Positions 1-64,000 of a stretch of DNA of 64,000 nt are shown one piece after another. Made by a program: the position numbers and the translations under genes. Every line of letters starts with the position of its first letter. Positions within the stretch are counted from its first letter, which is position 1. Origin of the DNA: Faecalibacterium sp. An122 (lineage in GTDB: Bacteria; Bacillota; Clostridia; Oscillospirales; Ruminococcaceae); NCBI RefSeq assembly GCF_002160895.1, contig NZ_NFLL01000002.1, forward strand, positions 124,001 to 188,000, written 5' to 3'. The notes under the pieces were generated by a model. That model made no database searches. It was given only the letters and a program-made list of their open reading frames with translations, and was not told the origin of the DNA.

Positions 1-1257
<1,257 letters not shown>

Positions 1258-1281
1258 GCCCCTGCATGACACTCTGAAGAC

Positions 1282-1320
1282 GGCCGCCCGGGTGGAGATT
1301 CCGCAGGGCGGCCATTTTTG
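1282..1320 (+). terminator. Rho-independent terminator of the GH1 gene
   Basis: An 8-bp GC stem (GGCCGCCC at 1282 with GGGCGGCC at 1306) is followed by ATTTTTG. It lies 25 nt after the GH1 stop codon and separates that gene from the ribosomal protein operon. Confidence 0.85.
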
Positions 1321-1416
1321 GCTGGAAAACCCCGGCCCCGGCGGCCGGCCGGGACGGCTCCCCGCCGAAACCACGCTGCAAGGCGAAAAGATTCGCCGGA
1401 AAATCCGAAAAACCCC

Positions 1417-1445
1417 TTGCAATGCCCCCGATTTTCTGGTATACT
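1417..1445 (+). promoter_or_regulatory. Sigma-A-type promoter of rplU-rpmA
   Basis: TTGCAA (1417-1422) and TATACT (1440-1445) are separated by exactly 17 nt. The site is about 90 nt upstream of rplU and is the only good promoter in the 276-nt gap. The resulting leader of about 80 nt could hold an autoregulatory structure, but I cannot identify a known L21 leader motif. Confidence 0.8.
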
Positions 1446-1533
1446 GTATCAGCCGCTTGGCGTGGGCGCCCAAAATGGCCCGGATGCGGGCCTGCCTTGA
1501 CAGCCAGCGAGTACACAGAAAAGGATGAAACAC

Positions 1534-1845
1534 ATGTACGCAATCATTGTTACCGGCGGTAAGCAGTACCGCGTGGAGCAGGGCGACATCGTCTACATTG
1601 AAAAGCTGGACGTTGAGGCTGACTCCGAAGTGAAGTTCGATCAGGTCCTCGCTGTGGGCGAGGAAGGCTCGGTGAAGGTGGGCGCTCCCGTCGTGGAGGG
1701 TGCTTCGGTCACTGCCAAGGTCATCAAGAATGGCAAGGGCAAAAAGCTGAACATCATCACCTATCGTCCCAAGAAGCACAGTGCTCGCCGCATGGGCCAT
1801 CGTCAGCCCTACACCAAGGTTGAGATCACTGCGATCAACGGCTAA
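1534..1845 (+). CDS. rplU: 50S ribosomal protein L21
   Basis: Encodes large-subunit ribosomal protein L21, which binds 23S rRNA. The protein begins [18 protein letters not shown] and ends with the K-R-P-K-K and R-R-M-G-H-R-Q basic patch typical of L21. I chose the ATG at 1534 over the in-frame ATG at 1525. It gives the usual 103-residue L21, and the earlier ATG overlaps the AAAGGA ribosome binding site. It is the first gene of an operon with rpmA, 14 nt downstream. Confidence 0.95.
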
Positions 1846-1859
1846 GGAGGAAGTATACA

Positions 1860-2111
1860 ATGGCACACAAGAAAGGCGTAGGCAGCACCAAGAACGGCCG
1901 CGACTCCATGGCCCAGCGTCTGGGCGTGAAGCGTGCCGATGGGCAGAAGGTTCTGGCTGGCAACATCCTGGTCCGGCAGCGCGGCACCCACATTCAGCCG
2001 GGTGAGAACGTTGGCAAGGGCAGCGATGACACCCTGTTCGCTCTGGTGGACGGCACCGTCCGTTTTGAGCGCGTGGGCAAGTCCGGCAAGAAGTGCAGCG
2101 TCAAGCAGTAA
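1860..2111 (+). CDS. rpmA: 50S ribosomal protein L27
   Basis: L27 of the large subunit; its N-terminus reaches toward the peptidyl-transferase centre. The sequence starts [16 protein letters not shown] and is 83 residues long. It has no N-terminal extension of the Firmicutes LQFFA type: an AAGGAGG ribosome binding site (1844-1850) sits 9 nt before the ATG, leaving no room for one. The gene for the Prp protease that removes that extension, normally between rplU and rpmA, is also absent here. The rplU stop codon overlaps this ribosome binding site. Confidence 0.95.
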
Positions 2112-2141
2112 CTTCCCAAGGACCTGACAAACTGCAGATCG

Positions 2142-2172
2142 AAGAGCCGGACCGTTTGGCCCGGCTCTTTTA
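2142..2172 (+). terminator. Terminator of rplU-rpmA
   Basis: AGAGCCGG at 2143 pairs with CCGGCTCT at 2161, followed by a short T run. It lies about 30 nt after the rpmA stop. obgE follows 110 nt later without a clear promoter of its own, so partial read-through into obgE is possible. Confidence 0.8.
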
Positions 2173-2281
2173 TGTGTAAGAGAGTTTGGATGACGCCCCG
2201 GATGCAGGGGAATGCTGAGAGCAGAATCCCCGCAGCCCGGGCGCCGGCCCGCTCACCTGCGGCAGAATAAAGGAGAAACAC

Positions 2282-3565
2282 ATGGCAGCACAGACAAATT
2301 TCATTGATATCGCCACCATCTGGCTCCACGCGGGCAAGGGCGGCGACGGGGCGGTCAGCTTCCACCGGGAAAAGTTCGTGGCGGCGGGCGGCCCCGACGG
2401 CGGCGACGGCGGCCGCGGCGGCGACATCATCTTTGTGGTGGACGATCACCTGACCACCCTGATGGATTTCCGCTATAAGCGCAAGTACACCGCCCAGGAG
2501 GGCGGCCCGGGCCGGGGCAGCAACTGCCACGGCGCCAACGCCCCCGACCTCATCATCAAGGTGCCCATGGGCACTGTCATCAAGGACACCGCCAGCGGCC
2601 TGGTCATTGCCGACCTGTCCACCCACGATCCCGCGGTGGTGGCCAAGGGCGGCCGGGGCGGCTATGGCAACGCCCATTTCGCCACCCCCACCCGCCAGGT
2701 GCCCAAGTTCGCCAAGCCCGGCATGCCCGGCGAGGACATCCAGGTCACCCTGGAGCTGAAGCTGATCGCCGACGTGGGCCTGATCGGCTTCCCCAACGTG
2801 GGCAAGTCCACCCTGATTTCCACCATCAGCGCCGCCCGGCCCAAGATCGCCAACTACCACTTTACCACCCTGGTGCCCACGCTGGGCGTGGTGTCGGTGG
2901 GTGAGGGCGCCAGCTTTGTCTGCGCCGACATCCCCGGCCTGATCGAGGGCGCCAGCGAGGGCGTGGGCCTGGGCCACGATTTCCTGCGCCATGTGGAGCG
3001 GTGCCGTCTGCTGCTCCATGTGGTGGACGTCTCGGGCAGCGAGTGCCGGGACCCCATGGACGACTTTGAGAAGATCAACCAGGAGCTGGAGCGGTTCAGC
3101 CCGGCCCTGGCCCAGCGGCCCCAGATCGTGGTGGGCAACAAGTGCGACCTGGCCACCGAGGAACAGATCGAGGCCTTCCGCCAGTATGTGGAGGCCAAGG
3201 GTCTGACCTTTGTGCCCATCTCGGCAGCCACCATGCAGGGGGTCAAGGCCCTGCCCGGCCTGGTGTACAACCGTCTGAAGGATATCCCGCCGGTGCCGGT
3301 CTTTGCGGCCGAGTACAAAAAGCCGGAGGTCAAGCCCGATGACCGCAGCTTTACCATCACCCGGCTGGAAGCGCACCGCTGGTCCATCGACGCTCCCTGG
3401 CTGGAGCGGATTCTGGCCGGCAGCAACGTGGACGACTACGAGAGCCTGCAGTTCTTCCAGCGGCAGCTGGGGGAGAGCGGCATCCTGGACGCCCTGGTGG
3501 ACAAGGGCGTGGAGGAAAACGACACCATCCTCATCGGCGATTATCAGTTCGACTATATCTTCTAA
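2282..3565 (+). CDS. obgE: GTPase Obg, ribosome assembly
   Basis: A 427-residue Obg/CgtA GTPase that acts in 50S assembly and stress signalling. The glycine-rich Obg fold covers roughly residues 1-160 (GKGGDGAVSFHREKF and repeated G-G-x-G-G-x-G-G stretches). The G domain has P-loop GFPNVGKST, DIPGLIEGA and NKCD. The C-terminus carries an OCT domain (about 345-427). AAAGGAG lies 6 nt before the ATG. Position after rplU-rpmA is the common bacterial order. mrnC follows after 15 nt, probably on the same transcript. Confidence 0.96.
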   Translation: MAAQTNFIDIATIWLHAGKGGDGAVSFHREKFVAAGGPDGGDGGRGGDIIFVVDDHLTTLMDFRYKRKYTAQEGGPGRGSNCHGANAPDLIIKVPMGTVIKDTASGLVIADLSTHDPAVVAKGGRGGYGNAHFATPTRQVPKFAKPGMPGEDIQVTLELKLIADVGLIGFPNVGKSTLISTISAARPKIANYHFTTLVPTLGVVSVGEGASFVCADIPGLIEGASEGVGLGHDFLRHVERCRLLLHVVDVSGSECRDPMDDFEKINQELERFSPALAQRPQIVVGNKCDLATEEQIEAFRQYVEAKGLTFVPISAATMQGVKALPGLVYNRLKDIPPVPVFAAEYKKPEVKPDDRSFTITRLEAHRWSIDAPWLERILAGSNVDDYESLQFFQRQLGESGILDALVDKGVEENDTILIGDYQFDYIF

Positions 3566-3580
3566 CCGGAGGGCAGCGCC

Positions 3581-3997
3581 ATGGACAAGACACCCGCGGA
3601 AAAGATCGACCTGCGTGAGATCAGCCCCCTGGCCCTGGCCTTTGTGGGGGACAGCGTGCTGGAACTGTTGGTGCGCCGGCGGCTGGTGGAATATCACCGG
3701 CTGGCTCCCGGCCGCCTGAACGCCGAAAAGATCAAATATGTATCCGCCCGGGCCCAGTTCCGGGAGGAGCAGCTGCTGGAACCTCTGTTCACCCCGGAGG
3801 AGCTGGAGATGTTCAAGCGGGGCCGCAACGCCAGCCGCGCCGCCGTCTCCAAGCACGCCACACCCCAGGAATACCGGGCCTCCACCGGCTTTGAGTGTTT
3901 GCTGGGCTGGCTGTACCTCCAGGGGAACACCGCCCGCATCGGCGAGCTGTTCGAGGCGCTGTGGGCGGGGTATGACCCCGCCGCGCCCGGCAGCTGA
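3581..3997 (+). CDS. mrnC: Mini-ribonuclease III
   Basis: A 138-residue RNase III catalytic domain without a dsRNA-binding domain, the Mini-III architecture that matures 23S rRNA in Firmicutes. The signature ALAFVGDSVLELLVRRRL contains the metal-binding Asp (D24), and a second acidic cluster lies near the C-terminus (IGELFEALW). CGGAGGGCAGCGCC precedes the ATG. Closely coupled to obgE, which fits a joint role in large-subunit biogenesis. Confidence 0.92.
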   Translation: MDKTPAEKIDLREISPLALAFVGDSVLELLVRRRLVEYHRLAPGRLNAEKIKYVSARAQFREEQLLEPLFTPEELEMFKRGRNASRAAVSKHATPQEYRASTGFECLLGWLYLQGNTARIGELFEALWAGYDPAAPGS

Positions 3998-4031
3998 CCC
4001 TGACCCCCAGAGGGCCCGCCATCCCGACGGA

Positions 4032-4086
4032 AAAAGCCCGCTGCTTCCCGCACGGGAATCCGTGAAGGGGAGGCAGCGGGCTTTTC
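4032..4086. terminator. Bidirectional terminator between mrnC and the small minus-strand gene
   Basis: AAAAGCCCGCTGC (4032-4044) pairs with GCAGCGGGCTTTT (4073-4085). A-runs and T-runs on both sides allow termination from either strand. An inner short hairpin TTCCCG-CA-CGGGAA sits in the loop. It serves mrnC from the left and the 63-residue gene from the right. Confidence 0.85.
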
Positions 4087-4158
4087 AGGTGTGTGAAAGG
4101 TCAGGGAAGGGAAGATGCGCCCGGAAACGGGTTACGCTCCCGGACCAAAGCCGGGGAA

Positions 4159-4350
4159 TCAGCGGCAGTTCTTGCTGCTGGTCTTGGTGGACTTGGTGTT
4201 CTGTGCGCCCTCGTCGTCAGCGCCCTTGGTGTACTGGTTGGGGTGCTTGTGCTCGTTGGTGGAGCTGGGGGTGCGGCTGTTGGACGCACGGTTGCTGTGG
4301 GTGCTGGACTGGGCGCCGGACTGCTTGACATTGTTGCTGCGATTTTCCAT
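4159..4350 (-). CDS. Small hydrophilic Asn/Ser/Thr-rich protein, unknown
   Basis: A 63-residue protein starting MENRSNNVKQ and ending SSKNCR, rich in Asn, Ser, Thr, Lys and Gln, with no hydrophobic segment and one Cys next to the C-terminus. It is supported as a real gene by an AAAGGAG ribosome binding site 10 nt before the ATG, convergent placement on a bidirectional terminator, and codon usage without stops. I do not recognise the family. The composition resembles small spore or nucleoid-associated low-complexity proteins, but no signature proves it. Confidence 0.6.
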   Translation of the reverse strand: MENRSNNVKQSGAQSSTHSNRASNSRTPSSTNEHKHPNQYTKGADDEGAQNTKSTKTSSKNCR

Positions 4351-4486
4351 GATTTGATTGCTCCTTTCGGATTGTGGTCAGGTTGTGGTCGCATTTCCTG
4401 CGGGGACGGCTGCCCCCGCTGGTCATAGTTTGGCCGTTTGCGACGGCTTTATACATCTGCCGCAAGGGCACAAGGGGGAGATTTTC

Positions 4487-5950
4487 TTGCCGACCGAATA
4501 CTTTGAACAGCGGGAGCGGGCTTTGCTGGGTTCCCGCTATGAGGAGCTGTATGCCCCGCCGGCGGCCCAGGCCGCCCGGGGGGTTACCGTCTCGCCGCTG
4601 CGGATGTCCCCGGCGGATTTTGCAGCCGGGGCCGGCTTTGCCGTGACGCCCTCCCCCTTCTGCGGGGCGGGATTCCTGGTGCAGGAAGAGGACTTCAAGC
4701 CGGGGCGGCACCCCTGGCACCATGCGGGCGTATTCTATTCCCAGGAGCCCTCAGCCTCGTCGGCGGCCCCCCTGCTGGGGGTCCGGCCGGGGATGCGGGT
4801 GCTGGATCTGTGCGCCGCGCCGGGAGGCAAAACCAGCCAGCTGGCCGCTGCCCTGGCGGGGGAAGGCATGCTGATCGCCAACGAATACGTGGCCGCCCGG
4901 GCCGAAATCCTCAAGAGCAACCTGGAGCGTATGGGCGTGGCCAACGCAGTGGTTCTGAACGAGAGCCCCGAGCGGATCGTGGCGGCCCTGCCCGAGTTCT
5001 TCGACCGGATTCTGGTGGATGCCCCCTGCTCGGGCGAGGGCATGTTCCGCAAGGAGCCCGCCGCCCTGGCCCAGCATTCGGAGGCCCTGGTGGCCCAGTG
5101 CGCCGCCCTGGGCTCCTCCATTCTGGACAGCGCCGCGGCGGCTCTGGCCCCCGGCGGCGAAATCGTCTACTCCACCTGCACCTTTGCCCCCGAGGAGGAC
5201 GAGGGCCAGGTGGCGGCCTTTCTGGCCCGGCACCCGGAATTTGCCCTGGCCGACGTGATGGAACGGGCTTTTGCGCCCTTCGGCAGCCCGGGGGAGGAAA
5301 ACCGCACCGGCGGCCTGCCGCTGGATGTGAGCCTGGTCCGCCGGATCTGGCCCTGCCAGGGGGGAGAGGGGCATTTTATGGCCCGTCTGGTGAAGGCGGG
5401 AACCACCGATCCCGCCCAGCGGGCCGCCGAGGAGGCGGTGTGGATGGCCCGGCTCCAAAAGCCCCAGCCCGACCGCAAATCCTCCGGCCCCAAATCCAAA
5501 AACCGCCCTGCCCGGGGCGGAAAGCCGGAACCCGTCCCGGCGGGGCAGATGCTGGCGGCGTGGAAGGATTTTGCCGCCCGGTTTTTCCCCGCCCTGGCGG
5601 ACAAGCCCGCCGTGGTGCTGGGAGAATCGGTGCTGCTGCCCCCGGTCTGCCCGGCCCTGGGCCTGCATATCCTGCGGGCGGGGGTGCTGGCCGGCACCGT
5701 CCAGAAGGGACGGTTTGTGCCGGGACATCACCTGTTCACCGCCTTCGGCAAAGAGTGCGTCAATACAGAGGCCCTGACCCGCAGCGATCCCCGCTGCCGG
5801 GCCTATCTGCTGGGGCAGGAGATCGAGGCCGCATCGGCCCAAGACGGCTGGTGCTGCGTGACGGTGGACGGCTGCCCCCTGGGCGGCGGCAAGGTGTCGG
5901 GGGGACGGGTGAAAAACCACTATCCCAAGGCCCTGCGGCTGCTGGGCTGA
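4487..5950 (+). CDS. rRNA cytosine-C5 methyltransferase, RsmF/NOP2 family
   Basis: A SAM-dependent methyltransferase of the RsmB/RsmF/NOP2 family, probably modifying cytosine in 16S rRNA. It has motif I DLCAAPGGKTSQLAA, motif IV VDAPCSGEGMFRK and motif VI YSTCTFAPEEDE with the two expected cysteines. A C-terminal domain after a basic linker resembles the RsmF extension. I start it at TTG 4487 (LPTEYFEQRERALLG), where family members begin, with GGGGGAG just upstream. The longer frame from ATG 4358 would run into the control region of the divergent small gene. Length from TTG is 487 residues. Confidence 0.88.
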   Translation: MPTEYFEQRERALLGSRYEELYAPPAAQAARGVTVSPLRMSPADFAAGAGFAVTPSPFCGAGFLVQEEDFKPGRHPWHHAGVFYSQEPSASSAAPLLGVRPGMRVLDLCAAPGGKTSQLAAALAGEGMLIANEYVAARAEILKSNLERMGVANAVVLNESPERIVAALPEFFDRILVDAPCSGEGMFRKEPAALAQHSEALVAQCAALGSSILDSAAAALAPGGEIVYSTCTFAPEEDEGQVAAFLARHPEFALADVMERAFAPFGSPGEENRTGGLPLDVSLVRRIWPCQGGEGHFMARLVKAGTTDPAQRAAEEAVWMARLQKPQPDRKSSGPKSKNRPARGGKPEPVPAGQMLAAWKDFAARFFPALADKPAVVLGESVLLPPVCPALGLHILRAGVLAGTVQKGRFVPGHHLFTAFGKECVNTEALTRSDPRCRAYLLGQEIEAASAQDGWCCVTVDGCPLGGGKVSGGRVKNHYPKALRLLG

Positions 5951-5970
5951 GGCGGCGGCCAAACTGGCGC

Positions 5971-5999
5971 TTGAAGAAAGAACCAGTTTGTGCTAAAAT
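5971..5999 (+). promoter_or_regulatory. Promoter of the YebC-family gene
   Basis: TTGAAG (5971-5976), a 17-nt spacer, and TAAAAT (5994-5999) with an extended TGC just before the -10 box. It starts a leader of about 115 nt in front of the ATG at 6119. Confidence 0.75.
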
Positions 6000-6118
6000 T
6001 GATAAGAAAGTCTGATGAAAGATACCTTCAGGACTTCACCAGAGGGAAAGGACACGCCGCGCCGGGTCGGCTGGCATCGGGGCGGCACGTGAAAGATACA
6101 GCTAGGAGGCTCAATCCC

Positions 6119-6856
6119 ATGTCAGGACACAGCAAATGGAACAACATCAAGCGCAAGAAGGAAAAGACCGACGGCGCCCGCGCCAAAGTCTTTACCAAGA
6201 TCGGCCGCGAGATCAGCGTCGCGGTCCGCAACGGCGGCCCTGACCCCGCCTCGAACGGCAAGCTGGCCGACCTGATCAGCAAGGCCAAGCGGATGAATGT
6301 TCCCAACGATAACATCCAGCGCATCATCAAGAAGGCCGAGGGCGGCGACAAGACCGAGTACGAAGCCATCAACTACGAGGGCTACGGCCCCGGCGGCGTG
6401 GCCGTCATGGTGGAAACCCTGACCGACAACCGCAACCGTACCGCTGCCGACCTGCGCCACTATTTTGATAAAAACGGCGGCAATCTGGGCACACTGGGCT
6501 GTGTGGGCTTCCTGTTCACCCAGAAGGGCGTCATTGACATCTCGCTGGAGGACAAGGACGCCGACGAGGCCATGATGGACGCTCTGGATGCCGGCGCCGA
6601 GGACTTCGACGCAGGCGAGGACGCCGCCGAGATCACCACCGATCCCGACAGCTTCTCGGCCGTGTGCAACGCACTGGAGGCCAAGGGCTATGAGTTCATC
6701 TCGGCCGACCTGGCCATGGTGCCCATGACCACCACCCGGCTGACCGACCCCGATCAGCTCAAGCTGATGGGCAAGCTGCTGGATGCTCTGGAGGAGGACG
6801 ACGACGTCCAGAACGTCTGGCACAGCCTGGAGAACGAAGAGGACCTGCCGGAATAA
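6119..6856 (+). CDS. yebC: YebC/PmpR (TACO1) family protein
   Basis: A 245-residue YebC-family protein, beginning MSGHSKWNNIKRKK as the family does. Members have been described as DNA-binding transcriptional regulators and, more recently, as ribosome-associated factors that relieve stalling at proline stretches. All three family domains appear present (GYGPGGVAVMVETLTDN in the middle; FTQKGVI following). AGGAGG lies 10 nt before this ATG. An earlier in-frame ATG would add a non-conserved extension, so I rejected it. Confidence 0.93.
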   Translation: MSGHSKWNNIKRKKEKTDGARAKVFTKIGREISVAVRNGGPDPASNGKLADLISKAKRMNVPNDNIQRIIKKAEGGDKTEYEAINYEGYGPGGVAVMVETLTDNRNRTAADLRHYFDKNGGNLGTLGCVGFLFTQKGVIDISLEDKDADEAMMDALDAGAEDFDAGEDAAEITTDPDSFSAVCNALEAKGYEFISADLAMVPMTTTRLTDPDQLKLMGKLLDALEEDDDVQNVWHSLENEEDLPE

Positions 6857-6869
6857 TCCGCACACACAA

Positions 6870-7170
6870 GCCGGGCCGTGGTTTTGGCCCGGATGAAGCG
6901 TGTCTGTGACACGCTCCAGGGGGAACCCATTTCTGCCTGCCTGCGCAGGTCAGAAATTCCTTCCCCCTGGTATATCCCTCTTGCGCTTAGCCGATTTTTG
7001 CAGCACGCCGTGGCGGCGCTTGCAAAAACGGAGCGCTGCGCCAGCGGCGGCTCCCTGATTCATCCACTGGATGCAGTTGCCGCCGCTGCCCAGGGGACAA
7101 AATTGCCCGCAGAACCGCGCACTCGCCCTGATGGGCTCGCACACTCTCTGCGGGCAATTTCCCTGTATGT
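6870..7170 (+). repeat. Array of consecutive hairpins between yebC and the pseudokinase gene
   Basis: No gene is visible in this 401-nt gap. It contains a chain of inverted repeats: GCCGGGCC/GGCCCGG near 6871-6893; GCGTGTC/GACACGC near 6899-6915; a long stem 6916-6970 (CCAGGGGGAA with TTCCCCCTGG, plus inner ATTTCTG/CAGAAAT); dispersed repeat A (6977-7090); and a 14-bp perfect inverted repeat at 7100-7113 and 7147-7160 (AAATTGCCCGCAGA). A terminator closes the region at 7171. Confidence 0.8.
6977..7090 (+). repeat. Dispersed intergenic repeat A, copy 1
   Basis: About 114 bp beginning CCTCTTGCGCTTAGCC and ending GCCGCCGCTGCC. It is near-identical in its arms to copies at 9267-9382 (inverted) and 17967-18080. 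The middle carries an imperfect palindrome (CCGATTTTTGCA with TGCAAAAACGG) whose loop differs between copies. Confidence 0.9.
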
Positions 7171-7211
7171 GTCCAGACCGTACGCACTTGTCGTCCGGTC
7201 TGGACTTTTTC
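7171..7211 (+). terminator. Strong terminator upstream of the pseudokinase gene
   Basis: GTCCAGACCG (7171-7180) pairs with CGGTCTGGAC (7196-7205), followed by TTTTT. It lies only 47 nt before the ATG of the next gene. It may end yebC read-through or act as a leader attenuator for 7258-8946. Confidence 0.85.
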
Positions 7212-7257
7212 TACAGGTTGATAAATCAACACAAACCACCGGAGAGGGGGAGCGCAG

Positions 7258-8946
7258 ATGGAACCGCAGAAGATCCTTTGCCCGTACTGCCGGGCCGAAC
7301 TGACCGAGGGGGCCGCCAGCTGTCCCCATTGCCGGCGGAGCTTTGCCGGGCGGAATCCGGCGGGGGCCCTGCCGGTGGGCACGCTGCTGGCGGGCCGGTA
7401 CACGGTGGGGGAGATGCTGAGCATCGACGGCGAAGGCATCCTCTACCGCGGCGTGGAAAACCGGGGCCGGTTTCGGGTGACCATCAAGGAATACCTGCCC
7501 ATCACCCTGTCGGCGGAGCGGGGCAGCGACTGTCAGCTGCGGGCCAAGCCCGGCAGCGAGGTGCTGCTCAAGACCACCCGAATGGATTTCGCTGACCTGT
7601 ACCGGTCCATCCAGCGGATCACCCCGGCCACCGGCCTGGAGGCGGTGCTGGATGTGGTGGAGGCCAACAACACCGTCTATGCCGTCCTGGAAAACCCCGG
7701 CGGCGTGCCGCTGGACCAGTGGCTGGACAAGCAGCGCCGCACCATCACCCCCGAGGAGGCCTGCGCCATGCTGCAGCCGGTGTTCAACGGGGTGGCGGCC
7801 ATGCATCAGGTGGGGCTGGTTCACCGGGGCATCTGCCCCGAGAACATCCGGGTGCTGGACAATGGCCGGGCCCGGCTGACCGGCTACGCCACCATCGGCC
7901 TGCGGACGGCAGGCAGCGGCCTGCATGGCCAGCTGTACGAGGGATATTCGGCCCCGGAACAGTATTCGGCTGTGGAGTTTGAGGGCCGCTACACCGACGT
8001 GTACAGCCTGTCGGCGGTGCTGTACCGGATGGTGTGCGGCCAGAGCCCGGTGCCGGCCGCCCAGCGGATGGTCACCGACTCCAACCCCAAAGCCCGCACC
8101 GTCAACCCGGCGGTGCCGCCTTATGTATCGGAAGCACTGGCCCTGGGCCTGCAGCTGGACCCGGCCCGCCGGATTCAGACGGTGCCCCAGCTGAGCCGGG
8201 CCCTGTCCTCGCCGTCGGCGGCGGAGGAGGAAGCCCGCACCGTCCATGCGGCCGGACGCCGCAAGGCGCGGGAGAAAAAGCAGAAGCCCGCCCTGACCCT
8301 GACGGCCATCCTGACCGGCATTTTGGTTCTGCTGGCGGTGCTGACCCTGCTGACGCTGTGGAGCCTGCTGGGCCGCAGCCAGCCTCCCGCCGACCAGACT
8401 GCCCCCTCCGAGTCCACCAGCGCACCCAGCGTCGTGACGGTGAACTATGTCCCCAACTTTGTGGGGATGAGCTATTCCCAGATTCAGAACAACCGGGAAT
8501 ACACCGGCATCTATCTGTTCTACGTCACCGAAGAATACAGCGACAGCGCCCCGGCGGGCACCGTCCTGACCCAGGACCCCGCCCCCGGCACCGCCATCAC
8601 CGAAGGGGAAAACTCCACCATCCGCCTGGTCATCAGCAAGGGCCCCCAGATGGTGGAAATGCCCAATACCATCGGTTTCACCCAGGAGGGAGCCATCCGG
8701 GAGCTGGAAAGCCGGGGCCTGGTGCCCAGCTGCTTCATGGTGGTGAACGATGGGTCTTATGCGTCGGGCTGCGTGGTAGCCTGCAGCGTGGAGCCGGGCA
8801 CCATGGTGGAGGCGGGCAGCACCATTGTGGTGTATATTGCCGCCGATCGGGATGTCCAGATCACCACCACACCCGATACCGTCCCGGATGCGGGCGGCAC
8901 CCTGACCGAGGAGGATATCGACACCAGCGGCGTGGATACCGACTGA
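7258..8946 (+). CDS. Zinc-ribbon / pseudokinase / PASTA membrane protein
   Basis: 562 residues. An N-terminal zinc ribbon (CPYC at 8-11, CPHC near 23-26) is followed by a protein-kinase-like domain (about 45-320), one membrane helix (about 345-370) and two extracellular PASTA repeats (about 396-540). The kinase lobe keeps the VAIK-type lysine (K77), but the HRD motif reads HRG (G191) and DFG reads TGY (208-210). The catalytic and metal-binding aspartates are therefore missing. It looks like a pseudokinase relative of PrkC/Stk1 that senses cell-wall fragments. GGAGAGGGGGAG precedes the ATG. It stands alone with no phosphatase neighbour. Confidence 0.85.
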   Translation: MEPQKILCPYCRAELTEGAASCPHCRRSFAGRNPAGALPVGTLLAGRYTVGEMLSIDGEGILYRGVENRGRFRVTIKEYLPITLSAERGSDCQLRAKPGSEVLLKTTRMDFADLYRSIQRITPATGLEAVLDVVEANNTVYAVLENPGGVPLDQWLDKQRRTITPEEACAMLQPVFNGVAAMHQVGLVHRGICPENIRVLDNGRARLTGYATIGLRTAGSGLHGQLYEGYSAPEQYSAVEFEGRYTDVYSLSAVLYRMVCGQSPVPAAQRMVTDSNPKARTVNPAVPPYVSEALALGLQLDPARRIQTVPQLSRALSSPSAAEEEARTVHAAGRRKAREKKQKPALTLTAILTGILVLLAVLTLLTLWSLLGRSQPPADQTAPSESTSAPSVVTVNYVPNFVGMSYSQIQNNREYTGIYLFYVTEEYSDSAPAGTVLTQDPAPGTAITEGENSTIRLVISKGPQMVEMPNTIGFTQEGAIRELESRGLVPSCFMVVNDGSYASGCVVACSVEPGTMVEAGSTIVVYIAADRDVQITTTPDTVPDAGGTLTEEDIDTSGVDTD

Positions 8947-9266
8947 GGCAGTACTCCGGTTTTGCAAGCATCCGCCGCCCCACCTTTAACACTTTTTTCT
9001 TTTTCGTCTTTGTCCGCTCCGCTGGGGCCAGAGGGCCAGGGAGGGGGTTTCGACTCCCCCTCCCTAGGCCCTCTGGACTCCCTACCCACCCTAACGACCA
9101 GGGTCTAAACCCTGGACCCAAATGAGGAAGTCGCGGCGTTCAAAAGCCTAAAAAACACTGTCATGCCTGGCCCGTTTAAACTTAGAGAGCCTCAAACGGC
9201 GGCACGGGTGTTTTTCTTAACGGCTTTTGCCCGCCGCTCCGATTGCTGAGAGCGCCCGCTTTGGCG

Positions 9267-9382
9267 GGCAGCCGAGCCGACCGCATCCGGTGGATGAAAC
9301 AGGGAGGCGAGGCTGGCGCAGTGCTCCAATTTTCACAAGGGCGCACCGCCGCCCGCCGGGAAAATTGGCTAAGCACAAGAGG
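9267..9382 (-). repeat. Dispersed intergenic repeat A, copy 2 (inverted)
   Basis: Reverse complement of the repeat at 6977-7090 and 17967-18080. It shares CTTAGCCAATTTTC, CTGCGCCAGC, CTCCCTGTTTCATCCACCGG and GATGCGGTCG. The central palindrome loop again differs. Confidence 0.9.
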
Positions 9383-9418
9383 AAAACATATCACTTGCCT
9401 CGTTGAAGGTTCCAACAG

Positions 9419-9454
9419 AAAACCCCCGCCTCTTTTTGAGAAGCGGGGGTTTTG
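9419..9454. terminator. Symmetrical terminator inside the repeat region
   Basis: AAAACCCCCGC (9419-9429) pairs with GCGGGGGTTTT (9443-9453). The A-run and T-run arms work on both strands. A related hairpin (17776-17806) sits in front of the second copy of repeat B, so this hairpin seems to be part of the dispersed element. Confidence 0.8.
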
Positions 9455-9465
9455 TTATAGTTTTT

Positions 9466-9690
9466 TCAGGGCGTACCGGGTGAAGAAAGCGGGCTATCCG
9501 AAACCTTGGACTCACTGGGCCGCAGACCGGGAGCTTTCTAAAGCGGCTGACAATCCTTGACCTGTAAAATCAGGTTTTGAGTCCGTTTACATCGCACCGC
9601 GCCACAGGCGCAAACGCAACGAGCGAGCCGGAGCGTAGAGGTTCCGCGGAACCTTCGGAGACCCGCCAGCTTGATGGTACACAGTGAAAA
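9466..9690 (+). repeat. Dispersed intergenic repeat B, copy 1 (interrupted)
   Basis: Begins CAGGGCGTACCGGGTGA and ends GGTACACAGTGAA. Compared with 17820-17964 and 20790-20934 it carries an extra segment of about 90 nt in the middle. That segment includes module D (9508-9543, GGACTCACTGGGCCGCAG...), which recurs at 21013-21048. Confidence 0.85.
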
Positions 9691-9722
9691 GTCTTTTGCC
9701 TACTTTTCTTCAGAAAAGTAGG
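9687..9722 (+). repeat. Palindromic repeat E, copy 1, overlapping the gltD stop codon
   Basis: AAAAGTCTTTTG followed by CCTACTTTTCT-TC-AGAAAAGTAGG. The same 36-nt unit recurs at 21111-21147. On the minus strand the palindrome supplies the last codons and stop of gltD (T-N-L-L-F-stop). Confidence 0.85.
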
Positions 9723-11194
9723 TTGGTGTAGCCCATGAGGTACTGGTCCACCTGGGCGGCGCAGTCGCGGCCTTCACGCAGGGCCCAGACCACCAGACTC
9801 TGGCCCCGGCGCATATCGCCGCAGGCAAAGATTTTGTCCGCGCTGGTCCGGTAATCGGGTGCGTCGGCACAGCCCCGGGCGTTCAGATTCACCCCGAAAG
9901 CCTCGGCTGCATAGGGCTCGCAGCCCACAAAACCCGCCGCAATCAGCGCCAGCTGACACTCGTAGGTAAAGGTCTCCCCGGTGGGCACCATCGACGTGCG
10001 TCCCGTCTCCGGGTCCCGCTCGGGCCGCAGCCGGGCAATGACCGCCCCGCACAGCTTGCCTTCCTCGTCGGTCAGGAACTCCTGAACCGTGGTCTGGTAG
10101 GCCCGGGGATCTTTGCCCAGCCGGGCCAGACTCTCCACCTGACCGTAATCCGTCTTCTTCACCCGGGGCCATTCGGGCCAGGGATTGGATGCGGTGCGCT
10201 GGGCGGGGGGCTCCGGCATCATCTCCAGGGCCAGCAGGTCGGTGCAGCCCTGGCGCAGGGCGGTGCCCTGGCAGTCGTTGCCGGTGTCGCCGCCGCCAAT
10301 CACCAGAACGTTTTTCCCCGCCGCCGAAATGGCTTTGCCGTCCGACAGGTCCGAGTCCAGCAGACTCCGGGTGACGCTGGTCAGGTAATCCACCGCAAAG
10401 CAGACCCCTTGTGCCTCCCGGCCCGGAACGTTCAGGTCCCGGGGCCGCTTGGCCCCGCAGCAGAGCACCACTGCGTCGTAGTGGGCCGCCACCTCGGCAG
10501 CGTCCACCGTATGGCCCACATCCATCCCGGTGAGGAACTCGATCCCCTCCGCCTGCATGATCCGGATGCGCCGCTCAATGACCTCTTTCTCCAGCTTCAT
10601 GTTGGGGATGCCGTACATCAGCAGGCCGCCGGGCCGGTCCTCCCGCTCGTAGACGGTGACGCTGTGGCCCCGCCGGTTCAGGTATTCCGCTACCGCCAGG
10701 CCCGCCGGGCCGCTGCCGATCACCGCCACGCTCTTGCCGGTGCGGGCCGGAGGCGGGGCGGGCTTCATCCAGCCCTTGGCGTAGCCCGTCTCAATGATGG
10801 CGTGCTCGTTCTCCCGCACCGTCACCGGACTGCCGGTGACGCTGCCGCAGGTGCAGGCCGCTTCACACAGGGCCGGGCAGACCCGGCTGGTGAACTCAGG
10901 GAACCGGTTGGTGGCCAGAAGCCGCCGCAGCGCCAGCTCCCATTTGCCCTGCCACACCAGCTCGTTCCACTCGGGAATCAGGTTGTGCAGGGGACATCCC
11001 GACGCCGCCGGGCCGATCATCAGCCCCGCCTGGCAGAAGGGGACCCCGCAGTCCATGCAGCGGCCCGCCTGGGTCTGCTGCTCCTCCCGGGAGAGGAAAG
11101 CGTGAAACTCATTGTAATGCTCCAGCCGCGCCAGGGGCTCGGCGTCGGCGCTGACTTTGCGCTCAAACTCCATAAATCCTGTGGTTTTGCCCAT
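9710..11194 (-). CDS. gltD: Glutamate synthase small subunit
   Basis: 494 residues; the NAD(P)H-oxidising beta subunit of glutamate synthase, which passes electrons to GltB. The N-terminal domain has the cysteine clusters for 4Fe-4S centres (GRCMDCGVPFCQ; CPALCEAACTCG). An FAD-binding GxGxxG (VIGSGPAGLAVAEYLNRRG) and an NAD(P)H site (VIGGGDTGNDC) follow. GGGAGGG lies ahead of the ATG. It is 15 nt downstream of gltB in one operon. Its extreme C-terminus is encoded inside dispersed repeat E. Confidence 0.95.
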   Translation of the reverse strand: MGKTTGFMEFERKVSADAEPLARLEHYNEFHAFLSREEQQTQAGRCMDCGVPFCQAGLMIGPAASGCPLHNLIPEWNELVWQGKWELALRRLLATNRFPEFTSRVCPALCEAACTCGSVTGSPVTVRENEHAIIETGYAKGWMKPAPPPARTGKSVAVIGSGPAGLAVAEYLNRRGHSVTVYEREDRPGGLLMYGIPNMKLEKEVIERRIRIMQAEGIEFLTGMDVGHTVDAAEVAAHYDAVVLCCGAKRPRDLNVPGREAQGVCFAVDYLTSVTRSLLDSDLSDGKAISAAGKNVLVIGGGDTGNDCQGTALRQGCTDLLALEMMPEPPAQRTASNPWPEWPRVKKTDYGQVESLARLGKDPRAYQTTVQEFLTDEEGKLCGAVIARLRPERDPETGRTSMVPTGETFTYECQLALIAAGFVGCEPYAAEAFGVNLNARGCADAPDYRTSADKIFACGDMRRGQSLVVWALREGRDCAAQVDQYLMGYTNLLF

Positions 11195-11209
11195 GATAGG
11201 TTCCCTCCC

Positions 11210-14200
11210 TCACTTGACTTTCTGCTGGGCGTAGAAGGCTTCGATCTGGGCCTGCTCGCCGTCCAGGCCGCGCTCCTCCATGGAGGCGATGATCCGAAGC
11301 ATCCGGTCGTAATCGTAGGGCAGGACCTTCTTGAACTTGGGCAGGTAGTCGCTGAACTGATCCAGGATTTCCTGGCCCCGGGGGCTGCCGGTGGCCTCCA
11401 CATGGGCCCGGATCAGCTCTTTCAGGGCGGCCACGTCGTGCTTGTGCTCCACCGGCTCCAGGCTGACCGTCTCCTTGTTGACCCGCTGGTAGAAGTCCCA
11501 GTTTTCATCCAGAACGTAGGCGATGCCGCCGGTCATGCCGGCCGCAAAGTTCTTGCCGGTGGGGCCCAGGACCACCACCGTGCCGCCGGTCATATACTCG
11601 CAGCCGTGGTCGCCCACGCCTTCCACCACCGCCGTGGCTCCCGAATTGCGGACGCAGAACCGCTCGCCGGCCACGCCCGACAAAAACGCTGTGCCGCTGG
11701 TGGCGCCGTACAGGGCCACGTTGCCGGTGATGATGTTGTCCTCGGGACGGGACGCCATCCCCTCGGGGGGCCGGACGATGATCTTGCCGCCCGACAGGCC
11801 TTTGCCCAGATAGTCGTTGCAGTCGCCGGTGAGGCGCAGGGTCAGGCCCTTGGGAATGAAGGCGCCGAAGCTCTGGCCGCCGGCCCCGGTGCACCGCACC
11901 GTAAAGGTATCGTCGGGCAGGGCGTTGCCGTATTTCCGGGTGATTTCGCTGCCAAAGATGGCGCCGAAAGCCCGGTCGGTGTTGGACACCGCTACATCCA
12001 CCGTCTGGGGATTCTTGCTGTTCAGGCGGAACTTCTTCATCAGCACCCGCATGTCCAGGGTCTGTTCCAGATGGAAGTCGTAGGCGTCGGCGGGCTGATA
12101 GTGCACGTTCAGGTTGTCAATGGCGGGGTTGTGGAGGATGGACTCCAGGTTCAGCTTGGCGGCCCGGCCGGCGGCGGGTTTCACCCGCAGCAGGTCGGTG
12201 CGGCCCACCAGCTCGTCGATGGTGCGCACACCCAGCTTCGCCATATACTCCTGCAGCTCGGAGGCCACAAAGGTCAGGTAATGGATGATATACTCCGGCT
12301 TGCCCATGAAGTTCTTGCGCAGCTCGGGGTTCTGGGTGCAGATGCCCATGGGGCAGGTGTCCAGGTTGCACACCCGCATCATGACGCAGCCCTCGGCCAT
12401 CAGCAGGCTGGTGCCGAAGCCGAATTCCTCTGCGCCCAGCATGCAGCTGATGGCCACATCCCGGCCGCTCAGCAGCTTGGAGTCGCTCTCGATCCGCACC
12501 CGGGTCCGCAGGCCGTTGAGGATCAGGGTCTGATGGGTCTCGGCGATGCCCAGCTCCCAGGGCAGGCCCGCATTCTGGATGGAGGTGCGGGGGGCTGCGC
12601 CGGTGCCGCCGTCGTAGCCCGACACCAGAATCACCTGGGCTCCGCCCTTGGCCACGCCGGCGGCGATGGTGCCCACGCCCGCCTCACTGACCAGTTTCAC
12701 GTTGATCCGAGCGTCCCGGTTGGCGTTCTTCAGGTCGTAAATCAGCTGGGCCAGGTCCTCAATGGAATAGATATCGTGGTGGGGCGGGGGAGAGATCAGC
12801 CCCACGCCGGTGGTGCTGTGACGGGTGCGGGCAATCCAGGGGTAGACCTTGCTGCCGGGAAGCTGGCCGCCCTCGCCGGGCTTGGCGCCCTGGGCCAGCT
12901 TGATCTGGATTTCCTCCGCCGACACCAGGTACTGACTGGTGACGCCGAACCGGGCCGAGGCCACCTGCTTGATCTTGGAGTTGCTGGGGCTGTGGTACCG
13001 CTCGGGGGGCTCGCCGCCCTCGCCGGTGTTGCTGCGGGCCCCGATCTGGTTGAAGGCCAGGGCAATGGTCTCGTGGGCCTCGCTGCTGAGGGCGCCGTAG
13101 CTCATGGCCGCACCCTTGAACCGCTTGAGGATGGAGGACACCGGCTCCACCTCTTCCAGAGGGATGCCTCCCTCCTGGGGATAGGCGAACTCCAGCAGGC
13201 TGCGCAGGTGGACGCCGTTGTCGCCCATCTGGTCCACCGCCCGGGTGAACTGCTTGAAGGCATCGTAATCGTTCTCAAAGCAGGCCTTCCGGAACAGGTG
13301 AATGGTCTGGGGGGTGAACAGGTGATCTTCGCCCCCGGCGCGGTACTTGTGGTCGCCGCTGGAGGCCAGCTGCATATTGATGTCCAGCCCCAGGGGGTCG
13401 AAGGCGGCGGAATGCCGGGCCTCCACGTCGGCCTGGATCTCCTCCAGCCCGATGCCCCCCACACGGCTGACGGTGCCGGTGAAATACTTGTCGATGACCT
13501 CTTTGGAGATGCCCACCGACTCGAAAATCTGGCTGCCCTGGTAGCTCTGGATGGTGGAAATACCCATCTTGGAGGCAATCTTGACGATGCCGTTCAGGAC
13601 GGCGTTGTCGTAGTCCTGCACCGCGGCATAAAAATCCTTGTTCAGCAGGCCGTCCCCGATCAGCTGGCCGATGGCCTCATGGGCCAGATAGGGGTTGACG
13701 GCGCAGGCGCCGTAACCCAGCAGGGCCGCAAAGTGATGGACTTCCCGGGGCTCGGCGCTCTCCAGAATCAGGGCCAGGGCGGTGCTCTTTTTGGTGCGGA
13801 CCAGGTACTGGCTCACCGCCGACACCGCCAGCAGGCTGGGAATGGCCACATGGTATTCGTCGATGTCCCGGTCGGACAGGATGATGATGTTGGCCCCGTC
13901 CTTATAGGCCCGGTCCACCTCCAGGAACACCCGGTCGATGGCTTTTTCCAGGCTGGTGTTCTTGTAGTAGTTGATGGAGACGGTGGCCACCTTGAACCCC
14001 GGCACGTTCATGGCCTGGATTTTCAGCAGGTCGGTCTCGCTGAGAATGGGGTTGTGGACCTTGAGCACCTTGCAGTTTTCGGGCCGGTCCTCCAGCAGGT
14101 TGCCGTGGGCCCCGATATAGACGCTGGTGGAGGTGACCACCTTTTCCCGGATGGCGTCGATGGGCGGGTTGGTGACCTGGGCGAACATCTGCTTGAAATA

Positions 14201-15739
14201 GCTGAACAGGGGCGGGTGACGGCTGCTGAGCACCGCCAGGGGGGTGTCGGCCCCCATGGCGCCGCTGGGCTCCGCGCCCTGGCGGGCCATGGGCAGAAGC
14301 AGCTCGTGAATCTGCTCGTAGCTGTAACCGAAAGCCTTTTCCAGCCGGGTGAGCTGCTCCGCGGTGTAAGACGGAACCTTCCGGTTGGGAATCTTGAGGC
14401 TGCTCAGCTGCACCAGGCACCGGTCAATCCACTCGCCGTAGGGCTCCCGGGCGGCATAGGCTTCTTTCAGCTGCTCGTCGTCCACCACTTCGCCCTTGAC
14501 CGTGTCCACCAGCAGCATCTTGCCGGGGCGCAGCCGGTCTTTTACCAGGACGTTCTCGGGCGGGCAGTCCAGCACCCCCACCTCCGAGGACAAAATCACC
14601 CGGCCGTCCCGGGTGATGGTGTAGCGGCTGGGCCGCAGGCCGTTGCGGTCCAGCACCGCGCCCACCACGTCGCCGTCCGAGAACAGGATGGCCGCCGGGC
14701 CGTCCCAGGGCTCCAGCATGGTGGCGTAATACTGATAAAACGCCCGCTTTTTGGGGCTGATGTTCTGGTTGTTCTCCCAGGGCTCGGGAATGGTGATCAT
14801 CACCGCCAGGGGCAGGTCCATCCCGTTCATCACCAGGAATTCCAGGGTGTTGTCCAGCATGGCCGAGTCGGAGCCGGCGGTGTTGACGATGGGGAGAATC
14901 TTGTTCATGTCCTCCTGCAGGATGGGGGAGGAGATGGACTCCTCCCGGGCCAGCATGGCGTCGGTGTTGCCCTTGATGGTGTTGATCTCGCCGTTGTGGA
15001 GGATGAACCGGTTGGGGTGGGCCCGCATCCAGCTGGGGGTGGTGTTGGTGGAAAAGCGGCTGTGGACCATGCCGATGGCGGATTCATAGTCCTCGTCCTG
15101 CAAATCCAGGTAGAACTGCCGCAGCTGGTGGACCAGGAACATCCCCTTGTACACGATGGTGCGGCTGGACAGGCTGGCCACATAGGTGCCGCTGGAAGCC
15201 TGCTCAAACACCCGCCGCAGTACATACAGCCGGCGGTCAAAGTCGATGCCCTTGCTGACCTTGGCCGGCTTCTTAATGAAGCACTGCCAGATGGAGGGCA
15301 TGCAGTCCCGGGCCTTCTGGCCCACGGCGTCGGGGGCCACCGGCACCCCGCGCCAGGCCAGGAACTCCAGCCCTTCCTTCCGGGCCACCACCTCGAACAG
15401 TTTCATGGCCCGGGCCCGCAGGTGTTCGTCCTGGGGGAAGAAAAACATACCTACACCGTATTCCCGCTCGCCGCCGATGTCGATGTTGAGCCGGTCGGCG
15501 ACCTTGGAGAAAAAGCGGTGGCTGATCTGGAGCAGAATGCCCACGCCGTCGCCGGTTTTGCCCTCGGCGTCCTTGCCGGCGCGGTGCTCCAGGTGTTCCA
15601 CGATGGTCAGCGCGTCGCTGACGGTCTGGTGGGTTTTGCGGCCATGGATGTCCACCACGGCCCCGATGCCGCAGGCATCGTGCTCGAACCGGGGGTCATA
15701 CAGGCCGGCAGGCGCTGTGCGTTCGGTCAAATGATCCAT
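11210..15739 (-). CDS. gltB: Glutamate synthase large subunit
   Basis: About 1509 residues; transfers the amide of glutamine to 2-oxoglutarate. The N-terminal Ntn amidotransferase begins at Cys23 (HDACGIG) after a 22-residue propeptide. The central and FMN domains follow (GEGGEPPERYHS; YDGGTGAAPRTS), then the 3Fe-4S cysteines (CNLDTCPMGICTQ) and the C-terminal beta-helix domain. I chose the ATG at 15739, with AGAAGG 11 nt upstream. ATG 15751 is adjacent to that site, and longer starts add unrelated residues. First gene of gltBD; its leader holds an attenuator-like hairpin. Confidence 0.95.
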   Translation of the reverse strand: MDHLTERTAPAGLYDPRFEHDACGIGAVVDIHGRKTHQTVSDALTIVEHLEHRAGKDAEGKTGDGVGILLQISHRFFSKVADRLNIDIGGEREYGVGMFFFPQDEHLRARAMKLFEVVARKEGLEFLAWRGVPVAPDAVGQKARDCMPSIWQCFIKKPAKVSKGIDFDRRLYVLRRVFEQASSGTYVASLSSRTIVYKGMFLVHQLRQFYLDLQDEDYESAIGMVHSRFSTNTTPSWMRAHPNRFILHNGEINTIKGNTDAMLAREESISSPILQEDMNKILPIVNTAGSDSAMLDNTLEFLVMNGMDLPLAVMITIPEPWENNQNISPKKRAFYQYYATMLEPWDGPAAILFSDGDVVGAVLDRNGLRPSRYTITRDGRVILSSEVGVLDCPPENVLVKDRLRPGKMLLVDTVKGEVVDDEQLKEAYAAREPYGEWIDRCLVQLSSLKIPNRKVPSYTAEQLTRLEKAFGYSYEQIHELLLPMARQGAEPSGAMGADTPLAVLSSRHPPLFSYFKQMFAQVTNPPIDAIREKVVTSTSVYIGAHGNLLEDRPENCKVLKVHNPILSETDLLKIQAMNVPGFKVATVSINYYKNTSLEKAIDRVFLEVDRAYKDGANIIILSDRDIDEYHVAIPSLLAVSAVSQYLVRTKKSTALALILESAEPREVHHFAALLGYGACAVNPYLAHEAIGQLIGDGLLNKDFYAAVQDYDNAVLNGIVKIASKMGISTIQSYQGSQIFESVGISKEVIDKYFTGTVSRVGGIGLEEIQADVEARHSAAFDPLGLDINMQLASSGDHKYRAGGEDHLFTPQTIHLFRKACFENDYDAFKQFTRAVDQMGDNGVHLRSLLEFAYPQEGGIPLEEVEPVSSILKRFKGAAMSYGALSSEAHETIALAFNQIGARSNTGEGGEPPERYHSPSNSKIKQVASARFGVTSQYLVSAEEIQIKLAQGAKPGEGGQLPGSKVYPWIARTRHSTTGVGLISPPPHHDIYSIEDLAQLIYDLKNANRDARINVKLVSEAGVGTIAAGVAKGGAQVILVSGYDGGTGAAPRTSIQNAGLPWELGIAETHQTLILNGLRTRVRIESDSKLLSGRDVAISCMLGAEEFGFGTSLLMAEGCVMMRVCNLDTCPMGICTQNPELRKNFMGKPEYIIHYLTFVASELQEYMAKLGVRTIDELVGRTDLLRVKPAAGRAAKLNLESILHNPAIDNLNVHYQPADAYDFHLEQTLDMRVLMKKFRLNSKNPQTVDVAVSNTDRAFGAIFGSEITRKYGNALPDDTFTVRCTGAGGQSFGAFIPKGLTLRLTGDCNDYLGKGLSGGKIIVRPPEGMASRPEDNIITGNVALYGATSGTAFLSGVAGERFCVRNSGATAVVEGVGDHGCEYMTGGTVVVLGPTGKNFAAGMTGGIAYVLDENWDFYQRVNKETVSLEPVEHKHDVAALKELIRAHVEATGSPRGQEILDQFSDYLPKFKKVLPYDYDRMLRIIASMEERGLDGEQAQIEAFYAQQKVK

Positions 15740-15810
15740 TTCCTTTCCCATCCTTCTATCGTATCTGAAATGGCAGGCCGCCGGGGCACCATCCCCGGCC
15801 GGCGGGAAAA

Positions 15811-15860
15811 ACAAAAAAGGCGTTTCCGACAGGCATAGCGTGCCCGCCGGAAACACCTTT
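15811..15860 (-). terminator. Attenuator-like terminator in the gltB leader
   Basis: On the minus strand AAGGTGTTTCCG (15859-15848) pairs over 12 bp with CGGAAACGCCTT (15828-15817), followed directly by TTTTTTGTTTTT. It lies between the promoter and the gltB start, so transcription must pass it. An alternative hairpin (GGAAAC at 15866-15861 with GTTTCC at 15854-15849, loop AAAGGT) would occupy the 5' arm and prevent it forming. Confidence 0.75.
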
Positions 15861-15874
15861 GTTTCCCTGGATCT

Positions 15875-15902
15875 ATTATACAGCGTATTGAAATAGTTTC
15901 AA
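15875..15902 (-). promoter_or_regulatory. Promoter of gltBD
   Basis: On the minus strand TTGAAA (15902-15897), a 16-nt spacer, and TATAAT (15880-15875). Transcription should start near 15868, almost at the base of the alternative leader hairpin. Confidence 0.75.
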
Positions 15903-15981
15903 GTGACGGATGCAACAAACAACACACCACCCCGCCCGCGGATTTTCTGCGAAAACCACAAGAGAGACGGATGGAACCGGC

Positions 15982-16055
15982 GGCCCGTTCACAATTTGTT
16001 CATGTGTCACTCCCACCACTCTCACCACTCTCACCACTTTCACCACTCCCACCGG
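15982..16055 (-). repeat. Left inverted repeat array flanking the RepA-like gene
   Basis: Read on the minus strand it runs CCGGTGGG, about five 9-bp units of the AGTGGTGAG type, then AGTGACACATGAAC, AAATTGTGAAC and GGGCC. It is the inverted counterpart of 17562-17680, with a shorter unit count. The 30-bp unique tail differs at one position between the two sides. Confidence 0.85.
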
Positions 16056-16190
16056 GGGACGCAGCATCCTGTGGGAAAAGCGCCAGAAAACCGCGGCCCA
16101 AAGGACACACTGGCCGCCGGAGGGGGCGGGGTGTAGACTGGATGCGGAAAGGGGAGAGCATCCCCGGTCAAACGAAAGGAGAGATGATAG

Positions 16191-16247
16191 ATGAATCACG
16201 CCCATACCGCGCCCGCCCGGAGCCGAAAGGCAGGTGAGGACGCATGA
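16191..16247 (+). CDS. Possible 18-residue leader ORF coupled to the RepA-like gene
   Basis: ATG at 16191 preceded by GAAAGGAGAG, the best ribosome binding site in the region. It encodes MNHAHTAPARSRKAGEDA and stops at a TGA that overlaps the ATG of the downstream gene (ATGA). This looks like a translated leader that couples translation to the ATPase. No family is recognisable and the peptide itself may be incidental. Confidence 0.4.
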   Translation: MNHAHTAPARSRKAGEDA

Positions 16248-17662
16248 TGGAGGAGGACCGCTTTCTGGAGGAGCTGATGAAGCTGACCCGGGCCGAGGTG
16301 CTGAGCAGCCGGGCTTTTGCCCTGTGCTGGGACTGTCCCGACCAGGGCACCCGTGCCGACCGCACCCATGCGCTGCAGCTGCGGGCCACCAACCCTATGG
16401 ATTCCAGCCCGCTGCCGGGGTGGGGGCTGGCCCTGGAACGGTTCCAGGAGGCCCGGGCCAACGCCTGGGAGGCCTACAAGGCCGACAAGGAGGGCTTTCT
16501 GGAACAGGCGCTGTCGGGCGGGCTGTGGGAATCGGCGGCGGTGCTCACCGCCCGGACCCTGCCCGCCATCCACTATGTGGTGGAGGGCCTGCTGCCCCAG
16601 GGGCTCACCATATTGGCATCGCCCCCCAAGTACGGCAAGAGCTGGCTGATGCTGGACCTATGCGTCCAGACCGCCCGGGGCGGCCAGCTGCTGGGACGCC
16701 GGTGCAGCCGGTCCAGCTGTCTGTATCTGGCTCTGGAGGACAGCCCCCGGCGGCTGCAGGACCGTCTGTGCAAGCTGCTGGCAGGCCAGCCCTGCCCGCC
16801 GGGGTTCTATTACCAGACCAGCTCCCCCGGCATCGGGGAGGGGCTGCTGGCCAACATCGAACTGTTTGCCCAGCGGCATCCCGACTGCAGGCTGGTGGTG
16901 ATCGACACCCTGCAGAAGGTGCGCACCAACGCCGACCGCACCGCCGGCGGGGCCTATGCGGCGGACTACAGGGACGCCGGCGCGCTGAAAGAGCTGGCCG
17001 ACCGGCTGGGGCTGTGTCTGGTGCTGGTGCACCATCTGCGAAAGATGGAGGATACCTCCGATCCCTTTAACCGGATCGCCGGCACCAACGGCCTGTCGGG
17101 CGCGGCGGACACCAATATCGTGCTGGCCCGGGCCAGCCGCCAGGACGCCGAGACCGCCTTTCACCTGACCGGCCGGGACGTGGAAGAGCAGCACCTGGCC
17201 ATCCGGTTCAATAAGGAGCGGTTCCGGTGGGAGGTGATGGGGGATGCCGCCGACCTGGAAACCCAGCGCCTGGCCGCAGCCTATGAGGAAAACCTATGGG
17301 TGCAGACCATACGGCGCGGGGTGGACCAGGCCCCCGACCACCGGTGGCAGGCCACGGCCGTGGGCCTGATGAAGGGATGTGCGGCCCTGTACGGCCGGTG
17401 TCCCGCCGATACGCCCCAGGCGGCAGGCCGCCAGCTGGAAGCACTGTTCCCCCTGCTGCTGGAACGGGACTGCATCCAACATACCAGCCGGTACAGCAGC
17501 GGCTCTCGGGTGCATATCTTCCGCCGTCTGTCGGAGGAGGAGGCCGTCTTTGGCCCATCCGCCGGTGGGAGTGGTGAGAGTGGTGAGAGTGGTGGGAGTG
17601 GTGAGAGTGGTGAGAGTGGTGAGAGTGGTGAGAGTGGTGAGAGTGGTGAGAGTGGCACATGA
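16244..17662 (+). CDS. RepA-like / AAA_25 P-loop ATPase with (SGE)n tail
   Basis: 472 residues; RecA-like core of the AAA_25/RepA replicative-helicase type found in plasmids, phages and conjugative elements. Walker A is ASPPKYGKSW and Walker B LVVIDTLQKVR. A downstream VLVHHLRKMED and NGLSGAADTNIVL segment matches the family sensor region. The C-terminal part (about 345-435) may be a winged helix. The last 34 residues are ten Ser-Gly-Glu type triplets encoded by a 9-bp tandem repeat. It stands alone between gltB and gdhA with no integrase or primase, and is bracketed by inverted repeat arrays. Probably a mobile or plasmid-derived relic. Confidence 0.75.
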   Translation: MMEEDRFLEELMKLTRAEVLSSRAFALCWDCPDQGTRADRTHALQLRATNPMDSSPLPGWGLALERFQEARANAWEAYKADKEGFLEQALSGGLWESAAVLTARTLPAIHYVVEGLLPQGLTILASPPKYGKSWLMLDLCVQTARGGQLLGRRCSRSSCLYLALEDSPRRLQDRLCKLLAGQPCPPGFYYQTSSPGIGEGLLANIELFAQRHPDCRLVVIDTLQKVRTNADRTAGGAYAADYRDAGALKELADRLGLCLVLVHHLRKMEDTSDPFNRIAGTNGLSGAADTNIVLARASRQDAETAFHLTGRDVEEQHLAIRFNKERFRWEVMGDAADLETQRLAAAYEENLWVQTIRRGVDQAPDHRWQATAVGLMKGCAALYGRCPADTPQAAGRQLEALFPLLLERDCIQHTSRYSSGSRVHIFRRLSEEEAVFGPSAGGSGESGESGGSGESGESGESGESGESGESGT

Positions 17663-17680
17663 ACAAATTGTGAACGGGCC
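17562..17680 (+). repeat. Right repeat array (10 x 9 bp) and conserved tail
   Basis: Ten in-frame 9-bp units (consensus AGTGGTGAG) form the 3' end of the ATPase gene. They are followed by GCACATGAACAAATTGTG and AACGGGCC, which continue past the stop codon. The inverted counterpart is at 15982-16055. Confidence 0.9.
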
Positions 17681-17819
17681 TCGTCCCACTCTCGTCCTGC
17701 GGCAGCAAAAGACGCAGTGAACCACCACTCGCCGCTCCGATTGCGGGGCCCGTGAGTGAGCCGACACCAACAGAAAACCCCCGCCCAAAGGATGGGCAGG
17801 GGTTGAGGTATTTTATAGG

Positions 17820-17964
17820 CTTTCAAGGCGTACCGGACGAGGTAATCAGGCTACGCGAAACTTTGCATTGTACCGCGCCGCAGGCGCAAACGCCGGGGGC
17901 GAGCGGGGGCGTAACGGCCCCGCGGAACCTTCGGAGACCCGGAAAGTGTATGGTACACAGTGAA
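17820..17964 (+). repeat. Dispersed intergenic repeat B, copy 2
   Basis: Runs from CTTTCAAGGCGTACCGG to GGTACACAGTGAA. It is almost base-for-base the reverse complement of 20790-20934, including CGCCGCAGGCGCAAACGCC and CCGCGGAACCTTCGGAGACC. Its 3' end abuts repeat A copy 3 within 3 nt. Confidence 0.92.
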
Positions 17965-17966
17965 GT

Positions 17967-18080
17967 CCTCTTGCGCTTAGCCAATTTTCTCTGCGGGCAT
18001 GAATGCCCTTGTAAAAATTGGAGCGCTGCGCCAGCGGCGGCTCCCTGTTTCATCCACCGGATGCGGTCGCCGCCGCTGCC
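17967..18080 (+). repeat. Dispersed intergenic repeat A, copy 3
   Basis: Same arms as 6977-7090 and, inverted, 9267-9382. The central palindrome is CCAATTTTCT with GTAAAAATTGG. Confidence 0.92.
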
Positions 18081-18105
18081 AAGCTTTTTCTCGAAAAAGC
18101 GGGGA

Positions 18106-19674
<1,569 letters not shown>

Positions 19675-19740
19675 TCAGAAAACCAAAAATAAAACCGAAA
19701 AAGCAAGCTTTGCTTCCGATCGTAAAGCGAATGGGGGCAA

Positions 19741-19783
19741 ACAAAAACGTCCGGGCCGGGCGCAGCGCACCCACAGCCCGGAC
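19741..19783 (-). terminator. Terminator of the Mrp gene
   Basis: On the minus strand GTCCGGGC (19783-19776) pairs with GCCCGGAC (19756-19749), followed by GTTTTTG. It lies 56 nt after the Mrp stop codon. The rest of the gap to gdhA (19459-19740) holds only the gdhA promoter and leader. Confidence 0.8.
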
Positions 19784-19838
19784 CAAGCCGGAAACACAGC
19801 GCCCTGCCCCGCAGCGGGGGCAGAGCGAAAAAACAGGG

Positions 19839-20666
19839 TTACAGCAGGGCCTGGACGGCGTCGGCAGCGCCCTCCAGATACTCTCCGCCGTAGGCCTCCA
19901 CCCGGCCCTCGTCGGCCAGAGCGGCCAGAGAGGGGTCAATGGGCATCTTGGCCAGGACCTTCAGGCCGTACTTGGCGGCAATCTGCTCCACGTGGCTCTC
20001 GCCGAACAGGGAGATGTGCTTGCCGCAGTCGGGGCAGACCAGATAGCTCATGTTCTCGATGATGCCCAGGATGGGGACATTCATCTTCTGGGCCATGTTG
20101 ACGGCCTTGGCCACAATCATGCTGACCAGTTCCTGGGGGCTGGCCACCACCACGATGCCGTCCACCGGCAGGCTCTGGAACACGGTCAGGGGAACGTCGC
20201 CGGTTCCCGGAGGCATATCCACAAAGAGGAAGTCCACGTCCTTCCAGACCACATCGGTCCAGAACTGCTTGACGGCGCCGGCGATGACGGGGCCGCGCCA
20301 GACCACGGGGTCCTCTTCGTTTTCCACCAGCAGGTTGATGCTCATGACATCAATGCCCATCCGGCTCTGGATGGGCCAGCAGCCCTGGTTGTCGGCCATG
20401 GCGCGGCCATGGATGCCGAACAGCTTGGGAATGGACGGGCCGGTGATGTCGGCGTCCAGGATGCCGCAGTGATAGCCGCGGCGGCGCATGGCGCAGGCCA
20501 GCAGGGCGCTGGTCATGCTCTTGCCGACGCCGCCCTTGCCGGACACCACGCCGATCACCTTTTTGACGCTGCTGTGGGGGTTGGGTGCTTCATGCTGGGG
20601 GGCCTGCTGCCGGGACGGGCAGTCTGCCCCACAGCTGGAACAATCATGGGTGCATTCTTCGCTCAT
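19839..20666 (-). CDS. Mrp/NBP35-family Fe-S cluster carrier ATPase
   Basis: 275 residues; a P-loop ATPase that assembles or carries Fe-S clusters. Deviant Walker A SGKGGVGKS, switch VDMPPGTGDVP, and the family CxxC (CPDCG) that binds the shared cluster at the dimer interface. The N-terminus adds a separate cysteine cluster, CTHDCSSCGADC, typical of the Mrp proteins of anaerobes. GGAG precedes the ATG. Fe-S clients nearby include glutamate synthase, but no isc/suf genes are adjacent. Confidence 0.92.
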   Translation of the reverse strand: MSEECTHDCSSCGADCPSRQQAPQHEAPNPHSSVKKVIGVVSGKGGVGKSMTSALLACAMRRRGYHCGILDADITGPSIPKLFGIHGRAMADNQGCWPIQSRMGIDVMSINLLVENEEDPVVWRGPVIAGAVKQFWTDVVWKDVDFLFVDMPPGTGDVPLTVFQSLPVDGIVVVASPQELVSMIVAKAVNMAQKMNVPILGIIENMSYLVCPDCGKHISLFGESHVEQIAAKYGLKVLAKMPIDPSLAALADEGRVEAYGGEYLEGAADAVQALL

Positions 20667-20757
20667 TCTCTCCTGCGCCCGCCGGTGAAAGCGGGCGTAC
20701 CTCCTGTTTGATCATAATAATGCCAGGGGCGCGGGCCCCCGTTTGGCTTGCCTACCT

Positions 20758-20786
20758 ATGATAGCACAAAACGCCGCCAAGTACAA
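20758..20786 (-). promoter_or_regulatory. Promoter of the Mrp gene
   Basis: On the minus strand TTGTAC (20786-20781), a 17-nt spacer and TATCAT (20763-20758). The -35 box is 4 nt from the end of repeat B copy 3. The leader has a GC hairpin (CGCCCGC/GGCGGGCG) between an upstream AGGAGG and the start codon. Confidence 0.65.
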
Positions 20787-20789
20787 GGA

Positions 20790-20934
20790 TTCACTGTGTA
20801 CCATACACTTTCCGGGTCTCCGAAGGTTCCGCGGGGCCGTTACGCCCCCGCTCGCCCCCGGCGTTTGCGCCTGCGGCGCGGTACGATGCAAAGTTTCGCA
20901 TAGCCTGCTTTTCTCACCCGGTACGCCCTGAAAA
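20790..20934 (-). repeat. Dispersed intergenic repeat B, copy 3 (inverted)
   Basis: Reverse complement of 17820-17964 with only scattered differences; shorter match to 9466-9690. Its boundaries (GGTACACAGTGAA at one end, GGGCGTACCGGGTGA at the other) coincide with those of the other copies. Confidence 0.92.
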
Positions 20935-21110
20935 CCCATAAAACACAATACCCCCTGCCCAGCCCAAACAGGAAAACTATATTTTATAGGAAAACAGACT
21001 GGACAAAACCCCGGACTCACCGGGCCGCAGGCCGGGAGCCTTCTAAAGAGGTGAAAACCTGATCGCCGGCAGGGCCTTATGAAGCCTACAGCAGTCAGCG
21101 GTACCGGGTG

Positions 21111-21147
21111 AAAGTCTTTTGCCTACTTTTCTTCCAGAAAAGTAGGG
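21111..21147 (+). repeat. Palindromic repeat E, copy 2
   Basis: AAAGTCTTTTGCCTACTTTT followed by CTTCCAGAAAAGTAGG. It matches 9687-9722 with one inserted base in the loop, and module D lies about 65 nt upstream. Confidence 0.88.
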
Positions 21148-21196
21148 ATAGCGTAGATCCAGGCCGCATATCCTGTCAGGAAGGGAGGGGGTCGCT

Positions 21197-22765
21197 GTGC
21201 GGCAGAGCTATCTGAAAAATGCCGCCCTGCTCACCGTGTCGGACGTAGGGCTGCGGCTGGCGGGCATGGGCCTGCGGATTTACCTGGCAAACGTCCTGGG
21301 GGGCGAGGGGATGGGCCTGTATCAGCTGGTGCTGGCGGTGTACTCCCTGTTTGTCACGCTGGCAACCTCGGGGGTGTCGGTGGCCTCCACCCGCCTGATG
21401 GCCGAGGAACTGACCGGTTCCCCGGCCCGGGCCAAGGGAATGCTGCTGCGGCTGTGCGGTATGGCGGCGGCTCTGGGCGGGGCCGCCATGGGCGCCCAGT
21501 GGATTCTGGCGGAGCCGGCGGCCCGGTGGTGGCTGGGCGACGCCCGGACGGCGGCCGCCCTGCGGGCAGGGGCCTTCGGGATGCCCTTTATGGCGGTGGC
21601 GGCGGTGCTGCGGGGCTTTTTTGTGGCGCGGCAGCAGGTGGGACCCAACGTGGCCAGCCAGGCCGCCGAACAGCTGTTCCGGATGGGGGTGATGGTGGCG
21701 GCTCTGGAACTGACCCAGGGCCAGGACGTGGGAGTCCGCTGCGCCTGGGTGATGGCGGCCACCGCCGGTGGCGAAATGGTGTCGGCGGGCCTGATGGCCC
21801 TCTTTGCCCGGCGGGAAGGGACGGCGGCCTTTGGCCATGACCGCAGCCGGGCCCCGCTCCACGCCGGACGGCGGATCTGGGAGATTTTGTGGCCGGTGCA
21901 GGGGGGACGGTGCCTGTCCAGCGCCCTCCATACCGCCGAAAACATGCTGGCCCCCGCCTGCCTGACCGCCTATTTGGGCGGACAGCGGAGCGTGGCGGTG
22001 ACCCAGTACGGCTGTCTGAAAGGAATGGCCCTGCCCCTGATGAACTTTCCCTTTGGCCTGCTGGGCAGCCTGGGGGTGCTGCTGATGCCCGAGATCACCC
22101 GGGCCCATATCCGGGCCGACCGGGTGCGCCTGGAAGCGCTTCTGCGGCGGATGCTGCGCCTCACCATGTATGTGTCGGCGTTGGTGGGGGCGGTGTTCTG
22201 GGTGTGGGGCCGCCCTCTGACCGAGGCCCTCTACGGCAGCGCCGAGGCCGGGGGCTATCTGGAAATCCTGGCCCCCGCCATGCCTCTGCTGTACCTGGAA
22301 AGCATGGTGGACGGGGCCATGAAGGGGATCGGGGAACAAAAAGCTGTGTTCCGCTACAGCGTGTGGGACTCCATTCTGCGGATTGCGGGGGTGATGGTGC
22401 TGCTGCCCCGGTGGGGGATGAAGGGCTTTCTGTTTGTCATCCTGCTGTCCAGCCTGTTCACCTGCGTGTCCAATACCCTCCACCTGGTGAAAGCAGCTTC
22501 CATCCGGCCCGACTGGCTGGGCTGGCTGGCGGGCCCGGCCTTTGCGGCGGGCCTGGCTGGTCTGGCAGGCTGGGGGGTGCGCCAGGGCCTGACGGCCTGG
22601 CTGGCCGGGGGCCGGGTGACCCAGCTGGCGGCGGTGTGCGCCGGCGCTGCGGTCATGACGGCAGTGTGTCTGGGGGCGGGCTGGCCTCTGGGGCTTTCGG
22701 AGGAGGTGCGGGCCATCTGGGAAAGCCGCCGCCAAAAACCAAAAGTTCTGGACACCGGCCTGTGA
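21197..22765 (+). CDS. SpoVB/MurJ-like polysaccharide flippase
   Basis: 522 residues, polytopic membrane protein of the MOP superfamily (SpoVB/MurJ/Wzx), expected to flip lipid-linked peptidoglycan or polysaccharide precursors. N-terminal NAALLTVSDVGLRLAGMGLR and the GLYQLVLAVYSLFVTLATSG segment are typical of SpoVB. About 12-14 hydrophobic helices alternate through the chain. Starts at GTG 21197 with GGGAGGGGG upstream. The next gene makes a modified nucleotide sugar, which fits a surface polysaccharide role. The SpoVB label does not prove sporulation. Confidence 0.85.
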   Translation: MRQSYLKNAALLTVSDVGLRLAGMGLRIYLANVLGGEGMGLYQLVLAVYSLFVTLATSGVSVASTRLMAEELTGSPARAKGMLLRLCGMAAALGGAAMGAQWILAEPAARWWLGDARTAAALRAGAFGMPFMAVAAVLRGFFVARQQVGPNVASQAAEQLFRMGVMVAALELTQGQDVGVRCAWVMAATAGGEMVSAGLMALFARREGTAAFGHDRSRAPLHAGRRIWEILWPVQGGRCLSSALHTAENMLAPACLTAYLGGQRSVAVTQYGCLKGMALPLMNFPFGLLGSLGVLLMPEITRAHIRADRVRLEALLRRMLRLTMYVSALVGAVFWVWGRPLTEALYGSAEAGGYLEILAPAMPLLYLESMVDGAMKGIGEQKAVFRYSVWDSILRIAGVMVLLPRWGMKGFLFVILLSSLFTCVSNTLHLVKAASIRPDWLGWLAGPAFAAGLAGLAGWGVRQGLTAWLAGGRVTQLAAVCAGAAVMTAVCLGAGWPLGLSEEVRAIWESRRQKPKVLDTGL

Positions 22766-22777
22766 ACGGAGTATAAT
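22749..22777 (+). promoter_or_regulatory. Promoter of the nucleotide-sugar dehydratase gene
   Basis: TGGACA (22749-22754), 17-nt spacer, TATAAT (22772-22777). The -35 box overlaps the last codons of the upstream flippase gene, so the two genes can be transcribed separately. Confidence 0.75.
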
Positions 22778-22867
22778 ATAGGATGTGTATCTGCGCGGAG
22801 ACAGCGGCTGTCTGGCCCTGCGCGGGCCGAAATCAACGGCGGTGCGCCGCCGGGAGAAGATGAGGAC

Positions 22868-24775
22868 GTGTCTTTGAAAAAGGAAACCAAACGCAAGGGC
22901 GGGATCATGCTGCGGCGGGGACTGCTGTTTTTGATCGACCTTGTGATCGTATGCTTCAGCTTTTATCTGGGCCTGCTGCTGCGGGCCGACGGCGCCCCCG
23001 AGGTGGACGTCTGGTGGCCCCATAACCTGGCCCTGCTCTATCGGAACCTGCCCTGGATCGCGGCGCTGTATATGCTGTCCTTCCTGGCGGGCGGCCTGTA
23101 CACCATTCTGTGGAAGTACGCCGGCGAGCGGGACCTGATCCGCCTGGCCTTCATGGTGGCGGCGCCCACGGTGGCCGTGTACTTTGTCAACCGGCTGTTT
23201 GTCCACGGCGTGCTGTTCAACTCGGCCAACTGCATCGCAGCGGTGTTCATCCTGCTGTTTGTGGGCGGCATCCGGATGGCGTGGCGGCTGTTCCTGGACC
23301 ACCCCCTGGGCGCTGCCCTGCGGGGTGTGCCGGCGAACGACCCCAACCGCCCCGTTCTGATCGTGGGCGCCGGAGAGGCCGGCGCCTGGGCCATCAACGT
23401 CTGCAAGTCCAACAAGACCTATGGACGTCCGGTGGTGGTGGCGGACGACGCCCCCGAAAAGCTCGATCAGACCATCCATGGCGTGCCGGTCAAGGGCACC
23501 CTGGAGGATATCCCCGAGCTGTGCACCCGCTATAATATCTATGGCATCATCATCGCCATCCCCACCCTGCGGGGCAGCCGGCTCAACCATGTCATCGACC
23601 TGTGCACCTCCACCCACTGCAAGGTCCAGATGCTCAGCGATCCCCAGTCGGTGGGTGCGGGCAGCATGCCCCAGAACGCCTTCCGTGAGCTGAATACCGC
23701 CGACTTCCTCTCCCGGGACGAGGTCACCCTGGACACCGAGAAGATCAGCGGCTACCTGAAGGACAAGGTGGTGCTGGTGACGGGCGGCGGCGGCAGCATC
23801 GGCAGCGAGCTGTGCCGCCAGGTGATGCGGTTTGGCCCCGCCAAACTGCTGATCTTCGACATTTACGAGAACTGCGCCTACGAGCTCCAGATGGAGCTGC
23901 AGCGCAAATATGGCCGCAATGCCCCCATTGAGGTGCTGGTGGGCTCCATCCGGGACAAGCACCGGCTGGACGAAGTGTTCGAGACCTACCACCCCCAGGT
24001 GGTGTTCCATGCGGCGGCCCATAAGCATGTGCCCCTGATGGAGGTCAGCCCCGCCGAGGCGGTGAAAAACAACGTCATGGGCACCAAAAACCTCCTGACC
24101 AGCGCCAGCGAGCACGGGGTGGAGCGGCTGGTGCAGCTGTCCACCGACAAGGCGGTCAACCCCACCAGCGTCATGGGCTGCACCAAGCGCCTGTGCGAAA
24201 TGCTGATCCAGACCTTTGCCCAGCACACCGAGATGAAGTGCATGGCGGTGCGGTTCGGCAACGTGCTGGGCAGCCACGGCAGCGTCATCCCGCTGTTTGA
24301 GTCCCAGATCAAGCAGGGCGGCCCGGTGACCCTGACCGACGCCAACATTGAGCGCTACTTCATGACCATCCCCGAGGCGGCCCAGCTGGTGCTGCAGGCG
24401 GGGGCCCTGGCCGAGAGCGGCAGCATCTACGTGCTGGATATGGGCGAGCCGGTGAAGATCATCGATCTGGCCCGCCAGATGATCCGCTTTTACGGCTATG
24501 AGCCGGGGGTCAATATGGAGATCAAGATTGTGGGCCTGCGCCCCGGCGAAAAGCTCTATGAGGAGCTGATGATGGACGAGGAGCAGGACAAGATGCGCCG
24601 CACCGAGCACAACAAGATTTTCGTGGCCCCGGCCCGGAATATCCAGCTGGATGTGTTCTATCAGCAGCTGCAGGATCTGTTCCACGCCGCCGAGCACAAC
24701 GACGAGGGCGTGGTGGAGCAGCTGCAGAAGATGATCCCCACCTTTACCCCGGTGCGGGACAGCCTGAAAAAGTAA
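22868..24775 (+). CDS. UDP-sugar 4,6-dehydratase, CapD/PglF/FlaA1-like
   Basis: 635 residues. Four N-terminal membrane helices (about 14-130) are followed by a CoA-binding-like Rossmann domain (VGAGEAGAWAIN) and the short-chain dehydrogenase domain (VLVTGGGGSIGSE). The active site reads STDKAVNPTSVMGCTKR, the Met-x-x-x-Lys variant seen in membrane-bound UDP-GlcNAc 4,6-dehydratases such as PglF and WbpM. It probably makes a UDP-4-keto-6-deoxy sugar for capsule or glycan. Starts at GTG 22868 with GGGAGAAGATGAGGA upstream. No aminotransferase partner lies next to it. Confidence 0.88.
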   Translation: MSLKKETKRKGGIMLRRGLLFLIDLVIVCFSFYLGLLLRADGAPEVDVWWPHNLALLYRNLPWIAALYMLSFLAGGLYTILWKYAGERDLIRLAFMVAAPTVAVYFVNRLFVHGVLFNSANCIAAVFILLFVGGIRMAWRLFLDHPLGAALRGVPANDPNRPVLIVGAGEAGAWAINVCKSNKTYGRPVVVADDAPEKLDQTIHGVPVKGTLEDIPELCTRYNIYGIIIAIPTLRGSRLNHVIDLCTSTHCKVQMLSDPQSVGAGSMPQNAFRELNTADFLSRDEVTLDTEKISGYLKDKVVLVTGGGGSIGSELCRQVMRFGPAKLLIFDIYENCAYELQMELQRKYGRNAPIEVLVGSIRDKHRLDEVFETYHPQVVFHAAAHKHVPLMEVSPAEAVKNNVMGTKNLLTSASEHGVERLVQLSTDKAVNPTSVMGCTKRLCEMLIQTFAQHTEMKCMAVRFGNVLGSHGSVIPLFESQIKQGGPVTLTDANIERYFMTIPEAAQLVLQAGALAESGSIYVLDMGEPVKIIDLARQMIRFYGYEPGVNMEIKIVGLRPGEKLYEELMMDEEQDKMRRTEHNKIFVAPARNIQLDVFYQQLQDLFHAAEHNDEGVVEQLQKMIPTFTPVRDSLKK

Positions 24776-24827
24776 CCCCGGGCCGGCCGCGGCCCCATCC
24801 AAATACCATGAGAGGGAAGTCGATGTT

Positions 24828-26132
24828 ATGATGGAAAAGAAACCGTTTGTCACCGAGGCACAGATCCAGAACATTCTGCCCGATGTGCCCACCCCCTTCC
24901 ATATTTACGATGAGAAGGGCATCCGGGAAAATGCCCGCCGGATCAACCAGGCTTTCAGCTGGAACAAGGGCTTCAAGGAATACTTTGCGGTCAAGGCCCT
25001 GCCCAACCCCTCCATCCTGGAGATTCTGCGGGAGGAAGGCTGCGGCGTGGACTGCTCCTCCCTCACCGAGCTGATGCTCAGCGAGGCGGTGGGCTTTGAG
25101 GGCAGCGAGATCATGTTCTCCTCCAACCAGACCCCCAGCGAGGACATGAAGAAGGCCTATGACCTGGGCGCCTATATCAACCTGGACGACGCCACCATGG
25201 TGGGCTTCCTGGAGCGGGTGGCCGGTGTGCCCGAGACGGTGTTCTGCCGGTACAACCCGGGCGGAACCTTCAGCCTGGGCCAGAGCAAAGAGGGCTTCCA
25301 GGTGATGGACAAGCCCGGCGACGCCAAGTACGGCATGACCGAGGCCCAGATGGTGGAGAGCTTCAAGCAGCTGAAAGCCAAGGGCGCCAAGAACTTCGGC
25401 ATTCATGCCTTCCTGGCCTCCAACACCCTGTCGGATGACTATTACCCCGAGCTGGCCGGCATTCTGTTCCAGCTGGCGGTGCGGGTGTCCCAGGCAGCGG
25501 GGGTCCATATCGGCTATATCAACCTGTCGGGCGGCGTGGGCATCCCCTACCGCCCCGACCAGCGCGAAAACGATATCATGGCCATCGGCGAGGGCGTCCG
25601 CAAGAAGTTCGAGGAAATCCTGGTGCCCGCCGGCATGGGGGATGTGTCCATCTTCACCGAGCTGGGCCGGTTCATGACCGGACCCTACGGCGCTCTGGTG
25701 ACCACCGCCATCCATGAGAAGCACATTTATAAGGAGTACATCGGTCTGGACGCCTGCGCGGCCAACCTGATGCGCCCCGCTATGTACGGCGCCTACCATC
25801 ATATCACGGTGCTGGGCAAGGAGGACGCCCCCTGTGACCACGTCTACGACGTGGTGGGCGGCCTGTGCGAGAACAACGACAAGTTCGCCATCGACCGCGC
25901 CCTGCCCAAGATCGACATCGGAGACCTGGTGTATATTCACGACACCGGCGCTCACGGCTCGGCCATGGGCTACAACTACAACGGCAAACTCCGCAGCGCC
26001 GAGGTGCTGCTGTGTGAGGATGGTTCTCACCGGCTGATCCGCCGGGCCGAGACCCCCCACGATTACTTTGCCACCCTGGACTTTACCCCCTTCTTCAAGC
26101 AGATGTTCCCGGGTGACTTCGAGGAAAAGTAA
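24828..26132 (+). CDS. lysA: Diaminopimelate decarboxylase
   Basis: 434 residues; PLP enzyme that decarboxylates meso-diaminopimelate to lysine. The PLP lysine is K56 in YFAVKALPNP. The glycine-rich phosphate site appears as NLSGGVGIPY. The C-terminal domain has LDACAANLMRP and CENNDKFA, where the family Cys-Glu pair sits. Two adjacent ATG codons (24828, 24831) follow AGAGGGAAG. It belongs to the subgroup close to LysA of Clostridia; a related amino-acid decarboxylase cannot be excluded from sequence alone. Confidence 0.88.
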   Translation: MMEKKPFVTEAQIQNILPDVPTPFHIYDEKGIRENARRINQAFSWNKGFKEYFAVKALPNPSILEILREEGCGVDCSSLTELMLSEAVGFEGSEIMFSSNQTPSEDMKKAYDLGAYINLDDATMVGFLERVAGVPETVFCRYNPGGTFSLGQSKEGFQVMDKPGDAKYGMTEAQMVESFKQLKAKGAKNFGIHAFLASNTLSDDYYPELAGILFQLAVRVSQAAGVHIGYINLSGGVGIPYRPDQRENDIMAIGEGVRKKFEEILVPAGMGDVSIFTELGRFMTGPYGALVTTAIHEKHIYKEYIGLDACAANLMRPAMYGAYHHITVLGKEDAPCDHVYDVVGGLCENNDKFAIDRALPKIDIGDLVYIHDTGAHGSAMGYNYNGKLRSAEVLLCEDGSHRLIRRAETPHDYFATLDFTPFFKQMFPGDFEEK

Positions 26133-26173
26133 GGCCGCCGGTCCACGGCCCGGCCTGAGATGAGGAAAAAGCG

Positions 26174-26596
26174 ATGTTTTTTGGTTTTCAGCTCACCTGC
26201 GGCATGATGCTGCTGTACTACGGCTACACCGTCATGAAAAATCCCCGGGTCTGGGGCGATCAGGGCCGCCAAAGCGTCAAGCCCGAAAACTTTGCCGAGT
26301 ATGCCCGCCAGAACGGCCTGTTCTTCATGAAAGCGGGGTTCATCATCTGCGTCATCGGGGCGATGGACGCCCTGGGCTGGCTGGATGGCCTGCTGTACGT
26401 GCTGCTGTACGTCTTTGGCCTGGCCTTTGCCTTCTACCCCCTGGGCCGCTGGTGCAAGGAGAAGGAGGGACACTTCTGGCCCTGGCGTCACACCCAGAGC
26501 GAGAAAAAGCGGATTCGCGCCCTGCGCCGCCAGCAGGAGGCCCAGCAGGCCGACCAGAACCCGGACAGCCCGGAGGATTCGGACAGCGCCCGGTAA
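26174..26596 (+). CDS. Small membrane protein, unknown
   Basis: 140 residues. Three hydrophobic segments (about 3-20, 52-68, 72-92) are followed by a basic, then acidic and Gln-rich cytoplasmic tail (EKKRIRALRRQQEAQQA). GATGAGGAAAAAGC precedes the ATG. It lies 41 nt after lysA, likely co-transcribed, and ends at a bidirectional terminator. I do not recognise the family. Confidence 0.75.
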   Translation: MFFGFQLTCGMMLLYYGYTVMKNPRVWGDQGRQSVKPENFAEYARQNGLFFMKAGFIICVIGAMDALGWLDGLLYVLLYVFGLAFAFYPLGRWCKEKEGHFWPWRHTQSEKKRIRALRRQQEAQQADQNPDSPEDSDSAR

Positions 26597-26617
26597 ACCC
26601 CACACATCGTATCATAG

Positions 26618-26656
26618 AAAAACCCGGCCAGGGAGGTACCCGGCCGGGTCTTTTTG
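26618..26656. terminator. Bidirectional terminator between the membrane protein and comM
   Basis: ACCCGGCC (26622-26629) pairs with GGCCGGGT (26642-26649). CTTTTTG follows on the plus strand, and GGGTTTTTC on the minus strand. Confidence 0.88.
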
Positions 26657-26668
26657 TTTGTATTGTGT

Positions 26669-28213
26669 TCATCGCACCTGGGTGCGGTCCTGCATCCGGT
26701 ACTGGAGGGCTTCCAACAGGGCGTCCTGCTGGATGTCGTCGGTGCCGGCCAGATCGGCAATGGTGCGGGCCACCCGCAAAAGGCGGTCGTGGGCCCGGGC
26801 CGACAGGCCCAGACGGTCATAGGCCGCCTGCAGCACCTGCTGGGCGGCGGGGGACAGGCGGCAGACCCGCCGCACCTGCCCGGCAGACAACTGGGCGTTG
26901 CAGTGGGTGCCGCGGTAGCCCAGCTGGGCAAAACGCCGGGTCTGGATCTCCCGGGCGGCCAGCACCTGACGCCGCAGCTGGGCGCTGCTCTCGCCCTGAG
27001 CCGCGCCGTGGAGCTCGCTGAACGCGATGGGGTCCATCTCGACGCACAGGTCGATGCGGTCCAGCAGGGGTCCCGAGATGCGGCTGCGGTATTGGCGGAT
27101 GGCGGTGGGGGTGCAGGTACAGGGCCGGGTGGGATGGCCGTAGTAGCCGCACTTGCAGGGGTTCATGGCGGCCACCAGCTGGAACCGGCTGGGATAGGTG
27201 GCGCTGCCGGCGGCCCGGCTGATGGTGATCTGTCCGTCCTCCAGGGGCTGGCGCAGCACCTCCAGACTTTCCCGGGAAAATTCAGGCAATTCGTCCAAAA
27301 AGAGAACCCCCGCGTTTGCCAGGCTGCACTCCCCCGGGCGGAACTGGCTGCCGCCTCCCGCCAGGGAGACGGGGCTGGCCGAGTGATGGGGACTGCGGAA
27401 GGGCCGTGCGGTCACAAGCCCGCCGCCCCGGGGCATCAGCCCCGCCACCGAATAGATTTTGGCGGTCTCCACCGATTCCTCCCGGGTCATGGGAGGCAAA
27501 ATGCCGGGCAGACGCTTGGCCAGCATGGACTTGCCGGTGCCGGGCGGCCCGATCAACAGGACGTTGTGTCCGCCGGCGGCCGCCACCACCATGGCCCGCC
27601 GCGCCACCGACTGGCCCAGCACGTCGGCAAAGTCGGGGTAGGCCGACCACCCGGCGTCGGGGTCAAAAGGAATGGGCTGCACCGGCTCCAGAGGGATGCG
27701 CCCGTCCAGGGCGTGGACCACTTCGTGGACGGTGCGGGCAGGGTAGACCTGCATTCCGCTGTCCCCGCAGGCTTCGGCGGCCTCGGCGGCGTTGTCGGCC
27801 GGCAGGTACAGGGCTTTCACACCCCGTTCGGCGGCGGCCAGCGCCATGGGCAGCACCCCGGTCACCGGGCGCAGTGCGCCGTCCAGGGCCACCTCCCCCA
27901 GAAAGGCAGTGTCCGCTTGGGGCGGGTCAATCTGCCCGGCGGCGGCCAGCACCGCCAGCAGCAGGGGTAGGTCGTAGACAGGACCGGTCTTTCGGACGTC
28001 GGCGGGGGCCAGATTCACCGTCACTCGCCCGGAAGGCCACCGGTAATGGAGGTTGTGGACCGCCGCCCGCACCCGGTCGGCGCTCTCCCGCACCGCGGAG
28101 TCGGGCAGGCCCACGATGGAAAAGGCGTCGACGCCGCCCGACACGTCGGCCTCCACGGCCACGCCGAAACCCTGCAGCCCGTTCAGGCCGAAACTCTGCA
28201 ATACAGCGTACAT
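26669..28213 (-). CDS. comM: YifB/ComM family Mg-chelatase-like AAA ATPase
   Basis: 514 residues. The N-terminal ChlI-type domain contains GFGVAVEADVSGGVDAFSIVG. The AAA core has Walker A GPPGTGKSMLAKRLPG and Walker B LFLDELPEF, and a C-terminal helical domain completes the family. ComM is a hexameric helicase that promotes branch migration during transformation in Gram-negatives; the role in Firmicutes is less clear. GGAGGAGGG precedes the ATG at 28213. It lies 29 nt downstream of the pseudouridine synthase gene. Confidence 0.9.
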   Translation of the reverse strand: MYAVLQSFGLNGLQGFGVAVEADVSGGVDAFSIVGLPDSAVRESADRVRAAVHNLHYRWPSGRVTVNLAPADVRKTGPVYDLPLLLAVLAAAGQIDPPQADTAFLGEVALDGALRPVTGVLPMALAAAERGVKALYLPADNAAEAAEACGDSGMQVYPARTVHEVVHALDGRIPLEPVQPIPFDPDAGWSAYPDFADVLGQSVARRAMVVAAAGGHNVLLIGPPGTGKSMLAKRLPGILPPMTREESVETAKIYSVAGLMPRGGGLVTARPFRSPHHSASPVSLAGGGSQFRPGECSLANAGVLFLDELPEFSRESLEVLRQPLEDGQITISRAAGSATYPSRFQLVAAMNPCKCGYYGHPTRPCTCTPTAIRQYRSRISGPLLDRIDLCVEMDPIAFSELHGAAQGESSAQLRRQVLAAREIQTRRFAQLGYRGTHCNAQLSAGQVRRVCRLSPAAQQVLQAAYDRLGLSARAHDRLLRVARTIADLAGTDDIQQDALLEALQYRMQDRTQVR

Positions 28214-28242
28214 GGATGGGTCCCTCCTCCCGCGTGAACCGG

Positions 28243-29238
28243 TCAGCCGACCGGTTTGGACTTGTCCAGGGCGTCAAACTGGCGGATGATCTGAGGATCT
28301 TTCAGCTTGATGACCTTGCCGGTGAGATAGTGCAGGGTGTTTTCCTCGGGAATGTCCAGAAAACTCACCCGCACCGCACACAGGGCCTGGGTTTTGGCCC
28401 CGGCCCGCTCGTTGGCCTTGCGGTTGCCGTACTTGATGTCGCCCAGCACCGGCCGGCCCAGATAGGCCAGATGGGCCCGGATTTGATGGGTCCGCCCGGT
28501 AATCAGCCCGATCTTGCACAGGGCATAGGGCCCCGCCGTCCGCAGCACGTCCACATCGGTGATGATCTGCTTGCGGCGGCCCGCCTGGTCGGAATGGGCG
28601 TGGATGCTGACCTTGTTGGTCTTTTCGTCGTGTTCCCACCAGGCGGTGAACCGGCCCCGGGGCGGGATGCCCACCGTGATGGTGTAGTATTCCTTTTTCA
28701 GCCGGTCGGTGCGGATGATTTCGTTCATGTCCCGCAGAGAGGCGTAGTTTTTGGCCGCAATCACCAGGCCCTCGGTGCCCCGGTCCAGCCGGTTGCACAG
28801 GGCCGGCGCAAACCGGTTTTCCCCGCCGGGGGTGTATTCCCCTTTGTCGGTGAGATACTGGGTGAAGGCGTCCACCAGATTGGCGTCGCCGGTGCGGTCG
28901 CTGTGGCACAGCAGATGGGCGGGCTTGTACAGGACGGCGATGTTCTCGTCCTCGTAAATCACCTGGACTTTGGGCTGATGGGGCCGGGCGGGTTTGGCCG
29001 GCTTGGATGCCCGGGCCGGAGCGGCCTCGGGCGGGAAAAACTCGTCGTTGATGTACAGTTCAATCAGGTCCCCGGCGGCCAGACGGGCGTCGGGGGCGGC
29101 CTTTTTGCCGTTGACCTTGATCCGCTTGTTGCGGAAGCTCTTGTACAGCAGGCTGGTGGGCAGGCCCTGGGTCACGCTCTGCACAAAGCGGGACAGGCGT
29201 ACTCCTTCGTCGTTGGGGGTTGCGGTAAATTGTTTCAT
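28243..29238 (-). CDS. RNA pseudouridine synthase, RluC/RluD type
   Basis: 331 residues. An N-terminal S4 RNA-binding domain (VRLSRFVQSVTQGL, IKVNGKKA) is followed by an Ala/Pro/Lys linker (about 90-115) and the catalytic domain with CNRLDRGTEGLVIAAKN, where the Asp is the catalytic residue. TGRTHQIRAHLAYLG is also conserved. The target is expected to be 23S rRNA uridines; RluC versus RluD cannot be told. GAGGAATCTGCC precedes the ATG at 29238. Confidence 0.92.
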   Translation of the reverse strand: MKQFTATPNDEGVRLSRFVQSVTQGLPTSLLYKSFRNKRIKVNGKKAAPDARLAAGDLIELYINDEFFPPEAAPARASKPAKPARPHQPKVQVIYEDENIAVLYKPAHLLCHSDRTGDANLVDAFTQYLTDKGEYTPGGENRFAPALCNRLDRGTEGLVIAAKNYASLRDMNEIIRTDRLKKEYYTITVGIPPRGRFTAWWEHDEKTNKVSIHAHSDQAGRRKQIITDVDVLRTAGPYALCKIGLITGRTHQIRAHLAYLGRPVLGDIKYGNRKANERAGAKTQALCAVRVSFLDIPEENTLHYLTGKVIKLKDPQIIRQFDALDKSKPVG

Positions 29239-29402
29239 GGCAGATTCCTCACTTTGTACCCATGATAAACGATTTCGGGGTGCAAGTCAATTCGTGGGGA
29301 AAATTTGCCCCCGGGGTCTTGTCTTTTGGCCCAAAGAAAAGTATCCTTTAAATAAAAAGACCAGACCGCGCCGGCAGCCGGCCGGAGAGAGGAGGGGGCG
29401 TC

Positions 29403-30212
29403 ATGGCGCAGAAAAAGGAACCCAACAAGAGCATACACGCCGGGCACCGCCAGCGGATGCATCAGCGTGTGGAGAAGTATGGCCTGGAGAGCCTGGCGGA
29501 ACACGAAATGCTGGAGTATCTGCTCTACTTCACCAACGCCCAGAAGGACACCAACGCCATCGCCCATGACCTGCTGGAGACCTTCGGGGACTTTGCCGGG
29601 GTGCTGGAGGCCGATGAAAAGGAGTTGTGCGCCGTGAAGGGAATCGGGCCGGCGTCGGCCCGTCTGCTGCATCTGCTGCCCCAGGTGGCGGCCTGCTATC
29701 AGCACAGCCGGGTGAAGGACGGCCGCCGCCTGCGGACCACCGAACAGCTGGGCGCCTACGCCATGGCCCGCTACCAGGGCATCCAGAAGGAGCGGGTTTT
29801 GCTGATTTGTCTGAGCCGCCAGCACCGGATCACCTCCACCGCCTGGATCAAGCAGGGCGGGGAAGACCGGGTGGCCCTTCCCATCCAGGAGGCGGTTCGT
29901 CAGGCATTGCGGGCCCGGGCCGAGAGCGCCGTCCTCTGCCATAACCACCCCGGCGGCAGCGTTCTGCCCTCCCGCCAGGACCTGGAGGCCACCGCCAGCC
30001 TGGCCAAGGGAATGGCCGTGGTGGGCATCGAGCTGCTGGATCATATCATCGTCACCGATACCGAATACGCCTCCCTCCGCCAGCGGTGCGGCCTGGACCT
30101 TGTGACGGTGGACCAGCCCCGCATGGCCATGCTGCGGGAGCCGGATGCCGCAGAAACGCCCGACCCCGAGGAAGCCGCCGCTTCCGGCGAGCCCGACCCC
30201 GCCGGCGGGTGA
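29403..30212 (+). CDS. radC: RadC/JAB-domain protein
   Basis: 269 residues. An N-terminal helix-hairpin-helix region (about 65-85, CAVKGIGPASARLL) is followed by the JAB metalloprotease-like domain with CHNHPGGSVLPSRQD, giving the H-x-H...D zinc ligands. RadC has long been linked to DNA repair without clear proof. GGAGAGAGGAGGGGG precedes the ATG. Divergent from the pseudouridine synthase gene across a 164-nt gap. The C-terminal 25 residues are a Pro/Glu/Ala-rich tail. Confidence 0.9.
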   Translation: MAQKKEPNKSIHAGHRQRMHQRVEKYGLESLAEHEMLEYLLYFTNAQKDTNAIAHDLLETFGDFAGVLEADEKELCAVKGIGPASARLLHLLPQVAACYQHSRVKDGRRLRTTEQLGAYAMARYQGIQKERVLLICLSRQHRITSTAWIKQGGEDRVALPIQEAVRQALRARAESAVLCHNHPGGSVLPSRQDLEATASLAKGMAVVGIELLDHIIVTDTEYASLRQRCGLDLVTVDQPRMAMLREPDAAETPDPEEAAASGEPDPAGG

Positions 30213-30288
30213 AGGCCCCGGATGCATACCGGCGGGACGCCGGGCCAGACTGAGAGAAAAAGGCGGGAAAAAGATTTGTGGGATGGAC

Positions 30289-30317
30289 TGTACAGAATAA
30301 ATCAAACGTGGTATAAT
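30289..30317 (+). promoter_or_regulatory. Promoter of uvrBA
   Basis: TGTACA (30289-30294), 17-nt spacer, TATAAT (30312-30317). I see no clear Gram-positive SOS box (GAAC-N4-GTTC) around it. Confidence 0.6.
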
Positions 30318-30384
30318 CTTTGCGAGAGATACAACTATTGATTGTGAAGCCTGCGCCGGAATCCCGGCGGGGAGGAGGCCGTCT

Positions 30385-32428
30385 ATGGCAGAAAATCAAT
30401 TCAAACTGGTGTCGCCCTATCAGCCCACCGGCGACCAGCCCGAGGCCATCGAACAGCTGACGGCGGGGGTGGAGCGGGGAGACCGCTGCCAGACCCTGCT
30501 GGGCGTCACCGGCAGCGGCAAGACCTTTACCATGGCCAATGTCATCGCCCGGTGCAACCGGCCCACCCTGGTGCTGGCCCACAACAAGACCCTGGCCGCC
30601 CAGCTGTGCACCGAGTTCCGGGCGTTTTTCCCCGAAAACGCGGTGGAGTACTTTGTCTCCTACTACGACTACTACCAGCCCGAGGCCTATATCCCCAGCA
30701 CCGACACCTATATTGAAAAGGACAGCGCCATCAACGACGAAATCGACCGCCTGCGCCATTCGGCCACGGCGGCTTTGTCTGAGCGGCGGGATGTCATCAT
30801 TGTGGCGTCGGTGTCCTGCATTTACTCCTTGGGCGACCCCATCGACTACCGCAGCATGGTCATCAGCCTGCGCCCCGGCATGGAAATGAGCCGGGACGAC
30901 CTGTGCCGCCGCCTGGTGAACCTGCAGTACGAGCGCAACGACGTGAATTTCGTCCGCAACAAGTTCCGGGTGCGGGGAGATACGGTGGACATCTACCTGG
31001 CCTATATGAGCGAAATGGCCATCAAGGTGGAGTTTTTCGGGGATGAGATCGACCGCATCACCGAGTTCAACCCCCTCACCGGAGCCAAACAGAACATCGT
31101 CAAGCATGTGGCCATCTTCCCGGCCAGCCACTACATTGTCAGCGCCGAGAAAAAGGCCGCCGCCATCGAAAAAATCCGGGCCGAGTGCGACGCCCAGGTC
31201 AAACAGTTCACCGCCGAGGGCAAGCTCATCGAGGCCCAGCGCATCGCCCAGCGCACCAACTACGACATCGAGATGCTCAACGAGGTGGGTGTGTGCAAGG
31301 GCATCGAGAACTATTCGGCGGTATTGTCGGGCCGGGCTCCCGGCAGCATGCCCACCACCTTGCTGGATTATTTCCCGGAGGATTTCCTCCTGTTTGTGGA
31401 CGAGAGCCACGTCACCCTGCCCCAGGTGCGGGCCATGTATGGCGGCGACTACGCCCGCAAAAAGACCCTGGTGGAGTACGGCTTCCGGCTGCCCTCCGCC
31501 TTTGACAACCGCCCCCTCAAGTTTGAGGAGGTGGAGTCCAAGCTGAACCAGATCATCTTTGTGTCGGCCACCCCCGGCCCCTATGAAAAGGAGCACAGCA
31601 CCCAGGTGGCCCAGCAGGTGATCCGGCCCACCGGCCTGCTGGACCCGCTGATTTCGGTCCGCCCGGTGGAGGGCCAGGTGGTGGATCTGCTGGGCGAGAT
31701 CAAAGCCCGCACCGCCAAGGGCGAGCGGATTCTGGTTACCACCCTGACCAAAAAGATGGCCGAGGACCTGACCGATTACCTCACCGACCAGGGGGTCAAG
31801 GTCAAGTATATGCACCACGAGGTGGATACCTTTGAGCGGATGGAACTGATCAAGGATCTGCGCCTGGGCGCCATCGACGTGATTGTGGGCATCAACCTGC
31901 TGCGGGAGGGCCTGGACCTGCCCGAGGTGAGCCTGGTGGCCATCCTGGACGCCGACAAAGAGGGCTTCCTGCGCAGTGAAACCAGCCTGATCCAGACCAT
32001 CGGCCGGGCGGCCCGCAACGCCGAGGGCCTGGTTATCATGTACGCCGACACCGTCACCGACAGCATGGAGCGTGCCATCACCGAGACCGAGCGCCGCCGG
32101 GCCATCCAGATGGCCTACAACGAGGCCCACGGCATCGTCCCCAAGACCATCGTCAAGGAGATTCGGGATACCATCGAGATCAGCGACAAGGCCGAAAACG
32201 CCAAGGCCAACACCCGCCGGATGGGGGCCAAAGAGCGGGAGGCTGCCATCGACCGCCTGACCCGGGAGATGAAGGAGGCCGCCAAGCTGCTGAACTTTGA
32301 GCATGCGGCCTTCCTGCGGGATCAGATCGACCGGCTGCGCCGGGGCGAAAACCCCACCACCGACTCGGACGCCGAGAACGAGCGCCGCCAGAACCACGCA
32401 CAGACACAGAGAAAAGGAAGAAAATACT

Positions 32429-32442
<14 letters not shown>
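30385..32442 (+). CDS. uvrB: Excinuclease ABC subunit B
   Basis: 685 residues; the damage-verifying helicase of nucleotide excision repair. Walker [15 protein letters not shown], beta-hairpin region with [12 protein letters not shown], helicase motifs ([31 protein letters not shown]) and a C-terminal UVR coiled coil ([20 protein letters not shown]) that contacts UvrA and UvrC. GGGGAGGAGGCC precedes the ATG. The stop overlaps the start of uvrA by 14 nt. Confidence 0.97.
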
Positions 32443-35308
<2,866 letters not shown>

Positions 35309-35317
35309 AAAAATGGG

Positions 35318-35346
35318 TTGACAAGCGGCCCCAAAGTGAGTATAAT
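35318..35346 (+). promoter_or_regulatory. Consensus promoter of tRNA-Pro
   Basis: TTGACA (35318-35323), 17-nt spacer, TATAAT (35341-35346): a perfect sigma-A consensus, starting 9 nt after the uvrA stop. No uvrA terminator lies between. Confidence 0.92.
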
Positions 35347-35387
35347 AGCCCATGTCGCCCCGCTCTGGTAGGATCGGGGGCCGATAT

Positions 35388-35465
35388 CCGGGTGTAGCGC
35401 AGTTTTGGTAGCGCGCTTGAATGGGGTTCAAGAGGCCGTGAGTTCGATTCTCGCCACTCGGACCA
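35388..35465 (+). tRNA. tRNA-Pro (anticodon GGG)
   Basis: A full cloverleaf can be folded. Acceptor CCGGGTG/CACTCGG, D arm GCGC/GCGC with loop AGTTTTGGTA, anticodon stem CTTGA/TCAAG with seven-base loop ATGGGGT (anticodon GGG at positions 34-36), T arm GTGAG/CTCGC with loop TTCGATT, discriminator A and encoded CCA. The anticodon reads proline CCC/CCU codons. A perfect promoter precedes it and a strong terminator follows. Confidence 0.95.
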
Positions 35466-35469
35466 GACT

Positions 35470-35509
35470 CCGGGCTGTATCTCGCAGGAGATGCAGCCCG
35501 GATTTTTTT
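35470..35509 (+). terminator. Terminator of tRNA-Pro
   Basis: CCGGGCTG (35470-35477) pairs with CAGCCCGG (35494-35501), extended by an inner ATCTC/GAGAT pairing, then ATTTTTTTA. Confidence 0.93.
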
Positions 35510-35542
35510 ATTTTCCACACAGAAAGGGATTCACCAACGTCT

Positions 35543-36199
35543 ATGAAATGGTTTGCTTGTCTCCGGGCTTTGCTGGGGCCGGACCCTGCCCGGGAGAAAG
35601 GGGAGAGAGGAGAAAATCAGGTGGCGGCCCGCCTGGCCGAAAAAGGCTGGTTCCGGGTCAAGGGCCTGTGCCTGCGCAATCTGTACCTGCCGGCGGGGGA
35701 GAACGCCACCACCGAGGTGGATATGATCTACCTGACCCGGAAAGGGATTTACGTCATCGAGAGCAAAAACTACACCGGCCGGATCTACGGCGACGAGGAC
35801 CGGCCCCAGTGGACCGCCGCCGTGTATGCGGGCCGGGGCTGGCTGGGCCGGGTCAAGACCGAAAAGCACAGCCTGTACAACCCCATCTGGCAGAATGCAG
35901 GGCATATGCGGGCCTTGTCCCGCCTGGTGGGGCCGGAGGTGCCCCTGTGGTCGGTGATTGTGTTTTCGGGCCGGTGCCGCCTGGCGGATGTCCGGTGGGA
36001 CCGGGACGACACCGCCGTCTGCCGGGTGGAGGAGCTGCCCCGGGTCCTGCGGAAGCTGGGCCGCGGCAAACCCCTGTCCTGGCGGGAGGTGGAGGACCTG
36101 TACCGGCGTCTGGAGCCCTATACCCAGGTGTCCTGGTTCCAGAAACAGGCCCATATCCGCCAGGTGAAAGAGAAGGAGCGGGCCCGCCGCGGGCGGTAA
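35543..36199 (+). CDS. NERD-domain protein
   Basis: 218 residues. A NERD (nuclease-related) domain spans about 20-135: GERGENQVAARLAEKG, then TEVDMIYLTRKGIYVIESKNY, which supplies the D...E-x-K restriction-endonuclease-like residues. Its substrate is unknown; such proteins are thought to process DNA or RNA. A basic C-terminus (KEKERARRGR) could bind nucleic acid. The start at ATG 35543 has AAAGGG rather far upstream (about 16 nt), so the exact start is uncertain. Confidence 0.82.
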   Translation: MKWFACLRALLGPDPAREKGERGENQVAARLAEKGWFRVKGLCLRNLYLPAGENATTEVDMIYLTRKGIYVIESKNYTGRIYGDEDRPQWTAAVYAGRGWLGRVKTEKHSLYNPIWQNAGHMRALSRLVGPEVPLWSVIVFSGRCRLADVRWDRDDTAVCRVEELPRVLRKLGRGKPLSWREVEDLYRRLEPYTQVSWFQKQAHIRQVKEKERARRGR

Positions 36200-36385
36200 A
36201 AAGTACGCCTCTTTTCCGCGGCGTGGAGAAAAAGACCTATATTTTGGACAAGGTGCATAAAAATTGCGCGACGCCGTTCGACAAATGAGAAAATCCGGTG
36301 AAAGTTTGTCCTCAAACTATTTACAAATCGGTAACAGCTGCGTTAAACTAATCACAGAAAGTTCACCGGAAGGGATGAGGCAAAC

Positions 36386-37429
36386 TTGGAAACACAGTGC
36401 AGATGGCGCCGCCGGATTGCGGCGCTGATGTTGACCGTCGTGCTGCTGGTCACCTGTATGCCGGGTGCATGGGCAGCCGACCTGAACGTAGACGCAGGCT
36501 TTTACATGAAACAAAGCCGGAGCGGAACCTGCACCCTGACGGCGGCGGCCATGATGCTGCGCCGCCGGGCCTACCTGGACGGCCTGTCCGACTGGGTGGA
36601 TGTGACCGAGAACTCGGTTCGTCCGGCTGCCTGGTCCAATGGCCTGGCCCACAGCTTTACATACAAGTCCATGAAGGTGCTTTATGCCACCCTTCCCTCG
36701 GACAACACCGTCAAAACCCAGACCCTCATCAATCTGCTGGCCGCACACCCCGAGGGAATCGTCCTGTATGACCGGACCGAGCCCCACGCGGTTCTGCTGA
36801 CCGACTACACCAACGGGGTGTTTTATTGCTCCGACCCCGCCGGCAATATCTCGGCCGGCCGGGTGCCCCTCTCGGAGGCCATGGTCTCCCTGGCGGATGC
36901 CTCCTGCTACTGGTACATCGCCGAGGACCAGAACGCCGCCGCAGCCGCGCCCCAGACCGGGGAACTGCAGCTGGTGGGGGTTACATATCCCATCAATGTC
37001 CACGCCGGTTCGGGCCTGAGCCTGAACGGCACCGTCACCGCCACCGCAGGCAGCACCCTGGCGGAGGTGGCCGTCCTGGTGGAGGACGCCGCCGGCAACA
37101 CCGTCCTGAGTGCCTCCGCCAACCTGACCGGCGCCGAGAGCAGCTGGTCGGTGCGGGAAGTGGACAGCCAGATTCCCTTCGGCATCCTGCCCGCCGGCAA
37201 TTACACCTATCTGGTGATTGCCGAGGACACCACCGGCGCAAGCCTCTGCTTCACCAGCAGCTTCACGGTGTCGGATGCCGCCGCCAGCAGCGGGTCCTAT
37301 TGGTCCGTTCAGGACCCTGACGGCTCCATGCTCCAGGAGGAGCCCGCCGCACAGCCCGCCGCCGACAGTTCCAGCGGCAGCCTGATGGGCCTGGAAGATC
37401 TGTTCGGACTTTTTGGCTCTCTGTTCTGA
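36386..37429 (+). CDS. Secreted protein with C39-peptidase-like domain
   Basis: 347 residues. A Sec signal peptide (RRRIAALMLTVVLLV then TCMPGAWA) is cleaved near residue 30. A cysteine-peptidase-like domain follows (about 38-185): SRSGTCTLTAAAMML provides a candidate catalytic Cys, and EPHAVLLTDYTNGVFYCSDP the His and Asp, as in C39/papain-like folds. The C-terminal part (about 190-300) looks like an Ig-like beta domain, ending in a low-complexity Ser/Ala tail. Starts at TTG 36386 with GGGATGAGG upstream. No transporter or bacteriocin gene is next to it. Activity is inferred only. Confidence 0.7.
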   Translation: METQCRWRRRIAALMLTVVLLVTCMPGAWAADLNVDAGFYMKQSRSGTCTLTAAAMMLRRRAYLDGLSDWVDVTENSVRPAAWSNGLAHSFTYKSMKVLYATLPSDNTVKTQTLINLLAAHPEGIVLYDRTEPHAVLLTDYTNGVFYCSDPAGNISAGRVPLSEAMVSLADASCYWYIAEDQNAAAAAPQTGELQLVGVTYPINVHAGSGLSLNGTVTATAGSTLAEVAVLVEDAAGNTVLSASANLTGAESSWSVREVDSQIPFGILPAGNYTYLVIAEDTTGASLCFTSSFTVSDAAASSGSYWSVQDPDGSMLQEEPAAQPAADSSSGSLMGLEDLFGLFGSLF

Positions 37430-37450
37430 GTTTTTCCTGAAATAAGACAT

Positions 37451-37486
37451 GGCCCCGGCGCTGTCTTGAAACGCCGGGGCCGTTTT
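37451..37486 (+). terminator. Terminator of the secreted C39-like gene
   Basis: GGCCCCGGCG (37451-37460) pairs with CGCCGGGGCC (37472-37481), then GTTTTG. Confidence 0.88.
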
Positions 37487-37512
37487 GTTCCTGAAAAAGG
37501 GGAATCCTAAGT

Positions 37513-38544
37513 CTAAGGATCAAGGGTGGTGCCGGGAAAGTAGTGGGCCAGAATCTCGATCCAGCTCTTGCCCTGCTCGGCCAGGGCCTTGGCGCCCCAT
37601 TGGCTCAGGCCCACCCCATGGCCGTAGCCCCGGGTGGTGATGGAAAATGCATCCCCCTGGGCCTGGATGGTGAAACAGGCGCTCCGCAGCCCCAGCGCCG
37701 ACCGCAGGGCGGTGCCCTTCACCGTCTGGCCGCAGACCGGCAGGCTGTCCACATAGCCCGAGGGGGTGTAGCTGGGGGTGCCGAACCAGGCCGAAGGGTC
37801 GATGCCGGCGGTGGAAATCCCCAGGGCCGACCCCAGCGCCCCGCTGACCTGTTCGACTGACAGGGTCACCGTCACCTCATAGTCCTGGGCGGTCAGGTCG
37901 GTGCTGCTGTCCACCGCGGTCAGATAGGGAAGGGCGGTGTCCCAGACGTTTTCACTGGCCTCGGTCATGCCGTTGGAAATGGCGAAGTAGCTGGCCCCTG
38001 CCGGGGCCCCGTCGTAGTACAGCACCTGCCCCGCCACCTGGTCGATGAGGGCGGACAGCCGGGCGTAGTTGGCCTCGTAGGCGGTGCCCCAGTAGCTCCG
38101 CAGCACCGTGTCGGTCAGGCAGCCCTGACGCCGGGCCGGGTCCACCGCCAGCCAGGGGCCGGCGGGATCGTCGCAGTGGTCCCGGCAGTAGAGAATGTAA
38201 CTGTGGCAGGCTACCGCCTGGGCCTTGAGGGCCTCGTCCGGCCAGCTGACCGGCATTTCGGACGCCACCGCCCCAATGAGATAGTCCCGCATGGACAGGG
38301 TGAGGGTCTGGCCGCTGTTCTCGTCCTGCAGCAGGACGGTGGTGTTGTCGCCCTCCGTGCCGGTGCCGGCCAGGCCCGCCAGGCCTCCCGGCTCCTGGGA
38401 CTGGGGCGCCGGGGCCGCCCCGCTGTCCGCCAGCCCGGGGGCGGAAGCCCCCAGCAGCTGCTCCATCACCAGATAGCTGGCCAGGGGCAGCGCCGTGCCC
38501 AGCGCCAGCAGCAGGGCCCATAATAGGATAATCGCTTTTTTCAA
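37513..38544 (-). CDS. SpoIID/LytB-domain protein
   Basis: 343 residues, anchored by an N-terminal membrane helix (about 3-28). The SpoIID/LytB domain carries the predicted lytic transglycosylase Glu (E96 in GAVASEMPVSWPDEALKAQA) and the late GYGHGVGLSQWGAKA motif. In sporulators SpoIID degrades peptidoglycan during engulfment; related proteins act in vegetative wall turnover. Starts at TTG 38544 (MKKAIILLWALL) with AAAGGAGG 11 nt upstream. None of the usual spoIID neighbours (spoIIQ, spoIIID) is present in the window. Confidence 0.87.
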   Translation of the reverse strand: MKKAIILLWALLLALGTALPLASYLVMEQLLGASAPGLADSGAAPAPQSQEPGGLAGLAGTGTEGDNTTVLLQDENSGQTLTLSMRDYLIGAVASEMPVSWPDEALKAQAVACHSYILYCRDHCDDPAGPWLAVDPARRQGCLTDTVLRSYWGTAYEANYARLSALIDQVAGQVLYYDGAPAGASYFAISNGMTEASENVWDTALPYLTAVDSSTDLTAQDYEVTVTLSVEQVSGALGSALGISTAGIDPSAWFGTPSYTPSGYVDSLPVCGQTVKGTALRSALGLRSACFTIQAQGDAFSITTRGYGHGVGLSQWGAKALAEQGKSWIEILAHYFPGTTLDP

Positions 38545-38852
38545 GCCGGAACAAGCCTCCTTTCTGGGGTACAGGATACCACTGAACCCTCGCGGGAAAG
38601 GCCGAAACGCGCCTGGATGTGTGCGTGCCCCAGCGACGAAATGTGAATAAAATCCGAATATTCTTAAAATATTTCGTATTTCGGGCCGGGTTTGGACAGT
38701 TTTGACTTGAATTTATTTAACAAAAGCGATATCATAAGCACATCCATCGCATTTTAGTGGAAAGGGGATCTTTGCACACCAGAGAGGCAAAACAAACGAT
38801 ACCGGCCGCGGGTGCTCTCTGCGGCCGTATGGAGAAGGGAAGGGGATTCGTC
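38545..38852. other. Intergenic control region spoIID-like / citrate synthase
   Basis: 308 nt without a gene. It is A+T-rich around 38640-38740 and carries the citrate synthase promoter. The transcribed leader has a GC hairpin CGGCCGC (38803-38809) with GCGGCCG (38821-38827), but no T-run. An in-frame ATG at 38757 exists but has no ribosome binding site. Confidence 0.6.
38707..38735 (+). promoter_or_regulatory. Likely promoter of citrate synthase
   Basis: TTGAAT (38707-38712), 17-nt spacer, TATCAT (38730-38735), in the A+T-rich patch. TTGACT five bases upstream offers an alternative -35 box with poor spacing. Confidence 0.6.
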
Positions 38853-40217
38853 ATGATGAATACAAATTCGGGAACCAAAGAGCACGAGGCCATGAAAACC
38901 CTCTGTGAGGAGTATCTGGCCAATAACTACATCGACCCCGAGACCAGCGAGCGGCTGGGCGTCAAGCGCGGCCTGCGCAACCCGGATGGCACCGGTGTTC
39001 TGGCAGGCCTGACCAACGTCTGTGACGTTGTGGGCTACAAAAAGGATCAGGAAGGGCACATCATCCCGATTCCTGGTCGGCTGATTTACCGCGGCGTCAA
39101 CATCAACGAGATCGTGGAGGAAGCCTACCGCAACGACCACTTTGTGTTTGAGGAGGTCATCTGGCTTCTGCTGTTCGGCAGCCTGCCCACCAAAAAGCAG
39201 CTGGAGAACTTCCGCGACATTCTGGCCGAACACCGCGACCTGCCGGAGGGCTTCATGGACACCATGAACGCTCCCTCGCCCAACATCATGAACAAAATGC
39301 AGCGGTGTGTCCTGGGCATGTACTCCTACGACGAGAACCCCGAGGACCTGAGCCTGGAGAACCTGCTGCACCAGAGCATCGCCCTCATCGGCGGCATGCC
39401 CACCATGATGGTGAACGCCTACCAGATGAAGCGCCGCTTCTACGATAAGCAGAGCATGTTCTTCCACCTGCCCCAGCCGGGCCACTGCACGGCGGAGCAT
39501 ATCCTCAGCACCTACCGCCCGGACCAGAAGTTCACCCACGAGGAAGCCAAGCTGCTGGACACCTGTCTGCTGCTCCATGCCGACCACGGCGGCGGCAACT
39601 GCTCCACCTTTGCCACCCGCGTGGTGTCCTCCTCCGGGTCGGACACCTATTCGGCCATTGCGGCGGGCATCGGCGCCCTGAAGGGCCCCAAGCACGGCGG
39701 CGCCAACCTGGCCGTCAACCGCCAGCTGAAAGATATCCTGGCCCACGTGGAAAACTACGACGATGACGATGAGGTCCGCGAGTACCTGCGCCGCATCCTG
39801 CGCAAGCAGGCCGGCGACGGCAGCGGCCTGATCTACGGCATGGGCCACGCCGTCTACACCATCAGCGATCCCCGTGAGGTGATCCTGAAGGAGCGCGCCC
39901 GCCACCTGGCCTACGAGAAGGGCTTTGAGGCCGAGTACAATATGCTGTGCAGCATCGAGCGCCTGGCCCCGGCCATCTTCGCCGAGGAGAAGGGCAGCTC
40001 CAAGCCGGTCTGCGCCAACGTGGACCTGTTCAGCGGCCTGATCTACCAGATGCTGGGCATCTCGGAGGACCTGTACACCCCGCTGTTCGCCATCGCCCGT
40101 CTGCCGGGCTGGTGCGCACACCGCATCGAAGAAGTGGTCTTTGCCAACCGGATCATCCGTCCGGCCTATAAATATCTGGGGGTGCGTCAGCGCTATAAGC
40201 CCCTCGAGGAGCGTTAA
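38853..40217 (+). CDS. gltA: Citrate synthase
   Basis: 454 residues; condenses oxaloacetate and acetyl-CoA. Key segments: LLHADHGGGNCSTFATR, GPKHGGANLAVN and IYGMGHAVYTISDPR, carrying the catalytic histidines, followed by a later Asp. The sequence resembles the clostridial type with an N-terminal extension. I start at ATG 38853 (MMNTNSGTKEHEAM) with GAAGGGAAGGGG 7 nt upstream rather than at 38757. It feeds 2-oxoglutarate formation used by gdhA and gltBD. A membrane protein gene follows after 6 nt. Confidence 0.93.
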   Translation: MMNTNSGTKEHEAMKTLCEEYLANNYIDPETSERLGVKRGLRNPDGTGVLAGLTNVCDVVGYKKDQEGHIIPIPGRLIYRGVNINEIVEEAYRNDHFVFEEVIWLLLFGSLPTKKQLENFRDILAEHRDLPEGFMDTMNAPSPNIMNKMQRCVLGMYSYDENPEDLSLENLLHQSIALIGGMPTMMVNAYQMKRRFYDKQSMFFHLPQPGHCTAEHILSTYRPDQKFTHEEAKLLDTCLLLHADHGGGNCSTFATRVVSSSGSDTYSAIAAGIGALKGPKHGGANLAVNRQLKDILAHVENYDDDDEVREYLRRILRKQAGDGSGLIYGMGHAVYTISDPREVILKERARHLAYEKGFEAEYNMLCSIERLAPAIFAEEKGSSKPVCANVDLFSGLIYQMLGISEDLYTPLFAIARLPGWCAHRIEEVVFANRIIRPAYKYLGVRQRYKPLEER

Positions 40218-40223
40218 CCGAAG

Positions 40224-40988
40224 ATGAAAGCAAAGGTAATGGCATACCTGGCCGCGGGGGCGGTGTTCTGCGGCATCCGCTGGGCGGACCTTGCCCTCTG
40301 GACCGACCCTGAGACCGGCCTGGTGACCGCGGGGGCCGTGTGGCAGCGGTATCTGGTGCTGGCCGTGTTCGCGGCGGCCGCCCTTCTGGTGGGACGGCTT
40401 GCCGGCGGCAGCCCGGCGCCCCTGAACCGCCGCCAGCCTCTGGCTGCCCTGCCCGCTCTGGCGGGGGCTGTCCTCTGCCTGTGGCAGGGGATCGCCGGCC
40501 TGCTGGGAGCCGCCGGTGTGGCCGCGGCAGTGGAAAGCGTCCTGGCTCTGGCCTGCGGGGCCTGGCTGGGGTATCTGGGGGTGGGCTGGCTGGCCGCGCC
40601 CCGCAAAAATCCGCCTCCGGCCTGGTTCGGCGTGGCGGGAAGCCTGCTCTTTGTGTGGGAGATTCTCCTGAGCTTTATGACCAACGGCTCCAGCTGGCAC
40701 CGCACCGTCCCCACCTCGGCGGTCTGGCAGCAGCTGGCCGCCCTGCTGTTCCTGGCGGCTTTGCTGCGGGCGCTCTGCCTGCCCGATGCGGCCGACGGCC
40801 GGGCGCTGGGGGGCTATGGGCTGCTGGCTTTCTGCCTGTGCCTGTGCTGGCAGCTGCCCCGGTGCGTCCTGTGGACCGCCGGCCCGGGGGACTGGGCTCT
40901 GGCCGCCATCGGCCTTTTGGGCGGCGTCTGCGCGGTGCTGTGCGCCGCGCCGTCCCCCCACAGCAAAGGCTCCCACGCGGCGGGCTGA
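40224..40988 (+). CDS. Integral membrane protein, unknown
   Basis: 254 residues, very Ala/Leu/Trp-rich, with about seven predicted membrane helices and short loops. A loop near 150 has GSSWHRTVP. Six nt separate it from citrate synthase, whose terminal GAGGAG serves as its ribosome binding site, so the two are co-transcribed. I recognise no family. No terminator is evident before gapA, only a T/A-rich stretch. Confidence 0.78.
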   Translation: MKAKVMAYLAAGAVFCGIRWADLALWTDPETGLVTAGAVWQRYLVLAVFAAAALLVGRLAGGSPAPLNRRQPLAALPALAGAVLCLWQGIAGLLGAAGVAAAVESVLALACGAWLGYLGVGWLAAPRKNPPPAWFGVAGSLLFVWEILLSFMTNGSSWHRTVPTSAVWQQLAALLFLAALLRALCLPDAADGRALGGYGLLAFCLCLCWQLPRCVLWTAGPGDWALAAIGLLGGVCAVLCAAPSPHSKGSHAAG

Positions 40989-41074
40989 TTTGCCAAAAGT
41001 ACTAAAAACGTTTGAGTGAAATGATATAAAATCTATAAAAACGAAAAACCGCTTGTTATTTCTTTGTCGGGCAC

Positions 41075-41103
41075 TTGAAGGTTTGGCGTTTTTGGTCTAT
41101 AAT
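41075..41103 (+). promoter_or_regulatory. Promoter of gapA
   Basis: TTGAAG (41075-41080), 17-nt spacer, TATAAT (41098-41103), 59 nt ahead of the ATG. AGGAGGT sits 8 nt before the start codon. Confidence 0.85.
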
Positions 41104-41161
41104 AAAGACACCGTGAGATTTATCCTATTTCAAAGGGTAAAAATTTTAGGAGGTATATAAA

Positions 41162-42193
41162 ATGGCTGTAAGAGTTGCTATCAATGGTTTTGGCCGCATT
41201 GGCCGCCTGGCTTTCCGTCAGATGTTCGACGCTGAGGGTTACGAGGTTGTCGCTATCAACGATCTGACCAGCCCCAAGATGCTGGCTCACCTGCTGAAGT
41301 ACGACACCGCTCAGGGCTCCTTCTGCGGCAAGATCGGCGAGAACAAGCACACCGTTTCTTCCACCGAGGACTCCATCGTTGTCGATGGCAAGGAGATCAA
41401 GATCTACGCCATTAAGGACGCTAAGGATTGCCCCTGGGGCGAGCTGAACGTCGATGTCGTTCTGGAGTGCACCGGCTTCTACACCAGCAAGGATAAGAGC
41501 ATGGCTCACATCGAGGCTGGCGCTAAGAAGGTCGTCATCTCTGCTCCCGCCGGCAACGACCTGAAGACCATCGTCTACTCCGTCAACGAGAAGACCCTGA
41601 CCGCTGAGGACAAGGTCATCTCCGCTGCTTCCTGCACCACCAACTGCCTGGCTCCCATGGCCGACACCCTGAACAAGGCCTTCCCCGTTGTCTCCGGCAT
41701 CATGACCACCGTTCATGCTTACACCGGCGACCAGATGATCCTGGACGGCCCCCAGCGCAAGGGCGATCTGCGCCGTGCACGTGCTGGCGCTCAGAACATC
41801 GTTCCCAACAGCACCGGCGCTGCCAAGGCCATCGGCCTGGTCATCCCCGAGCTGAACGGCAAGCTGATCGGCTCTGCTCAGCGTGTGCCCGTTCCCACCG
41901 GCTCCACCACCATCCTGGTGGCTGTTGTCAAGGGCAAGGACGTCACCAAGGAAGCCATCAACGCCGCTATGAAGGCTGCTGCTTCTGAGTCCTTCGGCTA
42001 CAACGAGGACCAGATCGTTTCTTCCGACGTCATCGGCATGCGTTACGGCTCTCTGTTCGACGCTACCCAGACCATGGTCGCTAAGATCGACGACGACACC
42101 TATCAGGTTCAGGTCGTGTCTTGGTACGACAACGAGAACTCCTACACCTCTCAGATGGTCCGCACCATCAAGTACTTCGCTGAGAACTGCTAA
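41162..42193 (+). CDS. gapA: Glyceraldehyde-3-phosphate dehydrogenase
   Basis: 343 residues; glycolytic NAD-dependent oxidation of glyceraldehyde-3-phosphate. NAD-binding [14 protein letters not shown] and active-site SCTTNCLAP (Cys158). The [12 protein letters not shown] motif is at the C-terminus. Codon choice differs from neighbours: many GCT, GTT and TCT codons instead of GCC, GTG and TCC, as expected for a very highly expressed gene. It forms a single-gene unit with its own promoter and terminator, apart from pgk-tpiA-gpmI. Confidence 0.97.
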
Positions 42194-42222
42194 GTACTGA
42201 GGGTACTCCAAAGGGCTTATCA

Positions 42223-42258
42223 GGGGCCGCCAGCTTTCGGGCTGGCGGCCCCTTTTTG
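42223..42258 (+). terminator. Terminator of gapA
   Basis: GGGGCCGCCAGC (42223-42234) pairs with GCTGGCGGCCCC (42241-42252), loop TTTCGG, then TTTTTG. Confidence 0.93.
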
Positions 42259-42422
42259 CTTGCCGTGCCGCTGTTTTAGGCGGGCGCCGGGGAAAATCGC
42301 AGGCTCCATCCGGCCAATCCGTCCGGGCCGCCCCGCACTTTATTTTCCCCGCAGGCTGGACATTTGTTGGTTAAAAGAGTTTAATAAGATTATCTCCACA
42401 TTTCCAGGGAAGGGGCGATTGT

Positions 42423-44054
42423 ATGCCAGAGGGACCGCAGGTCGCCGGGCGGGAGAGTTTCCGCCTGTTGTATCCGCCGCATAAGCCAGCCAGAGGGGCC
42501 GCGCTGCCCGATTCCAGCTTTTTCCACACCCTCCAGATTGACCAGATGGTCTCGGTGCGGCGGGAGAGCTGGCGGGGCCTGCCCGACCTGCGCCTGGAAC
42601 AGTTTTACACCACCGACACCGACGTCCTGGCCTGGCGGCTGGACGTGGTGGCGGACCTGGTGGCCAGCCAGGACCTGCGGGATTTGATCCGGGACGCCCT
42701 GCCCATGCTGCGGGACGCCGCCGAGATGCGCAAAGTCCTGAACAGTTCCTCTTCCTCTGTGGAGAGCAGCCTGGCCTCGGTGCGGTACCTGGAGATTTAC
42801 CTAGAACTGGTGGAACTGTTCCACAGCCGCCTGGCGTCGGCCCCCATCCGGAGCGCGGGCTTTAGCGCCCTGCGGCAGGAGGTGGAAAAACGGCGCACCA
42901 GCGATTCCTACCAGGCCCTGACCCGCCAGCTGGAACAGACCGAATACCAGATCGGCCATATCAAGAGCATCGCCCTGGGCATCAACCTGGACGGCACCCT
43001 GCGGGTCACCGACGTGGGCCTGCTGGCTTTGAACACCGACAAATACCGTCAGGGCAGCGTCCTGGACAAGCTGCTGGGCCGGGATAAAAAGGACCCCATG
43101 GTCTGTATCTCGGGTTTTGCCAACCTGGCCAAGACCGCCCGGGAGGAGGAGAAACACGCCCTGGACCAGGCGGTCTGCCGGGCGCTGGACACCGCTTTTG
43201 CCCGCACCATCCGCAGCTGGGAGCCGGTCATCGACCAGTATTTCCGGGACGAAACCGCCTTTTTCATCGGGCTGCTGGATGATTTCCGGTTCCTGTCGGC
43301 GGCGGTCAGCTTTTTGCTGGAACTGAAAAGCCAGGGCTGCGCCCTCTGCCGCCCCACTATCCGCCCCATGGAGGAAAAAGCCCTCCACCTGAAAGACGTC
43401 TACAACCCCATGCTGGTTCTCCGCAGCGAGGACAAGGGGACGGTGGTGGCCAATGACTTTGGCTATGACGCTAAAGGCCGCTTTTACCTGGTCACCGGCC
43501 CCAACCACGGCGGCAAATCCATTTTCTGCTACTCGGTGGGGATGGCCCAGGCCCTCTTTCAGCTGGGCCTGCTGGTCCCCGCCAAAGAGGCGGTCATGAG
43601 CCCGGTCCGGTGTATCTTCACCCACTTTCCCACCTCGGACGAGGACAACTACGGCAAGGGCCGCCTGGAGAGCGAGTGCGCCCGGATGAGCCAGATTCTC
43701 CACCTGCTGACGGGGGAGGACCTGCTGCTGATGGACGAGAGCTTCAGCTCCACCAGCCTGCTGGAGGGCGGTTATATCGCCGGGGAAGTGCTGTCGGCCA
43801 TTGCGGTGATGGGCTGCGGCGGGGTCTATGTGACCCATATCCACGAGCTGACCCAGGAGGTGGACCGCTTCAACGCTACCCCCGGCCGCACCGGCTGCAT
43901 TGACAACCTGGTGGCCCAGATGGAGAACATCGCCGACGGCACCCGCAGCTATCGGGTGATCCGCGCCACCCCCGACGGCCTCAGCTACGCCAAGGACATC
44001 GCCCGCAAATACGGCCTCAGCTGTGAGGAAATTCTGGCCTCCCGCCAGGGCTGA
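42423..44054 (+). CDS. MutS-family ATPase (not MutS1)
   Basis: 543 residues. The C-terminal ATPase has P-loop GPNHGGKSIF, Walker B LLLMDESFSSTS and a dimer-interface segment YVTHIHELTQ. The N-terminal part (about 1-330) is helical and corresponds to the MutS core/lever region. It lacks the mismatch-reading domain I with its Phe-x-Glu motif and is too short for MutS1. It also has no Smr domain, so it is not MutS2. It may act in recombination or another DNA transaction. GGAAGGGG precedes the ATG. Confidence 0.85.
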   Translation: MPEGPQVAGRESFRLLYPPHKPARGAALPDSSFFHTLQIDQMVSVRRESWRGLPDLRLEQFYTTDTDVLAWRLDVVADLVASQDLRDLIRDALPMLRDAAEMRKVLNSSSSSVESSLASVRYLEIYLELVELFHSRLASAPIRSAGFSALRQEVEKRRTSDSYQALTRQLEQTEYQIGHIKSIALGINLDGTLRVTDVGLLALNTDKYRQGSVLDKLLGRDKKDPMVCISGFANLAKTAREEEKHALDQAVCRALDTAFARTIRSWEPVIDQYFRDETAFFIGLLDDFRFLSAAVSFLLELKSQGCALCRPTIRPMEEKALHLKDVYNPMLVLRSEDKGTVVANDFGYDAKGRFYLVTGPNHGGKSIFCYSVGMAQALFQLGLLVPAKEAVMSPVRCIFTHFPTSDEDNYGKGRLESECARMSQILHLLTGEDLLLMDESFSSTSLLEGGYIAGEVLSAIAVMGCGGVYVTHIHELTQEVDRFNATPGRTGCIDNLVAQMENIADGTRSYRVIRATPDGLSYAKDIARKYGLSCEEILASRQG

Positions 44055-44066
44055 ACAAGACAAAAA

Positions 44067-44119
44067 GAAAACCGCGCATCTCCCGCCGCCGGACGGTGAG
44101 GGATGCGCGGTATTTTTTA
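44067..44119. terminator. Bidirectional terminator between the MutS-like and nucleotidyltransferase genes
   Basis: ACCGCGCATC (44071-44080) pairs with GATGCGCGGT (44102-44111). ATTTTTT follows on the plus strand and GGTTTTCTTTTTG on the minus strand. Confidence 0.9.
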
Positions 44120-44132
44120 TGGAGTGAAAAGG

Positions 44133-45044
44133 TTAGAACTGAACGGGGTAGAGGCCCTCCTCGGTCAGACGGGCCAGAGCGGCCATGACCCCGGGCTTAT
44201 CCTCCCGATAGGTGACGCCGTACCACTTGTCGGTGCTGTGGAGCATCCGAACCTGGGCCTTGCCCTCACCGATCAGATCGGAGATGATGGTGGGCAGGAA
44301 GTACTCGCACTTCATGGGATCCTTGGGCAGGCTCTCGGCCAGGAAGCCGGAGAACCGGTCCTGTGCCTCCTGCATGAAGCTGGCGGTCAGGCCCCAGATG
44401 CCCATGCTCACCAGGGTGTCGCCGGGCAGATCCACCCAGCTGTCCCCGTCGGCGTAGCGGATGACGCCGTCCTTGTCCTGGACGATCTTGGTCCGCTCGG
44501 TGACGCTCTCCAGCATCCCATCGCTGCCCACGACGCAGACGCCGCGGGAGACGCTGCCGTTCTCGGTGACGGTGTTCTTGACCTGGTAGCCCACCATGCA
44601 GTACTGGTACTGCTGGGTGTCGGCGTGGGTGGACAGGTACTCATACATCACGCGGAAGGCCTCGGGGCCGTAGTAGTCGTCCGAGTTGATGACGGCGAAG
44701 GGTCCGTGAATCAGATTCCGGGCGCTGAGCACCGCCTGGCCGGTGCCGAAGGGCTTGGTGCGGCCCTCGGGGGCGGTGTAGGGGGCGGGCAGGTCGTCCA
44801 GGGACTGATAGGCGTACTCCGCCTCCATCAGGCGGGACAGACGGTCCCCGATGGCCTTGCGGAAATCCGCCTCGAATTCCTGCCGGATGATGAAGATGAC
44901 CTTCTCAAAGCCGGCCCGGCGGGCGTCAAAAATCGAATAGTCGATGATCAGCTGCCCGGAAGGACCAACCGGGTCCAGCTGCTTCATGCCGCCGTAGCGG
45001 CTGCCCATACCGGCAGCCAGTACGACCAGAACGGGTTTATCCAT
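44133..45044 (-). CDS. Sugar-phosphate nucleotidyltransferase
   Basis: 303 residues, GalU/RmlA-like NTP transferase fold. Signature VVLAAGMGSRYGGMKQLDPV includes the nucleotide-binding G-x-G-x-R and Lys. SDDYYGPEAF supplies the metal-binding Asp. Likely a UTP-glucose-1-phosphate or related uridylyltransferase; the exact sugar is unknown. AAAGGAGG lies 9 nt before the ATG. Promoter at 45238-45267 gives a leader of about 190 nt. Confidence 0.85.
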   Translation of the reverse strand: MDKPVLVVLAAGMGSRYGGMKQLDPVGPSGQLIIDYSIFDARRAGFEKVIFIIRQEFEADFRKAIGDRLSRLMEAEYAYQSLDDLPAPYTAPEGRTKPFGTGQAVLSARNLIHGPFAVINSDDYYGPEAFRVMYEYLSTHADTQQYQYCMVGYQVKNTVTENGSVSRGVCVVGSDGMLESVTERTKIVQDKDGVIRYADGDSWVDLPGDTLVSMGIWGLTASFMQEAQDRFSGFLAESLPKDPMKCEYFLPTIISDLIGEGKAQVRMLHSTDKWYGVTYREDKPGVMAALARLTEEGLYPVQF

Positions 45045-45237
45045 ACAAGTGTTCCTCCTTTGTATGCCAGCCTGTCAATATTCGGTTTCGCCGCCGGCCC
45101 GGTCAGCATCCACATACAGGCCGGCCACCGACAGGACATTCCCGGCAGGAGGTAGGGCCGTAAGGCTGAGCGCGCGGTTTTGCGGTGCGTGTGTCGTTCG
45201 TCCGACACGCTGGATGTGGAGCCGGCTGCTTGAGCCT

Positions 45238-45267
45238 ATTATAGACCCGGAGCTCCGTTCTTGACAA
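45238..45267 (-). promoter_or_regulatory. Promoter of the nucleotidyltransferase gene
   Basis: On the minus strand TTGTCA (45267-45262), 18-nt spacer, TATAAT (45243-45238). Confidence 0.7.
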
Positions 45268-45348
45268 GTCTGTTTTTCCCAAAAGCACCCAGAATGCATT
45301 TTTTTGCTCCATTGGAGCATGTTTGCCAATGAATTATCAAAGAACTGC

Positions 45349-45377
45349 TTGCTTTGGGCCGCTGAATTGTATATAAT
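45349..45377 (+). promoter_or_regulatory. Promoter of pgk-tpiA-gpmI
   Basis: TTGCTT (45349-45354), 17-nt spacer, TATAAT (45372-45377), about 80 nt before the pgk ATG. The palindrome at 45305-45319 lies 30 nt upstream of the -35 box. Confidence 0.78.
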
Positions 45378-45455
45378 AGAACTATCCACGGGGAGACCCG
45401 ACGATGACAAAACTCACTTCAGGCAAATAAAAGGATTTGAGAGGAGTTTAGAACA

Positions 45456-46664
<1,209 letters not shown>

Positions 46665-46691
46665 GGCAGTCGCTTTTCACAAAGATGTGAT

Positions 46692-46730
46692 GGGTGCGGC
46701 GGCGACACGCCGCCGCGCCCTTTTATTTTT
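46692..46730 (+). terminator. Terminator between pgk and tpiA
   Basis: GGGTGCGGCGGCG (46692-46704) pairs with CGCCGCCGCGCCC (46708-46719), followed by TTTTATTTTTG. No clear promoter follows before tpiA, so partial read-through is likely. Confidence 0.8.
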
Positions 46731-46778
46731 GGGCGGCTTTTGGAGGCCGACCCTGGGAAAGACAAGGAGAATACGATT

Positions 46779-47549
46779 ATGGATAAGGCAAAGCGCAAGG
46801 CTATCATCGCCGGCAACTGGAAGATGAACAAGACCGCCACCGAGGCTGCTCAGCTGATCGACGAGCTGATCCCCGCCGTCAAGGATGCCACCTGCGAGGT
46901 GGTCATCTGCACCCCCTTCACCGACCTGGTGACCGCCGTGGCCAAGACCAAGGGCACCAACATCCACGTGGGCGCCGAGAACGTCCACTTTGAGAAGTCG
47001 GGCGCCTTCACCGGCGAGATCAGCGCCGACATGCTGGTGGACCTGGGCGTGGAGTACGTTATCGTGGGCCACAGCGAGCGCCGTCAGTACTTCGCAGAGA
47101 CCGACCAGACCGTCAACAAGCGCACCCTGGCCGCTCTGAACGCCGGCCTGAAGGTCATCGTCTGCGTGGGCGAGAGCCTGCAGCAGCGCGAGGAGGGCGT
47201 CACCGAGGAGCTGGTCCGCATGCAGACCAAGATTGCTCTGCGTGACGTCACCGCCGAGCAGATGGCCAACGTGGTCATCGCCTATGAGCCCGTCTGGGCC
47301 ATCGGCACCGGCAAGACCGCTACCTCGGACCAGGCCGAGGAGGTCTGCGCCCAGATCCGCAAGGTCATCGGCGAGCTGTACGGCGAGGCCGTGGCCGAGG
47401 CTACCACCGTCCAGTACGGCGGCAGCATGAACGCCAAGAACTGCGAGGAGCTGGTCAGCAAGAAGAACGTGGACGGCGGCCTGATCGGCGGCGCCTCCCT
47501 GAAGGCTGCCGACTTTGCAGTGATTGTCAACGCTGCTTCCAAGGGCTGA
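46779..47549 (+). CDS. tpiA: Triosephosphate isomerase
   Basis: 256 residues. AGNWKMNKT holds the catalytic Lys. [10 protein letters not shown] holds the His and [12 protein letters not shown] the Glu, the latter leading into the flexible loop. The ATG at 46779 has AAGGAG 9 nt upstream. The longer frame from 46740 lacks a ribosome binding site and adds non-family residues. Lies 39 nt before gpmI on the same transcript. Confidence 0.97.
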
Positions 47550-47588
47550 GCCCCGGACAAATCAATAGAAACTGAGGAAGAAAAAACT

Positions 47589-49121
47589 ATGGCAAAGAAA
47601 CCCATGATGCTCTGCATCCTTGACGGCTTCGGCTGGGTGCCGGACGAAGTGGATGGCAACGCCATCGTCGCCGCCAAGACTCCCTATATCGACCACCTGT
47701 TTGCCACCTGCCCCAACGTCACCATCGGTGCCTCGGGCATGAGCGTCGGCCTGCCCGACGGTCAGATGGGCAACTCGGAGGTGGGCCACACCAACATTGG
47801 TGCCGGCCGTATCGTCTACCAGCAGCTGACCCTCATCACCAAGTCCATCCGTGACGGTGAGATGCAGAAGAACGACGTCCTGGTCCGCAACATGAAGGCC
47901 GCCATCGACGCCGGCAAGGCCATCCACTTCATGGGCCTGATGGGCACCGGCGGCGTTCACAGCCACGAGGAGCACCTGTTCGGCCTGCTGGAGATGGCCA
48001 AGGCCATGGGCGCCAAGGACGTCTATGTCCACGCCATCATGGACGGCCGTGACACCGACCCTCACGACGGTGAGGGCTTCCTGCAGAACGTCCAGAACGA
48101 GCTGGACAAGCTGGGCATCGGCAAGATTGCCACCGTCACCGGCCGCTACTACGCCATGGACCGCGACAAGAACTGGGACCGCGAGGAGAAGGCCTACGCT
48201 GCCTTCGTCTACGGCGAGGGCGAGAAGGCCAACGGCTGGAAGGAATGCATCGAGCGCAGCTACGCCAACGGCGTGACCGACGAGTTTGTGGTGCCCTGCG
48301 TCACCTGCGAGGGCGGCCGCGTCTCGGAGGGCGACACCGTGGTGTTCATCAACTTCCGCCCCGACCGTGCCCGCCAGATGACCCGCATCTTTGTGGACGA
48401 CGCCTTCGACGGCTTTGAGCGCCGCTATGGCCGGTTCCCGGTGCACTACGTCTGCATGACCGAGTACGACGCCACCGTGCCCAACTGCGAGGTGGCTTAT
48501 CCTCCCGTGGACCTGACCAACGTCATGGGCCAGTATATCTCCGACCTGGGTATGACCCAGCTGCGCATCGCCGAGACTGAGAAGTACGCTCACGTCACCT
48601 TCTTCTACAACGGCGGCCGCGAGGAGCCCTTTGCCGGCGAGGATCGCTGCGTGATCCCCAGCCCCAAGGTAGCCACCTACGACCTGAAGCCCGAGATGAG
48701 CGCCCCCGAGGTTGCCGAGGAGTGCGTCAAGCGGATTGAGAGCGGCAAGTACGACGTCATCATCCTGAACTTCGCCAACTGCGACATGGTGGGTCACACC
48801 GGCGTCTTTGATGCCGCTGTCAAGGCTGTGGAGGCCGTGGACCAGTGCGCAGGCAAGGTCATCGACGCAGTTCTGGCCGCCGGCGGCAAGGTCATCCTCA
48901 CCGCCGACCACGGCAACGCCGACAAGATGAAGAACCCCGACGGCACCCCCTTCACCGCCCACACCACCAACCCGGTGCCCTGTGTGGTGATCGGCGCAGG
49001 CAACGACTTCACCCTCCGGGAGGGCGGCGTCCTGAGCGATCTGGTTCCCACCATGTTTGAGCTGATGGGCATTCCTCAGCCCAAGGAAATGACTGGCAAG
49101 AGCCTGATCGTCCGGAACTGA
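47589..49121 (+). CDS. gpmI: 2,3-bisphosphoglycerate-independent phosphoglycerate mutase
   Basis: 510 residues; manganese enzyme that interconverts 3- and 2-phosphoglycerate. LDGFG (metal Asp), GQMGNSEVGHTNIG (catalytic Ser63), NFRPDRARQ, NCDMVGHTG and TADHGNADKM are all present. GAGGAAG precedes the ATG. Ends the pgk-tpiA-gpmI cluster; no enolase gene follows. Confidence 0.97.
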   Translation: MAKKPMMLCILDGFGWVPDEVDGNAIVAAKTPYIDHLFATCPNVTIGASGMSVGLPDGQMGNSEVGHTNIGAGRIVYQQLTLITKSIRDGEMQKNDVLVRNMKAAIDAGKAIHFMGLMGTGGVHSHEEHLFGLLEMAKAMGAKDVYVHAIMDGRDTDPHDGEGFLQNVQNELDKLGIGKIATVTGRYYAMDRDKNWDREEKAYAAFVYGEGEKANGWKECIERSYANGVTDEFVVPCVTCEGGRVSEGDTVVFINFRPDRARQMTRIFVDDAFDGFERRYGRFPVHYVCMTEYDATVPNCEVAYPPVDLTNVMGQYISDLGMTQLRIAETEKYAHVTFFYNGGREEPFAGEDRCVIPSPKVATYDLKPEMSAPEVAEECVKRIESGKYDVIILNFANCDMVGHTGVFDAAVKAVEAVDQCAGKVIDAVLAAGGKVILTADHGNADKMKNPDGTPFTAHTTNPVPCVVIGAGNDFTLREGGVLSDLVPTMFELMGIPQPKEMTGKSLIVRN

Positions 49122-49154
49122 TAAAGTCCCGCATCCCCGCATAAAACACAGCAC

Positions 49155-49205
49155 AGAGCCCCGCAGGCCTGCGTCCAGCGACGCACCGCCCGCGGGGCTC
49201 TTTTG
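49155..49205 (+). terminator. Terminator of pgk-tpiA-gpmI
   Basis: AGAGCCCCGC (49155-49164) pairs with GCGGGGCTCT (49192-49201), followed by TTTTG. Confidence 0.9.
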
Positions 49206-49441
49206 TGCTTGGTGAGAAGGTTCCGCCCGCAGGGCAGGGGACCGTCCGGAGCCAAAACCTGCCGGTCCGGGCCTGTGTTATAGCAGCCGAAAGCCTCATG
49301 GGGCAGGGAAGCCTTCGCACAGCGCCTCCTGGGGGCGTCCTGCGCGCTTTGCCCTGGCCCCGGAAAAGTTTATGCCCTCCCGCAAAAAACCTCTGTAGGG
49401 CCTCCACTGGCCCCATGAGGGCGGCGTCCGCCGCAGCACAA

Positions 49442-49490
49442 CAAAAACCCCGCAGCTCCCGGTGAACACCGGAAGCCGCGGGGTCTTTTT
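49442..49490. terminator. Bidirectional terminator, end of the opp operon
   Basis: ACCCCGC (49447-49453) pairs with GCGGGGT (49478-49484), with an inner CCGGTG/CACCGG. T-runs occur on both strands. It is 32 nt downstream of the oppF stop codon. Confidence 0.88.
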
Positions 49491-49521
49491 GTGCTTATGA
49501 GGCTTTCAGGGGGCAGGGGAA

Positions 49522-50455
<934 letters not shown>

Positions 50456-50463
<8 letters not shown>

Positions 50464-51502
50464 TGGTGTGGTCCTCCATCATTTTCTTGCGCAGGTTCTG
50501 GATCGAGTGGGGGCGCTCCACTTTGGGGGCCCGGGGGTCCAGATACCAGGTCTTGGCGGCGTGGGTGGGCGAAACCTCAAAGAAGGGAGGCTCCTTGACA
50601 AAGTCGATGGCCAGAGCCTTCTTGTTCCGGGGTGCGAAGGCATCGCCGTGAATCTCGTTGAAGAGGTTCGGCGGGGTGCCGTCGATGGTGGGCAGAGCCT
50701 CGCCCTTGACGCCCAGCTGCGGCAGAGCCTGCAGCAGAGCCCAGGTGTAGGGGTGCCATGCGTCGTAGAAGATCTCCTCCACGGTGCCGTACTCCACAAT
50801 CTGGCCGGCGTACATGACGGCCACACGGTCGGCCACGTTGGCCACAACGCCCAGGTCATGGGTGATGTAGATGACCGACATGCCCAGATCCTTCTGCAGA
50901 TCACGGATCAGCTGCAGGATCTGCGCCTGAATCGTCACGTCCAGCGCGGTGGTGGGCTCGTCGCAGATCAGGACCTGCGGCTTGCAGGCGGCGGCGATGG
51001 CGATGACCACGCGCTGCCGCATGCCGCCCGAAAACTCATGGGGGTACTGATTGTACCGGCGCTCGGGATCGGGGATACCGACCTTGCCCAGCATCTCGAT
51101 GGCGGCCTTCTTGGCGGCTTCGCCCTTCAGGCCCTGGTGCAGCTCGATGCTCTCCTGAATCTGCTTGCCGATTTTCTTCAGCGGGTTCAGGCTGGTCATC
51201 GGGTCCTGCATGACCATCGAAATTTTCTTGCCGCGGATATTCAGCCATTCCTTTTCGGTGAACTTGGCCATATCGCGGTCTTCAAACATGATGCTGCCGC
51301 CGGTGATCTTGCCGTTGGCGTCCAGCATGCCCACAAAGGTCTTGGTAAAGACCGATTTGCCCGAGCCGCTCTCGCCCACGATGGCGAGGGTCTCGCCTTC
51401 GTACAGGTCCAGGGAGCACTTGCGGATAGCCTTCAGCGTCCGGCCGCGCAGGCTGAACTGAATCTCCACGTCACGGGCAGAGATAATCGCTTTTTTATCC
51501 AT
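50456..51502 (-). CDS. Oligopeptide/dipeptide ABC transporter ATPase (OppD/DppD)
   Basis: 348 residues. Walker [10 protein letters not shown], signature [14 protein letters not shown], Walker [13 protein letters not shown], and the C-terminal [15 protein letters not shown] stretch. The C-terminal extension lacks the full cysteine motif that binds Fe-S in some OppD proteins. 22 nt downstream of oppC. Confidence 0.93.
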
Positions 51503-51524
51503 TGTTGTTTATCTCTCCCATCTG

Positions 51525-52466
51525 TTAAACGTGATTGCGCGGGTCGGCTGCGTCCGAGAATGCGTTGCCCATGATATAGAAGGAAACCGAGATGATGGAC
51601 ACGATGGACGCGGGGAAGATCAGCAGGTACGGATAATCCAGGAAGAAGGTGCGAACCTTTGCCAGCAACAGGCCCAGCGACGGGGTCTCGATGCCCAGGC
51701 CCAGGCCCAGATAGGACAGGGTGGACTCCATGTTGATGGTGTAAGGGATGTTCAGCGCCGTCTGCAGGATGATGACCGACACCAGGTAGGGCAGGATGTT
51801 CTTGGTCAGAACACGCCACAGCGGGGTGCCCAGGCACCGGGAAGCCAGGTTGTACTCCCGGTCACGGTACATGAACACCATGTTGCGCACCCGGCGCGCC
51901 GTCTGGAACCAGCCGATGAAGATCATGGACACAGCCATGATGGTGAAGCTCTGGCCCACCATCAGGGCGATCAGGGTCATATAGATGATATAGGGAATGC
52001 TGTCGAACAGGTTGTAAATTTCGGTGAACAACCGGTCCAGCTTGCGCACATAACCCCAGATCAGACCGAAGATGACGCCCACAATGCACTCGCCGGTGGC
52101 CACGACCAGGGCCAGGCGGATGGAAATCTGGGTGGCGTACCACACCTGGCACCAGTAGTCACGGCCCAGGTTGTCGGTACCAAACCAGAACTCCGAGTTG
52201 GGTTTGGTGAAAGCCGGCGCAGTGTCCGGGATCAGAGTGGCGTAGTCGTACTTGCCGATGGCCAGTGCGATGAAGGAGAATACCACCAGAGCCAGGAACA
52301 GGATCAGGAAAAACACTGCAACCTTGTTTTTCAGAAAGTTGCGGAACACCGAGCCCCAGTAGGAATAGTTGGAGTAACCGATGCGCTCGGCCTCTTCGGG
52401 CGAGTACTCCACGACGTAAAACAGTTCGTCGTCGGTCTTGCCCGCAAAATCCGATGCTTTTGCCAT
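51525..52466 (-). CDS. Peptide ABC transporter permease (OppC-like)
   Basis: 313 residues with about six helices. The N-terminal OppC-type region (YWGSVFRNFLKNKVAVF) precedes the permease domain. The EAA-like coupling loop is around RCLGTPLWRVLTKNILPYL. Its ATG overlaps the oppB stop (TGATG on the minus strand), giving translational coupling. Confidence 0.92.
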   Translation of the reverse strand: MAKASDFAGKTDDELFYVVEYSPEEAERIGYSNYSYWGSVFRNFLKNKVAVFFLILFLALVVFSFIALAIGKYDYATLIPDTAPAFTKPNSEFWFGTDNLGRDYWCQVWYATQISIRLALVVATGECIVGVIFGLIWGYVRKLDRLFTEIYNLFDSIPYIIYMTLIALMVGQSFTIMAVSMIFIGWFQTARRVRNMVFMYRDREYNLASRCLGTPLWRVLTKNILPYLVSVIILQTALNIPYTINMESTLSYLGLGLGIETPSLGLLLAKVRTFFLDYPYLLIFPASIVSIISVSFYIMGNAFSDAADPRNHV

Positions 52467-53416
52467 CAGCGGTTGCCCCCTTTCTCTGCGATGGTGATGC
52501 GCGGGTCAACGAGCATCATCAGAATGTCGCCAAGGAAGATGCCCACGATGCTCAGCGCGGCGTAGAACATGACCAGAGTCTGGACGACGCTGGTGTCGTA
52601 CCGCTGGATGGCATCGGTCAACAGGGGACCCATGCCGGGAACGGAGAAGAACCGCTCCATCAGCAGCGAGCCGCTGATGGTCAGCAGCAGGGACTGAGGC
52701 ATGAACTGGACCATGGGCACCAGTGCGTTGCGCAGCACGTGGCGGAACATGATCTGGCTGTAGCTCAGGCCCTTGACCTTGGCCAGTTTGATATAGTCAC
52801 GGGTCAGCTCGTCCACCATATAACGGCGCATCCACAGCGCATAGCTGGCCGTGGAAGCCATGGATAGACAGATGACCGGCAGCACGCTGGACGGCCCCAA
52901 GTTTCGGGTGGAGTACAGCGTGGGCATGCCAAACACCGTGGAGCCGATGACCAGCACCAGGGAGTACATGACCAGCGCCGGGACGGCGTTCACCAGGACG
53001 GTGTACGCCGTGCCCAGCCAGTCCACAAACTTGCCCTTGAAAGCGGCCTGCGCCACACCAATGATGATGCCGCAGACCCAGGAAATGCAGAATGCGATTG
53101 CGCCCAGACGCAGGGAAACGCCCAACCGGTCGCCGATGACACGGGTGACAGCGATGCCGCTTTGAATTCTCCGCGAGGTACCGAAGTCCAGGTGGAGTAA
53201 CTGCCCATAAAAGCGGACCAGCTGTTCCCCGATGGGGTCCAGAAGACCGGCGGCTTCCAGTGCTGCGTTCTTCTGCTCCGGGGTGAACTTCATCAGCTGG
53301 TCTTCAGTGAAGTAGTAGTCCGTGGGCAGCATCCGCAGCAGCAGGAAGACGACGGTAACGGCGATCAGAATGGTGATAAACGACTGAAACAGCCGTTTAG
53401 CGGTGTATTTCAGCAT
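52466..53416 (-). CDS. Peptide ABC transporter permease (OppB-like)
   Basis: 316 residues, six helices, N-terminal MLKYTAKRLFQSFITIL typical of OppB. The EAA-like loop lies around AKVKGLSYSQIMFRHVLRNA. Its ATG overlaps the oppA stop by one base (TAATG). Confidence 0.93.
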   Translation of the reverse strand: MLKYTAKRLFQSFITILIAVTVVFLLLRMLPTDYYFTEDQLMKFTPEQKNAALEAAGLLDPIGEQLVRFYGQLLHLDFGTSRRIQSGIAVTRVIGDRLGVSLRLGAIAFCISWVCGIIIGVAQAAFKGKFVDWLGTAYTVLVNAVPALVMYSLVLVIGSTVFGMPTLYSTRNLGPSSVLPVICLSMASTASYALWMRRYMVDELTRDYIKLAKVKGLSYSQIMFRHVLRNALVPMVQFMPQSLLLTISGSLLMERFFSVPGMGPLLTDAIQRYDTSVVQTLVMFYAALSIVGIFLGDILMMLVDPRITIAEKGGNR

Positions 53417-55431
53417 TAAGCCTTCATGGCTGCCTCATAAGCAGCCGCGAGTTCTTCATACTGCTCCGTGGTATAGGCTTCCTCGGAGGTCTCCCAGTCA
53501 ACGTACTTGTAGTTGCAGATGCCGTACATAGCGTTGATCTTGGAGTAATCGTTGACGTGGGTCAGGCAGAGCAGAACTTCGTACTGAGCCGGCATGGTCA
53601 GGCAGTTCTCCAGCATATAAGCCTCGGCGGTGGCAAAGGCCTCGTAGCGGGCGTCGATGTCGTCGACGATGGCGTCAGCCTCGTGGACCAGGCGCTCAAA
53701 CTCCTGGTAGGTGGCGATCAGGTCAGCCTGCCAGTCGGCGGGGCCTTCCTCAAAGACCTTGGCGATATAGCTGTAGTTCCAGCTGTAGTAAGCGTTGGCG
53801 TCGGTCAGAGTCTCCTGGCCCAGGAAGTTGATGGGATCGCCGAAGTCAGCGCCCCAGCCGTTCTGGATATAGCTGTGACGGTGAGCGTTGACGACCTCCT
53901 TGGTGACGCTGGAGACGTACTCGCCCACATCCAGGACGATGAAGTCGTCGCCGAAGCAGTCGGTGAAGGCCTGCTTCATGACGGCAGCGCTGTCCTGAGC
54001 GGAGGTGTTGCCGGACAGGATATAGTTCCAGCAGTGGACAGGGAAGGTGACGCCGATGGCGGTCAGCTCCTCCATGGCCTGCTTCTTCAGAGCGGAAATG
54101 TCGCCGCCGTTGTCGCGCAGACGGATCATGGTCTCGCCGTCGTACTCGCCGTAGCCCATCTTCTTGCCCACCAGGCTGGTGTACTCAACACCCTGGGTGT
54201 TGTAGCAGACGCCGCGCATGGTGTAGTAGTCGTTCTCGCACTTCAGGGGGTTGATGGGGTTGGTACGGGCGTAGTAACGGCTCAGATCCAGGCCCTGCAT
54301 GAAGCACTGACGGAAAGCGGTGTTGGCGATGGCCTTGTTCCAGTTGTCGTCGGGAGTGCCGTCGTCGTTGAAGCGCTGATAGTTGAAGTGGAACTGATAG
54401 CTGAACTTCTTGGGCTGACGCTCGCACAGCTGGTGGTTGAACTCGTTGTTGGGATCGTTCTGGATCTGGGTCACGGTGGACTCGGTCAGCTCGATCTCGT
54501 CCAGCTCACGGTTCTGGTACAGCTGGTAGCCGGTGACCATATCGGTCAGCATGGTGACCACCACGCGCTCGAAGCGGCTGTGGTCGTTGGCGCCGTACCA
54601 GTTGGGGTTGGGGATGAAGCTCTTGGTGTTGGACTGAACGAACTCCTCGATCAGGTACGGACCGCAGTACCACATCTCAGCGTAGGTGGCGGCGCGGAAG
54701 CCCTCGATACCCAGCTCGTTGATCAGATCCTCCGAAGCGGGGTAGAAGCAGACATAGCCTGCAACGGTGTCGAAGTAGGGGCAGGGATTCTTGCAGGTGA
54801 AGACCAGGGTGTAATCATCCGGAGCCTCAATGCCCACGCCGTGGTCCAGCATGTCCTGATAGGTCAGGTCAGCAGCGGCATCGCCCTGCTCCACGGTGTA
54901 CTCATAGTACTCCTCAGCGCCTGCGATGGTCTGCAGGGGCATGGAGGTGTTGAAAGCGGAGTTCTTGAACTGGTTCAGAACCCACTCGGAGCCCACCAGG
55001 AAGTCCTTGGAAGTGATGTGGCCCTTGACCTCGCCGTTGACGTCGCACCAATCCACATCCTCGCGCAGGTGGAAGGTCCAGACGGAAGCGTCCTCGTTGT
55101 GCTCCCAGCTCTCGGCGATGGCGGCCACGGGCTTGCCGTAGCAGTCGGCGCTCAGCAGGCCGTCCACCAGGTTGGTCAGGACGTTGAAGTCGGAAGCGTT
55201 CTGGCTGTACAGGACGTTCCAGCTCTCGATCTCACGGACGTTGGACTCGTAGCTGTACACCTCAGTCAGGCCGCCGGTGGTGGCAGTGCTGCCCGAAGCA
55301 GCGCCCGAGGTGCTGCCCGAAGTGGAGCTGGAGCTGCCGCATGCGGCCAGCAGACCAGCGGCGCCCACAGCGCCTGCGCCCTTCAAAAAGGAGCGGCGGC
55401 TAAATGCATGAGGTTCATAGTTTGCGTTCAT
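53416..55431 (-). CDS. Oligopeptide-binding lipoprotein with Tat-like signal (OppA)
   Basis: 671 residues; extracytoplasmic solute-binding protein family 5. The N-terminus SRRSFLKGAGAVGAAGLLAAC combines a twin-arginine motif (R12-R13, F-L-K) with a lipobox ending at Cys31, followed by a Ser/Gly/Thr linker. This predicts a Tat-exported lipoprotein. The ligand-binding region covers about 55-650 (EPDDYTLVFTCKNP etc.). I chose the ATG at 55431 with GGGAGG 9 nt upstream; the upstream frame is the untranslated leader. Promoter at 55605-55633. Confidence 0.9.
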   Translation of the reverse strand: MNANYEPHAFSRRSFLKGAGAVGAAGLLAACGSSSSTSGSTSGAASGSTATTGGLTEVYSYESNVREIESWNVLYSQNASDFNVLTNLVDGLLSADCYGKPVAAIAESWEHNEDASVWTFHLREDVDWCDVNGEVKGHITSKDFLVGSEWVLNQFKNSAFNTSMPLQTIAGAEEYYEYTVEQGDAAADLTYQDMLDHGVGIEAPDDYTLVFTCKNPCPYFDTVAGYVCFYPASEDLINELGIEGFRAATYAEMWYCGPYLIEEFVQSNTKSFIPNPNWYGANDHSRFERVVVTMLTDMVTGYQLYQNRELDEIELTESTVTQIQNDPNNEFNHQLCERQPKKFSYQFHFNYQRFNDDGTPDDNWNKAIANTAFRQCFMQGLDLSRYYARTNPINPLKCENDYYTMRGVCYNTQGVEYTSLVGKKMGYGEYDGETMIRLRDNGGDISALKKQAMEELTAIGVTFPVHCWNYILSGNTSAQDSAAVMKQAFTDCFGDDFIVLDVGEYVSSVTKEVVNAHRHSYIQNGWGADFGDPINFLGQETLTDANAYYSWNYSYIAKVFEEGPADWQADLIATYQEFERLVHEADAIVDDIDARYEAFATAEAYMLENCLTMPAQYEVLLCLTHVNDYSKINAMYGICNYKYVDWETSEEAYTTEQYEELAAAYEAAMKA

Positions 55432-55902
55432 GTGTTGTATCCTCCCTGTTATTCTTCGTGTCACGGCAAGAGTTGCAGATTTTGCCTGTTCCCATTCCTG
55501 CGGCGGTTGCAGAGTCAGTGTATTGCCAACGAATACAAAAAGGCCCAAATACAGACCTCAGCGTCTGTATCTGTGCCCCGCCGCAGAATCCTTAACACAC
55601 AGGTATTCTACCATCATAAAGGGCGGATGTCAAGAAAACAGGCGGCGCTCAGGCCAACAAATTGCCCCTTCAGGGCGAAAAAGAGTGAAAAAAAGGTGAA
55701 AATGAGTGAGCTGCTTTCATCTTGCATCTGTAAAATGTGCAAAAGAATCGTGCTTGATGCACGAGGACAAAATGTGCGCCCGCGGCGCACAGGACGGCGG
55801 GTGACTATCTTTTTGGCGCAAAACGTGTTACAATACAGACATTGCCGCTGTGGTGCAGGCCATTGCCCGGGCTGCAAAACCAAGGATGAGGTACGATTGG
55901 TC
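55432..55902. other. Divergent control region opp / membrane protein
   Basis: 471 nt. On the minus strand it has the opp promoter and a leader of about 165 nt with two pairings: CTGCGGCGG (55586-55578) with CCGCCGCAG (55506-55498), and an inner ATACAGAC/GTCTGTAT hairpin followed by GGCCTTTTTG. On the plus strand a possible -10 TACAAT lies near 55829, with a poor -35 box. Confidence 0.55.
55605..55633 (-). promoter_or_regulatory. Promoter of the opp operon
   Basis: On the minus strand TTGACA (55633-55628), 17-nt spacer, TAGAAT (55610-55605): one mismatch from consensus. Confidence 0.88.
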
Positions 55903-56325
55903 ATGAAGAAACTTTTTTCCATTTATAAAAAGGATATGTTCCGCGCGATCCTGTATAAAACGGTGACACGCGCATCCGTCGCCCTGTGCGTCTGCCTGCT
56001 GTGGGAACGTTTTTTAAGCGACGGACACTTCACCATCTGGGAAGCCCCCTGCCTGGCGGTGGGGGCGATCTTCCTGGGGTGGGCCTGGCTCAGCTACCTG
56101 CGGCTGGACGGGGTCCGGGTTCCCTTCCTGGACCGGGACAAGCTGTCGTCGGAACGCGGACAGCGCCGCAGCCACGCCAGCCACACCATGGCGGACTTTG
56201 CCGACGAGAAGATCGTCTCCTTTGACGAGCTGTCCCCGGAGGAAAAGTCCTTTTGCAGCATGCTGTCCAGCCTGATCCTGGGGGTCCCCATGACCGCCAT
56301 CGGGCTTCTGGCCGGCGTTCTGTGA
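55903..56325 (+). CDS. Small membrane protein, unknown
   Basis: 140 residues starting MKKLFSIYKKDMFRAILYK. Two hydrophobic helices near the N-terminus (about 25-40, 49-65), a basic soluble stretch with HASHTMADFADEKIVSFDEL, and a C-terminal helix (SLILGVPMTAIGLLAGVL). GGATGAGG lies about 11 nt before the ATG. It ends 11 nt before the GTPase-nuclease gene and probably shares its transcript. I do not recognise the family. Confidence 0.72.
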   Translation: MKKLFSIYKKDMFRAILYKTVTRASVALCVCLLWERFLSDGHFTIWEAPCLAVGAIFLGWAWLSYLRLDGVRVPFLDRDKLSSERGQRRSHASHTMADFADEKIVSFDELSPEEKSFCSMLSSLILGVPMTAIGLLAGVL

Positions 56326-56336
56326 GGAGGGCGGCC

Positions 56337-58913
56337 ATGGCAGACAAGACAAAGCGCCTGGTGGTGGGGGTGCTGGCCCACGTGGACTCGGGCAAGACCA
56401 CCCTGTCCGAGGCCATGCTCTACCGGGCCGGGGCCATCCGCAAACTGGGCCGTGTGGATCACCGGGACGCCTTCCTGGACACCGACAGCCTGGAGCGGGC
56501 CCGGGGCATCACGATTTTTTCCAAACAGGCCCTGTTCGAGACCGAAAACGCCTGCATCACCTGGCTGGATACGCCGGGCCATGTGGATTTCTCGGCAGAG
56601 GCCGAGCGTACGGTCCAGGTGCTGGACTATGCGGTGCTGGTCATCAGCGGCCCCGACGGGGTCCAGAGCCACACCGAGACCATCTGGTCCCTGCTGCGGC
56701 GGTGCCGGGTGCCTACCTTCCTCTTTATAAATAAGATGGACCTGCCCGGCCCCGGCCGGGATGCCCTGCTGGACCAGCTGCGCCGGCGGCTGGGGGAGGG
56801 CTTTGTGGATTTCGGCGCCGATGAGGACCAGCGCAATGAGGCCCTGGCCCTCTGCGATGAACATTTGATGGACGCCTACCTGGCCGGGGAACCCCTGGCC
56901 GAAACCGACATCGTCACTGCCATTGCCCGGCGGCACGTCTTTCCCTGCTGGTTCGGCTCAGCCCTCAAGGTGGATGGGGTGGACGCTCTGCTGGCAGGCC
57001 TGGACCGCTGGACCCGGCCTGCCCCGGCAGGAGAACACTTCGGGGCCAAGGTGTTCAAGGTCTCCCAGGACGACCAGGGAGCCCGCCTCACCTGGCTGCG
57101 GGTCACCGGCGGCGTCCTGAAAGTCAAGGATACCCTGTCCGGCGGCCCCGAGGGAGAGGGCTGGTCCGCCAAGGCCGACCAGCTGCGGCTGTATTCGGGA
57201 GCCAAGTATACCCTGGCCAATGAGGTGGTTCCCGGCCAGGTCTGCGCCGTCACCGGCCTCACCGGAGCCAAGCCCGGAGAGGGTCTGGGGGCCGAGCGGG
57301 ATGCCGGGGACCCCCTGCTGGAACCGGTCCTCACCTACCAGGTGATTTTGCCCCAGGGAGTGGACGTTCATACCGCCCTGGCCAACCTCCGCCGCATCGA
57401 GGAGGAGGAACCCGAGCTCCATGTGGTGTGGGATGAGACTCTGGGCCAGATCCATATTCGGCTGATGGGTGAAATTCAGCTGGAAGTGCTGCAGAGCCTG
57501 CTGTCCCGCCGGTTCGGGCTGGACGTCACTTTCGGTGAGGGCGGCATCCTTTATAAAGAGACCATTGCCGAGGCGGTGGAGGGTGTGGGCCACTATGAGC
57601 CCCTGCGCCACTATGCCGAAGTGCATTTGAAGATGGAGCCTCTGCCCCCGGGCAGCGGCATCCAGTACGATATCGACTGCCGGGAGGAAGTTCTGGCCCG
57701 GAACTGGCAGCGGCTGGTCATCGCCAACCTGGAGGAAAAGGAACACCGGGGCATCCTCACCGGCGCGCCCCTCACCGACGTGAAAATCACCCTCATCGCC
57801 GGCCGGGCCCACCTCAAGCACACCGAGGGCGGCGACTTCCGCCAGGCGGCGCTGCGGGCGGTGCGTCAGGGCCTGATGATGACCAAAAACGTCCTGCTGG
57901 AGCCCTGGTATCACTTCCGGCTGGAACTGCCCGCCCAGAACCTGGGCCGGGCCATGAACGACATCCAGCAGATGGAGGGAACCTTCGGTCCCGCCGACCA
58001 GGAAGGGGAGACTGCCATTCTGGAGGGTTCGGCGCCGGTCAGCGGCCTGCGGGGTTATCCCCGGGAGCTGGCAGGCTATACCCATGGCCGGGGCCGCCTG
58101 ACCCTCACCCCCGACAGCTACCGCCCCTGCCGCAACGCCGCCGATCTCATCGCCGCGTCGGGCTATGACCCCGAGCGGGACCTGGAAAACCCCGCTGACT
58201 CGGTGTTCTGCGCCCACGGCGCCGGGTATGTGGTGCCCTGGGACAAGGTGCGGGAGCATATGCACGTGGAGAGCGGCTGGGGCAAGGCCAAGCCCGCCCG
58301 GGCCGAGGACCCGCAGCCGGTGCGGCGGGCGGCGGCCTTCCGGGCCTCCCTGGAAAACGACGCCGAGCTGATGAAAATCTTCGAGCAGACCTATGGCCCC
58401 ATCAAGCGGGACCCTCTGGCGGCCTTCCGACCGGTCAAGAACGACCGGCCCGACTTCAACGCCGAACAATGGAAGGTGCTGCCGGAATATCTGCTGGTGG
58501 ACGGCTACAACATTATTTTTGCCTGGGATGACTTGTCCGCCCTGGCCAGGGACAACCTGGCCTCGGCCCGCCAGAAGCTGATGGACATTCTGTGCAACTA
58601 TCAGGGGTTCAAGCAGTGCGTGCTGATCCTGGTGTTTGACGCCTACCGGGTGCCGGGCAGCCCTGGCTCCATCGAGCAGTACCACAACATCCATGTGGTC
58701 TACACCCGGGAGGCCGAGACGGCGGATATGTTCATCGAGCGGGTCACCCATGAGATCGGCCGGGAGCGCCGGGTCCGGGTGGCCACCTCGGACGGCATGG
58801 AACAGGTGATTATCCTGGGCCACGGGGCGTACCGGTTGTCGGCCCGTCAGTTCCGGGAGGAAGTGGATGAGGTGGAGCGGGAGATCCGCGCCCTGATCCG
58901 CCAGGAGGAGTGA
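56337..58913 (+). CDS. EF-G/TetM-like translational GTPase fused to a YacP/Rae1-like NYN nuclease domain
   Basis: 858 residues. Residues 1 to about 650 form a ribosome-protection/EF-G-type GTPase: AHVDSGKTT (about 14-22), ERARGITI, DTPGHVDF (about 79-86), NKMD (about 132), then domains II-V with GAPLTDVKITLIAGRAH in the domain IV region. After a linker, residues about 715-858 are a NYN/PIN-like domain of the YacP (Rae1) family, with acidic residues D722 (LLVDGYNII), D768 (LVFDAY), D797 (ETADMF) and D819 (ATSDGMEQ). Rae1 of Bacillus subtilis cuts mRNA in the ribosomal A site, so one polypeptide may both bind and cleave on the ribosome. GAGGAGGG precedes the ATG. Confidence 0.88.
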   Translation: MADKTKRLVVGVLAHVDSGKTTLSEAMLYRAGAIRKLGRVDHRDAFLDTDSLERARGITIFSKQALFETENACITWLDTPGHVDFSAEAERTVQVLDYAVLVISGPDGVQSHTETIWSLLRRCRVPTFLFINKMDLPGPGRDALLDQLRRRLGEGFVDFGADEDQRNEALALCDEHLMDAYLAGEPLAETDIVTAIARRHVFPCWFGSALKVDGVDALLAGLDRWTRPAPAGEHFGAKVFKVSQDDQGARLTWLRVTGGVLKVKDTLSGGPEGEGWSAKADQLRLYSGAKYTLANEVVPGQVCAVTGLTGAKPGEGLGAERDAGDPLLEPVLTYQVILPQGVDVHTALANLRRIEEEEPELHVVWDETLGQIHIRLMGEIQLEVLQSLLSRRFGLDVTFGEGGILYKETIAEAVEGVGHYEPLRHYAEVHLKMEPLPPGSGIQYDIDCREEVLARNWQRLVIANLEEKEHRGILTGAPLTDVKITLIAGRAHLKHTEGGDFRQAALRAVRQGLMMTKNVLLEPWYHFRLELPAQNLGRAMNDIQQMEGTFGPADQEGETAILEGSAPVSGLRGYPRELAGYTHGRGRLTLTPDSYRPCRNAADLIAASGYDPERDLENPADSVFCAHGAGYVVPWDKVREHMHVESGWGKAKPARAEDPQPVRRAAAFRASLENDAELMKIFEQTYGPIKRDPLAAFRPVKNDRPDFNAEQWKVLPEYLLVDGYNIIFAWDDLSALARDNLASARQKLMDILCNYQGFKQCVLILVFDAYRVPGSPGSIEQYHNIHVVYTREAETADMFIERVTHEIGRERRVRVATSDGMEQVIILGHGAYRLSARQFREEVDEVEREIRALIRQEE

Positions 58914-58915
58914 CC

Positions 58916-59797
58916 ATGGAGCATCTTTGTGAGGAATTCGTCTTTTCCTGCATCGCCCCCCGGGCGCAGGAGAGCCATAAGGGCAGCTACGGCCACCTGC
59001 TGGAGGTGGCAGGCAGCCGCCGCTATCGGGGCGCCGCCGGCCTGGCCGCCGAGGGGGCCCTGCGCACCGGCGCAGGTATTGTAACCCTGGCGTCGGTGGA
59101 GCCGGTGCTGGCGGCGGTGGCCGCCCGCCTGCCCGAATGCTGCCTGCTGCCCTGTCGGGAAAGCGAGGAGGGCGGCATCCACGCCGGGGAGGCGGACAAC
59201 CTGTCCCAGGCTCTTCAGAAGGCCGCCGTCCTCCTGATGGGCCCCGGCATGGGCAACACCACCCACACCCAAAACCTGGTCCGCCGCCTGGTGGGAGAGG
59301 CCAGGGGAACGGTGGTGCTGGACGCTGACGGCCTGAACGCCGCCGCGGCTTTGATGGCGGCCGGGGAACCCCTGCCCCGCCCGGCGGGCAGCCTGATTTT
59401 GACCCCTCACCCGGGGGAGATGTCCCGCCTCTCCGGTCTGACCATGGCGGAAATTGCCGCCGATCCCGCCGGGACGGCGACCCGCTTTGCGGCCCAATGG
59501 GGCTGCACCCTGGTGCTGAAGGGCCACCGCACCCTGATCGCCGCGCCGGATGGCCGCCTGTGGCAGAACACCACCGGCAATGCGGGCCTTTCCCGGGGCG
59601 GCAGCGGGGACGTGCTGGCGGGCATGGTCAGCGGGCTGGCGGCCTGCGGCCTGCCTGCCCCGGAGGCGGCAGCCTGTGCCGTCTGGCTCCATGGAGCCGC
59701 CGCCGACCGCACCGCCGGACGTTTGGGTCAGTATGGGATGCTTCCCCACGACATTCTGGCCGATTTGGGCGAAATCTTCGCAGAGCATGACCGATAA
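58916..59797 (+). CDS. nnrD: ADP-dependent NAD(P)HX dehydratase
   Basis: 293 residues; repairs hydrated NAD(P)H, using ADP or ATP. Ribokinase-like fold with KGSYGHLLEVAGS, the LMGPGMGN motif, LTPHPGEMSRL and the anion-hole/catalytic NAGLSRGGSGDVLAGM. No YjeF N-terminal epimerase (NnrE) domain is fused here. The ATG at 58916 lies 2 nt after the upstream stop, sharing its GGAGGAG, so it is coupled to the GTPase-nuclease gene. Confidence 0.92.
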   Translation: MEHLCEEFVFSCIAPRAQESHKGSYGHLLEVAGSRRYRGAAGLAAEGALRTGAGIVTLASVEPVLAAVAARLPECCLLPCRESEEGGIHAGEADNLSQALQKAAVLLMGPGMGNTTHTQNLVRRLVGEARGTVVLDADGLNAAAALMAAGEPLPRPAGSLILTPHPGEMSRLSGLTMAEIAADPAGTATRFAAQWGCTLVLKGHRTLIAAPDGRLWQNTTGNAGLSRGGSGDVLAGMVSGLAACGLPAPEAAACAVWLHGAAADRTAGRLGQYGMLPHDILADLGEIFAEHDR

Positions 59798-59802
59798 AAC
59801 CA

Positions 59803-59837
59803 ACAGCGTGCCGCAGAAAAACGGCACGCTGTTTTTG
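59803..59837. terminator. Terminator between nnrD and ogt
   Basis: ACAGCGTGCCG (59803-59813) pairs with CGGCACGCTGT (59822-59832), then TTTTTG. The ogt stop codon (minus) is 3 nt away, so it likely serves both genes. Confidence 0.88.
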
Positions 59838-59839
59838 CG

Positions 59840-60307
59840 TCAGGGGTTGGGCTGTTCCAGGGCCAGCAGAGCGGCCTTGCGGTCCAGCCCGCCGGCGTAG
59901 CCGGTGAGGCGGCCCGAGCTGCCCACCACCCGGTGGCAGGGGATGATGATGCCGATGGGGTTGCAGTGGCAGGCGCCGCCCACCGCCCGGGAAGCTTTGG
60001 GCCGGCCCACCGCCGCCGCAATCTGGCCATAGGTCCGGGTTTCGCCGTAGGGGATGGCCTGCAGCGCCTCCCACACCGCCCGCTGAAAGGCGGTGCCTTT
60101 CGGGGCCAGGGGCAGGTCAAACACCCGGCGGGAGCCCGCAAAATATTCCTCCAGCTGCCGCCGGGCCTCGGCCAGCAGCGGGGTGGGGCAGGGGACTTCC
60201 TCCCCGGTGAGGGGAGCGCAGAAGTTCACCGCCGCCAGGACGTCCCCCTCCTGGGCCAGACAGAGGGGGCCAAAGGGACTGTTCCAGTGCCAGAGAACCA
60301 AAAACAC
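59840..60307 (-). CDS. ogt: Methylated-DNA-protein-cysteine methyltransferase
   Basis: 155 residues; suicide repair of O6-alkylguanine. Active-site IIPCHRVVGSSG (Cys124), upstream helix-turn-helix RTYGQIAAAVGRPKASRAVG, and the GLDRKAALLALE tail. Starts at GTG 60307 with AAAGGAAG just upstream. Divergent from sir2 across a 74-nt gap that carries a small inverted repeat. Confidence 0.92.
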   Translation of the reverse strand: MFLVLWHWNSPFGPLCLAQEGDVLAAVNFCAPLTGEEVPCPTPLLAEARRQLEEYFAGSRRVFDLPLAPKGTAFQRAVWEALQAIPYGETRTYGQIAAAVGRPKASRAVGGACHCNPIGIIIPCHRVVGSSGRLTGYAGGLDRKAALLALEQPNP

Positions 60308-60329
60308 CGCTTCCTTTCTGGTGAAAATA

Positions 60330-60350
60330 TGCTATACTTTTACCATAGCA
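60330..60350. promoter_or_regulatory. Possible operator between ogt and sir2
   Basis: TGCTAT (60330-60335) and ATAGCA (60345-60350) form an inverted pair with a 9-nt centre. TATACT (60333-60338) inside it could be a plus-strand -10 box for sir2. Support is weak. Confidence 0.35.
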
Positions 60351-60381
60351 CAAACCACATTGTTTGGAAAGGGGCGGTTTT

Positions 60382-61119
60382 ATGCTCAGGGCACTGGAAG
60401 CCATTCTTGCAGAAAGTAAAAACATCGTCTTTTTCGGCGGCGCAGGGGTCAGCACCGAGTCGGGCATCCCGGATTTCCGCAGCGTGGACGGGTTGTACCA
60501 CCAGACCTACGACTACCCGCCCGAGACCATTCTCAGCCATACCTTCTGGGAGCAGAACCCAGAGGAATTCTATCGCTTTTACCGCAACAAGATGATTGTC
60601 CGGGGGGCCAAACCCAATGCGGCCCATCTCCGGCTGGCCAAACTGGAGCGGGAAGGCAAGCTGAAAGCGGTGGTCACCCAGAACATCGACGGACTGCATC
60701 AGGCCGCCGGCTCCCAGAAGGTCTATGAGCTCCACGGCAGCGTCCTGCGGAACTACTGCGTCCGCTGCGGCAAATTCTACGATGTGGAGTTCATCGCCAA
60801 TAGCACCGGGGTGCCCCGGTGCACCGACTGCGGCGGCATCGTCAAGCCCGACGTGGTCCTCTATGAGGAATGCCTGGACGAGTCCACCATGGCGGGGGCC
60901 GTTGCGGCCATCCGCCGGGCCGATACCCTCATCATCGGAGGCACCAGCCTGGTGGTCTACCCGGCGGCGGGCCTGATCCGGTATTTCCAGGGCCGGCACT
61001 TGGTAGTGATCAATATGCAGCCCACCGGGGCCGACCGTTCCGCCGACCTGTGCATCGCCAAGCCCATCGGCCAGGTGCTCAGCGAGGACATCGACCTGGA
61101 CGCCGCCGACACCGTCTGA
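60382..61119 (+). CDS. cobB: Sir2-family NAD-dependent protein deacetylase
   Basis: 245 residues; removes acyl groups from lysine using NAD. GAGVSTESGIPDFRS, TQNIDGLH and catalytic H118 (ELHGSV). The zinc cysteines are C126/C129 and C147/C150. GTSLVVYPAAG and NMQPTGADRSAD also match. I use the ATG at 60382 (MLRALEAILAESK) with GAAAGGGG upstream. The earlier in-frame ATG at 60364 would overlap that site. Confidence 0.93.
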   Translation: MLRALEAILAESKNIVFFGGAGVSTESGIPDFRSVDGLYHQTYDYPPETILSHTFWEQNPEEFYRFYRNKMIVRGAKPNAAHLRLAKLEREGKLKAVVTQNIDGLHQAAGSQKVYELHGSVLRNYCVRCGKFYDVEFIANSTGVPRCTDCGGIVKPDVVLYEECLDESTMAGAVAAIRRADTLIIGGTSLVVYPAAGLIRYFQGRHLVVINMQPTGADRSADLCIAKPIGQVLSEDIDLDAADTV

Positions 61120-61194
61120 CAAAAAGAATCCGGTCCTCTCTGGTAAAATATCCGGTGCAGGCGTACGGCCTGCAGGAAGGGGATCGGATTCATT

Positions 61195-61821
61195 ATGTTG
61201 CAGCTTTGTGAGCCGGCGGTGCAGCCGCGCCGCCTTTCGGCCGAGGAATTTTGTATGCTGGCCCGGCGGGAGGCCTCCAGCCTGTACCGCCCCCGCAGCG
61301 AGGTGCTGCGGATGCTGGCGGTGGGGCAGGCTTTTGGGGTCTGCGGGCCCCGCGGGGAGCCTCTGGCCGCCATGATCGAGCTGCCCCTCACCGCCGACGT
61401 GGAAGCCGCGGCGGCGCTGCGGCAGTTTCTGGGCCGTCAGGGTCTGGGCCGGGGCTCGGTGCTGGCTCCGCCGGTGGGGGACCGCAGCCTGCTGCCCGAG
61501 CTTTTGGGGGCGGCATTGGTGCCGGCCTGCCGCCATGCGGGGGCAGGTCCGGTGTGGGCGGTGCTGGAGTCCACACCCGACGCCGAGGATTTATTGCCCG
61601 CCTATCTGGATGCAGGGCTGGTCCTGCGGGCGCTGCGGCCCCTGAACGGGCTCTCGCCCTGCTGGCTGTTCAGCCGGGTGCCGGGGATGAACCGGGCCGA
61701 GCCGGTGTGGGTTCCGCTGGCGGACCGGGCGCGGCTGGCGGCTCTGCTGAGCCGGGGCTGGTCGGCGGTGGGCAGCGAAACCACCGCCGGGGTCACCACG
61801 CTGGCCCTCTGCCCGGTGTAA
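61195..61821 (+). CDS. Hypothetical protein, possibly GNAT-related
   Basis: 208 residues, no signal or membrane segment. Two parts with similar layout (FGVCGPRGEPLAAMIELPL and PVWAVLESTPDAEDLLPAYL, DAGLVLRALRPL) suggest an alpha/beta fold like an acetyltransferase. A clear acetyl-CoA loop is missing. GGAAGGGG precedes the ATG. It lies 75 nt after sir2 and 84 nt before the dehydrogenase gene. If it is a GNAT relative, the pairing with a deacetylase would be notable, but this is only a guess. Confidence 0.65.
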   Translation: MLQLCEPAVQPRRLSAEEFCMLARREASSLYRPRSEVLRMLAVGQAFGVCGPRGEPLAAMIELPLTADVEAAAALRQFLGRQGLGRGSVLAPPVGDRSLLPELLGAALVPACRHAGAGPVWAVLESTPDAEDLLPAYLDAGLVLRALRPLNGLSPCWLFSRVPGMNRAEPVWVPLADRARLAALLSRGWSAVGSETTAGVTTLALCPV

Positions 61822-61905
61822 ATCCCGGCCCAAACATAGAGGCTCAGCCCCTCCCGCGGGAGAGGCAGAACATAACAACGTATCAACAAGAGGGGAAGTC
61901 AAAAG

Positions 61906-62868
61906 ATGAAACTGGTTATTTTGGAGAGCTACGTCATGGAACCGGGGGACCTGGACTGGTCGGGCCTGCGGGCGCTGGTGCCGGATGTCACCGAGTACGT
62001 CCGCACCCCCTACGATCAGATTGCCCAGCGGATCGGGGACGCCGAGCTGGTGGTGCTGAACAAGTGCCGGATGGACGAGGAGATTCTGTCCAAATGCCCC
62101 AACCTGCGGTGGGTGGGGATCATTGCCACCGGCACCGACAATCTGGACCTGGAGGCCTGCCGCCGGCATGGGGTCAGCGTGGCCAACGTGCCGGCCTATT
62201 CCACCTACAGCGTGGCCCAGATGGCTTTCAGCCTGCTGCTGGCCATCTGCCAATGCCCCGAACGGCAGGATAAAGCCCTCCGGGACGGCTACTGGCAGCT
62301 GGAAATCCCCGCCGGGTATGGCATTCTTCCCCAGGTGGAGCTGTACGGCAAGACCTTCGGCGTCTGCGGCTACGGCAACATCGGCCGCCAGACCGCCCGC
62401 CTGGCCCGGGCCTTCGGGATGGAGGTGCTGGTCTGGACCCGCACCGTCCGCCCCGAGTACGCGCAGGACGGGGTGACCTTTGTGGATCTGGACACCCTGC
62501 TGGCCAAGAGCGATATCGTCAGCCTCCATTGTCCCGCCACCCCCGTCACCCGGGGCCTGGTGAATGGGGAGGCTCTGGCCAAAATGAAACCGGGGGCCAT
62601 TCTGCTGAACACTGCCCGGGGCGCCCTGGTGGATGAGGCCGCCGTGGCCCAGGCCCTGACCAGCGGACATCTGGGCTATTACGCCGCCGATGCCTTTGCG
62701 GTGGAGCCCCTGCCGGCGGACAGCCCTCTGCGCACTGCTCCCCGCACCCTCTTTACCCCCCATGTGGCCTGGGCCACCGGCGGGGCCCTCAAGCGCCTGA
62801 TGGAAATCACCGCCCGCAACCTGGAGACCTTCCTGGCCGGGGCAGGGGAGAACATCGTCAACCGTTAA
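61906..62868 (+). CDS. D-2-hydroxyacid dehydrogenase (glycerate dehydrogenase-like)
   Basis: 320 residues. NAD-binding GYGNIGRQTARLARAFGM. Catalytic triad: Arg in NTARGALVDE, Glu in DAFAVEPLP and His in TPHVAWAT. Closest in style to hydroxypyruvate reductase/glycerate dehydrogenase, but the substrate cannot be fixed. GAGGGGAAG precedes the ATG. Its terminator is at 62930. Confidence 0.9.
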   Translation: MKLVILESYVMEPGDLDWSGLRALVPDVTEYVRTPYDQIAQRIGDAELVVLNKCRMDEEILSKCPNLRWVGIIATGTDNLDLEACRRHGVSVANVPAYSTYSVAQMAFSLLLAICQCPERQDKALRDGYWQLEIPAGYGILPQVELYGKTFGVCGYGNIGRQTARLARAFGMEVLVWTRTVRPEYAQDGVTFVDLDTLLAKSDIVSLHCPATPVTRGLVNGEALAKMKPGAILLNTARGALVDEAAVAQALTSGHLGYYAADAFAVEPLPADSPLRTAPRTLFTPHVAWATGGALKRLMEITARNLETFLAGAGENIVNR

Positions 62869-62929
62869 CCAAAAAAGCCCCGCCCGCCGCGGGCAAGCGG
62901 CAGGCAGGGCCAACAGGGAGACTTTTTGC

Positions 62930-62956
62930 AGCGGTCCTTTCGGGGACCGCTTTTGT
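62930..62956. terminator. Terminator between the dehydrogenase and the minus-strand gene
   Basis: AGCGGTCC (62930-62937) pairs with GGACCGCT (62944-62951). TTTTG follows on the plus strand, and GCAAAAAG lies on the other side. The minus-strand stop codon is 2 nt away. Confidence 0.82.
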
Positions 62957-62957
62957 G

Positions 62958-64000
62958 TTACAGGGTGTACATGGCGGCGTTGACCGACATGGTGTCGGGA
63001 TCGCTGACCTCTTCGTCCTCCTCATCGTCGGTGATCACATGGAAGGAGCCGGTGGCCACCGCCTGCACCGCGCTCTCCAGAGCGGACTTGCAGAAGATGG
63101 AGCCGCAGTTGAACAGGGACAGGTGCTCCAGCACATCGGCGGGGGTCAGGTCATCGGTCAGGGTCACTCTGGGGCAGGCCACCAGGGTCAGACCTTCGGG
63201 GAAGGCCTCCAGCAGGTTTTTGTCCACCGTCATCTTGATCTTGTCGAACAGGGGCTTGCCCGGCAGATAAAAGACCTCGCCGTCCAGCACCGTCTCGGGA
63301 ATGGCGTCCAGGGTGTCGGCCATCTCCTCGGGCAGGTAGACGTCGCCCTCCACCTGCAGGTATTCCAGATCGCTCAGGGCCTCGGCGCAGTCGGGGGTCA
63401 GGTACAGGTCGCCCAGCACCACCAGGCTGTCGCCGTACCGGCGCAGGCCGGCGGCGCTGAGGGTCAGATCGTCCTGAACCACCGAGGTGCCGTCGGGCAG
63501 CACCACCATCCGGGTGTCGGCGTCAAACAGGGGGGCCAGGCTCTCGGCCAGGGTCTCGCTGACGTAGGCCTCGGGAACCATGAAGCGGACCCCCTTGCTG
63601 GCCAGCTCGTCGCCGTCCAGCTCGCTGTCCACCGCCACCAGGCGCTTGGCGGCCCAGTACAGCCGGGGCTCAGCACGCAGGGCAAAGGATTTATCCAGCA
63701 CGGCGTTGTTTTTCAGGATGACCGCCCCTTCCGGATAGGTGTAGAGCTTGCCGTTGATGGAGGCCTTGCTGGCCAGGACGGTGGCCAGGAAGTCGGGGCA
63801 GTAGACGGTGCCGTTGATGGTCATGCCCATATACTGGCGCAGGGCGTCCCCGGCGTCGGGGGTGATGGTCATGGTGCCGTTGATGAGCAGATACTGGCGG
63901 CCGTTGGGGGTGTTGCGGCCGGTGAAGGTGGTCTTGCCGTTGATGGTGTTGAGGGTGGTCTCGTCGTCCAGGTCAATGCTCTTGGAGCAGTTGATCCGGA
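62958..64000 (-). CDS. Repetitive, acidic protein of unknown function (5' partial)
   Basis: The frame stays open to the window edge, so the N-terminus is missing; at least 347 residues are visible. An internal ATG at 63872 is not the start, because the same frame and repeat style continue upstream (INGKTTFTGRNTP). The chain repeats a pattern of about 22 residues: hydrophobic-x-hydrophobic-x-Gly-x-hydrophobic-x-hydrophobic (LVVLGDLYL, LQVEGDVYL, INGTVYC). This suggests a beta-solenoid or leucine-rich-like stack. No membrane helix or signal is in the visible part. The tail before the last residues is acidic (TDDEEDEEVSDPD). Confidence 0.7.
   Translation of the reverse strand, partial: RINCSKSIDLDDETTLNTINGKTTFTGRNTPNGRQYLLINGTMTITPDAGDALRQYMGMTINGTVYCPDFLATVLASKASINGKLYTYPEGAVILKNNAVLDKSFALRAEPRLYWAAKRLVAVDSELDGDELASKGVRFMVPEAYVSETLAESLAPLFDADTRMVVLPDGTSVVQDDLTLSAAGLRRYGDSLVVLGDLYLTPDCAEALSDLEYLQVEGDVYLPEEMADTLDAIPETVLDGEVFYLPGKPLFDKIKMTVDKNLLEAFPEGLTLVACPRVTLTDDLTPADVLEHLSLFNCGSIFCKSALESAVQAVATGSFHVITDDEEDEEVSDPDTMSVNAAMYTL

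Follow-up and report, generated by a model that had tools for sequence, protein, structure and literature searches.

The closest described relatives of the gene considered here include a ribosome-associated nuclease and a group of translational GTPases. Rae1 (YacP) of Bacillus subtilis is a stand-alone protein with about 170 residues that cleaves mRNA in the ribosomal A site (PMC6613710; PMC12320835), and the substitution R166P in its C-terminal tail causes loss of function (PMC6613710). NYN domains were originally proposed to act in the maturation of rRNA and tRNA (as cited in PMC4342817). The tetracycline resistance proteins Tet(M), Tet(O) and Tet(W) share a five-domain layout with EF-G; loop III of domain IV of Tet(M) is thought to displace the drug, with Pro-509 located in the drug site (PMC4750697; PMC8161019). 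Tet(M) with the substitutions S508A, P509A and V510A can retain activity, and a loop sequence by itself is therefore no proof of function. A combination of both parts was reported by Atkinson 2015 (PMC4342817), who found a YacP NYN domain attached to Tet-like GTPases of ten Clostridiales species, filed these proteins under the Tet subfamily and suggested that they confer resistance by a mechanism involving RNase activity. The architecture is thus already known. A GTPase fusion that replaces Rae1 points to a partner in the recruitment of Rae1 to particular ribosomes; a single protein also allows recruitment, GTP hydrolysis and mRNA cutting to be tested together. The literature searched contains no experiment on the function of the fusion protein.

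We analysed a stretch of 64,000 nucleotides from Faecalibacterium sp. An122, here called the window, which contains a gene of this architecture (Table 1). As proposed in an earlier sequence-only reading, one frame of 858 residues joins the GTPase to the NYN domain: the translation has one stop, at its end, and both parts are recognized by Pfam. The GTPase half (residues 8-600) is of the EF-G type, with all five G motifs (G1 AHVDSGKTT, G2 RGITI, G3 DTPGH, G4 NKMD, G5 GSALK), which are near-invariant across the fused family, as well as domains II to V. Within loop III of domain IV, residues K494 to R502 are invariant in the fused-family alignment. The extension that follows domain V is common to NYN-free relatives of the GTPase and missing in Tet proteins and EF-G. 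The best Foldseek matches of the predicted structure are ribosome-bound EF-G (E 1e-54), with TetM (3j9y) ranking lower. Two bases after the stop codon follows the ATG of a gene for an NAD(P)H-hydrate dehydratase (58916-59797). On the other side, a small frame of 140 residues (55903-56325), for which no Pfam match was obtained, ends 11 bases 5' of the fusion gene and is possibly co-transcribed with it. Long open frames are also present on the opposite strand, as expected for G+C-rich coding DNA.

Table 1. Coordinates in the window of the fusion gene and its parts; residue numbers refer to the fusion protein.
Feature	Position	Strand	Basis or remark
Whole gene: translational GTPase, linker, NYN nuclease	56337..58913	+	858 aa + stop, single ORF
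Shine-Dalgarno-like AGGAGG, 5' of ATG	56325..56330	+	sequence reading
G domain, residues 8-225	56358..57011	+	PF00009 GTP_EFTU, E 2.2e-46 (Pfam)
Domain II, residues 237-310	57045..57266	+	PF22042 EF-G_D2, under cut-off; model beta-rich
Domain III, residues 330-400	57324..57536	+	PF14492 EFG_III
Domain IV, residues 404-515	57546..57881	+	PF03764 EFG_IV, E 5.8e-18
Domain IV loop I, GHYEPLRHYAEVH (418-430)	57588..57626	+	alignment; mostly invariant; Tet equivalent PPNPFWAS
Domain IV loop III, GRAHLKHTEGGDFR (489-502)	57801..57842	+	alignment; Tet(M/O/W) equivalent GLYYSPVSTPADFR
Domain V, residues 519-600	57891..58136	+	PF00679 EFG_C, E 3.4e-18
GTPase C-terminal extension, 601-645, ..SVFCxHGAGxxVxWxxVxxxMH	58137..58271	+	alignment
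Linker, 649-716, largely disordered	58281..58484	+	pLDDT < 50 at 651-672 and 684-713
Linker helix motif ELMKIFEQTYG (677-687)	58365..58397	+	conserved; found in fused proteins only
YacP/Rae1-type NYN domain, 719-856	58491..58904	+	PF05991, E 2.7e-49; 5mq8/5mq9, E 9e-24
D722, predicted metal-binding acid	58500..58502	+	invariant
D768, predicted metal-binding acid	58638..58640	+	invariant
D797, predicted metal-binding acid	58725..58727	+	invariant
D819, predicted metal-binding acid	58791..58793	+	invariant

The suspicion that a frameshift or a sequencing or assembly error has joined two separate genes can practically be dismissed, since the identical single-frame architecture recurs in independent assemblies whose proteins are 87% and 93% identical to that of the window (L056 and L057). 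Both parts are present in 100 of 100 fetched loci, and the single frame is found throughout these loci, except in L072, as well as in the majority of those genomes of the window's order that gave a match. In L072 (1834-4528) the copy is broken by a stop and its parts lie in two frames. Among the window gene and its 87% and 93% orthologs, dN/dS ranges from 0.07 to 0.13 in the GTPase and from 0.12 to 0.18 in the NYN domain; both halves are therefore under purifying selection.

A profile search of the C-terminal region, the check suggested by the sequence-only reading, places residues 719-856 inside the family NYN_YacP (PF05991) with 167.8 bits against a cut-off of 24.6. The four acidic residues named in that reading (D722, D768, D797 and D819) were correctly assigned: none of them varies among 92 fused sequences or in an alignment of 38 fused and 36 free NYN domains. 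The closest match of the NYN half in the PDB is B. subtilis YacP/Rae1, which aligns over chain residues 4-140 and keeps all four acids. Unlike the free Rae1, the NYN domain of the window is joined to a GTPase and, like other fusions of its type, stops near Rae1 residue 140, so that the C-terminal tail is missing; it covers positions 1-140 or 1-142 of the 166 positions of PF05991 and is hence not a complete copy of the domain, unlike the Lachnospiraceae-type fusions, which extend to positions 164-165. Either the GTPase half substitutes for the role of the tail, or the activity of the domain is altered. A Rae1-type, ribosome-linked nuclease role is predicted for the fusion with high confidence.

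The relation of the GTPase half to the Tet proteins requires a separate discussion. Public records label such genes as "TetM/TetW/TetO/TetS family" or "translation factor GTPase family protein", and the best NCBIfam matches of the fusion are indeed Tet-type profiles. Together with the filing by Atkinson 2015 (PMC4342817), these matches form the case for a tetracycline ribosomal protection protein equipped with a nuclease, as proposed in 2015 for the relatives and implied by automatic annotation. All matches nevertheless remain under the respective cut-offs (384 of 775 bits for tet_protect, 249 of 1100 bits for TetM/W), and the identity to Tet(M), Tet(O) and Tet(W) is about 30% over 600 residues. 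We calculated a GTPase tree (quick search, LG+G4, with a long-branch warning on one EF-G row) from fused proteins and NYN-free GTPases together with EF-G, Tet(M), Tet(O), Tet(W) and the Tet protein that the window's genome encodes. The fused GTPases group in a single clade (SH-aLRT 100) that is joined to the NYN-free GTPases; the Tet proteins form a clade of their own (SH-aLRT 100) on a long branch, and the fusion falls outside it. The tip of domain IV differs as well. Fused proteins have LRHYAEV in loop I and AHxKHTEGGDFR in loop III, and NYN-free relatives carry loops of the same type, whereas the Tet versions, NPFWAS and YYSPVSTPADFR, are absent from the fused clade. In the window protein, AHLKHTEGGDF and LRHYAEV thus stand against YYSPVSTPADF and NPFWAS in Tet, so that both loops, including loop III, which is held to displace the drug (PMC4750697; PMC8161019), are wholly unlike those of Tet(M/O/W). 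Finally, the same genome encodes elsewhere a genuine TetM/TetW/TetO/TetS-type protein (L004; G000:C56, approximately 116006-116353), which exceeds both cut-offs with 819 bits (tet_protect) and 1284 bits (TetM/W). A protection protein with added nuclease is accordingly very improbable.

The description of the first half as an EF-G/TetM-like GTPase therefore holds with respect to a complete EF-G-like GTPase and fails with respect to the TetM type. A role on drug-bound ribosomes, also suggested in the sequence-only reading, finds no support in the profile score, the clade, the tip or the presence of a separate Tet protein, and drug-sensing by the fusion protein is unlikely. Its warning that a tetracycline-resistance label would overlook the nuclease was justified. 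For resistance annotation in gut Clostridia this means that a housekeeping-like factor is counted as tetracycline resistance. The proteins of Atkinson 2015 (PMC4342817) have the same architecture, occur in the same bacterial group and are almost certainly the same family; in contrast to their assignment to the Tet subfamily and a resistance mechanism, we find a clade apart, another tip and a replacement of Rae1. As far as the literature searched shows, with the main Rae1 papers outside it, the replacement of free Rae1, the separation from Tet, the single origin, the motif in the linker and the sister GTPases without an NYN domain are new. A third group of Tet-like GTPases (L157, L177, L178, L179 and L181) is closest to Tet in the tree; four members whose loops were printed have the tip HHxxHTHPLDF and PKPCWA in loop I, and L157, the only member scored, is under the Tet family cut-off.

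The distribution of the NYN domain points to an exchange of one form for the other. The genome of the window (99.9% complete) has this gene as its only NYN_YacP gene, and a separate yacP, whose loss the sequence-only reading had proposed to survey in Oscillospiraceae, is missing across the order: 60 of 138 genomes have an NYN domain, in no case as a free gene, although shared descent inflates this and all other counts of fused and free forms. The frames are at least 833 residues long in 58 of these 60 genomes and truncated (465 and 478 residues) in the other two; one genome of the order has an additional NYN fragment of 43 residues. Neither form is present in the remaining 78 genomes. Class-wide, NYN_YacP matches occur in 250 of 393 genomes, and the 150 matches listed, a partial count made up of the stronger matches, comprise 81 fused, 65 free and 4 intermediate frames. 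Among the class matches listed, a single genome (G284) has both forms intact; additional NYN matches are below the cut-off in G120, G174 and G208 and are fragments in G370. The fusion is common in Clostridia and kept across many families, and in the lineage of the window it stands in for free Rae1, each form replacing the other.

On the GTPase tree the fusion has a single origin, and a single clade of fused NYN domains is not rejected in the NYN tree (p-AU 0.73). Four families (f22, f23, f28 and f47) have both fused and free genomes among the matches listed. In one of them, f23, a single genome (G018) carries a fused gene that groups in the tree with the fused genes of other families, the other genomes listed being free. 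The mixed families and this tree position suggest that the fused gene may have been transferred between families and replaced the free one. A fusion with 73.5% identity (L215; MT835563.1, 5415-7964) occurs on an unverified, unannotated faecal contig named "Bacteriophage sp.", which is possibly bacterial DNA. An origin from a mobile element or phage was considered and rejected, as this one record is insufficient for phage carriage.

Each half of the protein is well modelled by AlphaFold2 (mean pLDDT 81), and no fixed arrangement of, or interface between, the halves is predicted (pTM 0.53). The linker has no Pfam match, and its assignment to a known domain was discarded. It does contain a helical motif, D-K-E-L-x-x-I-F-E-R-T-Y-G-P-[IV]-K, whose strict pattern is present in 64 of 92 fused proteins; the rest have mostly recognizable variants and a few have lost it (e.g. 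L125). The motif is absent from 29 non-fused GTPase rows and from 297 short frames of free-Rae1 loci.

We propose that the fusion is a chromosomal translation factor that takes over the task of free Rae1 in the lineage of the window by means of a GTP-coupled hand-off, a reading to which we assign a probability of roughly 0.4. The EF-G-like half would dock at the factor site of a ribosome that has paused with an open A site, where the KHTxGGDF tip of domain IV would engage the decoding centre; GTP hydrolysis would then pull domain IV out of the A site, and the NYN domain, on its flexible tether of about 70 residues, could move into the vacated site and cut the mRNA codon. The cut mRNA would be handed to a tmRNA-type rescue. 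The ribosome binding, the order of events, the cutting and the rescue are what we infer. The proposal builds on the intact GTPase and nuclease motifs, the proximity of the NYN half to Rae1 in the PDB, the non-Tet tip, the replacement of free Rae1, the monophyly of the fused GTPases, the predicted disorder of the tether and the low dN/dS. In their published poses domain IV of Tet and EF-G would take up the same A site as Rae1, which makes simultaneous action doubtful and a hand-off the simplest use of both halves. Against the hand-off stands the missing tail in which R166P kills the function of Rae1. The absence of both forms from 78 of 138 genomes in the order likewise argues against it, as it marks the function as dispensable.

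Fusion might also serve co-expression or targeting only, such that the GTPase acts generally in elongation or back-translocation and the NYN domain is an ordinary, tethered Rae1 that is uncoupled from GTP hydrolysis. The flexible linker and the lack of a predicted interface are compatible with this simpler arrangement, as is the occurrence of each domain alone elsewhere; the conserved linker helix of the fused proteins and the retention of the fusion in many families suggest a tighter tie, and we consider the arrangement rather unlikely. Still less likely is a factor for ribosome or RNA maturation, in which the NYN domain would trim precursors of rRNA or tRNA and the GTPase would check subunits. 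The rae1 gene of B. subtilis is co-transcribed with yacO, which encodes an rRNA methyltransferase (PMC6613710), as would fit such a factor, but experiments on Rae1 indicate translation-dependent cleavage of mRNA (PMC6613710; PMC12320835), and rRNA genes do not recur as neighbours of the fused genes. No conserved neighbourhood was found among 89 loci, a set that did not include the window's own neighbours: the largest neighbour cluster is present in 10 of them, in mixed positions.

The NYN-free relatives bear on the hand-off from both sides. These GTPases of about 650-670 residues are found in Bacillota, including plasmids of Ligilactobacillus salivarius, and have 38-51% identity to the GTPase of the fusion. 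The clostridial members aligned share its HYAEV/KHTxGGDF tip and its C-terminal extension; they differ from the fusion in having neither linker motif nor NYN domain. They occur in 15 tested genomes with free Rae1, a gene-pair signal that is confounded by shared descent, as many of the 15 belong to a single family, and most of the clostridial genomes checked that have an NYN-free GTPase also have a separate Rae1. The occurrence as separate genes in some genomes and as a fusion in others is suggestive of a shared pathway, though no more than that. Two genomes of the window's order (G178 and G288) possess the NYN-free GTPase and no YacP at all, which argues that the GTPase is able to act alone. 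Conversely, many genomes with free Rae1 from several families (e.g. G206, G094, G095 and G072) lack this GTPase, so that Rae1 can be independent of it. Both observations count against the hand-off.

A broader reading, tentative and doubtful at present, is that the KHTxGGDF subfamily constitutes a GTP-driven rescue factor that brings a nuclease of the Rae1 type to paused ribosomes, either in cis (fused) or in trans (separate). If true, the factor would be dedicated and GTP-driven, unlike any known translational GTPase, and the free Rae1 of many Bacillota would also have an unrecognized GTPase partner. The GTPases of G178 and G288 (L163 and L164) branch next to the fused clade in the tree, not within it. 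On an L. salivarius plasmid (L213, 3535-5926) the NYN-free GTPase gene is located head to head with rpsN (S14) and a putative metal homeostasis gene.
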